This document shows positions 1 through 64,000 of a stretch of 64,000 nt of DNA, piece after piece; the stretch's first letter is position 1, and every line of letters starts with the position of its first letter. The DNA is taken from contig WQXU01000002.1 of NCBI GenBank assembly GCA_009781635.1, forward strand, positions 1-64,000. Reading direction: 5' to 3'. The notes under the pieces are model-generated. The model had not been told where the DNA came from. It saw nothing but the letters and a program-made list of their open reading frames with translations, and did no database searches. The position numbers and the translations under genes were made by a program. This stretch comes from Treponema sp. (lineage in GTDB: Bacteria > Spirochaetota > Spirochaetia > Treponematales > Breznakiellaceae).

Positions 1-99
1 AATTTTGATATTTTGCCCGCGATAAGCAACTGGCAAATCGATGAACTTTGCTAAATCATCTGCAAAGTATGTTTTTGGAGCTGTAGAAACAAATGCCAT
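1..99 (-). CDS. partial hypothetical protein, N-terminal 33 residues
   Basis: An open frame runs from an ATG at 97-99 leftwards off the window edge. A good Shine-Dalgarno sequence (GAGGAG on the minus strand) sits just upstream of the ATG, so the start is believable. Only 33 residues are visible (beginning MAFVSTAPKTYF) and I do not recognise the family. There is no signal peptide or membrane segment in what can be seen. Confidence 0.5.
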   Translation of the reverse strand, partial: MAFVSTAPKTYFADDLAKFIDLPVAYRGQNIKI

Positions 100-449
100 A
101 TCAATCTCCTCTTTATTTATTATAAATTCAGCGTAAGTGGTTTTTTTTGGGTTGTCAAGTAAGCTTCAATAATGCTACAATAACCCTACCCTATATAGGG
201 GAAGGTCGAAAGGCTTTTGAAATAATCGTAGGGTTAAAAAAACCCTAATTAGTACCCAAATAGTACCCAAGGTACTAAAGGGTTCTGTAACTCTATATAC
301 AGTAAAGACTTATAAAGCAGGAAACGGGTCCGACTCCCGTTTCCCGCTGTTGTAAATGTATATCAAGTTCGTGCTAAGTTAAACTGGGGCCATAAAAGGT
401 TAAAATATATGCAGATATGGCGCCTTGTTAATGGAGTGCGTTAAAATGT
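100..449. other. 350-base intergenic region with hairpins, no gene seen
   Basis: No convincing gene is visible. The stretch holds an inverted repeat AACCCTAC (182-189) / GTAGGGTT (228-235), a direct repeat TAGTACCC (250-257 and 261-268) whose second copy also pairs with GGTACTA at 271-277, and a 13-bp hairpin at 316-348 (arms 316-328 and 336-348, 7-nt loop). The hairpin resembles a tRNA T-arm but extends too far to be one. This region may carry the promoter of the diguanylate cyclase at 450 or be the edge of another element; I cannot decide. Confidence 0.4.
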
Positions 450-1364
450 ATGTCTAAAAAAAAATATACTGTTCTTATTGTTGATGACCAAAAAACAAAT
501 ATAACTCTGCTTACGGATATGATGAGTTCTGAGTATAATGTTTTTTCGGCGGAAAACGGGCAGGACGGTATTAAGGCAGCAAATGATTATTTGCCGGATG
601 TTATCCTGCTTGATATATTGATGATGGATATGGACGGATATGCCGTACTAGACATACTAAAAAGTTCAGAAAGAACAAAAGATATACCTGTTATTTTTAT
701 AACATCTCTTCAGGGAGATGACAACGAAGCAAAGGGGCTTCTTATGGGAGCTTCCGACTATATAACAAAGCCGTTTTCTCCGGTGATTGTATTATTAAGG
801 CTTCGGAATCAGATTAAATTGCTTGAGCAAATGCGTGCAATTGAAAAATTAAGCATGCATGATCATCTGACAGAATTACCCAACCGGCGTAGTTTTGAGG
901 AACGTATAAATACTGAATGGAACAGGGCGATAAGGGATAAATCACCTGTTAGTATTCTGATGATAGATGTGGACTTATTTAAAAGGTATAACGATAATTA
1001 CGGACATCAGCAGGGTGATGTGGTACTGAAAACAATTGCAAAATGCTTCATCGAAGAGCTTAAACGCCCGGGTGACTTTGCAGCGCGCTGGGGCGGCGAA
1101 GAGTTTATTGTATTGCTTCCCTGTACTGTTATGCCCGGGGCGCTTGATGTTGCAGAGCGGATACGCAGGCGTATTGAAGAAGTAAAGATTCCATGTTCTG
1201 ACAATGACAAACTGGCGGAGAAGGTAACTGTAAGCATAGGCGCGTATACGCGGGAGCAGAACCAGGAATGTACAATCAACGAATTTATAACACGGGCTGA
1301 CACAGCGCTTTATGATGCCAAGAAAAAAGGGCGTAATAGAGTTTGTTTTTTTGGAGAAGAATAA
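450..1364 (+). CDS. REC-GGDEF response regulator, active diguanylate cyclase
   Basis: A 304-residue response regulator that should make cyclic di-GMP from two GTP when phosphorylated. Residues 5-120 are a receiver domain with the acidic pair in VDDQ, phospho-acceptor D55 and the conserved K107. Residues 135-300 are a GGDEF domain with an intact GGEEF signature at 215-219, the metal-site motif around DVDLF and YGHQQGD, and an inhibitory I-site RPGD at 206-209 spaced as in PleD. The architecture is PleD/WspR-like and cytoplasmic. It sits 36 bases before the HD-GYP phosphodiesterase gene, so synthesis and degradation of the messenger are encoded side by side. A paralogue at 12769-13686 has lost the signature. 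Confidence 0.93.
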   Translation: MSKKKYTVLIVDDQKTNITLLTDMMSSEYNVFSAENGQDGIKAANDYLPDVILLDILMMDMDGYAVLDILKSSERTKDIPVIFITSLQGDDNEAKGLLMGASDYITKPFSPVIVLLRLRNQIKLLEQMRAIEKLSMHDHLTELPNRRSFEERINTEWNRAIRDKSPVSILMIDVDLFKRYNDNYGHQQGDVVLKTIAKCFIEELKRPGDFAARWGGEEFIVLLPCTVMPGALDVAERIRRRIEEVKIPCSDNDKLAEKVTVSIGAYTREQNQECTINEFITRADTALYDAKKKGRNRVCFFGEE

Positions 1365-1400
1365 AAGTTCTAAATATTATTTTACAGGCGGGGCTAAAAA

Positions 1401-2447
1401 ATGCAAAAAACAATTTTTCTGGTTGATGATAATGCAACGAACCTGACTGTAGCGGAAGAAGCGCTGGTTAAACAGTACAGAGTAATAGCGCTGTCTTCTG
1501 CGGCGCAGATGTTTACCGCATTGGATAAATTCAAGCCGGACATGATTTTACTTGATGTCGAGATGCCGGAGATGAGCGGCTTTGAGGCGATGAAAATTTT
1601 AAAAGCCGGCAGTTCATATTCTGAGATTCCTGTTATATTCCTGACCGGCAGAACTGATGTTGCCAGCGAGGCTTACGGCATTGAACTTGGCGCTGTAGAT
1701 TTTATAATGAAGCCGTTTTCTGAACCGGTACTGATGAACCGGATTAAAAAACATTTGCATATTGATGAAATTATCCGCGAACGTACTGCGCAGCTTGTTG
1801 AACGTTCCCGGCAGCTTGTGCGGCTGCAAAACGGTATTGTTTATACCATGGCTGACCTTGTGGAAAATCGTGACAAGAACACAGGCGGACACATAGAACG
1901 CACAGCTATGTACATGAAAATACTTATCGATGCCATGCTGGTAAACGGAGTTTATACTGATGAAATATGCAGCTGGAATCTTGATTCTGTTATCTCATCG
2001 GCGCGCCTGCATGATATCGGGAAAATACTTATCCCCGATGCCATTTTAAACAAGGCAGGTTCGCTGACAAATGAAGAATTCAAAATAATGAGAACGCATT
2101 CAGAAGAAGGGGAACGAATTCTTAATAAGGCAATCCAGCAGACAGGGGATGAGGAATTTTTACAAAATGCCAAAATGATAGCAGCTTATCACCACGAACG
2201 CTGGGACGGTAAAGGATACCCTTATGCGTTACAAGGAACCGATATTCCGCTGCAGGGCCGTTTAATGGCTGTTATCGATGTTTATGATGCGCTTGTTTCC
2301 GATCGGCCGTATAAAAAGGCATTCTCCCATGAAGAAGCAGTTGCAATTATATTGGAGGGTTCAGGACTCCATTTTGATCCAAGTATAACCGAGGTCTTTA
2401 TTAAGGTAAAAGATCAAATTGAGGCAGCAAAAAATTCTTTAAAATAA
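1401..2447 (+). CDS. REC-HD-GYP response regulator, c-di-GMP phosphodiesterase
   Basis: A 348-residue RpfG-like protein predicted to hydrolyse cyclic di-GMP. The receiver domain (1-120) keeps D52 and K104. The HD-GYP domain (about 145-340) has the HD pair at 204-205 in LHDIGK, the histidines and acidic residues of the metal site, and the HHERWDGKGYP signature at 264-274, so it should be catalytically competent. A short coiled stretch (about 120-145) links the two domains. It follows the diguanylate cyclase on the same strand and is convergent with the solute-binding protein gene that ends at 2455. Confidence 0.93.
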   Translation: MQKTIFLVDDNATNLTVAEEALVKQYRVIALSSAAQMFTALDKFKPDMILLDVEMPEMSGFEAMKILKAGSSYSEIPVIFLTGRTDVASEAYGIELGAVDFIMKPFSEPVLMNRIKKHLHIDEIIRERTAQLVERSRQLVRLQNGIVYTMADLVENRDKNTGGHIERTAMYMKILIDAMLVNGVYTDEICSWNLDSVISSARLHDIGKILIPDAILNKAGSLTNEEFKIMRTHSEEGERILNKAIQQTGDEEFLQNAKMIAAYHHERWDGKGYPYALQGTDIPLQGRLMAVIDVYDALVSDRPYKKAFSHEEAVAIILEGSGLHFDPSITEVFIKVKDQIEAAKNSLK

Positions 2448-2454
2448 TTTGTTA

Positions 2455-3747
2455 TTACCTTGTAATGCCGTATTCGTCATCAGCTTTGAGCAGTTCATTC
2501 ACTTCAGCAGCTTTCTGCGTTGCCAGAGCCTGAAGCCTCGGAGATGTTCCCCTTGTGTTAACCGACTCTACAATAACTTCGCCGATAATTTCCCGTGCCT
2601 GAACAGCAGATGTAATAAATGGTCTGTCATAAGGGTAACCGTACTGCGATGCATGAATCATAGTGTCCGCAATTCCGGGATTTACCCGGGCTGTAATTGA
2701 AGGATCGTTCCATACAGAAGTTCTGGCCATTGTTATATTTGCAATCATTGCTTTTTGCGCCATTTCTTTGCTGGATGCCCAGGTAAGAAATTTCATTGCA
2801 GACTCCCTGTCTTGAGTCTCCGGAAAAATGCACATGCCCCAGGCTGATACAATGTATGGCTGATCAGCTGCAGGGCCGCGTGGTAATTTTGCTATTCCAA
2901 TATTTTCTGCGGGAAATTGGGTATTTGCAGGATCGATAAGCTGACCGTTAAATACAGATGTGTCAGCCCACATGGCAATGCGGCCTGCTTGGAAAATCGG
3001 AATTATATGGTTCCAGGACATTGTAATTGCACCCTGGGGTCCATATACGCCTAGAAGCCGTCCGTATAAACGGATGGCATCTACTGCCGCGGGGTTATCA
3101 AAAACAGCCACGCCGTTTTCTATATATCTTCCGCCGTAATTATAAATAAAACTGGAAAGCTGTGTTACAGCCGGAGACCCGGCGCCGCGGGCTGCAAAAC
3201 CTGCAACCCCGTCTCTGTTTAAAAGTCTTGCGGCATTTTCCAGTTCTTCAAAGTTGACAGGAACACTTAAGCCTGCAGCCTGGAATAAATCCTTCCTGTA
3301 GTAAAGCACCTGCCACTCAACTATCAGGGGAACAACATAATATCTTCCATCCCTGATTCCTATTTCTATTGTATTGGAAGGATAATCGGAAAAATCATAT
3401 TCGTCTAAAGGCGCAAGCCAGCCATTTTTTAAGAAAAGCAAAGTTTCCTGAAGAGGACGAATCATAAACACATCTACCTCAGAAGTGCCATCAGTAAATT
3501 CGGAAGTCAATTTCTGATTAAGCAGATTTTCATTCATCTGCTCTCTTATAATCCTGATGCCGGTTTCATTTTCAAATTCCGGAATCAAAGACATAAGTAA
3601 ATCGCCGTAGGGGTGCTCTGGCAGTAAAACTCTGACTTCTTTAGGCTGGACAATTTCAGCGGTTTCTGCAGCAGCTCTTCTTTGGCAAGCGTTAAATAAC
3701 ATGCAAAGAACAGCAAGGACAAACGGAATAATACAAAACCTTTTCAT
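2455..3747 (-). CDS. extracellular solute-binding lipoprotein (sugar type)
   Basis: A 430-residue family 1 extracellular solute-binding protein of the type used by carbohydrate ABC transporters. I chose the ATG at 3745-3747 because a strong AGGAGG site lies just upstream and because it starts a lipoprotein signal peptide (MKRFCIIPFVLAVLCMLFNAC, cysteine at residue 21). A longer frame to 3864 would overlap the divergent kinase gene. The mature part shows the expected fold pattern, including the SEVDVFMIRP segment and a late SMKFLTWASSKE-like helix. No permease or ATPase gene is adjacent. In this setting it may present a ligand to one of the neighbouring sensor kinases; that role is inference. 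Confidence 0.85.
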   Translation of the reverse strand: MKRFCIIPFVLAVLCMLFNACQRRAAAETAEIVQPKEVRVLLPEHPYGDLLMSLIPEFENETGIRIIREQMNENLLNQKLTSEFTDGTSEVDVFMIRPLQETLLFLKNGWLAPLDEYDFSDYPSNTIEIGIRDGRYYVVPLIVEWQVLYYRKDLFQAAGLSVPVNFEELENAARLLNRDGVAGFAARGAGSPAVTQLSSFIYNYGGRYIENGVAVFDNPAAVDAIRLYGRLLGVYGPQGAITMSWNHIIPIFQAGRIAMWADTSVFNGQLIDPANTQFPAENIGIAKLPRGPAADQPYIVSAWGMCIFPETQDRESAMKFLTWASSKEMAQKAMIANITMARTSVWNDPSITARVNPGIADTMIHASQYGYPYDRPFITSAVQAREIIGEVIVESVNTRGTSPRLQALATQKAAEVNELLKADDEYGITR

Positions 3748-3850
3748 TGTCTTACTCCTCCTATAGGAAAGAATTGTACCATATTTTTTTTCGATATGCA
3801 ATTTAAATAATTCTATTGATTTTTTACATATATGGGTATTATAATAAAAA

Positions 3851-6800
3851 ATGGGATTCATCACATCTTTCTCTGGTATAAAAGCAAAAACGACAATCTA
3901 CACAATAATTCCTGTAATAATTACCTTTTCTTTAATATTCTCCATTTTGTTTGTTTCCTTGTTCAATTCACAGCAGAATATGGTAAAGTCCGAATTTGAA
4001 AGCATAGCCAAAACACATGCAGCTAATTTTGAAAAAAAAATAAATATTGCGCTGGATTACCTGTCGTCTGTTGCAAGTGTTCTGGAATTTCAGGTTAATG
4101 AAGGCATTGCAGACAGGGAAGCTCTTCAGAGGATTATATACTTTATTTTTGACGGACACACAGTTGACAGTTCCAGCATCTATTTTGAACCTGATATGTA
4201 TGACGGCAGGGATGCTGAATACGTTGGTACTGTGTACGGATCTGCGCTTCGCGGAAGAATAAGCTATTATTTTTACCGTTTTAACAGAAGAACAGGCTAC
4301 AGACAGGCAGCCCTGGATAATGATTTGGAATTTTCTCTGCCTTTCTATTTAGATATAAAAGAGTTGAATGCTCCAACTTATACGGAGCCGGGTATATTAA
4401 CTATTGACGGAGTGGATACCCTGAAATTTTCCATAGCGTATCCGATATACGGCAGTAAAAATGAATTTATCGGCGTAATTACTGCAGATATATTTCTTGG
4501 AGATATTTACGCAGAACTCCAGGCGGAAGAAATATATGAAACCGGTTACATCATAATTGCCAATGATAAACAACAACTGGTTTACAGTTCCCGGTTTGAA
4601 GATATTGGCAAAACGCGCAGTGAAGCAGGACTTTTATATCCTCTGCCTCCGGATAATGTTACTTCGGAAGTTTTCAGAGCAAGGTCTATTTTAAACAACA
4701 AGAGAACTCTTGTATCAGGTCAAACAGTTTATTTCCCCCAGTTTGGCGGCCGTTTTTACATTTCTGTAGCGGCGCCCATCAATGAAATAAACGCAAACGG
4801 AACCCGGCTGCTTATCATTATTATTTCGGCAAGCGTAATCATCCTTATCCTGATTGCTTTGTTCCTTTACTATCTGATAGGCAAAATGACAGAACCCATA
4901 ATTGAATTTACAAAAAGCGCCGGCAGAATTGCCATCGGTGATTACAGCGTAAGGATAGAAGGCGATTACCAGGATGAATTTGCCGTTTTGAAATATGCCA
5001 TGAATCAGATGACCGAGCATATCGATGATGCGTTTAACGTACTTCAGAATATATTAAACGGCATCGAAGCTTCCAATTATGTAACAGAACCCAAAACAGG
5101 CAAAATACTTTTTATAAATGAGCAATTAAAGAAAATGTTTAATATTAAAGATGATGTTATAGGTGAATACTGCTATAAAGTTTTACAGGAAGGATTTGAT
5201 GATATTTGTGAATTCTGCCCATGCCATCAGCTGGAAAAGGATCCAAACACGCCTGTTATCTGGGAGGAGTATAATACTTTAACAAAACGCTACTACCATA
5301 ACATGGACTGCTATATTGATTGGCCGAGCGGCGGACAGGTGCATCTTCAGCATTCAGTTGATGTAACAGATTTAAAAACAATCACGGAAGAAAAAATTAA
5401 GGCAGAAGAAACATCGCGCATGAAATCCATTTTTCTTGCCAATATGAGCCATGAAATACGCACGCCGATGAATGCCATTTTAGGCGTTACGGAAATACTT
5501 ATACAGAACGATACTCTTCCCGCAGAGGTGGTGGAAGGACTGGACAAGATTTACAGTTCATGTAATTTGCTTACGGGTATTATTAACGACATACTGGATT
5601 TTTCAAAAATTGAAGCGGGTAAGCTTGATATCGTTCCTGCTCAATATAAAATTGCAAGCATGATTAATGATGCCATAAACCTGAACCTGATGCGCGCTGA
5701 ATCAAAACCAATTGAATTTGAACTGAAAATAGATGAAAACATTCCCGCAAACTTAATCGGCGATGAGCTTCGCATTAAACAAATCCTGAATAATCTGCTT
5801 TCCAATGCTTTCAAGTATACAGACGCCGGAAGGGTTACATTATCGGTCGAATTTGAATTTTGCGAAGCAGGCATTATTCTTGTTTTAGGCGTACGCGATT
5901 CAGGCCACGGCATGACAGAAGAGCAGCTAAGTAAAATGTTTGATGAGTATTCCCGTTTTAATCAGAATAAAAATACAAGTGTTGAAGGAACCGGGCTTGG
6001 CTTGAGTATTACGCATCGTTTAATAAACCTGATGAATGGAACAATGCATGTTGAGAGTAAGCATGAAAAAGGTTCATTTTTTGCTGTAAAACTTCCGCAG
6101 AAAACAGTTGATGACAAGATATTAGGCAGGGATGTTGCAGACAATCTGAAATCTCTGCGGATGAATACCTTGACACGCAGAAAAAGCAGTCAGATTACGC
6201 GCGATCCTATGCCTTATGGAAGCGTTCTTGTGGTGGATGATGTAGAAACAAATATATATGTCGCTGTCGGCCTTTTAAAACCTTACAAGCTCAAAATTGA
6301 CACGGCAATGAGCGGATATGAAGCTCTTGATAAAATTCATGAGGGCAAAACATATGATCTTATCTTTATGGATCACATGATGCCTGACATGGACGGCATA
6401 GAGACAGTAAAGAAGATACGCAGTTGGGAAAATGAGCAGCGCGGGAAAAATGCCGCAGATGAAACGTCTTTGACAGGCGGGCATATTCCCATTGTTGCAT
6501 TGACAGCTAACGCTGTGATGGGGCAGGCGGCTTTGTTCCTCCGGAACGGCTTTGATGATTTTATTTCCAAGCCAATTGATATACGCCAGTTAAACAGTGT
6601 TTTAAACAAATTTATCCGTGACAGGCAGCCGCCGGATGTTCTTGAAGCAGCCCGCAGTGAAAATACAGGTAAGGTTAGCATCGATGAAAAAGAAAACTCT
6701 TCGCAAACGGATACGCTTTTGCTTAAATCGTTTATAAGAGACGCGCAAAAAGTTTTTTCCTGGCTGGAGGAAAATGCTGATAAAATAAGTGATGAGGGTT

Positions 6801-7267
6801 TGCTGCATAAATTTACTGTTATGGTTCACGGTATAAAAAGTTCGCTTTGGAATATAGGTGAAATGGAGCTTGCAGAATCGGCAAAAAAACTGGAAGCAGG
6901 CGGAAAAGAAAAAAATATTGATCTTGTAGCGGCAAATATTTTTATATTTAAAAATGATCTGCGTAATCTGCTTGAAAAACTTGAATTGAAACAGGAAGAA
7001 AACATCAGTTACCGGGGATTGCAGGACGGGGATATAAATGATTTGTGCATCAAACTGCAGGCTGTACGGGAAAAAGCTGAAGATTATGACAGAAAAGGCG
7101 CATTGGATGAATTAGCCGGAATAAAAAAATACTCAAAAGAAACAGAAAATGTATTAAACAGCATAATGGAACAAATTCTTCATAGCAATTTTGAAGATGT
7201 TCAGAATGATATTGATGCATATATAAGCGTTTTAAAGACTGAAAGTAAAACCGGCAGTTCCGCGTAA
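3851..7267 (+). CDS. dCache hybrid histidine kinase with receiver and HPt domains
   Basis: A 1138-residue membrane sensor kinase. A first membrane helix (about 16-38) and a second (about 319-342) enclose a periplasmic double-Cache sensor. HAMP follows (about 343-395), then a PAS-like domain (about 398-510) with a cysteine group CEFCPC at 453-458. The HisKA domain has phospho-acceptor H534 (MSHEIRTPMNA). The ATPase domain shows the N-box near 648-655, G1 DSGHGM and G2 GTGLGL. A receiver domain has D841 and K907, and an HPt domain has H993 (VHGIKSS). The C-terminal 80 residues form a helical unit also found in the next kinase. All steps of a phosphorelay are on one chain; the output is probably the receivers nearby. 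No clear ribosome binding site precedes the ATG. Confidence 0.9.
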   Translation: MGFITSFSGIKAKTTIYTIIPVIITFSLIFSILFVSLFNSQQNMVKSEFESIAKTHAANFEKKINIALDYLSSVASVLEFQVNEGIADREALQRIIYFIFDGHTVDSSSIYFEPDMYDGRDAEYVGTVYGSALRGRISYYFYRFNRRTGYRQAALDNDLEFSLPFYLDIKELNAPTYTEPGILTIDGVDTLKFSIAYPIYGSKNEFIGVITADIFLGDIYAELQAEEIYETGYIIIANDKQQLVYSSRFEDIGKTRSEAGLLYPLPPDNVTSEVFRARSILNNKRTLVSGQTVYFPQFGGRFYISVAAPINEINANGTRLLIIIISASVIILILIALFLYYLIGKMTEPIIEFTKSAGRIAIGDYSVRIEGDYQDEFAVLKYAMNQMTEHIDDAFNVLQNILNGIEASNYVTEPKTGKILFINEQLKKMFNIKDDVIGEYCYKVLQEGFDDICEFCPCHQLEKDPNTPVIWEEYNTLTKRYYHNMDCYIDWPSGGQVHLQHSVDVTDLKTITEEKIKAEETSRMKSIFLANMSHEIRTPMNAILGVTEILIQNDTLPAEVVEGLDKIYSSCNLLTGIINDILDFSKIEAGKLDIVPAQYKIASMINDAINLNLMRAESKPIEFELKIDENIPANLIGDELRIKQILNNLLSNAFKYTDAGRVTLSVEFEFCEAGIILVLGVRDSGHGMTEEQLSKMFDEYSRFNQNKNTSVEGTGLGLSITHRLINLMNGTMHVESKHEKGSFFAVKLPQKTVDDKILGRDVADNLKSLRMNTLTRRKSSQITRDPMPYGSVLVVDDVETNIYVAVGLLKPYKLKIDTAMSGYEALDKIHEGKTYDLIFMDHMMPDMDGIETVKKIRSWENEQRGKNAADETSLTGGHIPIVALTANAVMGQAALFLRNGFDDFISKPIDIRQLNSVLNKFIRDRQPPDVLEAARSENTGKVSIDEKENSSQTDTLLLKSFIRDAQKVFSWLEENADKISDEGLLHKFTVMVHGIKSSLWNIGEMELAESAKKLEAGGKEKNIDLVAANIFIFKNDLRNLLEKLELKQEENISYRGLQDGDINDLCIKLQAVREKAEDYDRKGALDELAGIKKYSKETENVLNSIMEQILHSNFEDVQNDIDAYISVLKTESKTGSSA

Positions 7268-7268
7268 A

Positions 7269-7299
7269 TTACATAACGCATAAAAAGAGAGTTATGTAA
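7269..7299 (+). terminator. weak hairpin between the two kinase genes
   Basis: A 9-bp inverted repeat TTACATAAC (7269-7277) / GTTATGTAA (7291-7299) lies just after the stop of the first kinase. There is no clear run of T directly behind it, so it may be a weak terminator or a processing hairpin. Confidence 0.3.
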
Positions 7300-7366
7300 C
7301 GCTTGTTATATTTTTATTTTATATGTTATAATATGGCAATTATCCGGAGCTGGGGGCGTTTTTTTA

Positions 7367-10300
7367 ATGGATTTCTTGAAAAAAACCGCATACTTTCTGC
7401 TTTTTATTATGCTTCTGCCTATAATTATTTTTTCAAGCAGCTGCGCCGATACCGGCAGAAATCAGTTTAGTAATATTATGGTTTTTACTTCACTCCGGGA
7501 TATTCCGAATATAACAGTTGATGAAATAAGAGCGATAGAAACCCTTCAGAGGGAATATGATTCTTTTGTATATGGAATGCCGCTGAATACTGAAGCGTTT
7601 ATAAACGAGAACGGCGAAGTTAGCGGTTTTTCTGCCTTTGTCTGCAAGTGGCTTACTGAACTTTTTGGGATTCGTTTCCGGCCTGTATTATTTGAATGGT
7701 TTGATTTGCTTGAAGGCCTTGAATCGGGGGAAATTGCCTTTTCCGGTGAATTGACATCTACAGAAGCGCGCCGGCAAATATACCATATGACCAGCGCCAT
7801 AGCGCATCGCCCTGTTAAAGCCTTCCGCCTGGCCGATTCAAGGCCGGTATGGGAAATAACAGAAAGCCGTCTGCTGCGGGCAGGTTTCATTCAGGGAGCA
7901 GCTACAATTAATGCTGTTACAGCGGAAATGGAACCAGGTACATTTGATGTAATAGAAATCAGCGATTTTAATTTTGTATACGATGCGCTTAAAAACGGGG
8001 AAATAGATGCTTTTTATTACAGCGGAGCTGCAGAAATAAGCTTTATTGAATACACAGATGTAATTGCGCAGGATTTTTATCCCTTAATTTACATGCCGGT
8101 CTCTCTTTCCACAAGGAATTCCGCATTGGAGCCGGTAATTTCAATTGTTGAAAAAGTCTTAAAAAACGGCGGAATGCGTTATTTGACTATGCTGTATAAT
8201 CAGGCACATCATGATTATTTAAAGTATAAATTAAATTCACAGCTCACCGAAGAGGAACACGCATATATCAGGAATAATCCGGTTGTGCTTGTAGGGGTTG
8301 ATCCGGGAAATTACCCCGGTTGTTTTTATGACCGGCGCGAGAAGGAATGGCGCGGGATATTTCTGGATATACTGGATGCAGTATCGCTGCTTACAGGATT
8401 AACTTTTAAGCGTGTCAATGATGAACATACGGAATGGCCTGAAATATATCAGATGCTTGCAGATGAAAAAATATCGCTTGTCCCTGAACTTACTCAGACA
8501 GCAGACTGGGCCGATCAATTTATATGGCCGGAAACTGAACAGTTAATTGATTATTACGCTCTGATATCTCACAATGATTTTCCTGATATAAAAATTAACG
8601 AAGTGTTATATGTCAGTGTCGGCCTTGCAAGGAATACCGCCTATGCTGCAATATTCAAAAAATGGTTTCCTGATCATGTTAATACTGTAGAGTATGAGAG
8701 TATGGAAGAAGCGTACGGCGCTCTGCAGCGGGGAGAAGTTGACATGATTATGGGAAATCAGAATAGGCTCCTGTATCTGACGCATTATCTTGAACTTCCC
8801 GTTTATAAAACAAATATAGTATTCGATTTTGCCACAAATACTAAATTCGGATTTAATAAAGAAGAAGTTATCCTGTGTTCCATTATCGACAAGGTGCTTG
8901 GCAGTATCGATTCCAAGAGCATCTCGGATTACTGGATGAGAAGAACATACGATTACCGGAGCAAGGTAGCGGATGCGCGCACACCGTGGATTATAGGCGC
9001 GGGCGTTCTGTTTACGCTGGTACTGGTTCTTCTTGTCATTCTTTTTGTCAGAAGCCGTCTTACCGGCAAAGAACTGGAAAAACTTGTTCAGAAGAGAACA
9101 ATCGAACTTAAAAAAATGGAAACATCAGCGCTTGCGGCTTCTAAATCCAAGTCTGTTTTCCTTGCCAATATGAGTCACGAAATACGCACGCCGATGAATG
9201 CAATTTTAGGCGTCACTGAAATTCTTGTGCAAAATGAAAGGCTTCCCGAAGAGATTAAAGAGGGACTGAACAAGATTTACAGTTCATGTGATTTACTATT
9301 GAGTATCATTAATGATATTCTTGATTTCTCAAAAATAGAAGCGGGGAAAATTGATATAATGCCGGTCAAATATGAATTGGCAAGCCTTATAAATGATTCC
9401 ATTCAGTTAAATATGATGAGGATTGATTCCAAACCAATTGAATTTATACTTAAAGTTCAAGAAAACATTCCTGCCAAGTTAATAGGCGATGAGCTTCGGA
9501 TTAAACAAATCTTAAATAATTTGCTTTCCAACGCTTTTAAATATACGGATAAAGGCAAGGTCATATTGTCAGTTGAATCCGGCGCGGCTCCGGAAAAGGA
9601 CAAAATAATCCTTATATTGAGCGTACGGGATACAGGCTCCGGCATGACACAGGAGCAGTTGAATAAATTATTTGAAGAATATTCCCGTTTTAATATTGAA
9701 AAGAATATCACGGTAGAGGGTACAGGACTTGGCCTTGCAATATCCCGGCGTTTAACAAACATTATGGATGGTAAAATAAACGTGGAAAGCGAACTAAATA
9801 CCGGGTCCTGTTTTACCATCCGGCTTCCGCAGGGCTTAGTAGACGATGAAGTAATGAGCAATGAAGTTATAGCCAATCTGCAGCAATTCCATATGAGTTA
9901 TGCTTCAAACAGGAAAAGCGGGCAGATTGTGCGTGATCCGATGCCTTACGGCAAAGTCCTTATTGTTGACGATGTTGAAACAAATATATATGTCGCTGTA
10001 GGACTTATGAAACTTTACAGGCTTCAAATTGATTACACTATGAGCGGTCAGGAAGCTATTGATAAAATTAAACAGGGCAATGTGTATGATGTTATTTTTA
10101 TGGATCACATGATGCCGGGGATGGATGGTATTGAGGCAACGCGGCAATTGCGCAATCTGGGATATAATGAATCGATTGTTGCATTAACAGCTAACGCCGT
10201 ATCGGGACAGGCTGATATATTCCTGCAAAACGGCTTTGACTATTTTATTTCCAAGCCGATAGATATACGCCAGTTAAACTCAATCCTTAATAAACTGGTG

Positions 10301-11527
10301 CGTGATAAACAGCCGCCTGATGTTATTGAGGCTTGCAGGCAGGAAGCTGCTAAACGGCAAATGACAGAGACAAAAAACGGAAATGCGGAGCATCCGCAGC
10401 TGGATGCATTGCTTCTGGAGTCATTTATAAGAGATGCGCAAAAAGCCGCAGATTTACTGGAATATTTAGCTAAGAACAGCGAAATTGAAAACAGGGAGAA
10501 TTTACAAAAATTTACGATTGTCGTTCATGGCATAAAAAGTTCACTTTGGAATATTGGTGAAAACGAGCTTGCAGAAACAGCAGGCAAACTGGAAATAAGC
10601 GGGCGGGAGTGCAACATTGATTTTATAAAATCAACTGCATCTGCATTTATAAGCAACTTGCGTATCCTGCTGGAAAGACTTGAGTCTAAAAGAGACGGAT
10701 ATGGTTCAGATGAGGATATTGAAGACTTGCAGAAAAAACTAAAGGATATTCAGGAAGCATGCGCTGATTATGACAGAAAAGGAGCTCTTGATATACTTTC
10801 AAAAATGATAAATTATTCGAAAGAAACAAAAGCAGTTTTAAATAATATTATGAGCTATGTTAATCACAGTGAATTTGAAGCAGCCGAAAATGCTGCAAGG
10901 GAATATGCCGATCTTCTGAATGTTCAAGCCGGGCAAAAAACATCAGGACGCCTGTTGAATAATGAAATTACAGGGCTGGATATAACAAAAGGCCTGGAAC
11001 GCTACAATAATGATGAAGAAACATATATTAAGGTTTTACGTTCATATACCGCCAGCGTCCGTTCATTGTTAAGTGAAATGGAAAGCGTAAACGAAAATAG
11101 TATTAGTAATTATAAAATAAAAGTTCATGGCATTAAGGGAACGAGCCTTGATATTTGCGCAGAGAATATCGGGAAAAGCGCTGCGGATCTTGAGAATGCG
11201 GCGAAAACCGGAGATTTGGATTTTATAAACAGCAATAATCCTGTTTTCCTTGAAGCCGCCTGGACATTAGTTTCCGGCATTGATGATATGTTAATACGTT
11301 TGGATGCAGAAAATCCAAAGCCCAAAAAGGATAAACCCGATAAGGGACAGCTTGAAAAATTGCTTGCGGCGTGCAGAAATTATGAGATGGATGAAGCGGA
11401 TGCGGCGATGTATGAGATACAAAAATATCAATATGAATCAGATGACGGGCTTGCAAACTGGCTGCAGGAAGCTATTGATAGAATGGATTTTGCGCAAATT
11501 GTAAAAAAACTTTCTAATTTGGAGTAG
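7367..11527 (+). CDS. BvgS-like hybrid kinase with two solute-binding domains and two HPt domains
   Basis: A 1386-residue sensor kinase. The N-terminus is a signal sequence ending SSSC (C26), which could be lipidated. Two periplasmic binding domains of the SBP_bac_3 type follow (about 35-285 and 297-530). A membrane helix lies at 541-562. HisKA carries H604, the ATPase domain has an N-box at 716-724, G1 DTGSGM and G2 GTGLGL, a receiver has D913 and K963, and two HPt domains have H1054 and H1254. From HisKA to the first HPt it is closely similar to the 3851-7267 protein, so the pair arose by duplication with exchange of the sensory half. A helical unit (1118-1185) follows the first HPt and a diverged copy closes the protein (1329-1386). 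A GGGGG ribosome site precedes the ATG. Confidence 0.9.
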   Translation: MDFLKKTAYFLLFIMLLPIIIFSSSCADTGRNQFSNIMVFTSLRDIPNITVDEIRAIETLQREYDSFVYGMPLNTEAFINENGEVSGFSAFVCKWLTELFGIRFRPVLFEWFDLLEGLESGEIAFSGELTSTEARRQIYHMTSAIAHRPVKAFRLADSRPVWEITESRLLRAGFIQGAATINAVTAEMEPGTFDVIEISDFNFVYDALKNGEIDAFYYSGAAEISFIEYTDVIAQDFYPLIYMPVSLSTRNSALEPVISIVEKVLKNGGMRYLTMLYNQAHHDYLKYKLNSQLTEEEHAYIRNNPVVLVGVDPGNYPGCFYDRREKEWRGIFLDILDAVSLLTGLTFKRVNDEHTEWPEIYQMLADEKISLVPELTQTADWADQFIWPETEQLIDYYALISHNDFPDIKINEVLYVSVGLARNTAYAAIFKKWFPDHVNTVEYESMEEAYGALQRGEVDMIMGNQNRLLYLTHYLELPVYKTNIVFDFATNTKFGFNKEEVILCSIIDKVLGSIDSKSISDYWMRRTYDYRSKVADARTPWIIGAGVLFTLVLVLLVILFVRSRLTGKELEKLVQKRTIELKKMETSALAASKSKSVFLANMSHEIRTPMNAILGVTEILVQNERLPEEIKEGLNKIYSSCDLLLSIINDILDFSKIEAGKIDIMPVKYELASLINDSIQLNMMRIDSKPIEFILKVQENIPAKLIGDELRIKQILNNLLSNAFKYTDKGKVILSVESGAAPEKDKIILILSVRDTGSGMTQEQLNKLFEEYSRFNIEKNITVEGTGLGLAISRRLTNIMDGKINVESELNTGSCFTIRLPQGLVDDEVMSNEVIANLQQFHMSYASNRKSGQIVRDPMPYGKVLIVDDVETNIYVAVGLMKLYRLQIDYTMSGQEAIDKIKQGNVYDVIFMDHMMPGMDGIEATRQLRNLGYNESIVALTANAVSGQADIFLQNGFDYFISKPIDIRQLNSILNKLVRDKQPPDVIEACRQEAAKRQMTETKNGNAEHPQLDALLLESFIRDAQKAADLLEYLAKNSEIENRENLQKFTIVVHGIKSSLWNIGENELAETAGKLEISGRECNIDFIKSTASAFISNLRILLERLESKRDGYGSDEDIEDLQKKLKDIQEACADYDRKGALDILSKMINYSKETKAVLNNIMSYVNHSEFEAAENAAREYADLLNVQAGQKTSGRLLNNEITGLDITKGLERYNNDEETYIKVLRSYTASVRSLLSEMESVNENSISNYKIKVHGIKGTSLDICAENIGKSAADLENAAKTGDLDFINSNNPVFLEAAWTLVSGIDDMLIRLDAENPKPKKDKPDKGQLEKLLAACRNYEMDEADAAMYEIQKYQYESDDGLANWLQEAIDRMDFAQIVKKLSNLE

Positions 11528-11529
11528 AT

Positions 11530-12387
11530 ATGGAAAGATCAGGTTATAGAAGCACAAGCGAGATTACCGGAACCCGTAAAAAGATAATTTATGTTGATGA
11601 TGTAAATTACAGTCTGATGACGGTAAAAACCAGACTCAGTGATCATTACGAAGTTTATCCTGCGGATTCTGTTCTTAAAATGTATGAATTTCTTGAAAAT
11701 ATCAAACCCGATTTAATATTATTGGATGTTAATATGCCGGATATCGACGGCTATGAGGCAATAAAAAGCCTGAAAGCCGATGAGCGTTATATTAACATAC
11801 CGGTTATTTTTCTGACGGGTAACAGTGACAGGGAAAGTGTTGTTAAGGGTCTTAGTCTTGGGGCTGTTGATTATGTAATTAAACCGTTTACAACCGTAAA
11901 GCTGGTCGAAAGCATCGAGAACCATCTGAATCCTCCAAAGCGTAAAGAATCTTCCGACGATGAAGGCAATGACGGTAAACCAAGCATTCTTGTCGTTGAT
12001 GATGTTTCCAGCATGTTACGAGCAATGCAGTATGCTTTACATGACAGATATAAGGTGTTTATACTGTCTAAATCTGAAGATGTACTGGACTTTCTGCGTA
12101 CAAAAAAAGTGGAATTAATTATGCTGGATTATTTAATGCCTGTGTTAAGCGGATTCGATCTAATTCCCCTGATACGGGCATTGCCGGATCAAAAGGATGT
12201 TCCTATCATTATTATTACAACCGAAGGAACATCAGATCATGTCAGCGAAGCTATTTCGCTTGGAGCTTCCGATTTTATTGTAAAGCCTTTTAAACCTAAG
12301 GAACTGAATGATAAAGTTGCGAAGCATATAAGAATAGCAAAAGAACTAAAATTGATAAAGGATGATTTAAGGAATTTATATGACTGA
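11530..12387 (+). CDS. double receiver response regulator (REC-REC)
   Basis: A 285-residue protein made of two receiver domains and no output domain. The first (about 17-135) has D66 and K118; the second (about 152-270) has D200 and K252. Both have the acidic pair (YVDD and VVDD). It starts two bases after the stop of the large kinase and its end overlaps the next receiver gene, so the genes are co-transcribed and probably translationally coupled. It probably passes or stores phosphoryl groups in the relay, for example between HPt domains and the output regulators. Confidence 0.88.
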   Translation: MERSGYRSTSEITGTRKKIIYVDDVNYSLMTVKTRLSDHYEVYPADSVLKMYEFLENIKPDLILLDVNMPDIDGYEAIKSLKADERYINIPVIFLTGNSDRESVVKGLSLGAVDYVIKPFTTVKLVESIENHLNPPKRKESSDDEGNDGKPSILVVDDVSSMLRAMQYALHDRYKVFILSKSEDVLDFLRTKKVELIMLDYLMPVLSGFDLIPLIRALPDQKDVPIIIITTEGTSDHVSEAISLGASDFIVKPFKPKELNDKVAKHIRIAKELKLIKDDLRNLYD

Positions 12388-12751
12388 GAAAATAGAAAAA
12401 TTGATATTTATTGTAGATGATAATGACGCTAATCTGACGATGGCCGCTTCCATTCTGGAAAAAGACTATAAGGTGCTGACCATGCCGTCCGCTCAGAAAA
12501 TGTTTTTTCTTTTGGAAAAAAAACATCCGGATTTAATCATTTTGGATATTGAAATGCCGGAAATGAACGGCCTTGAAGCGATTGTCAAGGTGAAAGAAAA
12601 CGAAAAATGGAAGGATATTCCGGTTCTTTTTCTTACAGGATGGAGTGATGAAAAGTTATTGGCAAAGGCCGCTGAAGCGGGAGCCTTAGATGTAATAAAT
12701 AAACCCATCGTGGCGCCTGCCTTGCTGGAAAATGTCAGCAAATATATTTAA
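12380..12751 (+). CDS. single-domain receiver (CheY-like)
   Basis: A 123-residue stand-alone receiver with the VDDND acidic group, phospho-acceptor D56 and K108. The ATG overlaps the end of the REC-REC gene by eight bases. It resembles the receiver of the HD-GYP protein at 1401 more than it does the chemotaxis CheY at 58081. A role as shuttle or phosphate sink in the local relay is likely but inferred. Confidence 0.85.
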   Translation: MTEKIEKLIFIVDDNDANLTMAASILEKDYKVLTMPSAQKMFFLLEKKHPDLIILDIEMPEMNGLEAIVKVKENEKWKDIPVLFLTGWSDEKLLAKAAEAGALDVINKPIVAPALLENVSKYI

Positions 12752-12768
12752 GGACAGCAGTGAAAATT

Positions 12769-13686
12769 ATGAGTGAAGAAAAAATGAACTCGGTACTTAT
12801 TGTTGATGATCAGGAAACAACAATAACATTACTTAAGGATATTTTAAATAAGGAATATACAGTTTACACGGCGGAAAACGGAGCAGATGCCATTAATGAA
12901 GCCGAAAGACTGCTTCCGGATATCATTCTGCTTGATATACTCATGATTGACATGGACGGATATACCGTGCTTGCCGAATTGAAAAAATCCAGCAAGACAA
13001 AAGCCATACCAATTATTTTTATCTCATCGCTTTCCGGTGATGTAAACGAAGCAAGAGGATTGTCTTTGGGAGCGGTAGATTATATTACAAAACCGTTTTC
13101 TCCCGGGATTGTGAAATTAAGAGTCCGGAATCAGATAATGCTCCTGGAACAATTTCGTACAATAGAAAGACTTGGTATGATAGATCAGCTGACAGATATA
13201 CCCAACAGGCGGAGTTTTGAAAGACATATTAATTCCGAGTGGGGCAGGGCCTTACGTGATAATACGGCAATCAGCATTCTGCTTGTGGATTTGGATCTGT
13301 TTAGAAAATATAACGATGCATTCGGGCACGAGCAGGGCGATGCTGCCCTGGTTTCAATCGCAAAATTGTTTTCAAAAGTGTTAAGGCGCCCTGCAGATTA
13401 TGTCGCCCGCTGGGACGGCGGAGTGTTTGTTGTACTTTTGCCCAACACGGACTTAAACGGAGCGCTTGAAATGGCGGAGAAAATACGCAGTAAGATTGAG
13501 GATATGGAAATTCCGTGTTCGCATTCACATATACCTGCAGGTAAAGTGACGGTAAGCATTGGCGTAAATACGCGGGAACCGGGGCAGGGCGGGACAGTAA
13601 ATGAGTTTATTTCCAGGGCGGATGCCGCTCTTTACGAGGCCAAGGATAGAGGACGAAACAGAATTTTTTATTACGGAGAGAAATAA
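12769..13686 (+). CDS. REC-GGDEF protein with degenerate active site (DGGVF)
   Basis: A 305-residue paralogue of the cyclase at 450-1364. I use the ATG at 12769, which aligns with that paralogue, rather than the GTG at 12760. The receiver keeps D56 and K108. In the GGDEF domain the signature is replaced by DGGVF (216-220), losing the catalytic acidic residue of the GGEEF turn, while the I-site RPAD (207-210) keeps its normal spacing and the DLDLF and FGHEQGD motifs remain. It is therefore probably not a cyclase but may bind c-di-GMP through the I-site as a receptor or regulate its partner. It is the last gene of the cluster. Confidence 0.85.
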   Translation: MSEEKMNSVLIVDDQETTITLLKDILNKEYTVYTAENGADAINEAERLLPDIILLDILMIDMDGYTVLAELKKSSKTKAIPIIFISSLSGDVNEARGLSLGAVDYITKPFSPGIVKLRVRNQIMLLEQFRTIERLGMIDQLTDIPNRRSFERHINSEWGRALRDNTAISILLVDLDLFRKYNDAFGHEQGDAALVSIAKLFSKVLRRPADYVARWDGGVFVVLLPNTDLNGALEMAEKIRSKIEDMEIPCSHSHIPAGKVTVSIGVNTREPGQGGTVNEFISRADAALYEAKDRGRNRIFYYGEK

Positions 13687-13783
13687 TAAAAATCCTTTCT
13701 ATAAGACAAACCTATAAATAATGTAAAAATGTCTATATACTAATAATATAAAACATATTACAATTTTAACATAGGGGATTGGC

Positions 13784-14992
13784 ATGTTTATATTATTTTG
13801 CAGAGTATTCCAGTTTATTTTTAATTTTGGCGCCAGAATTCTTCCCTGGAGAAAGGCAATTCCTGTTGAAGGACCGGGCAGCATCAGTTTAATTCCCGAA
13901 CTGCTGCATAAACAAAAGGTAAATAAGCCGCTTCTTGTAACAGATAACGGGCTTGTAAAAGCAGGAATTGTACAGCGGATAATCGATGTGCTTGTAAAAG
14001 CGCAATTTGCATATGCGGTGTTCACCGATGTTGAGCCGAATCCTTCAGTCAGCACGGTTAACAAGATTCAAAAATTCTATCTTGATCAGGGCTGTGACGG
14101 CATTATTGCGCTGGGCGGCGGCTCTTCCATGGATGCGGCCAAGGGCGCGGCAGCCCGCGTGGCAAGGCCGAAAAAAAGCGTAAACCAGCTTGGCGGTCTT
14201 TTAAGGGTCTTAAGAAAAATGCCGCCCTTTATTGCAATTCCCACCACCGCAGGAACAGGCAGCGAAACAACAATTGCCGCTTTAATCACAGATACGGATA
14301 CAAATCATAAATATGCCATTATGGATTTATGCCTGATTCCCCGTTATGCGATACTTGATTCGGAACTGACTTTGGGATTGCCTCCTTCCATAACCGGCGC
14401 AACCGGTATGGATGCTCTTACCCATGCAGTGGAAGCATATCTGTGCTGGACTTACAATACGCGCGAAAGCATAAATTTTGCGCTTGATGCCGTAAAAATT
14501 ATTTTTGCCAACCTTGAAAAAGTATTCAATAACGGAAGCGATGTTCATGCGCGTCAGGCGATGCTGCTGGCTTCATACAAGGCAGGATTCGCATTTACGC
14601 GCGCAGGAGTCGGCAACATCCATGCAATCGCCCATACCATGGGAGGCTTGTACAATACGCCTCATGGTTTGGCAAACGCAGTCATACTGCCGAAGGTGCT
14701 GGAGGATTACGGTAAAAAAGTTCATCGTAAACTTGCACGGTTGGCAGAAGCCGCAGGACTTGCAGACAAGGCGGATAAAAAGCCGCATGCAGAAAAAGCG
14801 CGCATCTTTATAGATGCCATATATGCAATGAATGAACGCATGGGAATCCCAAAAGGGTTTGACTGCATAAAGAATGAAGATATTCCCAAAATGATCAAAT
14901 GGGCGTCGAAGGAGAGTAATCCTCTTTATCCGGTACCGGTTATATATAGAAAGAAACAATTTGGCGTAATGATAGAGAGCCTCAGGCTGTAA
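13784..14992 (+). CDS. iron-containing alcohol dehydrogenase
   Basis: A 402-residue member of the group III (iron-activated) alcohol dehydrogenases, which interconvert aldehydes and alcohols with NAD(P)H. The nucleotide loop GGGSSMDAAK is at 111-120, PTTAGTGSE at 153-161, and the predicted metal ligands are D210, H214, H280 and H294 (GMDALTHAVEAY and the NIHAIAHTMGG...TPHG region). An AGGGG site precedes the ATG. The first 20 residues are hydrophobic, which is unusual, but the rest looks cytoplasmic. It opens the run of genes leading to AOR, which suggests reduction of the aldehyde made by AOR to an alcohol such as ethanol; the substrate is inferred. Confidence 0.9.
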   Translation: MFILFCRVFQFIFNFGARILPWRKAIPVEGPGSISLIPELLHKQKVNKPLLVTDNGLVKAGIVQRIIDVLVKAQFAYAVFTDVEPNPSVSTVNKIQKFYLDQGCDGIIALGGGSSMDAAKGAAARVARPKKSVNQLGGLLRVLRKMPPFIAIPTTAGTGSETTIAALITDTDTNHKYAIMDLCLIPRYAILDSELTLGLPPSITGATGMDALTHAVEAYLCWTYNTRESINFALDAVKIIFANLEKVFNNGSDVHARQAMLLASYKAGFAFTRAGVGNIHAIAHTMGGLYNTPHGLANAVILPKVLEDYGKKVHRKLARLAEAAGLADKADKKPHAEKARIFIDAIYAMNERMGIPKGFDCIKNEDIPKMIKWASKESNPLYPVPVIYRKKQFGVMIESLRL

Positions 14993-15002
14993 GGAGTGTC
15001 AT

Positions 15003-15422
15003 ATGTCATTCAGTATAAGCGAAGCATGCACCGGCTGTACCGCCTGCGCAAAGCTTTGTCCTGTCTTTGCTATTAACGGAGAGAAGGATACGCGGCATTA
15101 TATAAATGAAAAGCGCTGCGTTGAATGCGGCGTATGCGGAAGGGTTTGCCCTAAAAATGCAATTGCAGACAGCGCGGGAAAATTCTGTGTTACTGTGAAA
15201 CGTACTCAATGGCCAAAGCCTTTTATAAATACTGCGCTGTGCAGCGCATGTTCAATCTGTGTTTACGATTGTACTCCGCGCGCGCTTGGAATATCCCTGC
15301 CGCAGTTTAAAGGAGACATTAATGTATTTGCGGAGCTTGTACATCCGCAAAAATGCATCGGCTGCGGCATATGTCAGTCTCATTGCCCTATTGGAGCAGT
15401 CAATATGGAGGCAGTATCATGA
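15003..15422 (+). CDS. ferredoxin-type protein with four 4Fe-4S motifs
   Basis: A 139-residue protein with four CxxCxxCxxxC groups: CTGCTACAKLCP from residue 9, CVECGVCGRVCP near 39, CSACSICVYDCT near 79 and CIGCGICQSHCP near 116. It could hold four [4Fe-4S] clusters and act as a cytoplasmic electron wire. Its stop codon overlaps the AOR start (ATGA), implying a 1:1 partner of that enzyme, as with YdhY-like partners of AOR homologues. Confidence 0.9.
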   Translation: MSFSISEACTGCTACAKLCPVFAINGEKDTRHYINEKRCVECGVCGRVCPKNAIADSAGKFCVTVKRTQWPKPFINTALCSACSICVYDCTPRALGISLPQFKGDINVFAELVHPQKCIGCGICQSHCPIGAVNMEAVS

Positions 15423-17353
15423 AACGTAAGATGAAAATGAAACTGCCCGTTTACGCAAAGATCAATCTTGATACCGGTGTTACAGAAAGCTTTACTGTCA
15501 GCGAAGAATATTTTCGCAAGTACGTGGGCGGGAAAGCTCTTGCGGCGCGGCTGCTTTTGGATTTGATGCCGAAGGGAACAGATTCACTTGATCCTGCCGC
15601 TGTTTTAATAATCAACACCGGTCCGTTAACGGGAACAGGCGCTCCGTCTTCCAGCCGTTTTAATATGACTTTTAAAAATGTTTTAACCGGGGGGATCGCT
15701 TCGTCAAATTGCGGCGGTTCGTTTGGTTTTATGATGAAGCGCGCAGGCTTTGACGGCCTTGTAATTTCAGGACGCGCCGCCAAACCTTCCAGGATTGAAA
15801 TTATCGACGGCTCTGTATCAATACATGAGGCGGATGATCTTTGGGGACTTTATGCTGAAGAGGCGCAGAAGAAATTACCCGTACATTACGGCAAGCTTGT
15901 AATAGGGCCTGCAGGAGAAAATCTTGTCAGATACGCCTGCGCCATGAGCGGTGAGCGCGTTGCAGGCCGCTGCGGAAGCGGCGCAGTAATGGGATCAAAA
16001 AATATAAAAGCCCTCATCGCTTACGGAACAAAGATGCCGGAAACTGCAAACCGCAGGAAACTGGATCGTTTTATTAAAAAGTGGATTCGTTTTATCAAAG
16101 GTCACCCCATGACAGGAGACGCATTGCCGCACTTCGGAACTACGGGGCTTGTTAACAAAGCAAATGCAACAGGCGCGCTGCCCAGCCGCAATTTTCGTTA
16201 TGGTTATGATCCCGATGCGGATCTTGTAAGCGGCGAAACACTGGCGGAAAAAGAACTTGTTAAAAATTCCGGCTGTATAAGCTGCCCAATCCGGTGCGAA
16301 AGGCGGGTAAAGAAATCTGGTAAAGAAAAAAGTGATGAAAAGGAAATAAAGGGGCCTGAGTATGAGACCACAGGTTTTTTCGGCCCAAACATCGGCGCGA
16401 AAGATATACGAAAAATAATAGATTTAAATTATACCTGTGACTTGCTTGGGATGGATACAATCTCCGCCGCTTCTTCCATTGCCTTTGCAATGGAGTTAAA
16501 GGAAAACGGCATTATGGATTTCGGCGTTGAATTCGGCAGGATCGATAATCTGGAAGAAACGCTTCGTAAAATCGCCTGCCGCGAAGGAATATATTCGGAT
16601 ATTGCAAACGGCAGTAAATGGATGAGCGAGAAATACGGCGGCAGGGAATATGCCATGCATTCAAAGGGTCTTGAAATGGCTTCCTATGAACCGCGGCGTT
16701 CTGTCGGCATGGGTCTTGGCTACGCAACAAGTAACCGCGGCGGCTGCCATCTTAACGGAGGCTATCTTGCGCTGCTGGAATCGATTGGAGTTCTTTCCAC
16801 CGATGCGCAGAGTCCAAACAAAGCGGAGCTGACTGTGTTTATGCAGGATGGCATGGAAGCGGTTTCCGCATCGGGCTTTTGCCTTTTCAGCGCGCAGACT
16901 TTTGTTCCGGCTATTTTCTTTAACCTTGGGCCGAATCATATCATTACCCGTATAACAGGAAAGATAGCGACTCACTCAGGTGCCGCCGTGCGTTTGCTGC
17001 TGGGAATAAAACCCCTATTGCGCTTTAATTCATTTTTTCTTTTTCCGCATGCCGAAGCCTTGCGCCTTGCTACGGGTTTTTCCATGTTCAGCGGTGATTT
17101 TCTCCTCTTGGGAGAAAGATGCTTTAATCTTGAGCGGCTCTTTAATCTTCGCGAAGGATTGACAGCAGCGGATGATTCCCTGCCCGATCGTCTGACAAAG
17201 ACGCCTCAGCCTTCAAGAACTTCCGGCGAAGCGAATCCAGATCATATAGTGCCGCTGGAAAAAATGCTCAAAAAATATTACAAGGTGCGCGGCTGGGACC
17301 CGCAGGGAGTTCCGCTGAAACGTACATTGAAAAGATTAAAGATAGAAAATTAA
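15419..17353 (+). CDS. aldehyde:ferredoxin oxidoreductase family protein (tungsten/molybdenum pterin enzyme)
   Basis: A 644-residue AOR family enzyme, expected to oxidise aldehydes to acids, or run in reverse, at a bis-pterin W or Mo centre with one [4Fe-4S] cluster. I use the ATG at 15419, which has GGAGG upstream and overlaps the ferredoxin stop; a longer frame from 15353 lies inside the ferredoxin gene. The pterin-binding N-domain has NTGPLTGTGAPSSSR (66-80) and GRCGSGAVMGSKN. The cluster ligands are C286, C289, C293 and probably C488. The neighbouring tungstate transporter and cofactor genes favour tungsten. The natural substrate is unknown. Confidence 0.92.
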   Translation: MKRKMKMKLPVYAKINLDTGVTESFTVSEEYFRKYVGGKALAARLLLDLMPKGTDSLDPAAVLIINTGPLTGTGAPSSSRFNMTFKNVLTGGIASSNCGGSFGFMMKRAGFDGLVISGRAAKPSRIEIIDGSVSIHEADDLWGLYAEEAQKKLPVHYGKLVIGPAGENLVRYACAMSGERVAGRCGSGAVMGSKNIKALIAYGTKMPETANRRKLDRFIKKWIRFIKGHPMTGDALPHFGTTGLVNKANATGALPSRNFRYGYDPDADLVSGETLAEKELVKNSGCISCPIRCERRVKKSGKEKSDEKEIKGPEYETTGFFGPNIGAKDIRKIIDLNYTCDLLGMDTISAASSIAFAMELKENGIMDFGVEFGRIDNLEETLRKIACREGIYSDIANGSKWMSEKYGGREYAMHSKGLEMASYEPRRSVGMGLGYATSNRGGCHLNGGYLALLESIGVLSTDAQSPNKAELTVFMQDGMEAVSASGFCLFSAQTFVPAIFFNLGPNHIITRITGKIATHSGAAVRLLLGIKPLLRFNSFFLFPHAEALRLATGFSMFSGDFLLLGERCFNLERLFNLREGLTAADDSLPDRLTKTPQPSRTSGEANPDHIVPLEKMLKKYYKVRGWDPQGVPLKRTLKRLKIEN

Positions 17354-17366
17354 CGCGCAGGAAAAT

Positions 17367-17618
17367 ATGAAAGTTCAAATAAGGTACCGCGCGCAATTAT
17401 CAGCGCTTGTAAAAATGGAAAACGAATCAATAACTGCGGCAGATGTAAAAGATGTGCTGCGCCATATCAAAAGGCAGTTCAGCGCAAAAGCGTACAAGCT
17501 TGCAAAAAAAATGCTGATAGTCGTTAACGGACAAAGTATACTTATGCTTAAACATTTTAATACTGTTTTAAAAGACGGCGATGAAGTTTCATTTTTACCT
17601 ATTTGCGGCGGCGGATAA
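17367..17618 (+). CDS. MoaD/ThiS-like sulfur carrier protein
   Basis: An 83-residue ubiquitin-fold protein ending in CGGG, the di-glycine tail of MoaD/ThiS carriers that deliver sulfur as a thiocarboxylate. It starts 13 bases after AOR and precedes the cofactor genes, so it is most likely the small subunit of molybdopterin synthase or an AOR-specific MoaD. No MoaE (large subunit) or MoeB (activating enzyme) gene is visible in the window. Confidence 0.85.
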   Translation: MKVQIRYRAQLSALVKMENESITAADVKDVLRHIKRQFSAKAYKLAKKMLIVVNGQSILMLKHFNTVLKDGDEVSFLPICGGG

Positions 17619-17670
17619 ATTGCAGGCCGGATGACACTCATCACTTTTAATGTTATCATTTTTTATAACT

Positions 17671-17762
17671 CCGATTCCTTCGTGCTAAGGCCTCTGCGGC
17701 TATGCCGAACGGAACGATAGAGTGCAGGCGGAAACGGCTGTGCTTACCATTGTGTGAAGGAG
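17671..17762 (+). promoter_or_regulatory. Moco/Tuco-type riboswitch controlling tupA
   Basis: The gap before tupA has hallmarks I associate with the Moco RNA motif: GTGCTAAGGCCTCTGCGG at 17682-17699 and GGCGGAAACGGCTGTGC at 17727-17743. A closing stem pairs 17676-17685 with 17752-17761 (ten pairs, three of them G-U wobbles). Its 3' arm contains most of the tupA Shine-Dalgarno AAGGAG (17757-17762), so the folded state would block translation. A short hairpin CGGC-TAT-GCCG lies at 17697-17707. Genes downstream import tungstate and build the cofactor, as expected for a feedback switch. I could not score it against the family model; whether it is the Moco or the shorter Tuco variant is undecided. 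Confidence 0.7.
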
Positions 17763-17768
17763 AAAATT

Positions 17769-18650
17769 ATGAATAAAACCTCTGGTTTTACCCCCTGCCC
17801 AAGAGCTTTATGTCAAAGAACATTAGGCCTTGCGGCCGCCGTGATGCTTTTCGCATTGGGCGCTTCGCTTTTTGCCGCCGGTACGCGTGACGCTCCGGTT
17901 AAAGGCAGAATCACCTTGTCAACTACAACCAGCACGCAGGATTCAGGACTGCTGGATTTCCTGCTGCCTGCGTTCACGCGGGAAACGGGATGGGAAGTTG
18001 ATGTCGTTGCTGTGGGCTCTGGCGCTGCACTGCGGATGGGACGTGACGGAGATGCAGATGTGCTTCTGGTTCATGCAAGGCCCGATGAAATCCAGTTTGT
18101 TGCAGACGGTTACGGGGCAGTGCGTTACGATGTCATGTACAATGACTTTCTTATTACAGGGCCGGACAGGGAAATCCCGCACAACAGTAATGTCATTCAA
18201 ACATTAAAGGACATCGCATCAAAAAATCTGCCCTTTGTTTCCCGCGGCGATGATTCCGGAACGCACAGAATGGAACTTACCCTTTGGCAGTCTGCAGCAG
18301 TAAATGTCAGGGATATGCGCCGCTATTCCTCTGTAGGTCAGGGGATGGGCGCGACTTTGCAGATGGCCAATGAAATGCAGGCCTATACTCTTACAGATCG
18401 CGCAACCTGGCTTACGCTTAGAAAAGACGGAAGGATAAATCTTTCCGCTGTATGCGAAAACTCTCCGGAGCTGCTCAATTATTACGGAGTAATTCTTGTA
18501 AATCCTGCGCGGCATCCCGGGATAAATGCTCAGGGCGGGCGCGCATTTGTTGAATGGATGATAGGCGCAAATGCTCAAAGGCTTATAAGTCAATATGGGG
18601 TAGAAGAGTTCGGCGCTCCCCTGTTTACGCCAAATGCCGGAACAAGATGA
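17769..18650 (+). CDS. tupA: tungstate ABC transporter substrate-binding protein
   Basis: A 293-residue periplasmic binding protein of the TupA family, which captures tungstate with very high affinity. The diagnostic TTTSTQDSGLL segment follows the signal peptide (hydrophobic stretch about 20-36), and RGDDSGTHRMELTLW is also typical. I use the ATG at 17769, six bases after AAGGAG; a GTG at 17754 lies inside the riboswitch stem. The stop overlaps the tupB start (ATGA). Expression is probably controlled by the riboswitch just upstream. Confidence 0.93.
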   Translation: MNKTSGFTPCPRALCQRTLGLAAAVMLFALGASLFAAGTRDAPVKGRITLSTTTSTQDSGLLDFLLPAFTRETGWEVDVVAVGSGAALRMGRDGDADVLLVHARPDEIQFVADGYGAVRYDVMYNDFLITGPDREIPHNSNVIQTLKDIASKNLPFVSRGDDSGTHRMELTLWQSAAVNVRDMRRYSSVGQGMGATLQMANEMQAYTLTDRATWLTLRKDGRINLSAVCENSPELLNYYGVILVNPARHPGINAQGGRAFVEWMIGANAQRLISQYGVEEFGAPLFTPNAGTR

Positions 18651-19324
18651 GTTTTGGAATTATTAATTTAAGCGCAGACACTCTTTCGATCATCGGCGTA
18701 ACTCTAAGAATGTCTTTTTTTTCCACATTAATTTCAACTGTTCTTGGTACAATTCTTGGGCTGCTGCTTGAAAAGAGCAGCTTCCCGGGAAAACAAATTG
18801 TAGTCAGGCTCTGCCGTACATTTATGGGAATGCCTCCCGTTGTGGCAGGGCTTATCGTTTACCTCATTCTGATGCGCCGCGGTCCGCTTGGTTTTCTTGG
18901 ACTTCTTTTTACAATCGAGGCTATGGTGATTGCGCAGGTTGTTTTAATCACTCCGATTATTACCGGCATGATTTATACCTACGCTGTCCGCAGCGCGCCT
19001 GTAATACGGGTGTTTGCAAAAACAATGGGAGCTACCCGTTTTCAAACGCAGCTTCTGTTTATAAGAGAAATGAAGGGAGAGTTTTACTTTGCAATCGTTA
19101 CAGCGTTCAGCCGCGCCATAAGCGAAGTGGGGGCTGTGATGATTGTCGGAGGAAATATTCAGTACAAGACGCGGACAATGACTACCGCAATAACAATGCT
19201 CCGCAGTATGGGCGATTTTAGCCAGGGCATTACTCTTGGAATACTGCTTTTAATTATTGCGTTTTCTCTTCAGTCTCTTTCTGATTTATTCAGAAGAAAC
19301 GAAAAAATTGCGGAGAATTTTTAG
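18647..19324 (+). CDS. tupB: tungstate ABC transporter permease
   Basis: A 225-residue inner-membrane permease with five or six hydrophobic segments and the coupling-loop pattern FAKTMGATRFQTQ...REMKG, where the EAA-type motif contacts the ATPase. The ATG at 18647 overlaps the tupA stop; a longer frame from 18554 lies inside tupA and is not credible. It forms the channel of TupABC. Confidence 0.92.
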   Translation: MSFGIINLSADTLSIIGVTLRMSFFSTLISTVLGTILGLLLEKSSFPGKQIVVRLCRTFMGMPPVVAGLIVYLILMRRGPLGFLGLLFTIEAMVIAQVVLITPIITGMIYTYAVRSAPVIRVFAKTMGATRFQTQLLFIREMKGEFYFAIVTAFSRAISEVGAVMIVGGNIQYKTRTMTTAITMLRSMGDFSQGITLGILLLIIAFSLQSLSDLFRRNEKIAENF

Positions 19325-19326
19325 TT

Positions 19327-19941
19327 ATGATACTAACAGGGGTTAAAAAAAAACTTGGCGATTTTATTCTTGACATTGATAATTTTACAATTTCATATCC
19401 TGGGGTTTACGGGCTGATTGGCCCCAATGGTTCCGGCAAGTCTACTCTTGCAAAAATTATTGCAGGGCTTCTTGAACCTGACAGCGGCGGTGTAAACACC
19501 GAAGGCCTGCTGCAAAGAGATATTACATATCTTGGCCGTAAACCCTACATGATGGATGATACGGTGTATAATAATCTTGTGTATCCTCTTGAACTGCGGA
19601 ATATTGAGCCGGATCAAAAACTTGTAAATGAATATCTTGATAAAATGAAATTTTCAAACCGGTCAAAGGAGAGAGCAAAGGGCCTTTCCGGCGGCGAACA
19701 GCAGAAACTTGCTTTTCTTAGAGCAATCATTTTTAAGCCAAAGTTAATTATTGCAGATGAAGCAATGACTGCCATGGACATGGAAAGCCTGGATCTTTTT
19801 GAAAAAACAATTCTTGAAGAACAGAAAAATGAAAACTCTATCTGGATTATTATAAGTCATCAGATGCCGCATATAAAAAACATATGCAGTCAAATTTATT
19901 TTATGCATGAGGGAAAAGTAAGTGAAGCTGCTCACAGTTGA
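19327..19941 (+). CDS. tupC: tungstate ABC transporter ATP-binding protein
   Basis: A 204-residue ABC ATPase, on the short side for the family. It has Walker A GPNGSGKST, signature LSGGEQQ, Walker B KLIIADEAMT and the switch histidine in IIISHQ. It begins two bases after tupB and its 3' end overlaps the first moeA gene by 20 bases, so uptake and cofactor insertion are tightly coupled in expression. Confidence 0.92.
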   Translation: MILTGVKKKLGDFILDIDNFTISYPGVYGLIGPNGSGKSTLAKIIAGLLEPDSGGVNTEGLLQRDITYLGRKPYMMDDTVYNNLVYPLELRNIEPDQKLVNEYLDKMKFSNRSKERAKGLSGGEQQKLAFLRAIIFKPKLIIADEAMTAMDMESLDLFEKTILEEQKNENSIWIIISHQMPHIKNICSQIYFMHEGKVSEAAHS

Positions 19942-21154
19942 TACAATTGAACAGGCGCGTGAAAAACTTGCAGACAGAGTTAAATCATGGACATTAAAAA
20001 CGGACATGGTTCCTGTTGATAAAGCGCCTGGTTGTATCCTTGCAGAAGATATTTTTTCTCCCTGCAGCATTCCCTCATACCGCCGTTCAACAGTTGACGG
20101 TTATGCAGTACTCGCCTGTGATACATCCGGGGCAGGTGAAGGCATTCCTGTAATTCTAAAATTGACAGGCTCTGTATTAATCGGCAGGCAGGCGGACATA
20201 AAAGTAAGTTCCGGTGAGTGCGTCTATGTGCCGACAGGCGGAATGCTTCCCCAGGGCGCAGATGCTATGGTAATGCTTGAGTACAGTGAAGCAGCAGGCG
20301 CTTACCTGTCTGTGTACAAATCCGTTGCGCCGGGAGCGGGAATTATTGAAGAAGGCGAGGATTTTCAAAAGGGAAAATTATTATTAAAAAAAGGAACATG
20401 CATTCGCGCTCAGGAAACCGGCGCTTTATCTGCGGCAGGAATCTTAAATGTCTCTGTGTATGCTTCTCTTTCACTTGCGATTATTTCAACAGGCGATGAA
20501 CTTGTTTCTCCGGAACAGGAGCCGGCTCCGGGAAAAATACGTGATGTAAACACAAGCGCGCTTAAAGCGCTTGCAAAAAGATATGGCTGCAATGCTGCGA
20601 TTAGCCAGGTGCTTCCCGATGACGAAGCGGTACTTGAAAATGCAGTAAGATCCGCCATGACAGCATGCGATATAATAATTATCTCCGGCGGAAGCTCAAA
20701 AGGGGACAGGGATTTTACCGCAAAAATTATTGACAGTGTTTCAAAGCCTGGCGTATTTACCCACGGCCTTGCCGTTAAACCGGGAAAGCCCACTATACTG
20801 GGCTGGGATGATCAGAATAAAAAACTATTCGCAGGACTGCCCGGTCATCCGGTTTCTGCAATGATGATTTTTACAACTATCTTTGGCTGGCTCTCTGAAA
20901 TTTTATTTAACAAGCAGCCGGCCTTTCCTGTTCCGGCGCGCATTTCATGTAATGTTCCGGGCGCACCCGGGAAAACTGTTTTTATGCCTGTTGTTCTGGA
21001 GCTGCAGGGGGGGTTCTATCTTGCAAAACCTGTATTTGGGAAAGCGGGAATAATTTCTACACTTACTGACGCAGACGGCTATATAATTATAGAAAGAAAT
21101 AAAGAAGGTATAAAGCAGGATGAATCTGTGCTGGTTTATCTTTTTCAGGAATAA
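19922..21154 (+). CDS. moeA: molybdopterin molybdenumtransferase (MoeA), first paralogue
   Basis: A 410-residue MoeA, which inserts molybdate or tungstate into adenylated pterin. Family features include SYRRSTVDGYAV in domain I, ISTGDELV, ISGGSSKGDRDF and KPGKPT...GLPGHPVSAM. The start is a GTG with GAGGG upstream, inside the end of tupC. It is a plain, unfused MoeA, in contrast to the next gene. Confidence 0.92.
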   Translation: MKLLTVDTIEQAREKLADRVKSWTLKTDMVPVDKAPGCILAEDIFSPCSIPSYRRSTVDGYAVLACDTSGAGEGIPVILKLTGSVLIGRQADIKVSSGECVYVPTGGMLPQGADAMVMLEYSEAAGAYLSVYKSVAPGAGIIEEGEDFQKGKLLLKKGTCIRAQETGALSAAGILNVSVYASLSLAIISTGDELVSPEQEPAPGKIRDVNTSALKALAKRYGCNAAISQVLPDDEAVLENAVRSAMTACDIIIISGGSSKGDRDFTAKIIDSVSKPGVFTHGLAVKPGKPTILGWDDQNKKLFAGLPGHPVSAMMIFTTIFGWLSEILFNKQPAFPVPARISCNVPGAPGKTVFMPVVLELQGGFYLAKPVFGKAGIISTLTDADGYIIIERNKEGIKQDESVLVYLFQE

Positions 21155-21156
21155 TA

Positions 21157-23070
21157 ATGGCAAATCGGAATTTATATTTAAGCAATACTCCGGTTGAAGA
21201 AGCGCTGTCAAAATACCTTGCCGCGCTTGAGGGACTGCTTAATCCAAAGTTTGAAGAAATCCCCGCGCAGGAAAGTCTTGATCGCATTACATCTGAGGCA
21301 GTTTATGCGCGGTTTAGCTCTCCCTTGTTTAATGCTGCAGCTATGGACGGCATTACAGTAAAAGCATCGGCGGCAGCCGGCGCGCGTGAATCAAACCCCC
21401 TTGTTCTTAAAGAGACAGAAGATTTTATATATGTTAATACGGGAGATAAGTTAAATCATCCGTATGATGCAGTAATTATGGCCGAAGATCTTATCCAGGC
21501 TGACGGAGAGAGAAGCGTAAAAATTATTGAGAGCCCTTCCGCCTGGCAGCATGTAAGGCCCATTGGAGAAGACATAGTTGCAGGAGAGATGATTATTCCG
21601 GGCAGGCATAAAATAAGACCGGTAGACATTGGCGTTCTTTTTTCCGGCGGGATTACAAGCGTTAATGTTTATTCCCGGCCCAGGGTTGCGATTATTCCAA
21701 CAGGCAATGAGATAATAGATATATCGCACCTGCAAAACGGAGAGGCTCCGGAAGAAGGAAGGATCATCGAGTCAAACGCGCGGATGTTTGAGGCGCAGGT
21801 AAAACGGGCAGGCGCAGAAGGTCTGCGTTTCGATATTGTGCCTGATAGTTATGAGCTTCTTAAGAGCGCCGTTTTAAAAGCGGCGGATGATTTTGATATG
21901 GTATTAATAAATGCGGGGTCCAGCGCCGGTACGGAAGATTTTACAGTTCAGGCGCTGCGCGAAACTGGAGATGTGATTGTCCATGGTGTTGCCATGAAAC
22001 CGGGAAAGCCTGTAATACTTGCGGTTGTAAATAACAAACCTGTCATCGGCACGCCCGGCTATCCTGTCTCCGCCTATCTTTCATTTGAAACTTTTGCCTC
22101 TCCTGTTCTATCCGTCCTTACAGGCAGTAAGGAAAAAGCAATGCAAAAAACAGAAGCAGTTATTTCCAGACGGATTGTGTCTTCGTTAAAACACCGCGAG
22201 TATGTGCGCGTAAAAACAGGACGTGTAGACGGCAGGCTTGTCGCATCTCCTTTGGCAAGAGGCGCTGGAGCAGCGATGTCGCTTGTAAGGGCCGACGGTT
22301 TCTGTGTTATTGATCAGCAGAGCGAAGGTATAGAAGCAGGTGAAACTGCAAAGATAGAACTCTGTCATTCAATTGAAGAAATAGATCGCACACTGGTAGC
22401 GGTTGGAAGCCATGATCTAATCCTTGATATGATCTCTGATATGATGTCATGCAAATACGGAATTAACCTTGCAAGTACGCATGCTGGAAGCATGGCAGGA
22501 CTTACTGCGCTAAAGCGCGGAGAGTGCCACATTGCGCCTGTTCATCTGCTTGATGAAGATACCGGCGGTTATAACAAAGGCTGGATAAAAAAGATTTTAC
22601 CAGATAAAGATATAAGTCTTATAAAAGGTGTCGGCAGGGTTCAGGGATTAATTGTTAAAAAAAATAATCCGCTGGGAATTAAATCAATTGCAGATATTTG
22701 CCGCTGCCGTTTTATAAACCGCCAGCGCGGAGCGGGGACACGCCTCTTTCTGGATCATCTGCTTAAAGGAGAGGGCATAAATCCAGGCAGTATAGATGGA
22801 TACACAAGGGAAGGCGTGACTCACATGGCAGTAGCCGCAGCAGTACATGGCGGCAGCGCTGATGCAGGACTTGGAATTACATCTGCCGCGAAAGCCCTCG
22901 ATTTGGATTTTATTCCGATGGGTGAAGAAGAATATGACTTTGCGCTTTTTTCCAATTTACTAAAATCGGAAATGATTAATATATTTATTGATGTTTTAAA
23001 AAGCCCGGGGTTTCATCAGAAGCTTGACGGTTATACATGGGCTTACGCCGGAGAGATTGTCAGTTTATAA
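21157..23070 (+). CDS. moeA: MoeA fused to a C-terminal periplasmic-binding-like domain, second paralogue
   Basis: A 637-residue protein. Residues 1-405 form a second MoeA, with AAMDGITV in place of the usual TVDGYAV, IPTGNEIID, INAGSSAGTEDF and KPGKPV...GTPGYPVSAY. Residues about 410-637 are a binding-protein-like domain of the type fused to MoeA in some anaerobes (GSHDLILDMISD..., RGAGTRLFLDHLL, GITSAAKALDLDFIP). The extra domain may sense or hold oxyanion or cofactor. Two MoeA paralogues beside a tungstate transporter suggest separate metal specificities, which is inference. Confidence 0.9.
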   Translation: MANRNLYLSNTPVEEALSKYLAALEGLLNPKFEEIPAQESLDRITSEAVYARFSSPLFNAAAMDGITVKASAAAGARESNPLVLKETEDFIYVNTGDKLNHPYDAVIMAEDLIQADGERSVKIIESPSAWQHVRPIGEDIVAGEMIIPGRHKIRPVDIGVLFSGGITSVNVYSRPRVAIIPTGNEIIDISHLQNGEAPEEGRIIESNARMFEAQVKRAGAEGLRFDIVPDSYELLKSAVLKAADDFDMVLINAGSSAGTEDFTVQALRETGDVIVHGVAMKPGKPVILAVVNNKPVIGTPGYPVSAYLSFETFASPVLSVLTGSKEKAMQKTEAVISRRIVSSLKHREYVRVKTGRVDGRLVASPLARGAGAAMSLVRADGFCVIDQQSEGIEAGETAKIELCHSIEEIDRTLVAVGSHDLILDMISDMMSCKYGINLASTHAGSMAGLTALKRGECHIAPVHLLDEDTGGYNKGWIKKILPDKDISLIKGVGRVQGLIVKKNNPLGIKSIADICRCRFINRQRGAGTRLFLDHLLKGEGINPGSIDGYTREGVTHMAVAAAVHGGSADAGLGITSAAKALDLDFIPMGEEEYDFALFSNLLKSEMINIFIDVLKSPGFHQKLDGYTWAYAGEIVSL

Positions 23071-23082
23071 AGAGGTAGAAAT

Positions 23083-23583
23083 ATGGAAAACGGTTTTTCT
23101 CATTTTGATTCACAGGGCAATGCGGTAATGGCGGACATTTCCCAAAAGGAAATTACTTCCCGTACCGCAATTGCAAAGGGATGCATTTCTATGAACGCCG
23201 GCGCCATGAAGGCCGTGCTTGACGGCGCTGTCGGTAAGGGCGATGTTCTTGGCGTTGCCCGCATCGGGGGAATTATGGCGGCAAAGAGATGCTCAAGCCT
23301 TATTCCCCTGTGTCATCCCTTGAATTTTGACAAGTGCACAATTGATTTTTCTTTTCATAATGAAGATTCACCGGCCGCAGACAGCAGGAAAATGATCGAG
23401 GCTGCATGCGAAGTAAAACTTTCCGGAAAGACAGGAGCTGAAATGGAAGCACTTACCGGCGTATCCATTGCCCTTCTTACAATTTACGATATGTGCAAAG
23501 CGCTTGATAAAACGATGGTTATTGGCAATATCAGGCTTTGCGAAAAATCCGGCGGGAAGAGCGGGCATATTTGTGTTGATTGA
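23083..23583 (+). CDS. moaC: cyclic pyranopterin monophosphate synthase
   Basis: A 166-residue MoaC, which converts the MoaA product to cyclic pyranopterin monophosphate. Family motifs include IPLCHPL, VKLSGKTGAEMEALTGVS and LLTIYDMCKA. The ribosome site AGAGGT lies ahead of the ATG. Its stop lies within the start region of moaA. Confidence 0.95.
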   Translation: MENGFSHFDSQGNAVMADISQKEITSRTAIAKGCISMNAGAMKAVLDGAVGKGDVLGVARIGGIMAAKRCSSLIPLCHPLNFDKCTIDFSFHNEDSPAADSRKMIEAACEVKLSGKTGAEMEALTGVSIALLTIYDMCKALDKTMVIGNIRLCEKSGGKSGHICVD

Positions 23584-24571
23584 TTCATCCGGCAGAGCTA
23601 TTAATTATTTAAGAGTCTCAATTACTGACAGGTGCAATCTACGCTGCCTTTATTGCATGCCGCCCGAAGGCGTTAAATGGAAACCTCATAACGATATTCT
23701 GTCTTTTGAAGAGATTATAAGGATAGCAAAAATAATGACGTATCTTGGTATAAGGAATATCAGGATAACAGGAGGGGAGCCTCTGCTGCGCCGCGGTATG
23801 ATTTTTTTAATTAAGGAACTTAAATCAATTAAGGGAATTGAAAAAATCACGCTTACCACTAACGGGCTTCTTTTAGGCGCATATCTTAACGAAGCAGGAT
23901 CAATGGGTCTGCCCGATGGAATTAACATCAGCCTTGATGCTCTGGATAATGAATGTTATAAAAAAATGACAGGGAGCGGATTTTTACATGAATGTAAAAA
24001 TGCAGAACCTGCAGCCATTGTCCCGCTTATAGACAGGCTTCTTGAAAAAAAAATCACTGTAAAAATAAATTGTGTGCCTGTACGCGCTTCCGGGAAACCC
24101 TGCAATGAAAAAGAAATTGTTCCTATTGCAGCTCTTGCAAAGGACAGAAACATTTTTGTCCGCTTCATTGAGTTAATGCCCCTTGGCTCGGCATCGGTTT
24201 TTCAATCTGTTCCTGGTGAGGAAGCAGCGGCGCAAATTGAAAACTTTTTTGGCATACTCAAACCTGCCGGCGACATTTACGGCAGCGGCCCTGCAGTATA
24301 TTACAGTCTTCCGGGTTTTACAGGGAAGATCGGTTTTATAAATGCCGTAACGCATATCTTTTGCGAAACATGCAATCGTTTGCGTCTTACTTCTGAAGGT
24401 TCTCTAAGGCTATGTCTTTCAGATGAGCATGGCCTTGATTTGCGCGCTTTGATCCGCGCGGGCGCTGGCGATGATGAGATTATCAAAGAAATTACAGAAG
24501 CGGTTAAGTTAAAACCCCGCTCCCATGCATTTAAAAATAATAAAGAAGGCATGTCGGAAATCGGCGGATAA
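23573..24571 (+). CDS. moaA: GTP 3',8-cyclase (radical SAM)
   Basis: About 332 residues. MoaA uses S-adenosylmethionine and two iron-sulfur clusters to cyclise GTP in the first step of pterin cofactor synthesis. The radical SAM motif is CNLRCLYC near residues 20-27; the second cluster ligands are in FCETCNRLRLT and LRLCL; the C-terminal GG tail is present (EIGG). I chose the GTG at 23573 (TTG at 23576 is an alternative); a longer frame from 23468 lies inside moaC. It overlaps the end of moaC by 11 bases. Confidence 0.92.
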   Translation: MLIDSSGRAINYLRVSITDRCNLRCLYCMPPEGVKWKPHNDILSFEEIIRIAKIMTYLGIRNIRITGGEPLLRRGMIFLIKELKSIKGIEKITLTTNGLLLGAYLNEAGSMGLPDGINISLDALDNECYKKMTGSGFLHECKNAEPAAIVPLIDRLLEKKITVKINCVPVRASGKPCNEKEIVPIAALAKDRNIFVRFIELMPLGSASVFQSVPGEEAAAQIENFFGILKPAGDIYGSGPAVYYSLPGFTGKIGFINAVTHIFCETCNRLRLTSEGSLRLCLSDEHGLDLRALIRAGAGDDEIIKEITEAVKLKPRSHAFKNNKEGMSEIGG

Positions 24572-24584
24572 GGTATAATTCAAC

Positions 24585-25520
24585 ATGGGAAAAATATTGG
24601 CAGTTTGCATAAGCAGCGAAAAGGGAACAGTAAAACGCAATATTAACAGAGCCGAATTTATTGCAGGTCACGGTTTGTCAGGCGATGCTCACGCCGGAGA
24701 ATGGCACAGGCAGGTTAGTCTTCTTTCCGCTCAAAAAATTGAAATCTTCCGCGCAGCTGCTGAAACAAAAACCGGAATTGAATACGGAGACTTCGGAGAA
24801 AATCTTGTTGTAGATGGAATTGATTTTAAAAACCTTCCTGTGGGCACGGTGCTTGAGTGTAATGATGTTGTTCTGGAAATAACCCAGATAGGAAAGGAAT
24901 GTCACAGCCGCTGCGTAATTTATAATGTTATGGGCGATTGTATAATGCCCCGCGAAGGAGTTTTTGCAAAAGTGGTTTGCGGCGGGATAATCAGCGCCGG
25001 TGATGAAATGACAATCCGTATGCAGAAAGACAATTACCGCTTCTGGATTTTAACTGCAAGCGACAAGTGTTCCAGCGGCGGGCGCGAAGATAAAAGCAGC
25101 GCTGTCATCCGCGAAATTGCAGTTGGCGCAGGATATGCAGATGCAGGTTACACCCTGCTTCCGGATGAGCAGTCTCTTATTGAAAATGAATTAAAGCGCA
25201 TATGCGACTGCAGCCTTGCAGATATTATTTTAACAACAGGAGGAACAGGCCTGTCTTCGCGCGATTGCATGCCCGAAGCTTCAGCGGCAGTTGCGCACAG
25301 GTTCGTTCCAGGCATTGCAGAAGCCATGCGCGCCGCAAGCATGACTATTACAAAACGCGCCATGCTTTCAAGAGCAATTGCAGCCATACGCGGCAAAACC
25401 CTTATCATCAATTTACCGGGAAGCCCGAAAGCGGCCCGCGAGAATCTTGAGTTTATTATTGGAGAGCTTCATCACGGCCTTGACATTTTAACAGGCAGAG
25501 ACGGAGAGTGCGCTATTTAA
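24585..25520 (+). CDS. MOSC domain fused to MogA/MoaB-type molybdopterin adenylyltransferase
   Basis: A 311-residue fusion. Residues 1-150 are a MOSC domain (HGLSGDAHAG, YGDFGENLVVDGI, GKECHSRC), a fold that handles sulfur carried on cysteine in cofactor chemistry. Residues 155-311 are a MogA/MoaB domain (ILTASDKCSSG, TTGGTGLSSRD, NLPGSPKAARENLEFI) that adenylates molybdopterin before metal insertion. It closes the cofactor operon. Its last 18 bases, including the stop, are repeated exactly at 29537-29554. Confidence 0.9.
   Translation: MGKILAVCISSEKGTVKRNINRAEFIAGHGLSGDAHAGEWHRQVSLLSAQKIEIFRAAAETKTGIEYGDFGENLVVDGIDFKNLPVGTVLECNDVVLEITQIGKECHSRCVIYNVMGDCIMPREGVFAKVVCGGIISAGDEMTIRMQKDNYRFWILTASDKCSSGGREDKSSAVIREIAVGAGYADAGYTLLPDEQSLIENELKRICDCSLADIILTTGGTGLSSRDCMPEASAAVAHRFVPGIAEAMRAASMTITKRAMLSRAIAAIRGKTLIINLPGSPKAARENLEFIIGELHHGLDILTGRDGECAI
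25503..25520. repeat. 18-bp direct repeat, left copy, bounding an insertion
   Basis: GGAGAGTGCGCTATTTAA is identical to 29537-29554. This copy forms the last codons and stop of the MOSC-MogA gene. Flanking bases differ at both ends, so the match is exactly 18 bp. Confidence 0.9.
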
Positions 25521-25859
25521 CGGTTTAAATATAGTTGTAACTTCGTTATATGTTGTATAGATGTTGCACGCAAATCTTTGGTTCGATGATACTGTAAAAT
25601 GTGATAGCAGCTAAAGTGCCTTCCTATAGGTGTCTTCTAATGTATCTGGCAAAGTATACGCCAATTATTATACCAGAGTGCAGTTCATATTCTTCAAAAC
25701 AATGATTTATTCTATAAATTTGATAAGATAATGATTATTTTTATCTTGTTTATTGGAATACGATGCAATAAAATAAATATTAATAAATTCTTGAAATGAT
25801 TTGACAACAAAACTAAATTTTAAATTGATTTCAGGCATTTATTAAATGGAGGTAGTGAT
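25521..25859. other. 339-base non-coding AT-rich stretch
   Basis: No gene is seen. The segment 25544-25622 resembles, in diverged form, 27643-27710 (TATATG ... GTAG ... a stretch like GATAGCNGCT), suggesting decayed copies of one sequence. A GGAGG ribosome site for the next gene ends the stretch. Confidence 0.4.
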
Positions 25860-26531
25860 ATGGATACAGCGAAAGTTATGGAATTTATCCCTGCAATTAT
25901 TATTCTTGGGTCAGTGATGGCAATTATAATAATCATAATTCTAAAATATGGAAACATAATATTTGACAGAAACTACAAATCAGGAAACATTTTGCTTATA
26001 GTAATAGCATCTCTTTTTATCATGATTTTAATAGTTCATCTTTTCAAAGAACAAACCTGGACAGCTGATACTCTTAAAATTTTAGTTGGAGCTTTAATTG
26101 GAGCCAGTTCAACAAAAATATCGAGGAAAAAATCCAAAGGCGATAGCTCTGTTGACAATAATGGAATTATTCAGGGCGATGTTGCAGGAAGGGATATTAA
26201 CAAGAATATTCAAAACATTGAAAAAGCAGTTTCTGACATTAAAGACTCTGTTGTTCACCAAAATAATAAAATAGAACAGATAATTGACAATAATCCTGAT
26301 AAGGATTATTTAATCAATACAATTTATGAGAGAGGGTCAAGAGTTGCAAATGGTATTTCGAAAGTAATCCGTTTCTGGCGCAGCGAAGGATGGACACTTA
26401 AACACTTTTGCTCAGATTATCAAGGTATGGATGGCCTGTTTTTAATTTTTGAAAAACCTAAACAGTCTGATGAAATACAGATTTATTATTACAACGGCTC
26501 CGATTCTAAAATTATCAAGGAAATATTATAG
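25860..26531 (+). CDS. hypothetical membrane protein with GDVAGRDI motif
   Basis: A 223-residue protein of unknown function with a strong GGAGG site before the ATG. Two membrane helices lie at about 10-30 and 43-63, possibly with a third partial one to 85. Then come a basic linker, the segment IIQGDVAGRDIN (about 105-116) and a probable coiled coil (about 117-145). The C-terminal 75 residues look globular (RVANGISKVIRFWRSEGW). GDVAGRDI-like motifs recur in diverse bacterial proteins that pair with larger effectors, but no partner is evident here. It is the first gene of the insertion. Confidence 0.6.
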   Translation: MDTAKVMEFIPAIIILGSVMAIIIIIILKYGNIIFDRNYKSGNILLIVIASLFIMILIVHLFKEQTWTADTLKILVGALIGASSTKISRKKSKGDSSVDNNGIIQGDVAGRDINKNIQNIEKAVSDIKDSVVHQNNKIEQIIDNNPDKDYLINTIYERGSRVANGISKVIRFWRSEGWTLKHFCSDYQGMDGLFLIFEKPKQSDEIQIYYYNGSDSKIIKEIL

Positions 26532-26719
26532 TAGTAAATAGTGGAAAAGGTATAACAATAACATCAAATTTTTCTGCTGAAGCAGGACAAGATATTGAAT
26601 TATTCAAGAAAAAGAAATTATATTGCTATATTGTTTCATGAACCAGAGGAAACGGAATAAAAATATTTCCTTGTAACAGTCATCCAGGATAAAACGTATT
26701 GGCTGCTGCCTTTGCGCTC

Positions 26720-27484
26720 CTACTTGTAATAAGCTGTAATTTTCAAGTCATTCAGGGTTGCCTGGTAAAACACAAGACCCAACTTGCCGTCAAAGTCATC
26801 GGGAATTATATATTCAATGCTCTGATCGGGAAGCACATCATTAATAGAAATATATTCACCATGTAATAAATTTCTGTTATCAGGAATCAATGTTCGGTCA
26901 TTTATATTAACAGTAAGCTTGACTAAACGATTACTATCAAATGTTGATGCATCGATATTTGAAAAAACCAGATGCAGGATTTTTCCACGAATTTCTGTAC
27001 CCATATTAGCATTAGTGATGCCTCCCGTACTGTGCACCTGTCCGTTTAAAACATCCTCGTTCCCTATTCTGGTTACTATTAATCCTCCCCATGGATCCCA
27101 TCCGGTTAGTGATAGAGGAATAAAGTCCGCATCAAATGTTATTGTTTTACACACTTCGCAGGAAATCGCTTCCAGTTCAACAATGTGTGAATTATTAATA
27201 TTTTTTACAGGAATAACCAAAGGTTTATAATCCTTGCTTTCCACCCGTAAAAAACGGTTTGTTCTCCTTAATTTGAGAACAGCAGGATTATCAGGATAAC
27301 TGGGTTTACCATCCTTACTGGTATCAATAAAAACTTCACCAGTAATAATTTTTTTTGTTTCAATATCCGCAATGATAATATCTATTGTCTTTACTTTAAA
27401 AACCAGGATAAGAGCAGCAATGATAGCACCGATCGCTCCGATTATTGCTCCAATAATACTTGCATGTTCATGTCTAATAACCAT
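26720..27484 (-). CDS. hypothetical protein with N-terminal membrane anchor
   Basis: A 254-residue protein. I chose the ATG at 27484, five bases after GGAGG, over the TTG at 27496. The N-terminus (HEHASIIGAIIGAIGAIIAALILVF) is one glycine/alanine-rich membrane helix; the remainder is beta-rich and probably extracytoplasmic, with a CEVCK pair near residue 115. I do not recognise a family. A 21-nt leader element 32 bases before the start also precedes the lipoprotein pseudogene at 27894-28306. Confidence 0.6.
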   Translation of the reverse strand: MVIRHEHASIIGAIIGAIGAIIAALILVFKVKTIDIIIADIETKKIITGEVFIDTSKDGKPSYPDNPAVLKLRRTNRFLRVESKDYKPLVIPVKNINNSHIVELEAISCEVCKTITFDADFIPLSLTGWDPWGGLIVTRIGNEDVLNGQVHSTGGITNANMGTEIRGKILHLVFSNIDASTFDSNRLVKLTVNINDRTLIPDNRNLLHGEYISINDVLPDQSIEYIIPDDFDGKLGLVFYQATLNDLKITAYYK

Positions 27485-27515
27485 ATCATCCTCCAAAAAA
27501 GCTTATCTTAATACC

Positions 27516-27536
27516 TAACAAACCCATACAGGTTGT
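27516..27536 (-). promoter_or_regulatory. shared 21-nt leader element, copy 1
   Basis: On the minus strand this reads ACAACCTGTATGGGTTTGTTA without its last base in some alignments; it matches 28339-28359 at 20 of 21 bases. It lies 32 bases before the start of the 26720-27484 gene, the same distance as the other copy from its gene. It could be a promoter part, an operator or an untranslated leader; the flanks are not conserved. Confidence 0.45.
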
Positions 27537-27893
27537 TACTCAATTATAAAAATATTAACAAACACCACATATAAAGTAATATTCCCCACAATGACACCAA
27601 GAAAAATCTTTTGCTGCTGTCAGAGCGCCTCCACCTGTAACTACGCTATATGCGGTGTAGGCATGACGCATAACAACACTACAAAAAACAGATAGCTGCT
27701 ATTAAAGCACCTCCGGGTAGAGATGATAGCGATGTTTCTCCATCAATATCCAATATATACTCAATATAACTAAGATCAATATTTTCTGTATAAAATGAAT
27801 ATTTTCCTAAAATATTATTTTAATTATCATAAAAAAATAATGGTCATGGCGATATTCCATCGATACCATATAAAGAAACATAACGAATCAAAT
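27537..27893. other. non-coding, decayed stretch inside the insertion
   Basis: No intact gene is visible. Short minus-strand fragments at about 27605-27640 and 27692-27722 would encode GGALTAA-like and PGGALIAA-like peptides in broken frames, so this may be remnants of small membrane proteins. Confidence 0.35.
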
Positions 27894-28306
27894 CTACGTT
27901 CCCAAAGGAGGTAAAATTATTCCATTAACGGACATCGCTTCACGGACCACTACATTGACGTTCGAGGTTTGTTTGTTACCGTTACTGCCGGTTGCTTCGA
28001 GCTGGAACACATAAGTGCCGGCGATTGTAAGGTCTGTTACATTAGTTGAGGCAGCTGTCTGATCGATGATAACAGGGTTTGTGTCTTGCTGGGCGCTTTT
28101 TAAAGACCAGTTATAACTTGCCGCAGAACCATTAGCGCTAACCGCATCTACTATCAGGGTTACCGGGGTTTCGCCGTCAACCAGCTCTAATTCAATTTTA
28201 TCCGCTGCGGCGCTATTGATTACAGGGAAATCGGGCTGTTATCGCAATTTGTTAATATAGAAAGTGAAATACTTGCAAGCAGAAAGACAATTAAAATCAT
28301 TTTCAT
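27894..28306 (-). pseudogene. frameshifted lipoprotein with Ig/PKD-like domain
   Basis: The start at 28306 has a clear GGAGGG site and encodes a lipoprotein signal peptide (MKMILIVFLLASISLSILTNC, cysteine 21). After SPISL the frame stops at about 28220. The other frame then runs on for about 110 codons to a TAG at 27894-27896, beginning FPVINSAAADKIELELVDGE and continuing through YNWSLKSAQQD and AGTYVFQLEATGSNGN, a PKD/Ig-like pattern. One missing base around 28225-28245 would join the two. It may be a true pseudogene or a sequencing error. Confidence 0.65.
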
Positions 28307-28338
28307 TTTTCCCTCCTGAAATACTGATAAAAAATTAA

Positions 28339-28359
28339 TAACAAACCCCTACAGGTTGT
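28339..28359 (-). promoter_or_regulatory. shared 21-nt leader element, copy 2
   Basis: This differs at one base from 27516-27536 and lies 32 bases before the start of the lipoprotein pseudogene. It contains an imperfect hairpin (ACAACC with GGGTTTGT). Position and orientation match the other copy. Confidence 0.45.
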
Positions 28360-28412
28360 CTTTTCATAATTGAGACAGTAAAAAGAATTATGATTTTTCT
28401 GGAATATTATAT

Positions 28413-28451
28413 ACACGTCTGTGTATGACAGTACGTTATACACAGACGTGT
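28413..28451. repeat. perfect 14-bp inverted repeat
   Basis: ACACGTCTGTGTAT (28413-28426) is exactly complementary to ATACACAGACGTGT (28438-28451) across an 11-nt spacer. It lies between the lipoprotein pseudogene and the Rpn gene terminator. It may be a regulatory palindrome, a transposon-derived hairpin or a bidirectional stop; there is no T-run beside it. Confidence 0.7.
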
Positions 28452-28464
28452 TCTGGGTGGAAAT

Positions 28465-28512
28465 TAAAAAAGCCGCCCCATTCAGGACGGCCTGTAAAAC
28501 AGCGCTATATGT
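28465..28512 (-). terminator. intrinsic terminator of the Rpn gene, repeat copy 1
   Basis: On the minus strand a GC-rich hairpin (GCCGTCC-TGAAT-GGGGCGGC) is followed by six T, just after the Rpn stop. The 48-nt unit is almost identical to 29466-29513, with two or three differences. Confidence 0.8.
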
Positions 28513-28532
28513 AAAAAGACGCTGTCATAAAT

Positions 28533-29390
28533 TTAAAATATTGCTGCTGATAATGCGTTTATTTTATCCAGTGGAAGTCCGGTAATTTTCTGAACAAATT
28601 CAAGTGACGAACCCTCGGCAAACAAATTCTTTGCAATCATAATTTTTTCATCTGCGCGCCCCTCAGCCAAACCCTCTGCACGGGCATCATCTTTTATCTG
28701 TTCATGAAGCATTCGTTCGTCTACTTTTGCAAGGTTTCTGTGGAACTGGATGTCGCGCCATTTATCAAGCCATGACATCTTTCTGGCGCAATGGATTGGT
28801 TTTTCCAGTTCAGGATACTTTTTTGCCAACATTTCATAATCCTCCTTCTTTTTGCACTTTAAAAATTTTAGCCAAGGCCAAAGCACTCCGTCCTCTGTTT
28901 CAGGCAGTTTTGGAAGTTCAAGTATAATCAGTTTTATTAATTTCGTAAAGTAATGATTTTTATCATTTTTCATTCCGTACTCGTTATGATAATAATACTC
29001 TTCTTCTAAAAGATTATGATCGCAGATTATTATACTGATAACCTGATGCAATTTGTCATAATCGTCTCCCCATTTTAACTGATCGCTTACATGTTTGGTG
29101 ATGTAATAAGTTATTCTGTTCCTAAGGTTTTTCCTTTTTTCCACCTGCAGCTCAATGTGGATTATTTTACCTGACTTGGTGGTAAGCTTAATATCCACAA
29201 TTCCTTTTTTACCCTTCTTAAAAATACTTCCAAGGTTAGGGCTTACGACTGTAAGTCTGCCGTATTCTTCCTCCGGAACATCAAGCAGGGTCTTAAGAAA
29301 TGCCCTCGTGTTCCCGATGTTTTGTTGTTCTCCAAAGATTTGCTTGAATGCATAATCATCAAGAGGAGAAACAAAATTGTTGTTTTTCAT
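28533..29390 (-). CDS. Rpn/PD-(D/E)XK family nuclease (putative transposase)
   Basis: A 285-residue protein of the Rpn family, related to recombination-promoting nucleases and often annotated as putative transposase. N-terminal signature: SPLDDYAFKQIFGE. Nuclease core: GIVDIKLTTKSGKIIHIELQV, with the D and the E-x-Q of the PD-(D/E)XK site, followed by RITYYITKH. The C-terminus has the usual AEGLAEGRADEK charged repeat. I use the ATG at 29390, preceded by AGAGGT, over 29426. It lies between two near-identical terminator repeats, so the cassette may have been duplicated or moved as a unit. Confidence 0.85.
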   Translation of the reverse strand: MKNNNFVSPLDDYAFKQIFGEQQNIGNTRAFLKTLLDVPEEEYGRLTVVSPNLGSIFKKGKKGIVDIKLTTKSGKIIHIELQVEKRKNLRNRITYYITKHVSDQLKWGDDYDKLHQVISIIICDHNLLEEEYYYHNEYGMKNDKNHYFTKLIKLIILELPKLPETEDGVLWPWLKFLKCKKKEDYEMLAKKYPELEKPIHCARKMSWLDKWRDIQFHRNLAKVDERMLHEQIKDDARAEGLAEGRADEKIMIAKNLFAEGSSLEFVQKITGLPLDKINALSAAIF

Positions 29391-29465
29391 ATTTTTACCT
29401 CTGATATATATGGCGCGAGGATGCATAGCGCTTTAGTGAAATTTAAAGTTTTTTGAAAAAATTAA

Positions 29466-29513
29466 TAAAAAAGCCGCCCAATTCAGGACGGCCTGTAAAA
29501 CAGTGCTATATGT
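29466..29513 (-). terminator. intrinsic terminator downstream of dapA, repeat copy 2
   Basis: The same 48-nt hairpin plus T-run as 28465-28512, here about 35 bases after the dapA stop on the minus strand. It would end the lysC-dapB-dapA transcript, but it lies inside the insertion rather than in the ancestral junction. Confidence 0.75.
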
Positions 29514-29536
29514 GATGTTGTGACCACTACAAAAAA

Positions 29537-29554
29537 GGAGAGTGCGCTATTTAA
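29537..29554. repeat. 18-bp direct repeat, right copy, bounding an insertion
   Basis: Identical to 25503-25520. Read on the minus strand it contains the dapA stop (TAG) and the last coding bases of dapA. Confidence 0.9.
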
Positions 29555-30449
29555 TAATCCCCATACCAAGCAGCGCTTTTCTTAAAACTTCTTCGCTTGC
29601 AGGAGCCAGCTTGCCTAAGGGCAGACGCGCAGGACCTGCGGGAAGACCTGCCCAGGAAAGAGCCTTCTTGATCGGTACGGGATTTGTTTCTATAAAAGCG
29701 GCTTTTATAAGCGGAATCAATTCATAATGGATCGCGCGGGCTTCTTCATATCTGCCTTCAAGAGCAGCCTTTGTTAAGGCCTTTACCTTCGCTGGTAAAA
29801 GATTAGAGACAACAGAAATAATTCCGTCACCGCCCATGCTTATTAACGGCAGTGTAAATGAATCATCGCCGGAAAGAACAAAGAAACTTCCGCCGTTTTT
29901 TTTGCGCGGTATTGCAATCTCTCTTATAACATCGCCCATCTGGTTAATGTCGCCGGAAGATTCCTTTACACCTGCAATATTCGGGGACTTTGCAATTTCT
30001 TTCATAACCGCGGTCGGGATATTAATGCCTGTGCGTGATGCAATATTGTAAACAATTATGGGTATGCCGACATTGGCTGCCGCTTCAAAGTGACGCAGCA
30101 GGCCGTCGTTATTTGGCTTGTTGTAATAAGGCGTTACTACAAGCGCGGCATCCGCACCCATTCTCTTTGCGCGTTCGGTATATTTGATCATATTCTTTGT
30201 GTCGTTGGAACCGGCGCCGACAATGACTTTTATTTTTCCAGCGGCTTCCTTTACTGCAATTTCTATCAGCTTGTCTTCTTCATTTTCGTCAAGGGTGGGG
30301 TTTTCGCCTGTGGTTCCCATGGGAACAATGCCGTCGATGCCTTCAGCTATCTGAAACTGTACAAGTCTGCGGAAACCTTCGTAGTCAACTTCTCCCGACT
30401 CTGTCATTGGTGTAACAAGCGCTGTGAATGCGCCGCGAAACTCTGTCAT
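29547..30449 (-). CDS. dapA: 4-hydroxy-tetrahydrodipicolinate synthase
   Basis: A 300-residue aldolase that condenses pyruvate with aspartate semialdehyde in the lysine/diaminopimelate pathway. GTTGE is at 45-49, the catalytic tyrosine at Y134 (VYN) and the Schiff-base lysine at K162 (GVKESSGD). AAGGAG precedes the ATG. It is the last gene of lysC-dapB-dapA, four bases after dapB. Its stop lies in the 18-bp repeat. Confidence 0.96.
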   Translation of the reverse strand: MTEFRGAFTALVTPMTESGEVDYEGFRRLVQFQIAEGIDGIVPMGTTGENPTLDENEEDKLIEIAVKEAAGKIKVIVGAGSNDTKNMIKYTERAKRMGADAALVVTPYYNKPNNDGLLRHFEAAANVGIPIIVYNIASRTGINIPTAVMKEIAKSPNIAGVKESSGDINQMGDVIREIAIPRKKNGGSFFVLSGDDSFTLPLISMGGDGIISVVSNLLPAKVKALTKAALEGRYEEARAIHYELIPLIKAAFIETNPVPIKKALSWAGLPAGPARLPLGKLAPASEEVLRKALLGMGIIK

Positions 30450-30453
30450 ATAA

Positions 30454-31239
30454 TCACTCCTTAAAAAGGTCCTTCATCATATCGTCAATTGTAAAAACAC
30501 CCTTTTGTCCGTTTTTGCAAAGCCAAACAGCGGCCCGCACTGCGCCGTATGCAAAACCCTCGCGGCTGCGTGCGGTGTGGGTAATCTCAATTGTATCTGC
30601 CGGCGAGTCAAAAAACAAGCTGTGCGTTCCGGGTACGTTTCCAATGCGAAGGCTGGGGAAGTGGAACTCGTCCGCTTCCGGCTTGCGGTTCATTGTATCC
30701 CAGACAATTTTCTTTTTTCTGCTGAAGCACGACAGCACTCCTTCTGCCAGAACCTTTGCGGTTCCCGAAGGGCTGTCCATCTTCATATTATGATGAGTCT
30801 CAAAACCGCCGGCATCGTATTCGGAAAAATTATTTGCAAGCATAGCAGCATACCAGGCAATACGGTAAAACATATTTACTCCAATCGAAAAGTTCGAAGC
30901 CCAAAGCATTGAACTGCCTGTTTTTTCGATTGCTTTAAATACATTATCCATTCCTGTTTCAATTCCGGAAGCATTCATGCGTTCCTGCCAGCCGGTTGTT
31001 CCAACTACTACAGGAATTTTTCTTTCCGCCAGCGCAAGGATGTTCGCAACAGCCGTATCAGGCCTTGTAAACTCAATTGCAGCTTCGGTAGTATCCAATG
31101 CAGCTTCTGTTATGCTGCTTGATATCTGCGTTCCTGTGATAAAAGGATCTACAATAGCAGTTATGTTGTGCCCCAAAGTGAGGGCTGCCTGTTCTATCAT
31201 TTTTCCCATCTTGCCGTAGCCAATTAATGCAATATTCAT
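30454..31239 (-). CDS. dapB: 4-hydroxy-tetrahydrodipicolinate reductase
   Basis: A 261-residue NAD(P)H-dependent reductase acting after DapA. The nucleotide-binding GYGKMG is at 7-12; the catalytic region is ETHHNMKMDSPSGTA with H149/H150 and K153. AGGAG precedes the ATG. It overlaps the aspartate kinase gene by four bases. Confidence 0.96.
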   Translation of the reverse strand: MNIALIGYGKMGKMIEQAALTLGHNITAIVDPFITGTQISSSITEAALDTTEAAIEFTRPDTAVANILALAERKIPVVVGTTGWQERMNASGIETGMDNVFKAIEKTGSSMLWASNFSIGVNMFYRIAWYAAMLANNFSEYDAGGFETHHNMKMDSPSGTAKVLAEGVLSCFSRKKKIVWDTMNRKPEADEFHFPSLRIGNVPGTHSLFFDSPADTIEITHTARSREGFAYGAVRAAVWLCKNGQKGVFTIDDMMKDLFKE

Positions 31240-32624
31240 TTTTTCTCCTGTGTTCCGGAAACGGACTGAGTGTCAAAAAAATCCATGTGCAGGGCTCTTA
31301 CAACTTCCGCCGCTTCCGTATCGTTTACTATAAAACTGATGTTAACCTTACTTGCTCCCTGTGAAATCATCTGCACAGTTACGCCGATTAACTGACAAAT
31401 CCTGAAAGCCCTTGCAAGTATTTCCGACGAGCGCTTTACATTGCCAATGACAGAGACAATCGCTTTTCCTGTTTTTACTTCCACGCTTGCAACTTTGTTA
31501 AGTTCCTTTTTCACCTCGGCTAAATCGTATGCAGTATCCAGCGTGAGCGATACCGAAACTTCGCTTGTAGCAACCATATCGATAGAAATATTATGTTTTG
31601 CAAAAATGGAAAAAACTTCCGATAAAAATCCGTACTGGCCGAGCATTCTTGTAGACGCTATATCCACAAGCGTAACTTTATGTTTGGATGTAATGGCGCG
31701 TACAGGCGGCTGCATTTTTTTTGCCGTTCCCGGGCTTCGCTGCTGATCTAAAGCAGGTCCGATTCTTGTGCCGGGTGCGTCAATATTATAAGAATTTTTT
31801 ACAAGCACAGGCGTTCCTGTTTTCATGCACGGCTGCATGGCTCTTGGATGAAGCACCTGCGCGCCGAAGTATGCAAGCTCTGCCGCTTCATCATATGTAA
31901 CATGACCGACAGGCCGTGCGTTTTTTACAATCCGCGGGTCTGCCGTAAGTATACCGTCAACATCCTTCCACACCTGAACTTCATCAGCCTTGCAGGCGGC
32001 GGCAATCATGGTAGCGCTAAGATCCGATCCGCCGCGTCCAAGAGTTGTAATGCTGCCTTTTTCGTCTTTTGCGATAAAACCTGTAACAACAGGAATTACA
32101 TTGCCTTTTATCTGCGGCAGAATTTTCTGCGGAATTACATCCCAGCTTTCTTTTAATAATTCAGCCTGAGTATAATTTGAATTTGATACAAACCCCAAAT
32201 CAAAAGCGTCAAAAGCTCTTGAGTTCATGCCAATAGATTTTAAATGAGCTGCGGCAATTCGCACCGAAAGCCGTTCTCCGAAAGAGACAAGATAATCCTT
32301 TGTCCGCGGAGTAAGTTCCTTTATAAGCGCAATCCCGGATAACAGGCGCGTAAGTTCATCCAGAATACCTGCAATCTCTTTTTGGACAGCGGATAGTTTT
32401 AAAGCCTTAACAGTATCCAGATGCAGTTTTTCAATTTTTTTTATTTCTGTTTTTCCGTTTTTTAATGCAATATCAGCAGCTTCCAGGAGATGATCGGTTG
32501 TATCTCCCATGGCAGATAACACAAGCACAGGTTTTCTTGACAATTGTGTTTTTACAATTCCGGCAACATGCTGAATACGTGATGCATCAGCAACAGAGCT
32601 TCCTCCGAATTTCATTACAATCAT
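31236..32624 (-). CDS. lysC: aspartate kinase
   Basis: A 462-residue aspartokinase, the first step towards lysine, methionine and threonine. KFGGSS near the N-terminus, GFIAKDEKGSITTLGRGGSD and the ATP-site VWKDVDGILTADPR are present. The C-terminal third carries two ACT domains (about 310-450) for feedback control. It is monofunctional, with no homoserine dehydrogenase part. It heads the lysC-dapB-dapA operon and is divergent from the membrane-protein gene at 32744. Confidence 0.95.
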   Translation of the reverse strand: MIVMKFGGSSVADASRIQHVAGIVKTQLSRKPVLVLSAMGDTTDHLLEAADIALKNGKTEIKKIEKLHLDTVKALKLSAVQKEIAGILDELTRLLSGIALIKELTPRTKDYLVSFGERLSVRIAAAHLKSIGMNSRAFDAFDLGFVSNSNYTQAELLKESWDVIPQKILPQIKGNVIPVVTGFIAKDEKGSITTLGRGGSDLSATMIAAACKADEVQVWKDVDGILTADPRIVKNARPVGHVTYDEAAELAYFGAQVLHPRAMQPCMKTGTPVLVKNSYNIDAPGTRIGPALDQQRSPGTAKKMQPPVRAITSKHKVTLVDIASTRMLGQYGFLSEVFSIFAKHNISIDMVATSEVSVSLTLDTAYDLAEVKKELNKVASVEVKTGKAIVSVIGNVKRSSEILARAFRICQLIGVTVQMISQGASKVNISFIVNDTEAAEVVRALHMDFFDTQSVSGTQEKK

Positions 32625-32743
32625 AGACTGGTACCGCCTGTAAAAGAGAGGTCTTTTCTGAAATTATACTGAAAAACATTTTGCGGGGCAATGGATTACC
32701 GCGCCTTCTGTACTTAATTTTTTTTATATGATATTATACGGTT

Positions 32744-33529
32744 ATGATTGGTTTCCTTTTAAAGAAAACATTATATGATCTATGGGATAATCTGTTTAAA
32801 ATTGTATTGCTTAATCTTGGTTTTTTTGCAAGCTGCGCAATCCCAATTTTTCTTCCGCAACTGGTTGCCGGCTTGACTGGTTCCGGCGCTCTTGAAATAG
32901 TATCGAATATTATCGGGATTTTTGTTTGTTCGATATATCTTTCGGCTGCATCCCAGACTGTTAAATCAATTTCCGATTACGGAACTTTTTCGTTTTTGGA
33001 TGTATTAAAAAATCTTAAGACAGCATGGCCTGCCGGCATTGTGATGGGTTTATTTGTCTTTATTCTTTTTATGATATTTTCATATGTAATTCCGTTTTAC
33101 CTGAGTATAGATTCGGCTGTCGCAGGATTGATTCTGGCAGCAATTGTATTCTGGACAACGATATTTGCCATTCTTTCATTTCAATTTTATTTTTCTGTAA
33201 TTGGCCGGCTCAGCCCGAATTTAATTAAGGCGATGAAAAAATGCATGCTGATTTCACTTGATAATACCGGCCTTGCGATATTTCTGATTATCAACAATCT
33301 GGCTGCGCTGTTTATCTCGGTAGTGTTTGCTTTTATGTTCCCGGGCCCTGTCGGAGTTCTTCTGTATCTTGATCAAGCTTTACGCCTGCGCCTTTTAAAA
33401 TATGACTGGCTGGAAGCAAACCCCGGCGCAAACCGCCGTAAAATCCCCTGGGATGCAATATTAATAGAAGAAAGGGAAAGAACAGGCACACGTACTTTAA
33501 AAAACTTTGTTTTTCCCTGGAAAGATTAA
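32744..33529 (+). CDS. polytopic membrane protein of unknown function
   Basis: A 261-residue protein with about six predicted membrane helices (near 18-40, 50-75, 95-115, 120-140, 150-165 and 180-200). The C-terminus is soluble, with RRKIPWDAILIEERERTGTRTLKNFVFPWKD, a tail I recall from spirochaetal membrane proteins. The layout is reminiscent of YesL-type proteins but I cannot assign a function. It is divergent from lysC and convergent with the next gene. Confidence 0.7.
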   Translation: MIGFLLKKTLYDLWDNLFKIVLLNLGFFASCAIPIFLPQLVAGLTGSGALEIVSNIIGIFVCSIYLSAASQTVKSISDYGTFSFLDVLKNLKTAWPAGIVMGLFVFILFMIFSYVIPFYLSIDSAVAGLILAAIVFWTTIFAILSFQFYFSVIGRLSPNLIKAMKKCMLISLDNTGLAIFLIINNLAALFISVVFAFMFPGPVGVLLYLDQALRLRLLKYDWLEANPGANRRKIPWDAILIEERERTGTRTLKNFVFPWKD

Positions 33530-33534
33530 TCCTC

Positions 33535-34458
33535 TTATTCGGCAACTTTTATTCCCAGGCATCCTGCAACTGCGCGTTCCTGCCCCTGAATTCTGTGTAC
33601 AGGAGTGTTTACAGCCCTTACATTGCCGTCAGATGAGCGCATTGCAAGCGCGCTTGAACCGCCGCCGTCAAAATTGATTCCATCCCATGAACCAAGAGCG
33701 CGAAGGAGCAGAGCAGTTTCTTTTTCTGTGCTGCCGATGCTGCCTGCTCTTCTGCCGTCAATAACAAGCAGGTAAAGATACATGCCGTTATCTGATAATC
33801 CGGCGGCGCTTCGCGGATGTCTTGCGCTGTTTTCATTTGTCCTTTGCGCCGCTTGTCCGCCGGCAAGTATTTGATGAAAACCTCCGGCGGCATTTTCTAT
33901 GTTTTCAACCGAGCGGATCGAAGATTGACTTGTAATCGCAGCCCTGCCGTCTTTGTAAAATACAATGGCATCATAAAACGGATTTAAAGGGGATATAAGT
34001 TCTCCGCCGGAAATTACAAGGCCTGAATTTTTTATCGGCTGTCCTTCCGTAGAAGAGACAATATCAAAGGGAACTGCGTTTATCCCGGCAATAAGATCAT
34101 TATCGCGGACAAAACTTGTTACTCTTGTGCTGAGGATGGAATGGCTGTCTGTGTTTCCGCCTTTTACAATGATCCCGATGTTAGCTGAAGAAAGATCTAT
34201 TTGCAGCGCCCAAAACTCAAGCCTTGGAGATTCAATTTTACCGTGAAAGTAATCTATGCCGCCGGAAACAGGCTGCCATACCGGCTCTATGTCTTCAATA
34301 GATGAATGAAAAGCAGGCTGTGCGGCATTTGAGAATACAGGCAGGACTGAAGCGCAGGAGATATGTAATATTGAAAGGATTATTAATAAGGTTAGCTGTA
34401 ATTTGTCTTTGTACAGGCAAAGCGCTTGCCCTGCCTGTACAGGCCTTGCATTTAACAT
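33535..34458 (-). CDS. phosphodiester glycosidase family (NAGPA-like) lipoprotein
   Basis: A 307-residue exported protein with a long N-terminal signal ending HISC (cysteine 35), so probably a lipoprotein. The domain matches the NAGPA/phosphodiester glycosidase family: GINAVPFD, HPRSAAGLSDNG, YLLVIDGRR and the conserved WDGINFDGGGSSAL. Such proteins cleave sugar-phosphodiester links, often in cell-wall or exopolysaccharide contexts. It lies 16 bases after rpsU and may be co-transcribed with it. No good ribosome site is seen. Confidence 0.85.
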   Translation of the reverse strand: MLNARPVQAGQALCLYKDKLQLTLLIILSILHISCASVLPVFSNAAQPAFHSSIEDIEPVWQPVSGGIDYFHGKIESPRLEFWALQIDLSSANIGIIVKGGNTDSHSILSTRVTSFVRDNDLIAGINAVPFDIVSSTEGQPIKNSGLVISGGELISPLNPFYDAIVFYKDGRAAITSQSSIRSVENIENAAGGFHQILAGGQAAQRTNENSARHPRSAAGLSDNGMYLYLLVIDGRRAGSIGSTEKETALLLRALGSWDGINFDGGGSSALAMRSSDGNVRAVNTPVHRIQGQERAVAGCLGIKVAE

Positions 34459-34474
34459 TCGTTAATTAAACGTA

Positions 34475-34678
34475 TTAATACTCGCCCTTGCCTTTTCTGT
34501 TTCTTTTTAACAGCTTGCGGGCATTGGCTTTTTTCTTTCTGTTAAGGATGGTAGAAGGTTTTTCAAAATACTCCCGCTTTTTAAACTCGCGGATGATGCC
34601 TTCTTTTTCTACCATGCGTTTGAAACGTTTGATAGCTTTTTCCAGCATCTCGTTATCGTCAACTGTAATGTGCGCCAA
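34475..34678 (-). CDS. rpsU: 30S ribosomal protein bS21
   Basis: A 67-residue basic protein with the bS21 pattern ([28 protein letters not shown]). The start codon is TTG (34676-34678) and is compensated by a nearly perfect AAAGGAGGTGA ribosome site. It is a small-subunit protein involved in initiation. Confidence 0.95.
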
Positions 34679-34733
34679 TTAAATCACCTCCTTTCCATAT
34701 AAAGTAAAAATACTGTATGCATGCGCATACACT

Positions 34734-35666
34734 CTAATCAAAGATTCTACTGATTATAAGATTTTTGTCAATAAGCGGACGTTCAACAAGCACATCGGGA
34801 TCTGTATTTTCTGTACTGACACGGAATTCCCAATGCAGATGCGGTCCTGTCGAAAATCCTGTGGAACCTGAAAGGCCAATCAATTCGCCGGCTTCTACAA
34901 TTGCGCCTTCTTCTGCAATAACACTGTCCAAATGATAGTAAAGAGAATATACACCAGGCGCATGTTCCAGAACTATTGAATAGCCTGAAAGAATTCTCAT
35001 GCGTGAAAGCGCCACTCTTCCCCTGCCGGAAGCGCGTACCTCTGTTCCTGTCGGTATTCCAAAATCTACGCCCGCATGAATTGACGTAACTCTTCTTCCG
35101 TCAGAATACTCATTAATGCGCCGCGTTCCGAACTGGCTTGTTCTTCTTGTTGCTGTAACAGGCGGCAGAAAGGGGCCTGTGTGGTAAATTTGATTTCCCG
35201 TTCTGGCAAGAATTGCCCAGAGCACTTCGGCTTCCCTTGTTCTTTCCGGATTAGGATCCGCCACCAGACTTGTAAGAGAAGGAGTTAAGGCCAGTGTCTC
35301 GGATCTGAATTGCCTGGGCGCTATTGTAAAGGTTATGTCATATGCTGCGCCCCATTGGTTAATCATTTTTATTACCGCTTCACCGGGAGCGGCTGTAGCG
35401 GGGATTGTTAAAAAGGCTGCTTTGAAACCCGGGTTTCTGCCTTCGGCAGGAACTGTAAAAAATCTGGCTCTGCCTGATTGTTTGTCATCAATGAGCAGCC
35501 ACGCTTCCACTTCATCTGTATTAACGCCTATTGTTACAGGATCTCCGGGACGCGGGGACTCAGGAATTATTGTGTATCTGACAACCTGGGCTGAAACGAC
35601 AGGGTGCCCGGCGCAGGCTGTAAAAAATAAACAGATAACAAAAAAAATTAAGATGCGTTTAATCAT
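34734..35666 (-). CDS. M23 family metallopeptidase lipoprotein
   Basis: A 310-residue protein predicted to cut or bind peptidoglycan peptides. I choose the ATG at 35666, seven bases after GGGAG, over 35672. The lipobox is FFTAC near residue 18. An N-terminal beta domain is followed by an M23 (LytM/peptidase) domain with HAGVDFGIP (zinc ligands H and D) and HLHWEF (second histidine pair). The zinc site looks complete. It overlaps the end of recJ by eight bases. Confidence 0.9.
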   Translation of the reverse strand: MIKRILIFFVICLFFTACAGHPVVSAQVVRYTIIPESPRPGDPVTIGVNTDEVEAWLLIDDKQSGRARFFTVPAEGRNPGFKAAFLTIPATAAPGEAVIKMINQWGAAYDITFTIAPRQFRSETLALTPSLTSLVADPNPERTREAEVLWAILARTGNQIYHTGPFLPPVTATRRTSQFGTRRINEYSDGRRVTSIHAGVDFGIPTGTEVRASGRGRVALSRMRILSGYSIVLEHAPGVYSLYYHLDSVIAEEGAIVEAGELIGLSGSTGFSTGPHLHWEFRVSTENTDPDVLVERPLIDKNLIISRIFD

Positions 35667-37806
35667 GTGCATTCTCCCTGCTTTTTTTAAGATCCATGAT
35701 CATTATTTGCGGAGTTTCATTTCCCTTGAAATAATCACGCGCAAGATTGAAGGCGATATCTACTTTGTCGTTAATGCCGAATTCCTTGTTTATTACACGA
35801 TCTGCGCTTTGCCAGTAGAGAGCAGGCCATTTATATTTTCCGGCATCAAGTGTCATCTTTACATGTTTTGCATCCGGCTTTCCGATAAAATTTATTTCCT
35901 TAATCGTTATTTTTTTTGTCATAAAAACAAGCTGATCATTATTGCTGCCGTAGGGCTCGAAAAGATCGACCAGCTTTAATATATCAGGTTTTAAAAAATC
36001 GTGCGGAAGCTCTGCATCTATCTGAATAGTTTGCTCATCGGGCAGATCTTCAAATTCTATTGCAGAGACAGCCGATTTTAACCGCTTTAGAAAGGTATCC
36101 CAGTTTTCCATAACCATACTAAAACCGCCTGCCGCCTGGTGCCCTCCGGAATCAATAAATAAATCGCCGCAATGTTCAAAAAGGGCATGGACATTATATC
36201 CTCTTGCAGAACGGATTGATCCTGTTGCAATGCCATCGCTGATGGAAACTGCCATTGACGGAACATTAAAGAAACGGCAGGCGCGCTGGGCCATCAATCC
36301 TGTCACTCCCTTGTTGATCATTTCACCGGATACAAACGAAAACTTTTCCTCAAATTCATTGAAACTTTTATAAGCCATGGGTTCCAGTATTGCCCAGGTT
36401 TCTTCCTCAAGTTCTTTTCGCTTTTCGTTCATTTGAACAAGTTCTGCGGCAAGCTTCTCTCTTTTTTGCGGGTCTTTTTCAAAAAACAGGGCAGCTGCAG
36501 TTTCTGCATGTCCCATCCTCCGCGCTGCGTTAATGCTGGGGCACAGCCTCCATGAAATATCTTTTGTGTCAAAGCGCCGTCCTGTCAAATCCAGTCTGCG
36601 GAGAAGCTGTAAAAGCCCGGGCCTTGGTTTCTTTTCCAGAGACTCAAGCCCTCTTCGGACTATTACCCTGTTTTCGTCTAACAGCGGCATTATATCCGCA
36701 ATGGTTCCCAAAGCGGCAAGCTGAATATCTGCGTTTTCATTTTCTGCATCGTCTTTGTTTTTCTCTTTAATTTTTGCATATGATGTAAAAAGATTGACAA
36801 AAACATCAAGCTCGCTCAATTCCCTGTTTGAATATTTTGCGATTTTAGAAAGCTCTTTTATGCGCAAAAGGCTAAGGCCGGCTGTCTGCGGAATCTCCCT
36901 GCCAATCTGCGGAGCAATGTCAAAAAGGCCGAATTCAACGCCATTGCCGAATAGTTTTATAAATGTTTGTTTATGCAGGGGAGCGTCCCAGCAGCATATA
37001 TGCTGGCCTTCAAGGAAGGCGGGCAGCCTGGTATCGCCGATTGAAATCATTCCCGGTACAATTGTTTCAGATAAAATTTCTGTTACCTGCAAATTGCGCA
37101 TTTTTGCAATTTCGATAACCCATGCGTCATTCACAGGTCTTGTATTTAAAAGACAGATTTGCTGTCCGTACAATTCGCTTCTCTGCGAAAAACGAAGCGC
37201 CGTAACAAGTTTGAATGCAACGCCGCAGCCGGATAAATTCCGGAAGGGGTAATTTGAGTTTTTCAGTTTTGGATTGATAATAACAAGCGCATCCGGAAGT
37301 TCATCCTGCGGCTCGTGGTGATCCGTTACGATAACATCGATTGAAAGTTCGTTAGCCCTTTGTATTTCTGAAAACCTGGAGATGCCGCAGTCAACTGTAA
37401 TTATTAATGTGCCGTCTTTGGAAGCAAAATCATCAACCGCTTCCATGCTTAGTCCGTAAGATTCATCCCCTGTAGGAATGCGCCAGGTAACATCCATGCC
37501 AATATTCTCAAGGTACCCCGCAAGAAGAGCGGTTCCCGTTATACCGTCAACATCGCTGTCGCCGAAAACAAGAACCTTTTCCCCCTCTTCTTTTGCTGCG
37601 AGAATCCGCTCAACTGCGTCTTCCATGCCGTCAAGAGCAAAGGGATTGCGAAGGGATGTAATGTCATCTTCAAGGAAATAGCGTATCGAATCGCCTGTAC
37701 TGTGACCGCGGCGTATAAGTATAGAGGCAGTTAACAGATCGCAGCCGTATTTTGAAGAAACTTCCTTTACCTGTTCGGGAGAAATCTCTTTTTTATCCCA
37801 TTTCAT
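35659..37806 (-). CDS. recJ: single-stranded-DNA-specific exonuclease RecJ
   Basis: A 715-residue 5'-3' exonuclease of recombination and mismatch repair. DHH-domain motifs: GDSDVDG (82-88, where tyrosine is more common than serine), TVDCGIS, TDHHEP (DHH at 162-164). The DHHA1 motif GGHQAAGGF lies in the second half, followed by the RecJ OB domain. Length is slightly above the usual 550-600 residues because of a mid-protein insertion. No clear ribosome site precedes the ATG. Confidence 0.94.
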   Translation of the reverse strand: MKWDKKEISPEQVKEVSSKYGCDLLTASILIRRGHSTGDSIRYFLEDDITSLRNPFALDGMEDAVERILAAKEEGEKVLVFGDSDVDGITGTALLAGYLENIGMDVTWRIPTGDESYGLSMEAVDDFASKDGTLIITVDCGISRFSEIQRANELSIDVIVTDHHEPQDELPDALVIINPKLKNSNYPFRNLSGCGVAFKLVTALRFSQRSELYGQQICLLNTRPVNDAWVIEIAKMRNLQVTEILSETIVPGMISIGDTRLPAFLEGQHICCWDAPLHKQTFIKLFGNGVEFGLFDIAPQIGREIPQTAGLSLLRIKELSKIAKYSNRELSELDVFVNLFTSYAKIKEKNKDDAENENADIQLAALGTIADIMPLLDENRVIVRRGLESLEKKPRPGLLQLLRRLDLTGRRFDTKDISWRLCPSINAARRMGHAETAAALFFEKDPQKREKLAAELVQMNEKRKELEEETWAILEPMAYKSFNEFEEKFSFVSGEMINKGVTGLMAQRACRFFNVPSMAVSISDGIATGSIRSARGYNVHALFEHCGDLFIDSGGHQAAGGFSMVMENWDTFLKRLKSAVSAIEFEDLPDEQTIQIDAELPHDFLKPDILKLVDLFEPYGSNNDQLVFMTKKITIKEINFIGKPDAKHVKMTLDAGKYKWPALYWQSADRVINKEFGINDKVDIAFNLARDYFKGNETPQIMIMDLKKSRENAHD

Positions 37807-37911
37807 GCAAGTTAATGGTAGTGGAAAAAAAGATAATTTACCAGTACTAACTTTTTAACCTTGGTAAATAAGGATTTATGATGTATTCTATTTTTTATAA
37901 GGAAGGGAATC

Positions 37912-38778
37912 ATGAAAAAAATGATGTTAATGGGATTAATACTAAGCGTTGCTGCGGCAGGAGCCTACGGAAATGAGAGCGGAATATTTTCTTTTAGAGT
38001 AGGGCACTTTGAAGTTTTTATGCTTGTCGAATCGGAAAGAGACGGCAACACCGGTATTCTTGTTGGAGCAGACGAATCAATTTTACGCCGGTATATACCG
38101 GTTCAGGGTTTTAAACATACCGCCAATGCTTTTTTAGTAAAAGCATCCGGACAGAATATTTTGATTGATACAGGGACAGGAGCAGGCGGAGTTATAATTG
38201 ATAAAATCAGAAGCCTGGGAGTGAATCCGGAAGATGTACATGCGGTGCTTATTACCCATCTGCATGGTGATCACTTTGGCAGTCTTCAGAGGGACGGTGC
38301 GGCAGTGTTCCCAAATGCAAAAATTTATCTTTCTGCAAGAGAGCTTACGCATTTTACCGTAACAAGTGTTAATCAGGGAGCAGTAAACGCTCTTACTCCG
38401 TACAGATCAAATATCGTTACCTTTGTACCGGGCCCGGTTTCTGCAGAAAGAAGGACTGAATTACTGCCGGGAATTTTCCCGATAGCAGCTTACGGGCATA
38501 CTCCCGGACACACAATTTATCTTTTACAAAGCGGCCGCGCCAGCCTGCTGATAATAGGCGATCTTCTGCATGTCGCACTTGTGCAGTTTCCCGTTCCGTC
38601 AATCAGCGCTACTTTTGACATTGACGCCTCCGCCGCAGCGCGCACCCGTCAGCAGGTTCTTACATACGCCGCGCAAAACAGAATACCAATAGGCGGAATG
38701 CATCTTGTTTACCCCGGAATCGGAATGCTTGAAGCATACAATAACGGAAACAGTTTTAGATACGAACCGATGGATTGA
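37912..38778 (+). CDS. exported metallo-beta-lactamase-fold hydrolase
   Basis: A 288-residue MBL-fold protein with a signal peptide (cut near AYG/NES, residue 20) and the zinc motif THLHGDHFG (H116, H118, D120, H121), followed by GHTPGHT and a late D in IIGDLLH. It resembles lactonase-type and other small-molecule hydrolases, but the substrate is not evident. AAGGAAGGGA precedes the ATG and a hairpin terminator follows. Confidence 0.88.
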   Translation: MKKMMLMGLILSVAAAGAYGNESGIFSFRVGHFEVFMLVESERDGNTGILVGADESILRRYIPVQGFKHTANAFLVKASGQNILIDTGTGAGGVIIDKIRSLGVNPEDVHAVLITHLHGDHFGSLQRDGAAVFPNAKIYLSARELTHFTVTSVNQGAVNALTPYRSNIVTFVPGPVSAERRTELLPGIFPIAAYGHTPGHTIYLLQSGRASLLIIGDLLHVALVQFPVPSISATFDIDASAAARTRQQVLTYAAQNRIPIGGMHLVYPGIGMLEAYNNGNSFRYEPMD

Positions 38779-38788
38779 AAGTGGCGAT

Positions 38789-38816
38789 AGTATCCGGCCC
38801 TTTTGAGCCGGATGCT
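38789..38816 (+). terminator. hairpin terminator after the MBL-fold gene
   Basis: A 10-bp stem (38789-38798 with 38807-38816, CCGGC/GCCGG core, one G-U pair) with an 8-nt loop lies 11 bases after the stop. It is followed by ATTTATGAT rather than a long T-run. Confidence 0.6.
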
Positions 38817-39004
38817 ATTTATGATATCTAGTATAACACTCCATTCAATACGCGAATTGTGTTCGATGTTGTATCAAGGGAGCCATTTCTATTCTATGTA
38901 TTACAATTGAATGTTCCATACATTATTTTAAATGCCAAATTCATCCTGCTAGCTGCAACTCCTCCGCTGGAGATATCTGCTCTATTACTGGATATTTTAC
39001 CACC

Positions 39005-39130
39005 ATGCATTATTCAAACAAAGCAAAAATTGCAGCGAATATAACTGCGCAAATGGAAAAAAGAAACCGTAAAATGGCAGTTGCAATAAACAAATCCATT
39101 AAAAAACAGGAAGATGAAGAACACATTTAA
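39005..39130 (+). CDS. possible small charged protein (41 residues)
   Basis: An ATG frame of 42 codons encodes a charged, alanine- and lysine-rich peptide (MHYSNKAKIAANITAQMEKR...). Composition is protein-like but there is no ribosome site. It may be the remnant of a longer gene in the otherwise non-coding 38817-39157 stretch, where I see nothing else. It ends 28 bases before the palindrome upstream of the ATPase gene. Confidence 0.25.
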   Translation: MHYSNKAKIAANITAQMEKRNRKMAVAINKSIKKQEDEEHI

Positions 39131-39157
39131 ATACTGTAAAACCGCATATTGACAAAA

Positions 39158-39187
39158 ACAATATACTCATTATAATGAGTATATTGT
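39158..39187. promoter_or_regulatory. 30-bp perfect palindrome upstream of the DUF4143 ATPase
   Basis: A self-complementary 30-mer with 15-bp arms (ACAATATACTCATTA and complement) and no spacer. A half-site TGAGTAAA follows at 39198-39205, next to the ribosome site. A related palindrome with the same trailing half-site lies after the gene (40461-40508). It is probably a dimer operator or an element end. Confidence 0.6.
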
Positions 39188-39215
39188 AAATCGAACTGAG
39201 TAAACAGGAGTAATT

Positions 39216-40400
39216 GTGTATAAACGGATATTGGTAGAACAGTTAAAAAAGAGGCTGAAAGAAAAGCGGCTGTTTATGCAGATTATAATCGGCCCCCGGC
39301 AGACTGGTAAAACAACGGCTGTGTTACAAGCGCTGGAATTGTTAGACAAACAGCACCATTTTATAAGCGCTGATGATCCTGTTGTGGTTTCTCTTGAATG
39401 GCTGCGTAACGAATGGGAAAAAGTCCGTCTTATGCATAAGCAGTCTAAAAAAGAGGTTATTCTTGCTATAGACGAGGTACAGAAAATTCCTCAATGGCCT
39501 TCCATGGTAAAGTATTTATGGGATGAGGATACCAGAAAAAAGAACCAGGTTAAAATAATTTTGCTGGGTTCATCTTCATTGTTAATTCAAAAAGGCTTGA
39601 ATGAGTCTCTGGCAGGCCGTTTTGAAATATTATTTTGTTCTCACTGGAATTATCTGGAATGTAAAGAGGCTTTTAATTTCACGTTGAACGATTTTTTGTT
39701 TTTTGGCGGCTATCCCGGAGCGGCCAATTTGAAAAAAGATATTGGACGCTGGGCCCGGTATATTGGTTCATCAATTGTAGAGCCGGTTATATCCAGAGAT
39801 ATTCTTCAAATGGAAGAAATCCGTAAACCGGCTCTTCTTCGGGCATTATTTACATTAGGCGCTCAATACTCGGCTCAGGAATTATCGTATACAAAAATGC
39901 TGGGTCAGTTGACAGATGCCGGCAACACAGTAACGCTTGCGCATTATCTGGATTTACTGGACAAAGCAAATGTATTATGCGGTCTTCAAAAATATGCAGC
40001 TAACAAACTGCGGTCTAAGCAAAGCTCTCCGCGTTTAATGGTTTATGATACATCACTGCTTATATGGTCTGCAGGAGCTTCCCGGAAGCGCTTTCTTGAA
40101 CTGCCGGATTCCCGCGGGCATTTGATCGAAAGCGCGGTAGGAGCCTGTCTTTTGGCCCGTGGAAAAGAGGAAGGATTTTCTGTTTATTGGTGGAGAGATC
40201 GCGAAATGGAAATTGACTTTGTGATAGAAAAGGGAACAACGGCTCTTTCCGCTATTGAAGTTAAAAGCGGAAGAATCAAAAACGTAAAAGGCAGTATGGA
40301 GTTTATGAAAAAACACCCAAACGCCTTATGCCTTACTGTGGGAAGCGATAGCTGCAGTCTTGAGGATTTTCTGGAAAAAAAAATACCGTTGTTTAAATAA
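39216..40400 (+). CDS. AAA ATPase with DUF4143 domain
   Basis: A 394-residue protein of the widespread ATPase/DUF4143 family. Walker A is GPRQTGKT (26-33), Walker B VILAIDE (81-87), with the sensor segment LLGSSSLLIQKGLNESLAGR. The C-terminal DUF4143 part has DREMEIDFVIE and AIEVKSG, resembling a PD-(D/E)XK nuclease-like core. The start is GTG with CAGGAG. Such genes are patchily distributed and move often; the function is not established. Flanking palindromes suggest autoregulation or a mobile cassette. Confidence 0.88.
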   Translation: MYKRILVEQLKKRLKEKRLFMQIIIGPRQTGKTTAVLQALELLDKQHHFISADDPVVVSLEWLRNEWEKVRLMHKQSKKEVILAIDEVQKIPQWPSMVKYLWDEDTRKKNQVKIILLGSSSLLIQKGLNESLAGRFEILFCSHWNYLECKEAFNFTLNDFLFFGGYPGAANLKKDIGRWARYIGSSIVEPVISRDILQMEEIRKPALLRALFTLGAQYSAQELSYTKMLGQLTDAGNTVTLAHYLDLLDKANVLCGLQKYAANKLRSKQSSPRLMVYDTSLLIWSAGASRKRFLELPDSRGHLIESAVGACLLARGKEEGFSVYWWRDREMEIDFVIEKGTTALSAIEVKSGRIKNVKGSMEFMKKHPNALCLTVGSDSCSLEDFLEKKIPLFK

Positions 40401-40460
40401 ATATAGCTTAGTTTACATTTTATTGTTCTGCTGTATACAGAATAATGAATGCGTGTGATT

Positions 40461-40492
40461 TACAATTTACTCAATGCACTGAGTAAATTGTA
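40461..40492. promoter_or_regulatory. palindrome downstream of the DUF4143 ATPase
   Basis: Arms TACAATTTACTCA (40461-40473) and its complement (40480-40492) flank a 6-nt spacer. A TGAGTAAA half-site follows at 40501-40508. The layout repeats that at 39158-39205, so the ATPase gene lies between two directly repeated operator-like modules. Confidence 0.55.
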
Positions 40493-40542
40493 AAATACAT
40501 TGAGTAAAAGTTTCTGCCACTGCCAGCACCGGAAAGTAAAAC

Positions 40543-41013
40543 TTAAAACAGTCTTTTTACCCACTCTGCAATCATCTGCTTTGCGCCCTCGCTGTCTTTG
40601 CTGGAAGGTTCATTAATATCCATTTCGCTGATGATATCATTGCCGGGGAGCAGCGTTTTAAATTTATCCATAGCTTGTCCCAACCCGCCTGCATGACATG
40701 CAAAGAGAGCAATCTTTTTTCCTTTTATTTCTGTATCGGAAAGAAATGTTTTTAACGGTGATGCGGGAGCGGCTGCCCAAACCGGCGAACCGATAATTAT
40801 CAAGTCATACGCAGAAGGATCAAAAGTATAGGGTTTAAGGGGCGGCTTTTTTGAAATCATTAATCCAAAGCTCCAAAAGAATTTTGACAATCCCTTGCGT
40901 TTTTTATCATCCTTTGTGTGCAAAGGGATTAAATCACAGTCCAAATTGGCTTTTATCTCTTCTGCGACAAAAGCGCAGTTTCCGTTAAGTGAATAATAAA
41001 CAATTGCAGTTTT
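40543..41013 (-). CDS. flavodoxin
   Basis: A 156-residue flavodoxin-like electron carrier. The FMN phosphate loop is YYSLNGNC near residues 7-14; later loops are IGSPVWAAAPASP and ALFACHAGG. I use the ATG at 41013, preceded by GGAG; a longer frame starts at 41028. It may carry electrons as an alternative to ferredoxin. Confidence 0.88.
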   Translation of the reverse strand, partial: KTAIVYYSLNGNCAFVAEEIKANLDCDLIPLHTKDDKKRKGLSKFFWSFGLMISKKPPLKPYTFDPSAYDLIIIGSPVWAAAPASPLKTFLSDTEIKGKKIALFACHAGGLGQAMDKFKTLLPGNDIISEMDINEPSSKDSEGAKQMIAEWVKRLF

Positions 41014-41067
41014 CATAAGCGCCTCCAATGAGCCCGAACGGGCGAAGTTTTAAGGTACTATTATACA

Positions 41068-41835
41068 CTACCAGTCCCAGCTTGCAAGCCTTTTTCCGAA
41101 TGCATTTGTTAAAACGCTGGCGGCAAGAGATTTTACTTCATTAAAAGATTTGCTGTCCATTGAGTAACGGTAAACCTGCGAAGGCTCAAGCGAGTTCGCC
41201 GTACAAAGCCACTTCCGGCAGCCGGGGTTTAATTTTATCACCCTGCTCCCTGCTCCCTGCTCCCCAATCCCTAAACTCTCTTCCCGGATGCAACTTGCGC
41301 ATAATGCAGAGCTTTCCCGGATACTGTACCAGAGCTGAATATCTCCATCTATTCCGCAGGATGAACAGCATTCCAGATGAGGCTGTATCCCCAAAAACCC
41401 TGTCCATCGCCATAGAAAGTGAACCAATAAACGTCCGCACAATTCGTCATTGGCTGCGCTTTCCAGCGTATCCAGAGTAGCTGTTGCAAGATGCAGGGCA
41501 GTTCCCCATTCGCCGCCGCCGCCGTGAGATGAAAGAATGGTTTCCGCCAAAGCGCTTGCCGCCATGCTCCGTTCGTAAAGTTCCCGCAGGCCTATTCTCC
41601 ATGAGCGGACATCAAAATCACTGAGTTTTGCGTAATTTTTGGCCTTGTCGCGGTATATCCAGACCTGCCCGGAATTGTACGGCGCAGAATGTGCGCGTAA
41701 CTTGCTCTTTGGGCCGCCGAAAACTGTCGCCTTTATAATGCCTTCTTCCGCTGTTAGAAGAGTAACCTCGCTGTTCGATTCACCCGATGCGCGGCTTCTT
41801 AAAACTAAAGCTGAGAAAATGGCAGTTCTGCTCAT
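41068..41835 (-). CDS. recO: DNA repair protein RecO
   Basis: A 255-residue RecO, which helps load RecA at gaps. The N-terminal OB fold begins TAIFSALVLRSRASGESNSEV; the zinc-binding cysteines are in CCSSC and CASC. A CCCTGCT heptamer is repeated three times at 41241-41261 inside the coding sequence. The start overlaps the end of argA by four bases. Confidence 0.93.
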   Translation of the reverse strand: MSRTAIFSALVLRSRASGESNSEVTLLTAEEGIIKATVFGGPKSKLRAHSAPYNSGQVWIYRDKAKNYAKLSDFDVRSWRIGLRELYERSMAASALAETILSSHGGGGEWGTALHLATATLDTLESAANDELCGRLLVHFLWRWTGFLGIQPHLECCSSCGIDGDIQLWYSIRESSALCASCIREESLGIGEQGAGSRVIKLNPGCRKWLCTANSLEPSQVYRYSMDSKSFNEVKSLAASVLTNAFGKRLASWDW

Positions 41836-43109
41836 AAATCCAAAGCATAGACCTTGCTTTTGCGGGCTTGATCATAAACCTTGCGTTTTTGTTCAGGCAG
41901 ACTGTCAATTGGTGCTTCCTTAAAACCAAGGGATTCAAACCAGTCCTGTGATTGGGTTGTCAGCACAAATACGCGGCGCATTTTGCATTTTTTCGCTTTT
42001 TCAATAAGATAACCGACAATTTTTCTGCCAAGCCCAAGGTCTGTGTAATTTAATTCTGTGGCTACAGCGGCAATCTCTCCCTGGGATTCGCCCCAATCGT
42101 GCAGAGCGCCGCAGGCGCGGATTGAGCCGTCAATTTCCAGAACGGAATAATCGTTTTTTCTCTCCTGAATCTGTTCGGGATTCCGCCTGATAAGAAGACC
42201 TTTTTGCATTAGAGGTTCCATCAGCCGCAGGATGTCCGGCAGATCTCTGGAATGAAATGAGCGGATAGAATCGTATTCATCAGCGTAGATCATTGTCCCA
42301 ACACCTAAATTGGAATATAACTCTTTCAGGACAGAGCCGTCTTCTCTTCCGTCTATTATATGCACACGATGAATGCCTGCCTGACTTGCCTTTAAAGCCA
42401 GCTTGAGCTCCCGCAATAATTGCTGATTTGTATTGGAGTCTGATATCAGCATCTGTGTTTCTTTTGGGGTAAGTCTTGTAATGTCAAGCATGTCGCGGGC
42501 TGTAATGATAAACAGCTTAATCGCTCCAAGCGCTTTTGAGACTGTCAGCGCTATTTCATCGCTTGGCACATTGTACGGTTTCCCGGACGGACTCCAGCCA
42601 ATGCAAGGGAGGATAGGCACCATTCCCAAATTCAATACTCTTGACAGAGAGTCGGCGTAAATTTTATCGACAGTGCCTGTGTGTTCGGTATCTATGCCAT
42701 TAATTACGCCAAGCCCTCGTGCCCTTACAAAATTGCCGATAAGAGCATCAACTCTGCTGCCGGACAGAAAAGTCATGAACCGGCTGGCTACATTAAACGC
42801 CGCCATCTCAACATATGATATGGTTTGCGATGTTGTTACGCGAACAGGAATGTCATTTGCAGGCGCAAAGGATGAATCGATGTCATGCTGCCTGAATACA
42901 GCATCGATATTTTCCTTTACTCCGGGAACAATAATTACCTTATAACCGGTTTTTGCAAGCAGCGCCAGATCTTTTACAAGCCCGGGAAAGCCGGGATCTT
43001 CTGTTACGGGATAATCAATTTTGAAAACCATTGTAGAACCCTTAAACCGGTTTTGATAATGAAAAACTTCGCGGATAAGATCTACCTGGGAAAATTGGCT
43101 GTCATTCAT
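41832..43109 (-). CDS. argA: amino-acid N-acetyltransferase (N-acetylglutamate synthase)
   Basis: A 425-residue fusion of an amino-acid-kinase-fold domain (1-270) and a GNAT acetyltransferase domain (about 290-425, with VATELNYTDLGLGRKIVGYLIEKAK as the acetyl-CoA loop). This is the ArgA architecture for the first step of arginine synthesis; the kinase-like domain normally binds arginine for feedback. It is translationally coupled to recO. Confidence 0.92.
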   Translation of the reverse strand: MNDSQFSQVDLIREVFHYQNRFKGSTMVFKIDYPVTEDPGFPGLVKDLALLAKTGYKVIIVPGVKENIDAVFRQHDIDSSFAPANDIPVRVTTSQTISYVEMAAFNVASRFMTFLSGSRVDALIGNFVRARGLGVINGIDTEHTGTVDKIYADSLSRVLNLGMVPILPCIGWSPSGKPYNVPSDEIALTVSKALGAIKLFIITARDMLDITRLTPKETQMLISDSNTNQQLLRELKLALKASQAGIHRVHIIDGREDGSVLKELYSNLGVGTMIYADEYDSIRSFHSRDLPDILRLMEPLMQKGLLIRRNPEQIQERKNDYSVLEIDGSIRACGALHDWGESQGEIAAVATELNYTDLGLGRKIVGYLIEKAKKCKMRRVFVLTTQSQDWFESLGFKEAPIDSLPEQKRKVYDQARKSKVYALDL

Positions 43110-43159
43110 AAATTGATTTTAATATGAAACGGGACATGAGGGAAGGGGCAATTTATAGC

Positions 43160-43186
43160 TAATGTTAATTTCTCAAATTCCGATAT
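43160..43186 (+). promoter_or_regulatory. sigma-28-like promoter for flaB
   Basis: TAAT (43160-43163), 15 bases, then TCCGATAT (43179-43186) compares well with the flagellar sigma-28 consensus TAAA-N15-GCCGATAA (nine of twelve positions). Transcription would begin near 43193 and give a leader of about 415 bases before the flaB start. Confidence 0.5.
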
Positions 43187-43207
43187 TAGAAGTGAAATGG
43201 GAATAGT

Positions 43208-43587
43208 CTCTGGAGCCTTGGTTCAAGGTTTTCCAGAGATTCCTCCCCGCCTGGTTGAATTGTGCGCCCGTTGGGCTTCCATAATTTATCCGGGTAACCT
43301 CCACCCTTCCGGGAACGGTGGGTCGAGGGTTCTATTGGCGTTTTTCACAGAAAAGCGCCTAATGGCACAAGTCCAGCGTCTGTTTTTCTGTACAATAAAG
43401 AAGAGATTGTGCAGTAGAACAGGCGCTGGGCGCAAACAGAAAATCGGACTAAAAGTCCGTGGGTTTTTCCATTGGTATCATTCATTAGTGAATATTATCT
43501 TCATGAAAAAACTTAAAAGGAAACTGTAAAGCAGTTTCTTTTACGGCATGGAAGCCGCGGCGCAAAACCATCGGTGATGGTGCGCCG
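43208..43587 (+). ncRNA. long structured 5' leader of flaB, probable Termite-flg RNA motif
   Basis: At least seven helices lie in series. A: 43208-43238 (CTCTGGA/TCCAGAG with inner CCTTG/CAAGG). B: GCCC/GGGC at 43266-43276 and 43296-43331. C: 43337-43359. D: a 12-bp outer stem (43373-43384 with 43418-43429) and a 9-bp inner stem (43388-43396 with 43406-43414), each with one G-U pair. E: CGGACT/AGTCCG at 43445-43459, followed by TGGGTTTTT. F: 43516-43542, 11 bp. G: 43558-43587, just before the ribosome site. The Termite-flg motif is known from leaders of flagellar genes in termite-gut metagenomes, which fits; I could not score the match. The 500 bases between argA and flaB contain nothing else I believe in. 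Confidence 0.6.
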
Positions 43588-43609
43588 AAAAAGCCAAAGG
43601 AGTGAGTAT

Positions 43610-44470
43610 ATGATTATCAATCACAACTTAAGTGCAATGTTTGCCGACAGGTCCCTTAAAGTTACCCAGACGTTTCTGGATAAGAATATGGAGAAGTTGT
43701 CGAGCGGACTTCGCATCAATCGCGCCGGTGATGATGCTTCGGGATTAGCTGTATCAGAAAAAATGCGCTCCCAAATTCGCGGTTTGAATCAGGCATCTAC
43801 AAATGCCCAGAACGGTATTTCGTTCATTCAAACTACAGAAGGTTATCTGCAGGAATCTCAGGACATTCTCCAGCGTCTCCGTGAATTGGCAGTACAAGCC
43901 TCTAACGGTATTTATTCCGATGAGGACAGACTGTACATCCAGGTTGAAGTATCAGCTCTTGTTGACGAAGTTGACAGAATTGCTTCACACGCGCAATTTA
44001 ACGGAATGAACTTGTTGACCGGACGTTTCGGACGGCCAGTCGGCGAGAATGTGGTTACCGCCTCTATGTGGCTCCATATCGGCGCCAACATGGATCAGCG
44101 CGAGCAAGTATTTATCGGCACAATGACATCAAAGGGTCTTGGTATCCGCAATGTCGGTGACGATACCTTTATAACACTGGCCGATCCGGACAGTGCCAAC
44201 CGTGCCATTGGAACTCTCGACAGGGCTTTGAAAATTCTCAACAAACAGAGAGCCGATCTTGGCGCCTATCAGAATCGCCTTGAACATGCAGTCCGCGGTC
44301 TGGACATTGGAGCAGAAAACATGCAAGCATCAGAGTCCCGCATCCGTGACGCGAACATGGCGAATGAGACAGTCGGTTACACCAAGAACATGATCCTCAC
44401 ACAGTCAGGCACCGCCATGCTGGCACAGGCAAATCAGAGAGGTCAATCGGTTCTTTCGCTTCTGCAGTAA
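43610..44470 (+). CDS. flaB: flagellar core filament protein FlaB
   Basis: A 286-residue spirochaetal periplasmic flagellin of the core type. The N-terminal helix [17 protein letters not shown] and the C-terminal helix ending [17 protein letters not shown] are typical, with almost no variable middle region. I use the ATG at 43610, seven bases after AAGGAG; a longer frame from 43574 runs through hairpin G. It is exported by the flagellar system and has no signal peptide. A sigma-28-like promoter and long structured leader lie upstream, and two strong hairpins lie downstream. Confidence 0.96.
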
Positions 44471-44480
44471 GCACAGTCGG

Positions 44481-44508
44481 CTATCTGACCGCTTTAACGG
44501 TCAGATAG
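44481..44508 (+). terminator. hairpin after flaB, first of two
   Basis: An 11-bp perfect stem CTATCTGACCG (44481-44491) / CGGTCAGATAG (44498-44508) with a 6-nt loop, ten bases after the flaB stop. With no T-run it probably protects the mRNA 3' end. Confidence 0.6.
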
Positions 44509-44531
44509 TCAGATACGTCTCTCGGAAAGGC

Positions 44532-44570
44532 GCCTGACCACTTAAATGTGGTCAGGCTTCTTTTTTTTTT
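44532..44570 (+). terminator. intrinsic terminator of flaB
   Basis: A 10-bp perfect stem GCCTGACCAC (44532-44541) / GTGGTCAGGC (44548-44557) is followed by TTC and a run of ten T. This is a strong Rho-independent terminator. Confidence 0.9.
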
Positions 44571-44669
44571 AGCGGTTTATCTTTCATACTGTATTAATCA
44601 AATATAAAGCATTTAATTCGCAGGTGGTCAGACGCTTGAGTTTTGTGGTAGAGTAGACGCGGAGGCTTT

Positions 44670-45218
44670 ATGAAAAAATTATTATTTATATTGATGTTAA
44701 CAATTCTGAGCACGGCAGGTATTGCGGCGCAGCAGCCTGCGGCAGAATTAACCTTTACATTCACGCGGCAGAGCGGATCTGCAAGTAACCAGTATGCGGT
44801 CTGGATTGAAGATGCTCAGGGGCAGTTTGTTAAAACGCTTTATGCTGCACGCTGGACAGCTAACGGCGGTTTTAGCCGGAGGCCAACTTCAATTCCGCTC
44901 TGGGTAAATAAATCCGGTCTTTCCGGCATGGCGCGCGCTCAGGTAGACGCTGTAAGCGGAGTTACTCCCAGAACCGGAACGCAAAACTATACATGGGATG
45001 GCACTGACAGCCGGGGCGCGGCAGTTCCGGCAGGTGATTATGTATTGATACTGGAAGGAACACTGCGATGGGAGAATCAGGTTTATTACCGCGCGCCGAT
45101 CCGTCTTGGCTCCGGCGCCTCTGTGCCGCAAATAAGCGTTGAGTACACAACAGGAGAAAGAGACACTACCGCAGAACGCGCAATGATTAGTGATGTCAGG
45201 GTAAGAGTGTTAAGGTAA
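44670..45218 (+). CDS. exported DUF2271-like protein
   Basis: A 182-residue periplasmic protein with a signal peptide (cut near IAA/QQP, about residue 20). It has the DUF2271 pattern: FTFTRQSGSASNQYAVWIEDAQGQFVKTLY, then a FlgD-like segment YTWDGTDSRGAAVPAGDYVL. Such proteins are predicted periplasmic beta proteins of unknown role, sometimes linked to redox functions. It ends at a shared bidirectional terminator. Confidence 0.75.
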   Translation: MKKLLFILMLTILSTAGIAAQQPAAELTFTFTRQSGSASNQYAVWIEDAQGQFVKTLYAARWTANGGFSRRPTSIPLWVNKSGLSGMARAQVDAVSGVTPRTGTQNYTWDGTDSRGAAVPAGDYVLILEGTLRWENQVYYRAPIRLGSGASVPQISVEYTTGERDTTAERAMISDVRVRVLR

Positions 45219-45220
45219 TA

Positions 45221-45249
45221 AAAAAAGCCCCGCTGCCGCGGGGTTTTTT
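45221..45249. terminator. bidirectional terminator
   Basis: AAAAAAGCCCCGC-TGCC-GCGGGGTTTTTT lies between two convergent genes and would act in both directions. Confidence 0.9.
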
Positions 45250-45253
45250 GATA

Positions 45254-45604
45254 CTATCTTTTTCTGAATTTAACTTCGCCGCCTAAAATAATATGAGTAA
45301 GCGTAAGCGAATTCCCGCTTACAGTACCGTTAATAGGACCAACATCATTTGAAATCATTAATACGGTACTGCCAATTACTGTATAAGAACCTTCATCAAA
45401 AACAGATCCTAATAAAGTTATTTCATATGTTGAGGATGAATAGTTAATATTTAAAGGCGAAACAAATATTGGAGGAAGCACGCCATCTACTTCCCATTTT
45501 GTATTACTAAGCGGGTTAACCAGTATATTATTATCACAGCTTGTAAATGTTAAACCAAATACTGTTAAAAAGATCAGCATAACGGTAAAAATAAATCTTT
45601 TCAT
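45254..45604 (-). CDS. small lipoprotein of unknown function
   Basis: A 116-residue protein with a lipoprotein signal peptide (FTSC, cysteine at residue 23) and a short beta-rich domain (NTKWEVDGV, GSYTVIGSTVLM, GTVSGNSLTLTH) like small lipocalin-type treponemal lipoproteins. A plausible ribosome site precedes the ATG. Function unknown. Confidence 0.75.
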   Translation of the reverse strand: MKRFIFTVMLIFLTVFGLTFTSCDNNILVNPLSNTKWEVDGVLPPIFVSPLNINYSSSTYEITLLGSVFDEGSYTVIGSTVLMISNDVGPINGTVSGNSLTLTHIILGGEVKFRKR

Positions 45605-45766
45605 TGTTTCTCTCCTTATCTCATAAACTCAAGTAGGTTTTGCAAACCAGCTTGCCAGAGTGTATTATTTTATAATGAATTGCGTAATATTGTCAAGGAA
45701 TGAATGTTTTCTGTAGGCAGGAAACTTGTCCGCAAACTTCGGTTTACGGACAAGTTTTGTATAAAA

Positions 45767-47955
45767 TCAGTGAACTTTAAACTTTGAAATGGCAGAAATC
45801 AATGTATCAATACTTTCCTTGTTTTTATTGCTTATTTCCCTGACCTGTATTACCGCAGAGTTAATCTCGTTTGCTCCTGATGCCATTTCACTCATGCCGT
45901 TTGTCAGATGCGCTGTCACCTGTTCAAGGTTTTTGCTTTCGTTAATTACTTCCTTGCTGCCATCAAGCATTTCACCTGCGCCGTCCTTTACCTGCTGGGT
46001 GATATTATTAAGTTCACTGACAGCTTCCAGTATCTGCTTGCTGCCTGTTCCCTGTTCTTCCATGGCATTACGTATGTTTCCTTCCTGCAGACTTACGATT
46101 TTTATGCCATCGTCGATTGCTATGAATTTTTCCAGAACATTCTGTGTTGATAAATTAATTTTATCGATGGAGCCTTTTATTTTCTTGAGTACCAAAGATA
46201 TTGTTTTAGACTGCTCGCTGGAACTTTCAGCAAGTTTGCGTATTTCATCAGCTACTACCGCAATCCCTTGCCGGCATCTCCTGCATGCGCAGCTTCAATG
46301 GCGGCATTCATTGAGAGCAGATTCGTCTGGCCTGCAATGTTTTCCATTACAGAGTTTATTTCCAGAAGCCCTTCGGATTCTGTGGAAATTTCATGAATGT
46401 CATTAACTACTTCCTTAAGGCTTGTCCTTCCTACATCGGAAGCTTCGGTTAATTTTTCCACATTCTGGGCATTTCTTATGAGAGTCTGGGTAACCGAACT
46501 TATATTTGCCAGCATTTCTTCAATTGCAGAAGATGATTCAGATACGCTGGCGCTCTGTGCATTTACATGATCAGAAAGTTTGTAAATATTACCTGAAATC
46601 TGCTCCATAGTGGCATTAGTCTGGGTGACACTTGCGCTTTGATTGATGACCTGATTCTTAAGGCTTTGAATATTCGCGGTAATCTCTGTAACCGCCGATG
46701 CAGTTTGATCCATGTTGGCGGAAAGATCGCTGCCAATATCAAAGAGGGAAGTAGCCTGATCCTTTATAGTCCCGATAAGTTTTCGTATTTTATCCAGAGT
46801 AAGGTTAAATGACCGGCTGATATTTCCGATCTCGTCTTTGCTGTCGGCTGTTAAATCGTGTGAGAAATCACCCTCGCCAATAGTGATAAAAACCTTTTCC
46901 ATGGATTTCAGCGGCGCTGTAATTGAGCGTGCTACAAGAGAGACAATAATAGTGATTATTCCCATTATTATTAGGCCAAGAATAATAAGGATTACAGTCA
47001 TACGGTGTACAGGGGCCATCACCGTTTTTTCCGGAACAAGCGTTGCCGCAGCCCAGGGTGTAATGCTGTTCCCTACAGTAAATGGGCGAACGCCGAAGAT
47101 CATCTTGCCGTTCGGTGTTTGCACTGAGGCATCGAATTTTTTACCGTTTTTTACCGAGTCAACCAGATTACCAAGCTGATTTCCCACCATGTCAGCTTCT
47201 GTTTCAACAAAATTTCTGCCCAGCCTGGACGGGTCGGGATGCGCTACGATAATTCCATCATTGCTGAATACTGCTGCAACCCCGTCTCCAAAGGGCCTTA
47301 TTTTCGATACCAGTTCCTGAATATCTGTTAGTTCAATGTCAACGCCGGCTACACCAATAACCTGACTGCCCCGCATGATAGGGACTGTAAGGCTTGTAAT
47401 AAGAACATCATTCCCTCCTACATCATAATGATAAGGCTCAACAACCGCTTCCCTGCCTGATTTTAGGGATGTGTTATAAAAGTCACCTGCGCTTCCTTGA
47501 TCGTCATAATCAACAAGTCCGCTAAGGGTCACTTTGTTATTTACCCGGGAAAAATAACTTACAAACCTTCCTGAGCTGTCTGTTCCCAATGTATTAATAT
47601 ATGCGGCATCCATACCGTCAAGGGCATTAGGTTCATATGCCGCCCAAACCCCCACTAAATCGGGATTTTCCAGGGCCAGACTGTAAAGCATGGAATTGAG
47701 CAAATCACGCCGTTCTGCAGGATTTACAGTATCAAAATTGGATAAAATCTTCCCCAGAGCCTGAATTTGATTTAAAGGAACTTCTATCCATATTTTGATT
47801 TGATTTCCGGCATTTTCGGTGATTTCACCGGAATTATCCTTTGCCAGAGTGCCGATTTGGTTTGAACTGAATGCTAAGGAACCTATTGTCAAACCGCCGA
47901 TGCAAACCAAATTTACCGTAGTGATAATAATAATCAATTTCATTCCAATTTTCAT
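45767..47955 (-). pseudogene. methyl-accepting chemotaxis protein broken by a frameshift
   Basis: The first 566 codons (47955 to 46255) encode a transmembrane chemoreceptor: helix near 8-30, double-Cache sensor (DFYNTSLKSGREAVVEPYHYD is typical), helix near 320-345, HAMP, and the start of the signalling domain to NAAIEAAHAGDAGKG, then a stop. The missing continuation, IAVVADEIRKLAESSSEQSKTIS, is present in the next frame and runs to 45767. One missing base near 46257 explains this. As read, the receptor loses its CheA-contacting tip. This may be a real mutation, phase variation or a sequencing error. The downstream fragment alone has an ATG at 46195. Confidence 0.85.
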
Positions 47956-48086
47956 AAATTTACCTCTTATATATAAAAATCAAAATATTAATTAAAAGAG
48001 TCAAGGAAAAAAACATGTTTTATTCCATTTCATGTTAAAATGAAAAATAAATAATTAACGCAAAATAGTATGGTATAATATTTATA

Positions 48087-49619
48087 ATGAAGTTGTTTTA
48101 TATGAAAAAGTTTTTATTTTTATTTGTTCTCTTCATATTGACGGGTTTTACTGTTTGCGAGAGTTTTGACAATTCCAGCGCGGGAGAACCCGGAGATGAG
48201 GTTTGGAGAACGAACTCAGTTGTCTCACTTGTAAGAGCGCGGGCATCTATAACGGATGCGGCGCAATTCACTTATAGTGATGTAAAAACCCTTGTTGCAG
48301 AAGCGGTAGAACTTGCTGGCGGTTTTGAGGGTATTGTGAAATACGGCGATACAGTTGTACTCAAGCCGAACCTGGTAACAACTTATTATAATTGGGGTAA
48401 TACAAGTGTAATTCCCCCTTTAGCAAACGGCGTTTATACTGACTGGCGAGTGGTGCAGGCAACGGCTGAGCTTGTCAGGGAAATTATTGGTCCTAAGGGC
48501 GCTGAAGGTTCCGGTAAAATTCTTGTTATGGAAGGGAGCGGCTCACCGGGCAATGCGACTGCTACAGTGACAAATTTTATCAATGCAGGTTATAACGCGG
48601 TGAATCTCACAGCGGTAGATGAAATTATTGCTCTTGAAAGTGAGGGCGCATGGGTGGGCGCAGGGGTTGCTTCAGGCGCACAGGCGGATTATGTTACCAG
48701 AGTCAGACTGGATAATTTTAGATACAGATCAGCTGCAGGCGCATATTATACTTACTATAAAAATGACGGCGTTTATTATGTAAATAAAAAAATGTATGAG
48801 GCGGATGCGCTCATCTGCATTCCCGTACTAAAAAATCACTGGCACGCAGTATTCACAGGCAGTATAAAAAATATATCAATAGGCGCAGCTCCGCCGAGAA
48901 TTTACGGAATAAGCAGAACCAATGTCGGACGCAATAATATGGTGAATCATAATACAATTAGTTTGCATGAATGGATTGCAGATTATTTTTCGTGCATCCC
49001 GGCAACATTTACAATAATGGACGGATTGCAGGGACTTGAAAGGGGCCCTCTTCCAAGTGCGGCAAATGCAAGAATTCTTGCAAACTCGCATAAAAATTTG
49101 CGTGTAATACTTGCATCAAAAGACGCCCTTGCCCTTGATACTGTTGCAACAAATATTATTAACCATAATTACACTACAGTTCCCTATCTTGTTTATCTGA
49201 CAGAAAGAGGCCAGGCCGGTACAAATCCAAATAATCAAAGAGTTTTGTTAAACGGGAATCCCAGAAATATAACTGTGCTCGGGAATGTAAGAGTCGATGA
49301 CATAAGGTCAAATTACGCCGGCGCCTTACAGTCGCCTTTCGGAGCAGCGCTCACAAACGCGCAGTTAGCCAAGCCGTCTTTAACGATTCAATCAGCGGTA
49401 TTTGCCGGACAGGATTTAAAATTAAACCTTGTTGTTTCAAGCAATACTATTAAAGCGGATATTTATATTGGCGGCAAATACGCAGGAAGCGTCAGGGATA
49501 ATTTAAATGACATAACGATTGACGCTTCCAAATTCGCAGACGGCGCTCACGAAATAACAGTATATTCATATACCAGATTTATGGCTCATGCGGCAGCGTC
49601 TGCTGCGGCTGTAAAATAA
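48087..49619 (+). CDS. exported DUF362 domain protein
   Basis: A 510-residue protein with a hydrophobic N-terminus (MKKFLFLFVLFILTGFTVC from codon 6, so the real start may be 48102), likely a lipoprotein. The DUF362 domain shows VVLKPNLVT, ILVMEGSGSPG, ICIPVLKNHWHAVFTGSIKN and MDGLQGLERGP. The C-terminal 80 residues are an extra beta domain. DUF362 proteins are often linked to iron-sulfur chemistry but this one has no ferredoxin motif. Function unknown. Confidence 0.8.
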   Translation: MKLFYMKKFLFLFVLFILTGFTVCESFDNSSAGEPGDEVWRTNSVVSLVRARASITDAAQFTYSDVKTLVAEAVELAGGFEGIVKYGDTVVLKPNLVTTYYNWGNTSVIPPLANGVYTDWRVVQATAELVREIIGPKGAEGSGKILVMEGSGSPGNATATVTNFINAGYNAVNLTAVDEIIALESEGAWVGAGVASGAQADYVTRVRLDNFRYRSAAGAYYTYYKNDGVYYVNKKMYEADALICIPVLKNHWHAVFTGSIKNISIGAAPPRIYGISRTNVGRNNMVNHNTISLHEWIADYFSCIPATFTIMDGLQGLERGPLPSAANARILANSHKNLRVILASKDALALDTVATNIINHNYTTVPYLVYLTERGQAGTNPNNQRVLLNGNPRNITVLGNVRVDDIRSNYAGALQSPFGAALTNAQLAKPSLTIQSAVFAGQDLKLNLVVSSNTIKADIYIGGKYAGSVRDNLNDITIDASKFADGAHEITVYSYTRFMAHAAASAAAVK

Positions 49620-49708
49620 ACTGTACCGCTATTTAAAAGAGGCTTAATATTTTTTACTGGCACTGGTTTGTATCGTTAATACCTGAATTTTTCCAGACAT
49701 GCTTGGAT

Positions 49709-50554
49709 ATGTTAATCAGGTTTTTGCCTTATTTTATCGCGGGAATAATGGCTGGAGAATTTATAAAATTTGCTTCATGGACAAAGATTATTTATAAATG
49801 GGTATCAAAATCTCCTTCCAAAGCTGTAGTATCGGCTTCTGTCATCGGAATAATATCACCGCTTTGCACATACGGGACAATTCCCATAGTAATGGAGCTG
49901 TATAAAAGCAAAGTCCGTATTTCGCCTCTTATTGCATTTTTGGCGGCATCATCATTAATGAATCCTCAGCTTTTTATAATGACAGCCGGCGGTATAAATC
50001 TTGAGATGGCAATAGTGCGTACATCCGCCGTGTTTATATTCAGTTTGGCAACGGGAATGCTTGTGTTTTTAATTCCAGAAAAATATCTGGTTAGAAAAAA
50101 TATCAGCTTTTATGAGGATGGCGGCTGCGCAATAATAAACAGGGAAAAAAAGTTTTTTATTGCTAAACAGTATTTATTAAACTGTTTAAAAAATATAAAA
50201 AGTATTGGGCCTTATTTACTCGTAGGGGTAGCTATAGGCGCAGTTGTAATTGTTTATGTACCGCAGGATCTTGTATGGCATGCGCTTCGGGCAGGACGCA
50301 TACAGTCCATTCTTGCCGGAGCACTTTTGGGTATTCCCATGAATGCCTGCGGAGGCAGCGCAATACCTTTTGTTGAAGCCATGATACTAAACGGCATGGG
50401 CAAGGGCACAGCGCTGGCCTTTTTTATCGTGGGTCCTGCTTTGCGTCCTGCTCCGTTAATGGCAATGGCAGCATTGTTTACTCCGCTGTTATTGCTGGGA
50501 TATGGTGTGTTCCTTGTTTTTTCGTCTGTTATAATGGGGTTGATTTATGTTTAA
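49709..50554 (+). CDS. permease of the DUF318/ArsP-like family
   Basis: A 281-residue membrane protein with about eight helices. Two inverted motifs typical of this permease family are present: SPLCTYGTIPI near residues 50-60 and PMNACGGSAIPFVEAMI near 210-226. Relatives export arsenicals or metals, but the substrate here is unknown. I use the ATG at 49709 over the TTG at 49703; neither has a good ribosome site. Confidence 0.8.
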   Translation: MLIRFLPYFIAGIMAGEFIKFASWTKIIYKWVSKSPSKAVVSASVIGIISPLCTYGTIPIVMELYKSKVRISPLIAFLAASSLMNPQLFIMTAGGINLEMAIVRTSAVFIFSLATGMLVFLIPEKYLVRKNISFYEDGGCAIINREKKFFIAKQYLLNCLKNIKSIGPYLLVGVAIGAVVIVYVPQDLVWHALRAGRIQSILAGALLGIPMNACGGSAIPFVEAMILNGMGKGTALAFFIVGPALRPAPLMAMAALFTPLLLLGYGVFLVFSSVIMGLIYV

Positions 50555-50645
50555 AATAAAGGGACTGCCGGTTAATGCGGCAATTAATTATGCTGGAAAT
50601 ATTACAGACGAAATCAAGTTATTATTTACCGGAAGGAGAATATAA
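50547..50645 (+). CDS. possible 32-residue protein overlapping the permease stop
   Basis: An ATG frame begins inside the last codons of the permease, preceded by GGGG, and ends one base before the next lipoprotein start. The peptide starts MFKIKGLPVNAAINYAG. The overlap suggests coupling, but the length is too short to be sure. It could be a fragment of a small partner protein. Confidence 0.3.
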   Translation: MFKIKGLPVNAAINYAGNITDEIKLLFTGRRI

Positions 50646-50646
50646 A

Positions 50647-51186
50647 TTGAAAAATAATATAATATTATTGTTTTTGATATTATTACCGGTGTTAGTCTCA
50701 TGTGAAGCGGCTCATAAAAAAGCAAATGATTTTGTAAATCTTTTCCGCTCTGTTTCAGAAAATGATAATGTTGAATATGTTACCTTGCCTAATGGTACAA
50801 TGCTTGATAAAAGAATTAACGAAGATACCGCCGTTATGATATTTAAACGTTTTGAAGCCATAGAAAATGGGGATATAAAAGCTTTCAGAGCAACGCTGGC
50901 AGAAGCGCAGGATGGAGTTGATTACTATTATCAGCTGAATTTATTATTTATATTTTTTGGAGACTTCCTCGGTATTGATTACGATGCTTTTGTTCATGCA
51001 GTTGAAAACAGCGGGGAGGAATTGGAAAAAATATCAGATGCATTGTTCCGCGGCGAATATCCTTTAAGAAACAGGAATACAAAATTGCATATAAAAAAAA
51101 TAGATGTATCAGAAGTTGGCGGATTAATAGTAACAGTAATTAACAGTGAAAACGAAGAAATTATTTATAATTTTACACATTATTAA
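50647..51186 (+). CDS. lipoprotein of unknown function
   Basis: A 179-residue protein. I choose the TTG at 50647, eight bases after AAGGAG, because it gives a compact lipoprotein signal (KNNIILLFLILLPVLVSC). Upstream codons to 50575 would bury the signal. The mature part is acidic and helical with no family I recognise (NDNVEYVTLPNGTMLDKRINEDTA). Confidence 0.65.
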   Translation: MKNNIILLFLILLPVLVSCEAAHKKANDFVNLFRSVSENDNVEYVTLPNGTMLDKRINEDTAVMIFKRFEAIENGDIKAFRATLAEAQDGVDYYYQLNLLFIFFGDFLGIDYDAFVHAVENSGEELEKISDALFRGEYPLRNRNTKLHIKKIDVSEVGGLIVTVINSENEEIIYNFTHY

Positions 51187-51207
51187 TAATGAGTTATAAT
51201 AATAAAT

Positions 51208-52968
51208 ATGAAAGTAATTGATATAAGCGTAAGCAATCCCCCTGAGGCTGGGGAAGGGTGGATCTATAAAGACAATGTTTACACAGTTTTTACACGGGCG
51301 GATATTACCGTTACGGGAAAGAATAAGGGAAACCGGCGCATCGTAGTTCAGGAGGATGCGGTAAACGTTAAGCTCACATTGAAAAATTTGAATCTTGAAA
51401 CCACAGAGAAAATAGCGCTTGAAATCGGCGATTGTGCGCATGTATGGCTTACACTTGACGGCGATAATACTCTTGCGCCAAAAGGTCATTGTATCTATGG
51501 CAGAAATAAATCCAAAATTACAATAGACGGCGGCGGCAGTTTAAAGGCAAACGGCTGGTTAGCCGGAGGAATCTATGCCCACGAACTTACGATAAACGGC
51601 GGGAAAATCACAGTAAGCGCTGTACACAACGGCATCGTCATAGATCTCAGATATATGACCATAAACGGCGGGGAGCTTTCGGTTGCAGGGCGCAAGGCTG
51701 AAGGATACGGGCTTCAATCGTCAGCTATGTCTGGTTATACACTTGTAATAAACGGCGGAACGGTTACAGCGGAAAGCAACAGTTCAGTAATATCTTTTCA
51801 AGATATTGTAATAAACGGCGGAACGGTAAAGGCAACAGCGCTTAAAGACAGTGCAAGCGCGGCAATAGGCGGCGCAGGTCCAAGAGCTGCTGAACACGGA
51901 CCTGTCATTACCATAAACGGCGGAACAGTTACAGCGGTTTGCATACCAAAAAAAAGAGGCGCAGGAATAGGTTCGACAATGGATCATGCGTATTGCGGCA
52001 TATTGGTTATGAACGGAAACGCAGTTGTACATGCATCATCTTTAGAGCATTATGCAAAAAAGCGTGCTGTTAAAACAAACATAGACGGCGTTAAGAGCGG
52101 AGTTCTTTATGAAGGAGAAAACTGTGTCTTTAATAACCCTGGTCAAGCACCGCAAATACCTCCCAGGGAAATTTCTCCTGACAGTTACGAAGGTTACGCA
52201 TTAAGCGACGGATTTGAAATGATAAAAGTCCAGCCCGGAACATTTACCATGGGCTGCGAGTGTAAAGCGGAAAAATGCGGTTGTTCAAATGATGAACGCC
52301 CGGCTCACCGGGTTACTCTAACGGACGAATTCCTTATAGGCGTATATCCTGTTACACGGGCGCAATGGAAAGAAATTATGGGCGAGCTTACACAGCCGCC
52401 TGCTCCGTCCGGCGATGATTTAACTCCTATAGATTGTGTGAGTTGGCTGCAAGTTATGGAATTTATAGCCAAGCTAAACCAAAAGACCGGGAAAAGTTAC
52501 CGCCTGCCCACAGAAGCCGAGTGGGAATTCGCAGCCCGGGGAGGAATAAAAAGCAAGGGCTTCAAGTATTCGGGAAGCAATGATATTGCCGAAGTTTATT
52601 GGGGAGGAAGCCTTGGATTTAAAAAGACAAACATTCCAAGCCCTATAGGACTTATGAAACCTAACGAGCTTGGCATCCATGATATGACAGGGATTCTTTT
52701 GGAATGGGTTTATGACAGCCATGACGATTATACTGCCGAACCCAAGATTAATCCGGTAAGGGCAGCTGACAGGTCAAGTGTGATGCGGGGAATAATGAAC
52801 ACCATCAATACAAAAAATGCAAACAATACTGTTAGTTCAAGGAATAATAATCGGCATAACGAACAAAAAGATTCAAACAAATGCGGTTTTGGCTTTCGCC
52901 TTTGCCTCTCCGCTCCGGACGGCGCAATCGCGCAAGCAATAAAAAAAGCTGAAGCCGAACTGGAATAG
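51208..52968 (+). CDS. beta-helix repeat protein fused to an FGE-sulfatase (SUMF1) domain
   Basis: A 586-residue two-part protein. Residues 1-310 carry repeats with INGG(T/K/E) turns (for example LTINGGKITVS, MTINGGELSVA, VVINGGTVTA-like) forming a right-handed beta-helix like carbohydrate-binding domain 4 proteins. Residues about 335-575 are a formylglycine-generating-enzyme-like domain (MIKVQPGTFTMG, YPVTRAQWKEIMG, RLPTEAEWEFAARGG, GFRLCLS). A four-cysteine insert CECKAEKCGC follows TFTMG. No signal peptide is seen. The enzymatic residues of true FGE are not evident, so a binding role is likely. Confidence 0.8.
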   Translation: MKVIDISVSNPPEAGEGWIYKDNVYTVFTRADITVTGKNKGNRRIVVQEDAVNVKLTLKNLNLETTEKIALEIGDCAHVWLTLDGDNTLAPKGHCIYGRNKSKITIDGGGSLKANGWLAGGIYAHELTINGGKITVSAVHNGIVIDLRYMTINGGELSVAGRKAEGYGLQSSAMSGYTLVINGGTVTAESNSSVISFQDIVINGGTVKATALKDSASAAIGGAGPRAAEHGPVITINGGTVTAVCIPKKRGAGIGSTMDHAYCGILVMNGNAVVHASSLEHYAKKRAVKTNIDGVKSGVLYEGENCVFNNPGQAPQIPPREISPDSYEGYALSDGFEMIKVQPGTFTMGCECKAEKCGCSNDERPAHRVTLTDEFLIGVYPVTRAQWKEIMGELTQPPAPSGDDLTPIDCVSWLQVMEFIAKLNQKTGKSYRLPTEAEWEFAARGGIKSKGFKYSGSNDIAEVYWGGSLGFKKTNIPSPIGLMKPNELGIHDMTGILLEWVYDSHDDYTAEPKINPVRAADRSSVMRGIMNTINTKNANNTVSSRNNNRHNEQKDSNKCGFGFRLCLSAPDGAIAQAIKKAEAELE

Positions 52969-53010
52969 AAAATTATTAGCAGCGTGTCAGATTATAGATA
53001 TGCGTTAACA

Positions 53011-56000
53011 TCACTTTAAATAAAATCTTAACTTTTCTATTACCCTGTCAATATCAAGAGGTTTGCCGAGATGATCATCCATGCCTGAGGCAAGGCAGTC
53101 CTCTATATCGCTTTTAAAGACATTTGCAGTCAGCGCTACTATTGGCAGTCTGCCGCGCTGTCTTTCAGGCAGGGCGCGTATGCGGCGGGTTGCTTCATGC
53201 CCGTTCATTACCGGCATTTGTACATCCATGAAAACGATGTCGTACTTATCAGGGGCTGCCTCAATCATCTTCAGCGCTTCATCGCCGTTTTCGGCACAGT
53301 CAATCGACAGCCCTGTATCCTCCAGCAAGGCGATAAGAATTTCACGGTTAATTTCCACATCTTCGGCAACTAACAGTTTTTTGCCGCCGAACTCGCCGTT
53401 GTTCATAGTATTATCTTCTTTGATGTCAAGCGGTATGCCTAAACTCTCGTTTACACAGTCAATTATCATTGACGACATAAGCGGTTTTAACAGGCATTTG
53501 CATACACCGGCGTGTAAAGCTTCGTCCTTGATCTGTTCCCAATCCATTGCTGTTATCATAATTACTACGGAGGGTTTGCTTGTTGTGGATTCCTTGATTT
53601 TCCGCGTAAGTTCAATTCCGTCCATACCGGGCATGCGCCAGTCTATAAAATAAATGTCATAAGCGCCGCGCTCTTCAATGATCCTGCAGGCTTCATGACC
53701 GTCAGATGCTATATCGCAGTTCATTTCAAGCTGTCCGAATAAATCCTGAAACTGATCGCGCGTTTCAACCATATCGTCTACGGCTAAAATCCGCACATTT
53801 TTCCAGTTAACGCCGGGAGCCAGCATTGAAATGGGACTCTTATGGCTGCGCTGCGCTTTTACGGTAAAAATAAATTTTGCGCCCTTGCCGAGTTCCGATT
53901 CGACCCAAATCTTTCCTTTCATGAATTCAACGATATGCTTGGATATGGAAAGCCCCAGTCCTGTTCCGCCGTACTGCCGGCTTGTTCCGCTTTCAGCCTG
54001 CTCAAATGCAGAGAACAATTTATCGTGTTTTTCAGGAGATATGCCAATTCCGCTGTCGGTTACTTCAATACGCAGTTCACAATAACCGTTAATTTCACAA
54101 ACCAAAAATGCGTTAAGCTGGATTTCACCGCCTTCAGGCGTAAACTTTACAGCGTTGGATAACAGATTAGTGATAACCTGCGCCAGCCGCTGGTCATCTC
54201 CTATCAAAAAGCGCGGTATGTTGCTGTCAACATTCAAAGTTAACTGCTGTTGTTTTTCATCTACCCTGAAATTTATTACTGTAAGTACCTTATGCAGCAT
54301 TCTTTCAAAATTATATTCAATGGGCGCTAACTCCAGTTTGTTCGCCTCGATTTTCGCCATATCAAGTACATCATTGATCACGCCGAGCAAGTGGGAAGAG
54401 GCATCTCCTATTTTGTTTAAGGCGTGGTTTTTTTGAACGATATCATCAGCTTTTTTTCCTATGATTGTCATACCGATGATAGCATTCATTGGAGTCCGCA
54501 TTTCGTGGCTCATGTTGGAGAGGAAATTGCTTTTAGACTTGCTGGCAACCTCGGCTTCCTGCCGCAGCCTTTCGGTGTTTAACAAAACGCTTTTCGCTTC
54601 GGTTACATCCATTAAAGAACCCACAACATGTATGGGATTGCCGTTAATATCGCGGATAGTTTCGCCGTAAGCGTGGTAATATGAATAACTGCCGTCTTTC
54701 TTTAATAAGCGGTATTCAACGTTAAACGGCGTTTTACCTGTTTTATCATTTATATGCGCTGCGAAAGAATTGACTGATCTTGTTTTATCTTCGGGATGCA
54801 GCTTGTCGCTCCAACTGCTTAAAATGTTGGGGAAATCAGTTTCGTCCGTATATCCCAGCATATGCCTGAACTCATTTGAATAAACAATATTATTTACAGG
54901 ATTAACCGGATCATCCTTAAGCACATACATATCCCACAGCGCTATTTTTGTTGCGTTAATAACCAAATTCAATTTAGTTAGCTGCAATTCGTTCATTTTA
55001 TGCGCGTGTATAAGCTCCTGTTCCCGTTTGCGTATTTCGGTTGTATCGTACATAAATCCCAAGCCGGTAAACTCAGTTTCGTCCTTTACGCGCGTCAGTG
55101 TAATATCGCAGGTTATCGGCTGGCCGTCTGATGTATAGTACGGCCATTCAGCCCGGACTATTTCACCCGCCATTGAGCGGATACCCATTTCTCTCGCTTC
55201 ATCTATTGTAGATTTGCCGTCTTGCAGATATTCGGGCATGAAGTCCTGGAAATAACGCTCAATAATCTGCTGTTTAGGCGCTTTCAGCATTTTTGAAAGT
55301 TCGGCGTTGCAATCAATGATTTGAGGCGGGTTGCCGTTGTATACAAACATCCCGACCGGCATTGATTCTATTATAGACTGGTTAAACCGCGCCGCCTTGA
55401 CTAAATCTTTTTCCATGTTTTTGGCTTCAGTTATATCAAGAACTGTACCGGTAATGTGAATGATGTTTCCGTTCTCATCGCGTAACGCGGCGCAGATATC
55501 GCGGAAATACGCGCAGTCGCCGTTTTTCCGGTACATCCGGTATTCTATGTCATAAGGCGTATTGCCGGTTTTATCCTGCAGATGCCTGTTAAAGTTATCG
55601 TATACTCTGTCCTTGTCATCGGGATGGATACGGTCGCTCCAGCTTTTTTCGGTATTGGGGAAATCAGTTTCGCCGGTATATCCTAACATACGCCTGAAGT
55701 CATCAGACCAGTGAAAAATAAATTCAGGATCGGCGCTGTCGTGGTTAGTTATATTTATATCCCACAAGCTGTTTTTTGTAGCGCGGACCAATACATTTAA
55801 TTTGGTCAATTGCAGCTCGTATGCTTCCTGCGTACTTATAAGATTGTGTATCATTCGCTTTTCTTCGCGCAGGTCGCGGGTATATCCTGCTACTACATAA
55901 TCAGATCCGTGTTTAACTCTGACAAGCGTAATCTCAGCCGGCATGTAACTGCCGTCAGGCAGTACGTGCAGCCATTCAAAACTGAAACTGCCTTCCTCCA

Positions 56001-57978
56001 TAAACGCGCGCTTCAGGCACTCCGCTCTTTTTATATCGGAACGCTGTCCGTCAGGCTGAAACGCAGGGTCAAGATCAAAGTAACTTGTTAAGTATTCATG
56101 TTTGGTTTTAAATCCGCAAAGACTTGCGGCAGCTTTGTTGCAGTCCAGAAGCTTGTAACTTCTGCTCCACAATTTGCAGCAAAGCGGGCTGGAATCCAGC
56201 ATGATCCTGAAACGATCGTTTGCCTCTTGCTCCGCTTCCATTGCCATTTTTTTTGTTTTGTTATTTATATCTATCAGAAAAACTACAAATATCATCAGCA
56301 GCAGGAGAATAGCAGCTGATACAGACACAATCAAAGCACGCTGGTTTGCATGGCTTGATTGTTCTTCGGCAAGTATTCTTGAATAGTCAAAGGAACGGCT
56401 CGTCCACTCGTTTGCAATCTTGCCGGTATTTATATGAACAATGGTTTTATCAATAATCGAGCATAAAATTTTCTCATTTATATTAAGGCCGAAAAATGTA
56501 TCGTTGAAAACAGGGAAAGTGTAATTGGCTTTATAGCCGGGTTTTTCGCGGTAATTCTGCTGATAATAAAGGATATATCCCAGATTAAAAAACAGGTCTA
56601 TCTCATTATTTTCAAGAGCATCCAAAGCATCGTCCTGAGAGTCGTATAGCCTGACATTAGGATTATCTGGAAACCATTGATTAAATATTTGACGGGTAGC
56701 GCACCATCCGACAACTCCCACAGTTGCATGTCCAATCTGGTATAATTCAAGGTTAGGATGCTGTGTTTTTGAAAAAAACGCGTAAGGCGTTGAAAAAAAC
56801 GGAGTTTCCGGCCATATAAAAAATTCCTTCCGTTCCTCAGTAATTATTAAATCAGAAATCAACGCAGCTTCACCTGTCCTGAGCATTTCAAGTATCTCTC
56901 CCCAGCTTGCGTTTTTATCATTGACATACTCAAACTCAATTCCGGTCATCCTGCTGATTTCCGTTAAAACATCTATCGAGATCCCCTGAAATTCATTTTC
57001 ATTTGAGTTGTAAAAACTTACCGGATATGTATCAGTTCCCAGTACTATGGGAATCCTTCCGGACAGGTTGTCTATATACGCTTTTTCTTCAGCGGAGAAT
57101 GAATTGTATATGGCATTCCGGTTATAACTGTCATTGCCGTCCAGATATAATTCATAAAGCCTGTTAATCCCGCCTGAGGCGATGTATTTATTTATAACCG
57201 ATATAAGCGGTTCCAGTTCGATATTCGCGGTTGTCAGCGCAACAGGAGTATATGCCAGGGGAAGCAGTCCATGAACGAGGGTAAGGTCTGTTTCTTCGCT
57301 GTAATCGTAAGTCATTCCAGCCGTTATGCCTATAACGGCATCTACCTCGCCGCTTCTTAGCATGGCAGCTTCAACCTCTATGCCTGGAATGGGTACTGTA
57401 ATAAAAGTCAGTTCCGGATAAGCGCGCGCAACAGTCTCCGCTACGGCACTGCCCTCCAAAAAGATTCCCACCCGTAAACCGTTAAGATCGTGCGGCGTTT
57501 CTATTTTACGGCCTGCGTATGTTAAAATGCTAAGTGAGCGCTGCGCGATGGGGCCGGACATATAATATTTACTTTGACGTTCCGGGGTAATTCCATACTC
57601 ACTAGTGAAGTCGATTGCTCCGCTGTCTATCCCGCTTATAAGGGAATTCCAGTCATAAAAGTTTAATTCAAACGGAATCCCGAAAAGGTCTGACAATAGT
57701 TCGCAGAGCATTGGTGAAAACCCTGAGTATGCGCCGTCTGACGATAAAAATCCTTCTGTAGAGAGTAATTTTCCGAAAGAAAAACTTTGCCTTGAACTTT
57801 TAAGCTTTTCAATCGCGGTTATTTCACTTCCGGTAATATCAGGTATATCGTAGAATGTTTGAATTATTTTTATTTCGGATACCGGATTGTCCGGTTTATT
57901 TACGCAGCCGTTCAGGGCAGCGCAGAAAAGCAATATGACAAAAAACGTTATATTAAATCTTTGATATCTGTTTTTCAA
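53011..57978 (-). CDS. giant hybrid kinase: two binding domains, four PAS domains, HisKA, ATPase, two receivers
   Basis: A 1655-residue sensor kinase, taken from the TTG at 57978 with AGAGG upstream; an earlier TTG at 58026 lacks a site. The signal sequence ends ALNGC (C25), a likely lipid anchor. Two SBP_bac_3-type domains (about 33-280 and 295-535), a membrane helix (about 548-570), four PAS domains (about 585-705, 725-850, 865-985 and 1000-1130; the second and fourth are near repeats), HisKA with H1158, ATPase with G1 DSGIGI and G2 GTGLGL, then receivers with D1446/K1498 and D1585/K1639. No HPt is present, so an external HPt is needed. It lies just downstream of cheY on the same strand. 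Confidence 0.9.
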   Translation of the reverse strand: MKNRYQRFNITFFVILLFCAALNGCVNKPDNPVSEIKIIQTFYDIPDITGSEITAIEKLKSSRQSFSFGKLLSTEGFLSSDGAYSGFSPMLCELLSDLFGIPFELNFYDWNSLISGIDSGAIDFTSEYGITPERQSKYYMSGPIAQRSLSILTYAGRKIETPHDLNGLRVGIFLEGSAVAETVARAYPELTFITVPIPGIEVEAAMLRSGEVDAVIGITAGMTYDYSEETDLTLVHGLLPLAYTPVALTTANIELEPLISVINKYIASGGINRLYELYLDGNDSYNRNAIYNSFSAEEKAYIDNLSGRIPIVLGTDTYPVSFYNSNENEFQGISIDVLTEISRMTGIEFEYVNDKNASWGEILEMLRTGEAALISDLIITEERKEFFIWPETPFFSTPYAFFSKTQHPNLELYQIGHATVGVVGWCATRQIFNQWFPDNPNVRLYDSQDDALDALENNEIDLFFNLGYILYYQQNYREKPGYKANYTFPVFNDTFFGLNINEKILCSIIDKTIVHINTGKIANEWTSRSFDYSRILAEEQSSHANQRALIVSVSAAILLLLMIFVVFLIDINNKTKKMAMEAEQEANDRFRIMLDSSPLCCKLWSRSYKLLDCNKAAASLCGFKTKHEYLTSYFDLDPAFQPDGQRSDIKRAECLKRAFMEEGSFSFEWLHVLPDGSYMPAEITLVRVKHGSDYVVAGYTRDLREEKRMIHNLISTQEAYELQLTKLNVLVRATKNSLWDINITNHDSADPEFIFHWSDDFRRMLGYTGETDFPNTEKSWSDRIHPDDKDRVYDNFNRHLQDKTGNTPYDIEYRMYRKNGDCAYFRDICAALRDENGNIIHITGTVLDITEAKNMEKDLVKAARFNQSIIESMPVGMFVYNGNPPQIIDCNAELSKMLKAPKQQIIERYFQDFMPEYLQDGKSTIDEAREMGIRSMAGEIVRAEWPYYTSDGQPITCDITLTRVKDETEFTGLGFMYDTTEIRKREQELIHAHKMNELQLTKLNLVINATKIALWDMYVLKDDPVNPVNNIVYSNEFRHMLGYTDETDFPNILSSWSDKLHPEDKTRSVNSFAAHINDKTGKTPFNVEYRLLKKDGSYSYYHAYGETIRDINGNPIHVVGSLMDVTEAKSVLLNTERLRQEAEVASKSKSNFLSNMSHEMRTPMNAIIGMTIIGKKADDIVQKNHALNKIGDASSHLLGVINDVLDMAKIEANKLELAPIEYNFERMLHKVLTVINFRVDEKQQQLTLNVDSNIPRFLIGDDQRLAQVITNLLSNAVKFTPEGGEIQLNAFLVCEINGYCELRIEVTDSGIGISPEKHDKLFSAFEQAESGTSRQYGGTGLGLSISKHIVEFMKGKIWVESELGKGAKFIFTVKAQRSHKSPISMLAPGVNWKNVRILAVDDMVETRDQFQDLFGQLEMNCDIASDGHEACRIIEERGAYDIYFIDWRMPGMDGIELTRKIKESTTSKPSVVIMITAMDWEQIKDEALHAGVCKCLLKPLMSSMIIDCVNESLGIPLDIKEDNTMNNGEFGGKKLLVAEDVEINREILIALLEDTGLSIDCAENGDEALKMIEAAPDKYDIVFMDVQMPVMNGHEATRRIRALPERQRGRLPIVALTANVFKSDIEDCLASGMDDHLGKPLDIDRVIEKLRFYLK

Positions 57979-58080
57979 GTGCCTGCCTCTAATTATCTTT
58001 CTATCATTTTTTCGAAGATTTTTCAACCATGCTGCTTAAAATAATCAACCTGTTTTAAAAAGGCTTGCCGGCTCTTTCAT

Positions 58081-58449
58081 TTATTCCCCTATGCATTCCA
58101 GGATTTTTTCTTCTAACTCCTCGCTTGTAAACGGCTTGGTTAAGTAATTGGCAGCGCCTGCTTTTACAGCGGCAACAATGTTGCTTCTTTGTCCTTCTGT
58201 CGTTACCATCATTACAGGAATATCCTTGTAAAGAGCATTATTTTTTATTTCCACAAGCACATCATATCCGCTCATTTCCGGCATATTCCAGTCCAGAAGA
58301 ACCAAATCAATTTCATTATATTTTTCTGAAAGTATCTCCAGAGCTTCTATTCCATTCTGCGCTTCAACTGCTTCCATTTGAAGCATGTCGATAGAAACTT
58401 TGATTATCATTCTTATTACAGACGAATCGTCAACTACAAGTAATTTCAT
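58081..58449 (-). CDS. cheY: chemotaxis response regulator CheY
   Basis: A 122-residue receiver with VVDDSS, phospho-acceptor D53, the switch region TTEG and K105. It is the last gene of the cheA-cheW-mcp-cheR-cheY operon, three bases after cheR. It would carry the signal to the flagellar motor, or serve the adjacent kinase. Confidence 0.9.
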   Translation of the reverse strand: MKLLVVDDSSVIRMIIKVSIDMLQMEAVEAQNGIEALEILSEKYNEIDLVLLDWNMPEMSGYDVLVEIKNNALYKDIPVMMVTTEGQRSNIVAAVKAGAANYLTKPFTSEELEEKILECIGE

Positions 58450-58452
58450 TTT

Positions 58453-59310
58453 TTATTTCTCCTTTTTAATGTAATATGTCAGGTTTCCGTGATTATTGGA
58501 CTTAAAATTATTGCTGAATAAATCATGTATGACATAATTTCCTGTAAACAACACGCCATTATCCAGCAGTGAATTATACATTTTCGCTGCAACCTCTTTT
58601 TTTAAAATGTCAGAAAAATATATAAGCAAGTATCTGCAGAAAATTATGTCGAAGGACCCGAATATTTCATAACTGTTTAAAAGATTAAAATGCGTAAATT
58701 TAACTTCATCGCGTATTCTGTGATCGATATCCCATGCAAACCCGTTTTTTGTAAAGTACTTCATCTTGTAATAATCGTTTAACCCCCGCATTATGCTTAT
58801 TTTGTCATATCTGCCGTTTTTTGCTTTGTGTATAACATGGCTGGATATATCTGTCGCAAGAAAATCAAAATCTTTCAGACTGACTCCTTTTATGCTGTTT
58901 GTGTATAAATAATTGTCTACACACATAACAGTCGAGTAAATTTCCTGCCCTGTTGAAGCTGCAGCGCTCCAAATTCTCGCCTTTGTTTTTCTTCCTGAGG
59001 CAAGATCATCAATAAGCCGCGGGAGAACGATTTTTTCCAAAACCTTCCATGGGGTTTCATCACGAAACCATTTTGTTTCATTTGTTGTAATCGAATTAAT
59101 TATTTTTTGATTTAATACAGGATCATTATTTTTAATTAAATAATCATACAGTTCATCAAAAGAGTTTGTCCCGGTGTCAAGAAGGAATTTGGAAAGCCTT
59201 GTTTCAATCATATATGACTTTTCTGCAGGAATAACAATCCCGCAGTTTTCAGCAATATAGTTTTTAAAGAGAAAATATTCCTTTTCATTCAGAGAGACAT
59301 TTAATTCCAT
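58453..59310 (-). CDS. cheR: chemotaxis protein methyltransferase CheR
   Basis: A 285-residue methyltransferase that methylates receptor glutamates using S-adenosylmethionine. Motifs: NSITTNETKWFRD in the N-terminal helical domain, WSAAASTGQEIYS at the SAM site (the usual first cysteine is alanine), DFLATDISSHVI and FDIIFCRYLLIYF (usually RNVLIYF). It lies three bases after the receptor gene. No CheB gene is seen in the window. Confidence 0.92.
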   Translation of the reverse strand: MELNVSLNEKEYFLFKNYIAENCGIVIPAEKSYMIETRLSKFLLDTGTNSFDELYDYLIKNNDPVLNQKIINSITTNETKWFRDETPWKVLEKIVLPRLIDDLASGRKTKARIWSAAASTGQEIYSTVMCVDNYLYTNSIKGVSLKDFDFLATDISSHVIHKAKNGRYDKISIMRGLNDYYKMKYFTKNGFAWDIDHRIRDEVKFTHFNLLNSYEIFGSFDIIFCRYLLIYFSDILKKEVAAKMYNSLLDNGVLFTGNYVIHDLFSNNFKSNNHGNLTYYIKKEK

Positions 59311-59313
59311 GTC

Positions 59314-61320
59314 TTAACTGATTTTGAAATTCTTGAATGAAACTTCCATCTCGTTTGCAATTCTAAGAATGGTCTCGCTGGCTTCTTTAGTGGAACTTGC
59401 GCTTTGATTCATTACGCTGGTTTCCTTGTTTATAAGCTGTATGTTTTTGGATATATCCACAAGCCCCATGACCATTTCTTTTGCAGAGCAGTTTATCTCG
59501 CTTATGTTATTGGAAGCGCGTTCTGAATTCATTGCAATTTCCTGCGTTCCAATAACAAGCTCAGCCGTAGATTTTGCTATTTCGTTAACGCCGGTTGAAG
59601 ATTCAACTACTGTCTTTGTTGCGGATTTTGCGCTTTCTGAAATACTGTTTATTTCGGTATTTATTTCGTTCATTCTCTGTGCAGCTGTGGCGGATTCCGC
59701 GGCAATTTGATCGCTTCTGTTCCTTGTTTGTGTTATTTCTTTAACAAATGTACTGATATAATCGTTCATATCATTAATGATCGATGCTATTTCTGACACA
59801 GCGCCTACAGCTTCGGGCATATTTTTCAGCATGTTTTCAATCTGATCGGCAATTTCTTCTGTGGCATCTGCAGTTTGCTTTGCAAGTTCTTTGACTTCGT
59901 TTGCAACTACCATAAAACTTTTGCCTGCCTCTCCTGCGCCGGCTGCTTCTATTGCAGCGTTCAATGCCAGCATATTGGTTTGATCTGCAATATCACTAAT
60001 TATATTAACAATTTTCCCTATCTGCTTGCTGGCAGTTTCCAGCCGGTGGATTATTTCATTGGTATTTTTAGCTTTCTTGTCAGCATCTGATATTTTATTT
60101 TTTACATTTCCGCTGTTTTCATTTACAACGATAATTGATTTGTTTATTTCCTCAACACTCTTTGCTACGCTATTAAAAGCATTTGAAACATATTTTACAG
60201 AATCTGAAGCCTTGCCAATGCTGTTTTGAATATTATCCACAAGAGTGCTTGACTGGGTTACCCTCGTACTTGTCTCTTCTGCTGCAATTGCTACAGTACT
60301 TATAGTTGAGTTTATCTCTTCTATAGATGATGCAGTTGCGCTTATATGGGAACTTACAGCTGAAAGGGAGTTTACTGACTGGGTCATTCCCGCCGAAAAC
60401 TCCTCTGTTACAGTACTGACTGCTTCTGTTTTTTCACTGAGTTCTTTGCTGTTCGTTTCCATTTGAGACGATACAGATAAGAGGCACATGGCTTCTTCAC
60501 GCATTTTTTGCGCTGTTTCCCTGATGTCTTCTATTGTTATGCGGTTAAATTCCATTAGATGATTGCAAGCGGTGAAAAACTCTCCGAACTCAGCGCCGTA
60601 TTCTTTCGGGAACTGCACGGTAAAATCTCCTTCGGCGGCAATCTTTACCAGTTTAGTACCAATTATTATAGGCCTGCTGCTGGAAATGGAAAAATATATC
60701 CCAAAAAATATGGTTATAGAAAGCGCAATAAGTGATATTATAACAAGTTTGATAACTGCAGCTTCGGAATCATGTTTGTTTCTTAATGTAATTCCTCTTC
60801 CAAATTCTAATCTTACGCTGTTCATTTCGGATAATATATCCAAACATCTGTCGGAAACCGGTGAAAGCACTTCCTGAATAAAATCGCCGGGTTCTTCTCC
60901 TCTGTTTAACATATCCTGAAAATCATGCATGGATTTATCCCAATACTCCATTAAACCGGCAAATTCACTGTAAAGCACCAGAGACTGCTGCAGATTAAGC
61001 GTTTGTGAAAATGTTTGCATGTTTTCTCTTATCTCTTCTATATCAACATAAAATTCATCAAGCACCATATTCCGCTTTACAGAGTCGCTTTCCAAAACAA
61101 TATCGCGTCCCTTTATTTTAATATTTCCAATTGCCACTCTTGCCTTTAATACAAGCTCAAGCGGATCCAGTACCCTTTCAATATTTTCATCGCTTATGGC
61201 TACTGTTGCATTCATATTTATGATGGAGATCAGAGAGGTAGTAAACATGATACCCGCCATGAGTGAAAACGCAAGCAGAAGCTTGGTTCTTATCTTCAAT
61301 TCTTTAATTATTTTCAGCAT
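59314..61320 (-). CDS. methyl-accepting chemotaxis protein
   Basis: A 668-residue receptor. The ATG at 61320 is eight bases after GGAGG; 61326 is too close. A helix (about 11-31), a periplasmic four-helix-bundle sensor of about 155 residues, a second helix (about 188-210), HAMP, then a long cytoplasmic signalling domain with the tip [37 protein letters not shown]. The tip has [11 protein letters not shown] rather than the common GKGFAVVADEI. It lies within the che operon, overlapping the end of cheW. Confidence 0.92.
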
Positions 61321-61789
61321 TTTCATTTCCTCCGTTATACTTGTACTTATTTATTATGGAATCAACATTTATTATTCTGAAAAGCCTGTTGTTCATTTCG
61401 GCAATTCCGCATATACAAAAACTTTCTTCGGCTCCTGAAGGCAGTGAAGGCGGACGGATAGTATTATCATCAATTTCTACAAGGTTGCCTGGCTTGTCTA
61501 TTAACAAGCCTAATTGATAATCGCTGTCAGAAAGCGCTTTAAAAATTATTGCATTAGCCTCATTTGAGTTGTATTCTTCTGCGCGGGATAATGTACTTTT
61601 TTTCTTATGCCCAAGCAGTACGCAAAGATTTAAAATAGTGATTACTCTGCCTTTTAAATTAGTTATACCGGTTACATTGTCAGGCGCGGAAGGAACAGGC
61701 GTTATTGTCATTTTCCGCATGACTTGCTGTACAAGTTCAATATCCACGGTAAAATATTCATTATTAACAATAAAGCTTAAACCTCTCAT
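61304..61789 (-). CDS. cheW: chemotaxis adaptor CheW
   Basis: A 161-residue CheW that couples CheA to receptors. Pattern: [46 protein letters not shown]. An insertion [19 protein letters not shown] lies mid-protein. The ATG overlaps the cheA stop (ATGA) and its end overlaps the receptor start, so the three are translationally coupled. Confidence 0.92.
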
Positions 61790-64000
61790 AAGCTATTTCC
61801 CTGCATGACATTTCTTCTGTTTGCCTTTTCGTTTTCTATATGCGCGGTTATCGCGGCAGGGTTCAGGAAAATCAATATTTTTTCGTTATAGACCCCTGTC
61901 CCGAAAATAAAATCGCTGTAGATTTGTTTATTATCAAGGGTAAATTCTTCATCAGTCTTGTCTAATACATTCCTGACAAGAAGTCCGATGGAAGATGTAC
62001 TGTTTTTCAGAGTAAGTACATAGAGTTTTTCTTCTGTGTAATCCTGTTTAAAAACCGGTACGTAATTTTCCGGTCTTACAACGCGCCATGTAATACCGGT
62101 AATATTGATAAAATATTCATTGTTTATTTCCTGAATATCTTTTGATTTAACAAGTTCGATCCTGGAAATATCACGCATATCAACGGTAAAATATTCCTTC
62201 CCTGAACATTTAAAGATTAAAATTTGTTTTTCATTTCCGGTTTTCTTGTATTTATCAACTGTCAGGGAGAATTGCTGCGCCGCATCTTTCTGAATATCCT
62301 CAATGCCCATAAACCGCATGATTCCTGCAGCGTTCAGAATTGTAACAGCTTTTCCGTTGCCTAAAACCGTTACGCTTGAATAACATGGGCAGTTCTGCAA
62401 GTATATGGGAAGCGGTTTTACAAGCACCTGCTCTGTATCCAGTGCATTATCTATTAAAAGCGCAAATCTTTTTCCGTCTGATTTTAATACAAGACATTTT
62501 GTAACACTGGCAGCCATGTATTTTTCAAGTACTTCGTCAGCGGAAACCGGCTGAGTATTTTTTGCTTTAGCTTCTATCTCATTCATGGTTATAACTGGGA
62601 TAATCAGTTCGTTATAAATTAAAACAAGAGATTTATTTACCTTTTCAAGCCGTATTGAAACAGTATTGTTGCAAATACGTACAATGTGTTCCACATTTAA
62701 TTCCGGTACTGCATAAGAAATTGAATCAATATTTACAATAAGAGTATTTATAACCGACAGAGTAAGCGGCATTTTCAAACGAACAGTCGTTCCATGTCCC
62801 GGCTCGGATTCAATTTCAATGGAACCGCCGGATTTTTCTATATTTGTTTTAACGATATCCATTCCAACGCCGCGTCCGGAAAGGTTTGTTACCTGTTTAG
62901 CGGTTGAAATGCCGGGTTTAAAAATTAAATTGTAAACTTCACTTTCCGGCATTGAGGCAAGCATTTCTTCAGTCACTATTCCGCGTTCAACAGCTTTGTT
63001 TTTAAGAGCGTTTATGTCGATGCCTGCACCATCATCAATTACTTCAATAATGGCTGAACCGTCACGCATATAAGCATCAAGTGTGATTGTACCCTTAACA
63101 GGTTTACCTGCTGCTGCGCGCTGCTGGGCAGACTCCATGCCGTGATCAGTTGAATTCTTTACAAGCTGTGTAATAGGGTCTGTAAGCTCTTCCAGTAAAT
63201 ATTTGTCAAGCGTTATGTCGTCTCTTAAAATGTTAACCGTTATATCTTTATTCAAAGCCTTTGCGGTATCACGTATTATCCGCGGGAATTTATTTAAGAT
63301 AACGCTTATTGGCTGCATTCTTGTAAACATGATTCTTTCGTGGATTTCGCTGGTAAGATGGTTTACATCATGTAAAAGCGGCGCAAAGCCGGGAATTGAT
63401 TTTTTATGATTTGCCACGGCGGAAAAAAGCTGGTTGCGTACCAGGATCAATTCGTTTGCTAAATCCATTATCTTGTTGATGTCTGTTATATCCAGCCGGA
63501 TTGAAAGATTATTATCTCTGGAAGATTTACTATTCTGTTTGCTTTTAGGCACAAAAGCCGGAACCTGATTCGTCATTATTGCCTTTTCTTCGGCTTCTTC
63601 GCCGAAAACAGTTTTCTTTGGCAAAAGGAATATATTGCTTTTATCCACTCCAACTGCTTTTTGAAAAAGGGAAAGCTCTAAAATACTGGTTGCAAGTATT
63701 TCCAGAGTAGAAGTATCATGTTCTTTTAACGTATTAATTAATTCTTCTGTAAAAGCTGCATTGTCAGAATTTTCCAGCTTTTTTCCGTCACTGCCTGCAG
63801 TGCCGCCGCTGCTTACGATTGCCTGCACAATTGATCCAATAGAAATTATATTTTCTATCATTCCGCTGGGGTTTTTATAGTATTTGCCAAGGCTTCTGTT
63901 GAAATTTATATTTACATAGTATATTTTTTGCCCGCGCTTGGCGGCATTTCTGAGAGTCTTTTCCGTATGTTCATCATTAAAATTAAAAGGTATATGCGCT
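61786..64000 (-). CDS. cheA: chemotaxis histidine kinase CheA, N-terminus cut by the window edge
   Basis: The frame is open for 46 codons beyond the ATG at 63861 and leaves the window, so 737 residues of a longer protein are seen. Those extra codons plus MIENIISIGSIVQAI look like a CheY-binding P2 domain; the HPt (P1) must lie beyond the edge. Then come the dimerisation domain (LANELILVRNQL), the ATPase (N-box VKNSTDHGMESA, G1 DDGAGID, G2 GRGVGMDIV) and two CheW-like domains (about 380-510 and 545-680 from that ATG) instead of one. It heads the che operon. Confidence 0.93.
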   Translation of the reverse strand, partial: AHIPFNFNDEHTEKTLRNAAKRGQKIYYVNINFNRSLGKYYKNPSGMIENIISIGSIVQAIVSSGGTAGSDGKKLENSDNAAFTEELINTLKEHDTSTLEILATSILELSLFQKAVGVDKSNIFLLPKKTVFGEEAEEKAIMTNQVPAFVPKSKQNSKSSRDNNLSIRLDITDINKIMDLANELILVRNQLFSAVANHKKSIPGFAPLLHDVNHLTSEIHERIMFTRMQPISVILNKFPRIIRDTAKALNKDITVNILRDDITLDKYLLEELTDPITQLVKNSTDHGMESAQQRAAAGKPVKGTITLDAYMRDGSAIIEVIDDGAGIDINALKNKAVERGIVTEEMLASMPESEVYNLIFKPGISTAKQVTNLSGRGVGMDIVKTNIEKSGGSIEIESEPGHGTTVRLKMPLTLSVINTLIVNIDSISYAVPELNVEHIVRICNNTVSIRLEKVNKSLVLIYNELIIPVITMNEIEAKAKNTQPVSADEVLEKYMAASVTKCLVLKSDGKRFALLIDNALDTEQVLVKPLPIYLQNCPCYSSVTVLGNGKAVTILNAAGIMRFMGIEDIQKDAAQQFSLTVDKYKKTGNEKQILIFKCSGKEYFTVDMRDISRIELVKSKDIQEINNEYFINITGITWRVVRPENYVPVFKQDYTEEKLYVLTLKNSTSSIGLLVRNVLDKTDEEFTLDNKQIYSDFIFGTGVYNEKILIFLNPAAITAHIENEKANRRNVMQGNSL

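Follow-up and report, generated by a model that had tools for sequence, protein, structure and literature searches.

The closest described relative of the RNA reported here is the leader of E. coli moaA, a member of the Moco/Tuco RNA family (RF01055), in which the Shine-Dalgarno (SD) sequence overlaps stem P1 and binding of the ligand causes repression, proposed to act on translation (Regulski et al. 2008, PMC2408646). The same study tied RNAs that contain stem P3 to the molybdenum cofactor (Moco) and RNAs that lack it to the tungsten cofactor (Tuco), tungsten genes being present in 17 of the 19 organisms with P3-less RNAs. This division of ligands is a correlation from 2008, and when P3 was deleted from the E. 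coli RNA, the sole effect was a loss of regulation (PMC2408646). The phylum Spirochaetota, from which our sequence comes, does not appear in the abstract of that paper. For tungstate uptake, the systems to compare with are TupABC, represented by TupA of Desulfovibrio alaskensis, from which the TTTS tungstate-binding motif is taken (PMC5517513), and by the NCBIfam families NF041772-4.

We analysed a stretch of 64,000 nucleotides from contig WQXU01000002.1 of Treponema sp., hereafter called the window. The RNA in the window resembles the E. coli moaA leader in its fold, its conserved core, the GAAA tetraloop of P4, the placement of the SD within P1, its position before cofactor genes and its predicted translational OFF control. 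It differs in that P3 is missing, P1 consists of four standard pairs, tupABC comes first among the genes that follow, and transcription is predicted to start directly at P1. With the P3-less Tuco subtype it shares the CGAUA linker in the place of P3, the adjoining genes for a tungstate transporter and an AOR, and the synthesis genes downstream. The RNA with its gene layout is an additional member of an already known kind of riboswitch, and control through an SD in P1 was known as well. Taken alone the element is an ordinary family member, and its value lies in the comparison with its relatives.

The RNA and the genes that follow it

When the window was searched against all Rfam families at their curated thresholds, RF01055 was the sole match, covering the full model (positions 1-135) with E = 2.8e-11 for the whole window and E = 3.5e-13 for an 801-base stretch (Table 1). 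The match spans the gap between a gene for a MoaD/ThiS-like protein (17367-17618) and the tupA-like gene, and RF01055 occurs once in the 2.77 Mb genome. The preliminary description had recognised Moco RNA-like segments of a Moco/Tuco riboswitch in this gap; this is borne out by the covariance model, which gives a significant score and aligns the RNA with the P3 columns deleted, as in the P3-less (Tuco) type. The RNA is a bona fide member of the Moco/Tuco riboswitch family.

Table 1. Elements of the tup leader and of the genes downstream (positions in the window).
Feature	Positions	Strand	Evidence
Predicted sigma-70-type promoter: -35 ATGACA (17631-17636), 17-nt spacer, extended -10 TG-n-TATCAT (17654-17659)	17631-17659	+	10/12 match, TG before the -10
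RF01055 Moco/Tuco RNA, full model	17657-17778	+	57.9 bits, gathering score 36
P1 5' strand CUCC (anti-SD)	17669-17672	+	Rfam alignment; paired in 15/15 relatives
P2 5' strand UUCCUUCGUGC	17675-17685	+	Rfam alignment; 6/10 P2 pairs changed on both sides
Internal CUAAG ... UAUG element with small hairpin (17689-17692/17698-17701)	17685-17704	+	Sequence, Rfam alignment
P2 3' strand GCCGAACGGAA	17704-17714	+	Rfam alignment
CGAUA linker at the P3 position, without P3 stem	17715-17719	+	P3 columns deleted in Rfam alignment
P4 hairpin, GAAA tetraloop 17731-17734	17720-17745	+	10/11 pairs in window; 7 pairs changed on both sides in the family
P5, UAC 17745-17747 with GUG 17754-17756	17745-17756	+	n = 15: middle pair AU in 8, UA in 7
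SD AAGGAG; GGAG 17759-17762 = P1 3' strand	17757-17762	+	Rfam alignment
tupA-like tungstate-binding protein gene, ATG 17769	17769-18650	+	PF12849; NF041772 205.7 bits (cut-off 400); TTTS motif
tupB-like permease gene	18647-19324	+	NF038017 198 bits (cut-off 100); NF041773 130.9 (cut-off 320)
tupC-like ATPase gene	19327-19941	+	Profile match
moeA	19922-21154	+	Profile match
moeA-PBP fusion, second MoeA copy	21157-23070	+	NF011068 702 bits (cut-off 534)
moaC	23083-23583	+	PF01967 178 bits
moaA, start approximate	23591-24571	+	TIGR02666 305.2 bits (cut-off 284)
MOSC-MogA-like fusion, at the end of the gene run	24585-25520	+	Family by eye; homologues end the tup operons of relatives

The genes behind the RNA are those for tungstate uptake and cofactor synthesis, as had been described before. 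The first of them resembles known TupA proteins in the TTTS motif, which reads STTTST in the window and is present in 33 of 33 RNA-linked TupA proteins, in a segment bearing serine and arginine, and in the order tupA-tupB-tupC. Compared with the TupABC equivalogs, the window proteins score under the NCBIfam cut-offs and their substrate is assigned by likeness, and the first protein is therefore called TupA-like; the NF041772 cut-off of 400 is reached in none of 68 spirochaete genomes. The genome also encodes two AOR-family proteins and one PF02738 enzyme (a molybdenum enzyme of the xanthine-dehydrogenase type) besides its single TupA, while no PF00384 enzyme and no ModA were found in it. The two moeA copies adjoin (19922-23070), the second being fused to a domain like those of periplasmic binding proteins, and they may serve one metal each; the possession of two MoeA copies is regarded as a sign that both cofactors are used (PMC13328260). 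Near-identical DNA in plasmids was considered and rejected, the only match being one piece of a substrate-binding-protein gene with 69.7% identity in one plasmid.

Conserved structure and capture of the ribosome-binding site

The aptamer structure was assessed on 15 RNAs from the same family as the window, in which 88.3% of the cells are paired and 15 pairs have changed on both sides. The covariation score is 0.377 compared with 0.264 in shuffles, slid versions of the structure reach 0.07-0.17, and in none of 500 shuffles are the share of paired cells, the number of double changes or the covariation as high. The folded strand also exceeds 197 of 200 shuffles in stability (z = -2.88). P1, formed by CUCC and GGRG, is paired in all 15 RNAs and invariant except for U-A/U-G, and in the window's genus it consists of only four standard pairs. 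P2 contains a bulge of the receptor type, in which the CUAAG/UAUG element aligns to the RF01055 model; this element is identified as the tetraloop receptor region after PMC2408646. P5 closes immediately 5' of the SD. The minimum-energy fold extends P1 by pairing UUUAUAA (17662-17668) with UUAUGAA (17767-17773) across the start codon, and this extension was rejected on conservation: relatives keep 0-5 of the seven pairs, compared with 7/7 in the window. The predicted transcription start also leaves most of this 5' arm outside the message.

The ATG of tupA (17769-17771) begins 6 nt after GGAG, and across the phylum 28 of the 33 RNAs associated with tup have the P1 3' strand with the SD at 5-8 nt from an in-frame start that follows it. 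In ensemble folding of the transcript from its own promoter, P1 is formed at 76-93% and GGAG is unpaired at 1-14%. The idea that the closing stem captures the SD of tupA, put forward in the preliminary description, is firmly upheld, with CUCC as the capturing strand and GGAG as the 3' strand of P1.

With good confidence, we propose that the P3-less Moco/Tuco riboswitch exerts translational control over its own unit, tupABC-moeA-moeA/PBP-moaC-moaA-MOSC/mog. The tup message would open with the aptamer, its start being predicted shortly ahead of P1. A plentiful metallopterin cofactor would bind the core made of P2, P4 and P5, whereupon P1 would close and CUCC would hold the GGAG of the tupA SD; translation of tupA would drop, and tungstate uptake and cofactor synthesis would drop as well. 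With the cofactor scarce, the short P1 of four pairs would open and ribosomes would load. The OFF direction of the switch is suggested by analogy to E. coli moaA, and polarity would carry the effect over the whole tup operon. Several points speak against this explanation: the nearest-neighbour model predicts P1 to be mostly closed even in the ligand-free RNA, so that the ON state has to be assumed, P1 is only four standard pairs long, the TupA-like protein scores under its NCBIfam cut-off, and the PF02738 enzyme and the two MoeA copies leave a tungsten-only ligand unsecured.

Alternative pairing and transcription unit

The preliminary description had placed the closing stem elsewhere, between 17676-17685 (UCCUUCGUGC) and 17752-17761 (GUGUGAAGGA), and had noted that wobble pairs maintain it. 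The complementarity is real: seven Watson-Crick and three G-U pairs follow one another in the window, they would cover the SD as well, and in shuffled upstream sequences a 10-nt complement occurs at about 1% for the exact arm and about 4% for any SD-covering 10-mer. A function for this pairing, either by itself or as a second anti-SD state that excludes P2, is nevertheless highly improbable. Its 5' arm lies inside the 5' strand of P2, where it covaries with its aptamer partner, 17704-17713. On the 15 family RNAs, 59.3% of the cells of the proposed stem are paired, compared with 59.4% in shuffles, and covariation is absent. All ten pairs are formed in the window alone, and relatives retain 4-8 of them, mostly the UCC/GGA core, so that the expected conservation of the pairing in relatives fails for this stem, whereas it holds for P1 (17669-17672/17759-17762). 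Forcing the stem costs 3.1 kcal/mol relative to the aptamer fold, and its pair probability is at most 0.06. Moreover, the SD would be hidden in both states, and the pairing would therefore not make a switch. As a closing or alternative stem it is ruled out by conservation, covariation and energy, and the ten-pair complementarity is best read as chance together with the UCC/GGA core that P1 and P2 have in common.

The preliminary description had also let the RNA begin in the middle of an operon, after AOR, in a design that separates the enzyme from its cofactor supply. The gene order is true, as an iron alcohol dehydrogenase gene, a ferredoxin gene, an AOR gene and the MoaD/ThiS-like gene precede the RNA, all genes are on the plus strand, and 151 bases separate the moaD stop from the tupA ATG. 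On such an arrangement, the RNA would be an internal attenuator of a long AOR-moaD-tup-moa operon, in which transcription of AOR begins far upstream and the riboswitch would cut translation only in the second half. No terminator-like site was found on the plus strand at 17618-17669, and read-through from AOR-moaD may therefore occur. However, the predicted promoter lies directly before P1, with its -10 ending 9 bases before CUCC in the window, which predicts a start near 17666, and 7-9 nt ahead of CTCC in the majority of the family RNAs. Averaged over 23 family RNAs, the best sigma-70 match before P1 scores 9.39, compared with 7.23 in dinucleotide shuffles, the top shuffled mean being 7.76. 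Furthermore, no AOR or ferredoxin homologue precedes the tup RNA in the six relatives with at least about 6 kb of upstream sequence, the AOR-moaD pair being absent there too, and several relatives have a further copy of the RNA directly before an AOR gene, so that the RNA elsewhere also heads AOR transcripts. We consider an internal attenuator unlikely. The operon architecture that had been described thus lacks support, and the separation of AOR from cofactor supply was dropped, since relatives keep the RNA and tup as a unit with its own promoter-like site. Judged from these sequence features, the RNA most likely begins its own tup message. The order AOR-RNA-tup in the window is likely the adjacency of two units, because the promoter-like site stands at a fixed distance before P1 and AOR is not upstream in these six relatives. 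Further upstream in the window, a 1386-aa ORF (7367-11527) resembles, by eye in translation, a hybrid sensor kinase in which solute-binding-type domains are repeated, and it is followed by ORFs that look like response regulators (11530-13686).

Distribution of the RNA among spirochaetes

In a phylum-wide sample of 393 spirochaete genomes, 53 carry RF01055, and in the window's family 18 of 200 do. Its targets in the phylum are tup operons, as in the window and in many other genomes, AOR genes, ydhV-type genes, moa/moe genes, and enzymes of the formate-dehydrogenase type with an in-frame TGA. At eleven loci the RNA lies directly 5' of a gene for a PF00384 enzyme, mostly with one in-frame TGA, and these enzymes are probably selenocysteine formate dehydrogenases; in several of the RNAs linked to them, the P3 site is occupied by a short linker variant, ACCGC-AGG. 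A genus-mate of the window (G530, contig C264) has three P3-less RNAs within about 6 kb (L059:1832-8030), and a promoter-like site stands immediately ahead of P1 in each. Their targets are, in order, an iron alcohol dehydrogenase homologue, a ModA gene over the family cut-off, and tupABC.

P3 and the identity of the ligand

To the extent that the tup-linked RNAs could be scored (32 RNAs; 33 TupA proteins are RNA-linked), a P3-site hairpin is present in 13/32 and absent from 19/32. Mapped on the TupA tree, the state of P3 has changed at least four times, all changes being forced by well-supported branches, or three times if a sub-threshold RNA in G541 is left out. One change falls between the window and its nearest TupA relative, that of G541 (75% identity), which has a hairpin at the P3 site. 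Two inserts hold the score of the G541 RNA (L050:1501-1672) down to 31.6 bits, one being a 7-bp hairpin at the P3 site and the other an additional hairpin-like insert in P2; this RNA may represent a variant or a copy in decay. A P3-site hairpin is also present in the RNA of a second close relative, G556, where every P3 pair is aligned by the Rfam model. Since the orthologous operons of G556 and G541 bear such hairpins, the Tuco subtype is not stable on the tup operon.

The state of P3 shows no significant relation to the number of molybdenum enzymes (Mann-Whitney p = 0.19, and the four independent pairs almost never differ), a comparison in which many genomes are MAGs and the use of molybdenum or tungsten is judged from few marker families. 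For example, the 98% complete genome G329 combines a P3-containing tup RNA with three AOR-family genes, while PF00384, PF02738 and an over-cut-off ModA are all absent from it. A P3-site hairpin does not necessarily function as P3, and the substrate of TupA is assigned from sequence. P3-less RNAs precede all five of the non-YdhV AOR genes that were checked, and a P3-containing RNA precedes four of five YdhV-type genes (NF007354 over cut-off). AOR genes next to P3-containing RNAs had been considered as counter-evidence to the P3 rule, and this was withdrawn for four cases, as these are of the YdhV type. The YdhV protein of E. coli carries molybdenum (PMC9103625), but a relative took up tungsten (PMC13328260). 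Because orthologous tup operons show both states without a matching change in molybdenum enzymes, these comparisons suggest that P3 is not a safe sign of the ligand in Spirochaetota. That P3 does not set the specificity for molybdenum or tungsten in riboswitches of this class, or at any rate in those of spirochaetes, seems to us nearly an even matter, with the balance slightly against it. If it is true, the determinant lies elsewhere in the core, or the switch answers to both cofactors, or the ligand preference flips readily. The spirochaete tup operons are natural matched sets, with equal genes and layout and with P3 present or absent, which makes the discrimination between the two metals directly testable.

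For the RNA in the window, the tungsten cofactor is the most likely ligand, and we favour it modestly; the molybdenum cofactor, or either of the two, has a smaller yet considerable chance. The window fits the tungsten pattern in that a P3-less RNA, TupABC and an AOR occur together. A ligand restricted to tungsten is not secured, because the genome encodes a xanthine-dehydrogenase-type enzyme (PF02738) and two MoeA copies. That the RNA would bind the molybdenum cofactor or either cofactor in spite of its missing P3 is a tentative reading. It agrees with the repeated changes of P3 on orthologous tup operons, which are unmatched by the molybdenum-enzyme inventory, with the P3-less RNA just before the ModA gene in G530, and with the PF02738 enzyme, but the neighbours in the window, TupABC and a non-YdhV AOR, are of the tungsten type, P3-less RNAs precede every non-YdhV AOR gene that was checked, and the absence of P3 was correlated with tungsten genes in the 2008 survey (PMC2408646). 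The tungsten cofactor stays the preferred ligand.

Four P3-less tup RNAs from one other family (L089, L146, L143 and L080) have long inserts, of about 25-40 nt, in the P5 loop directly before the SD.
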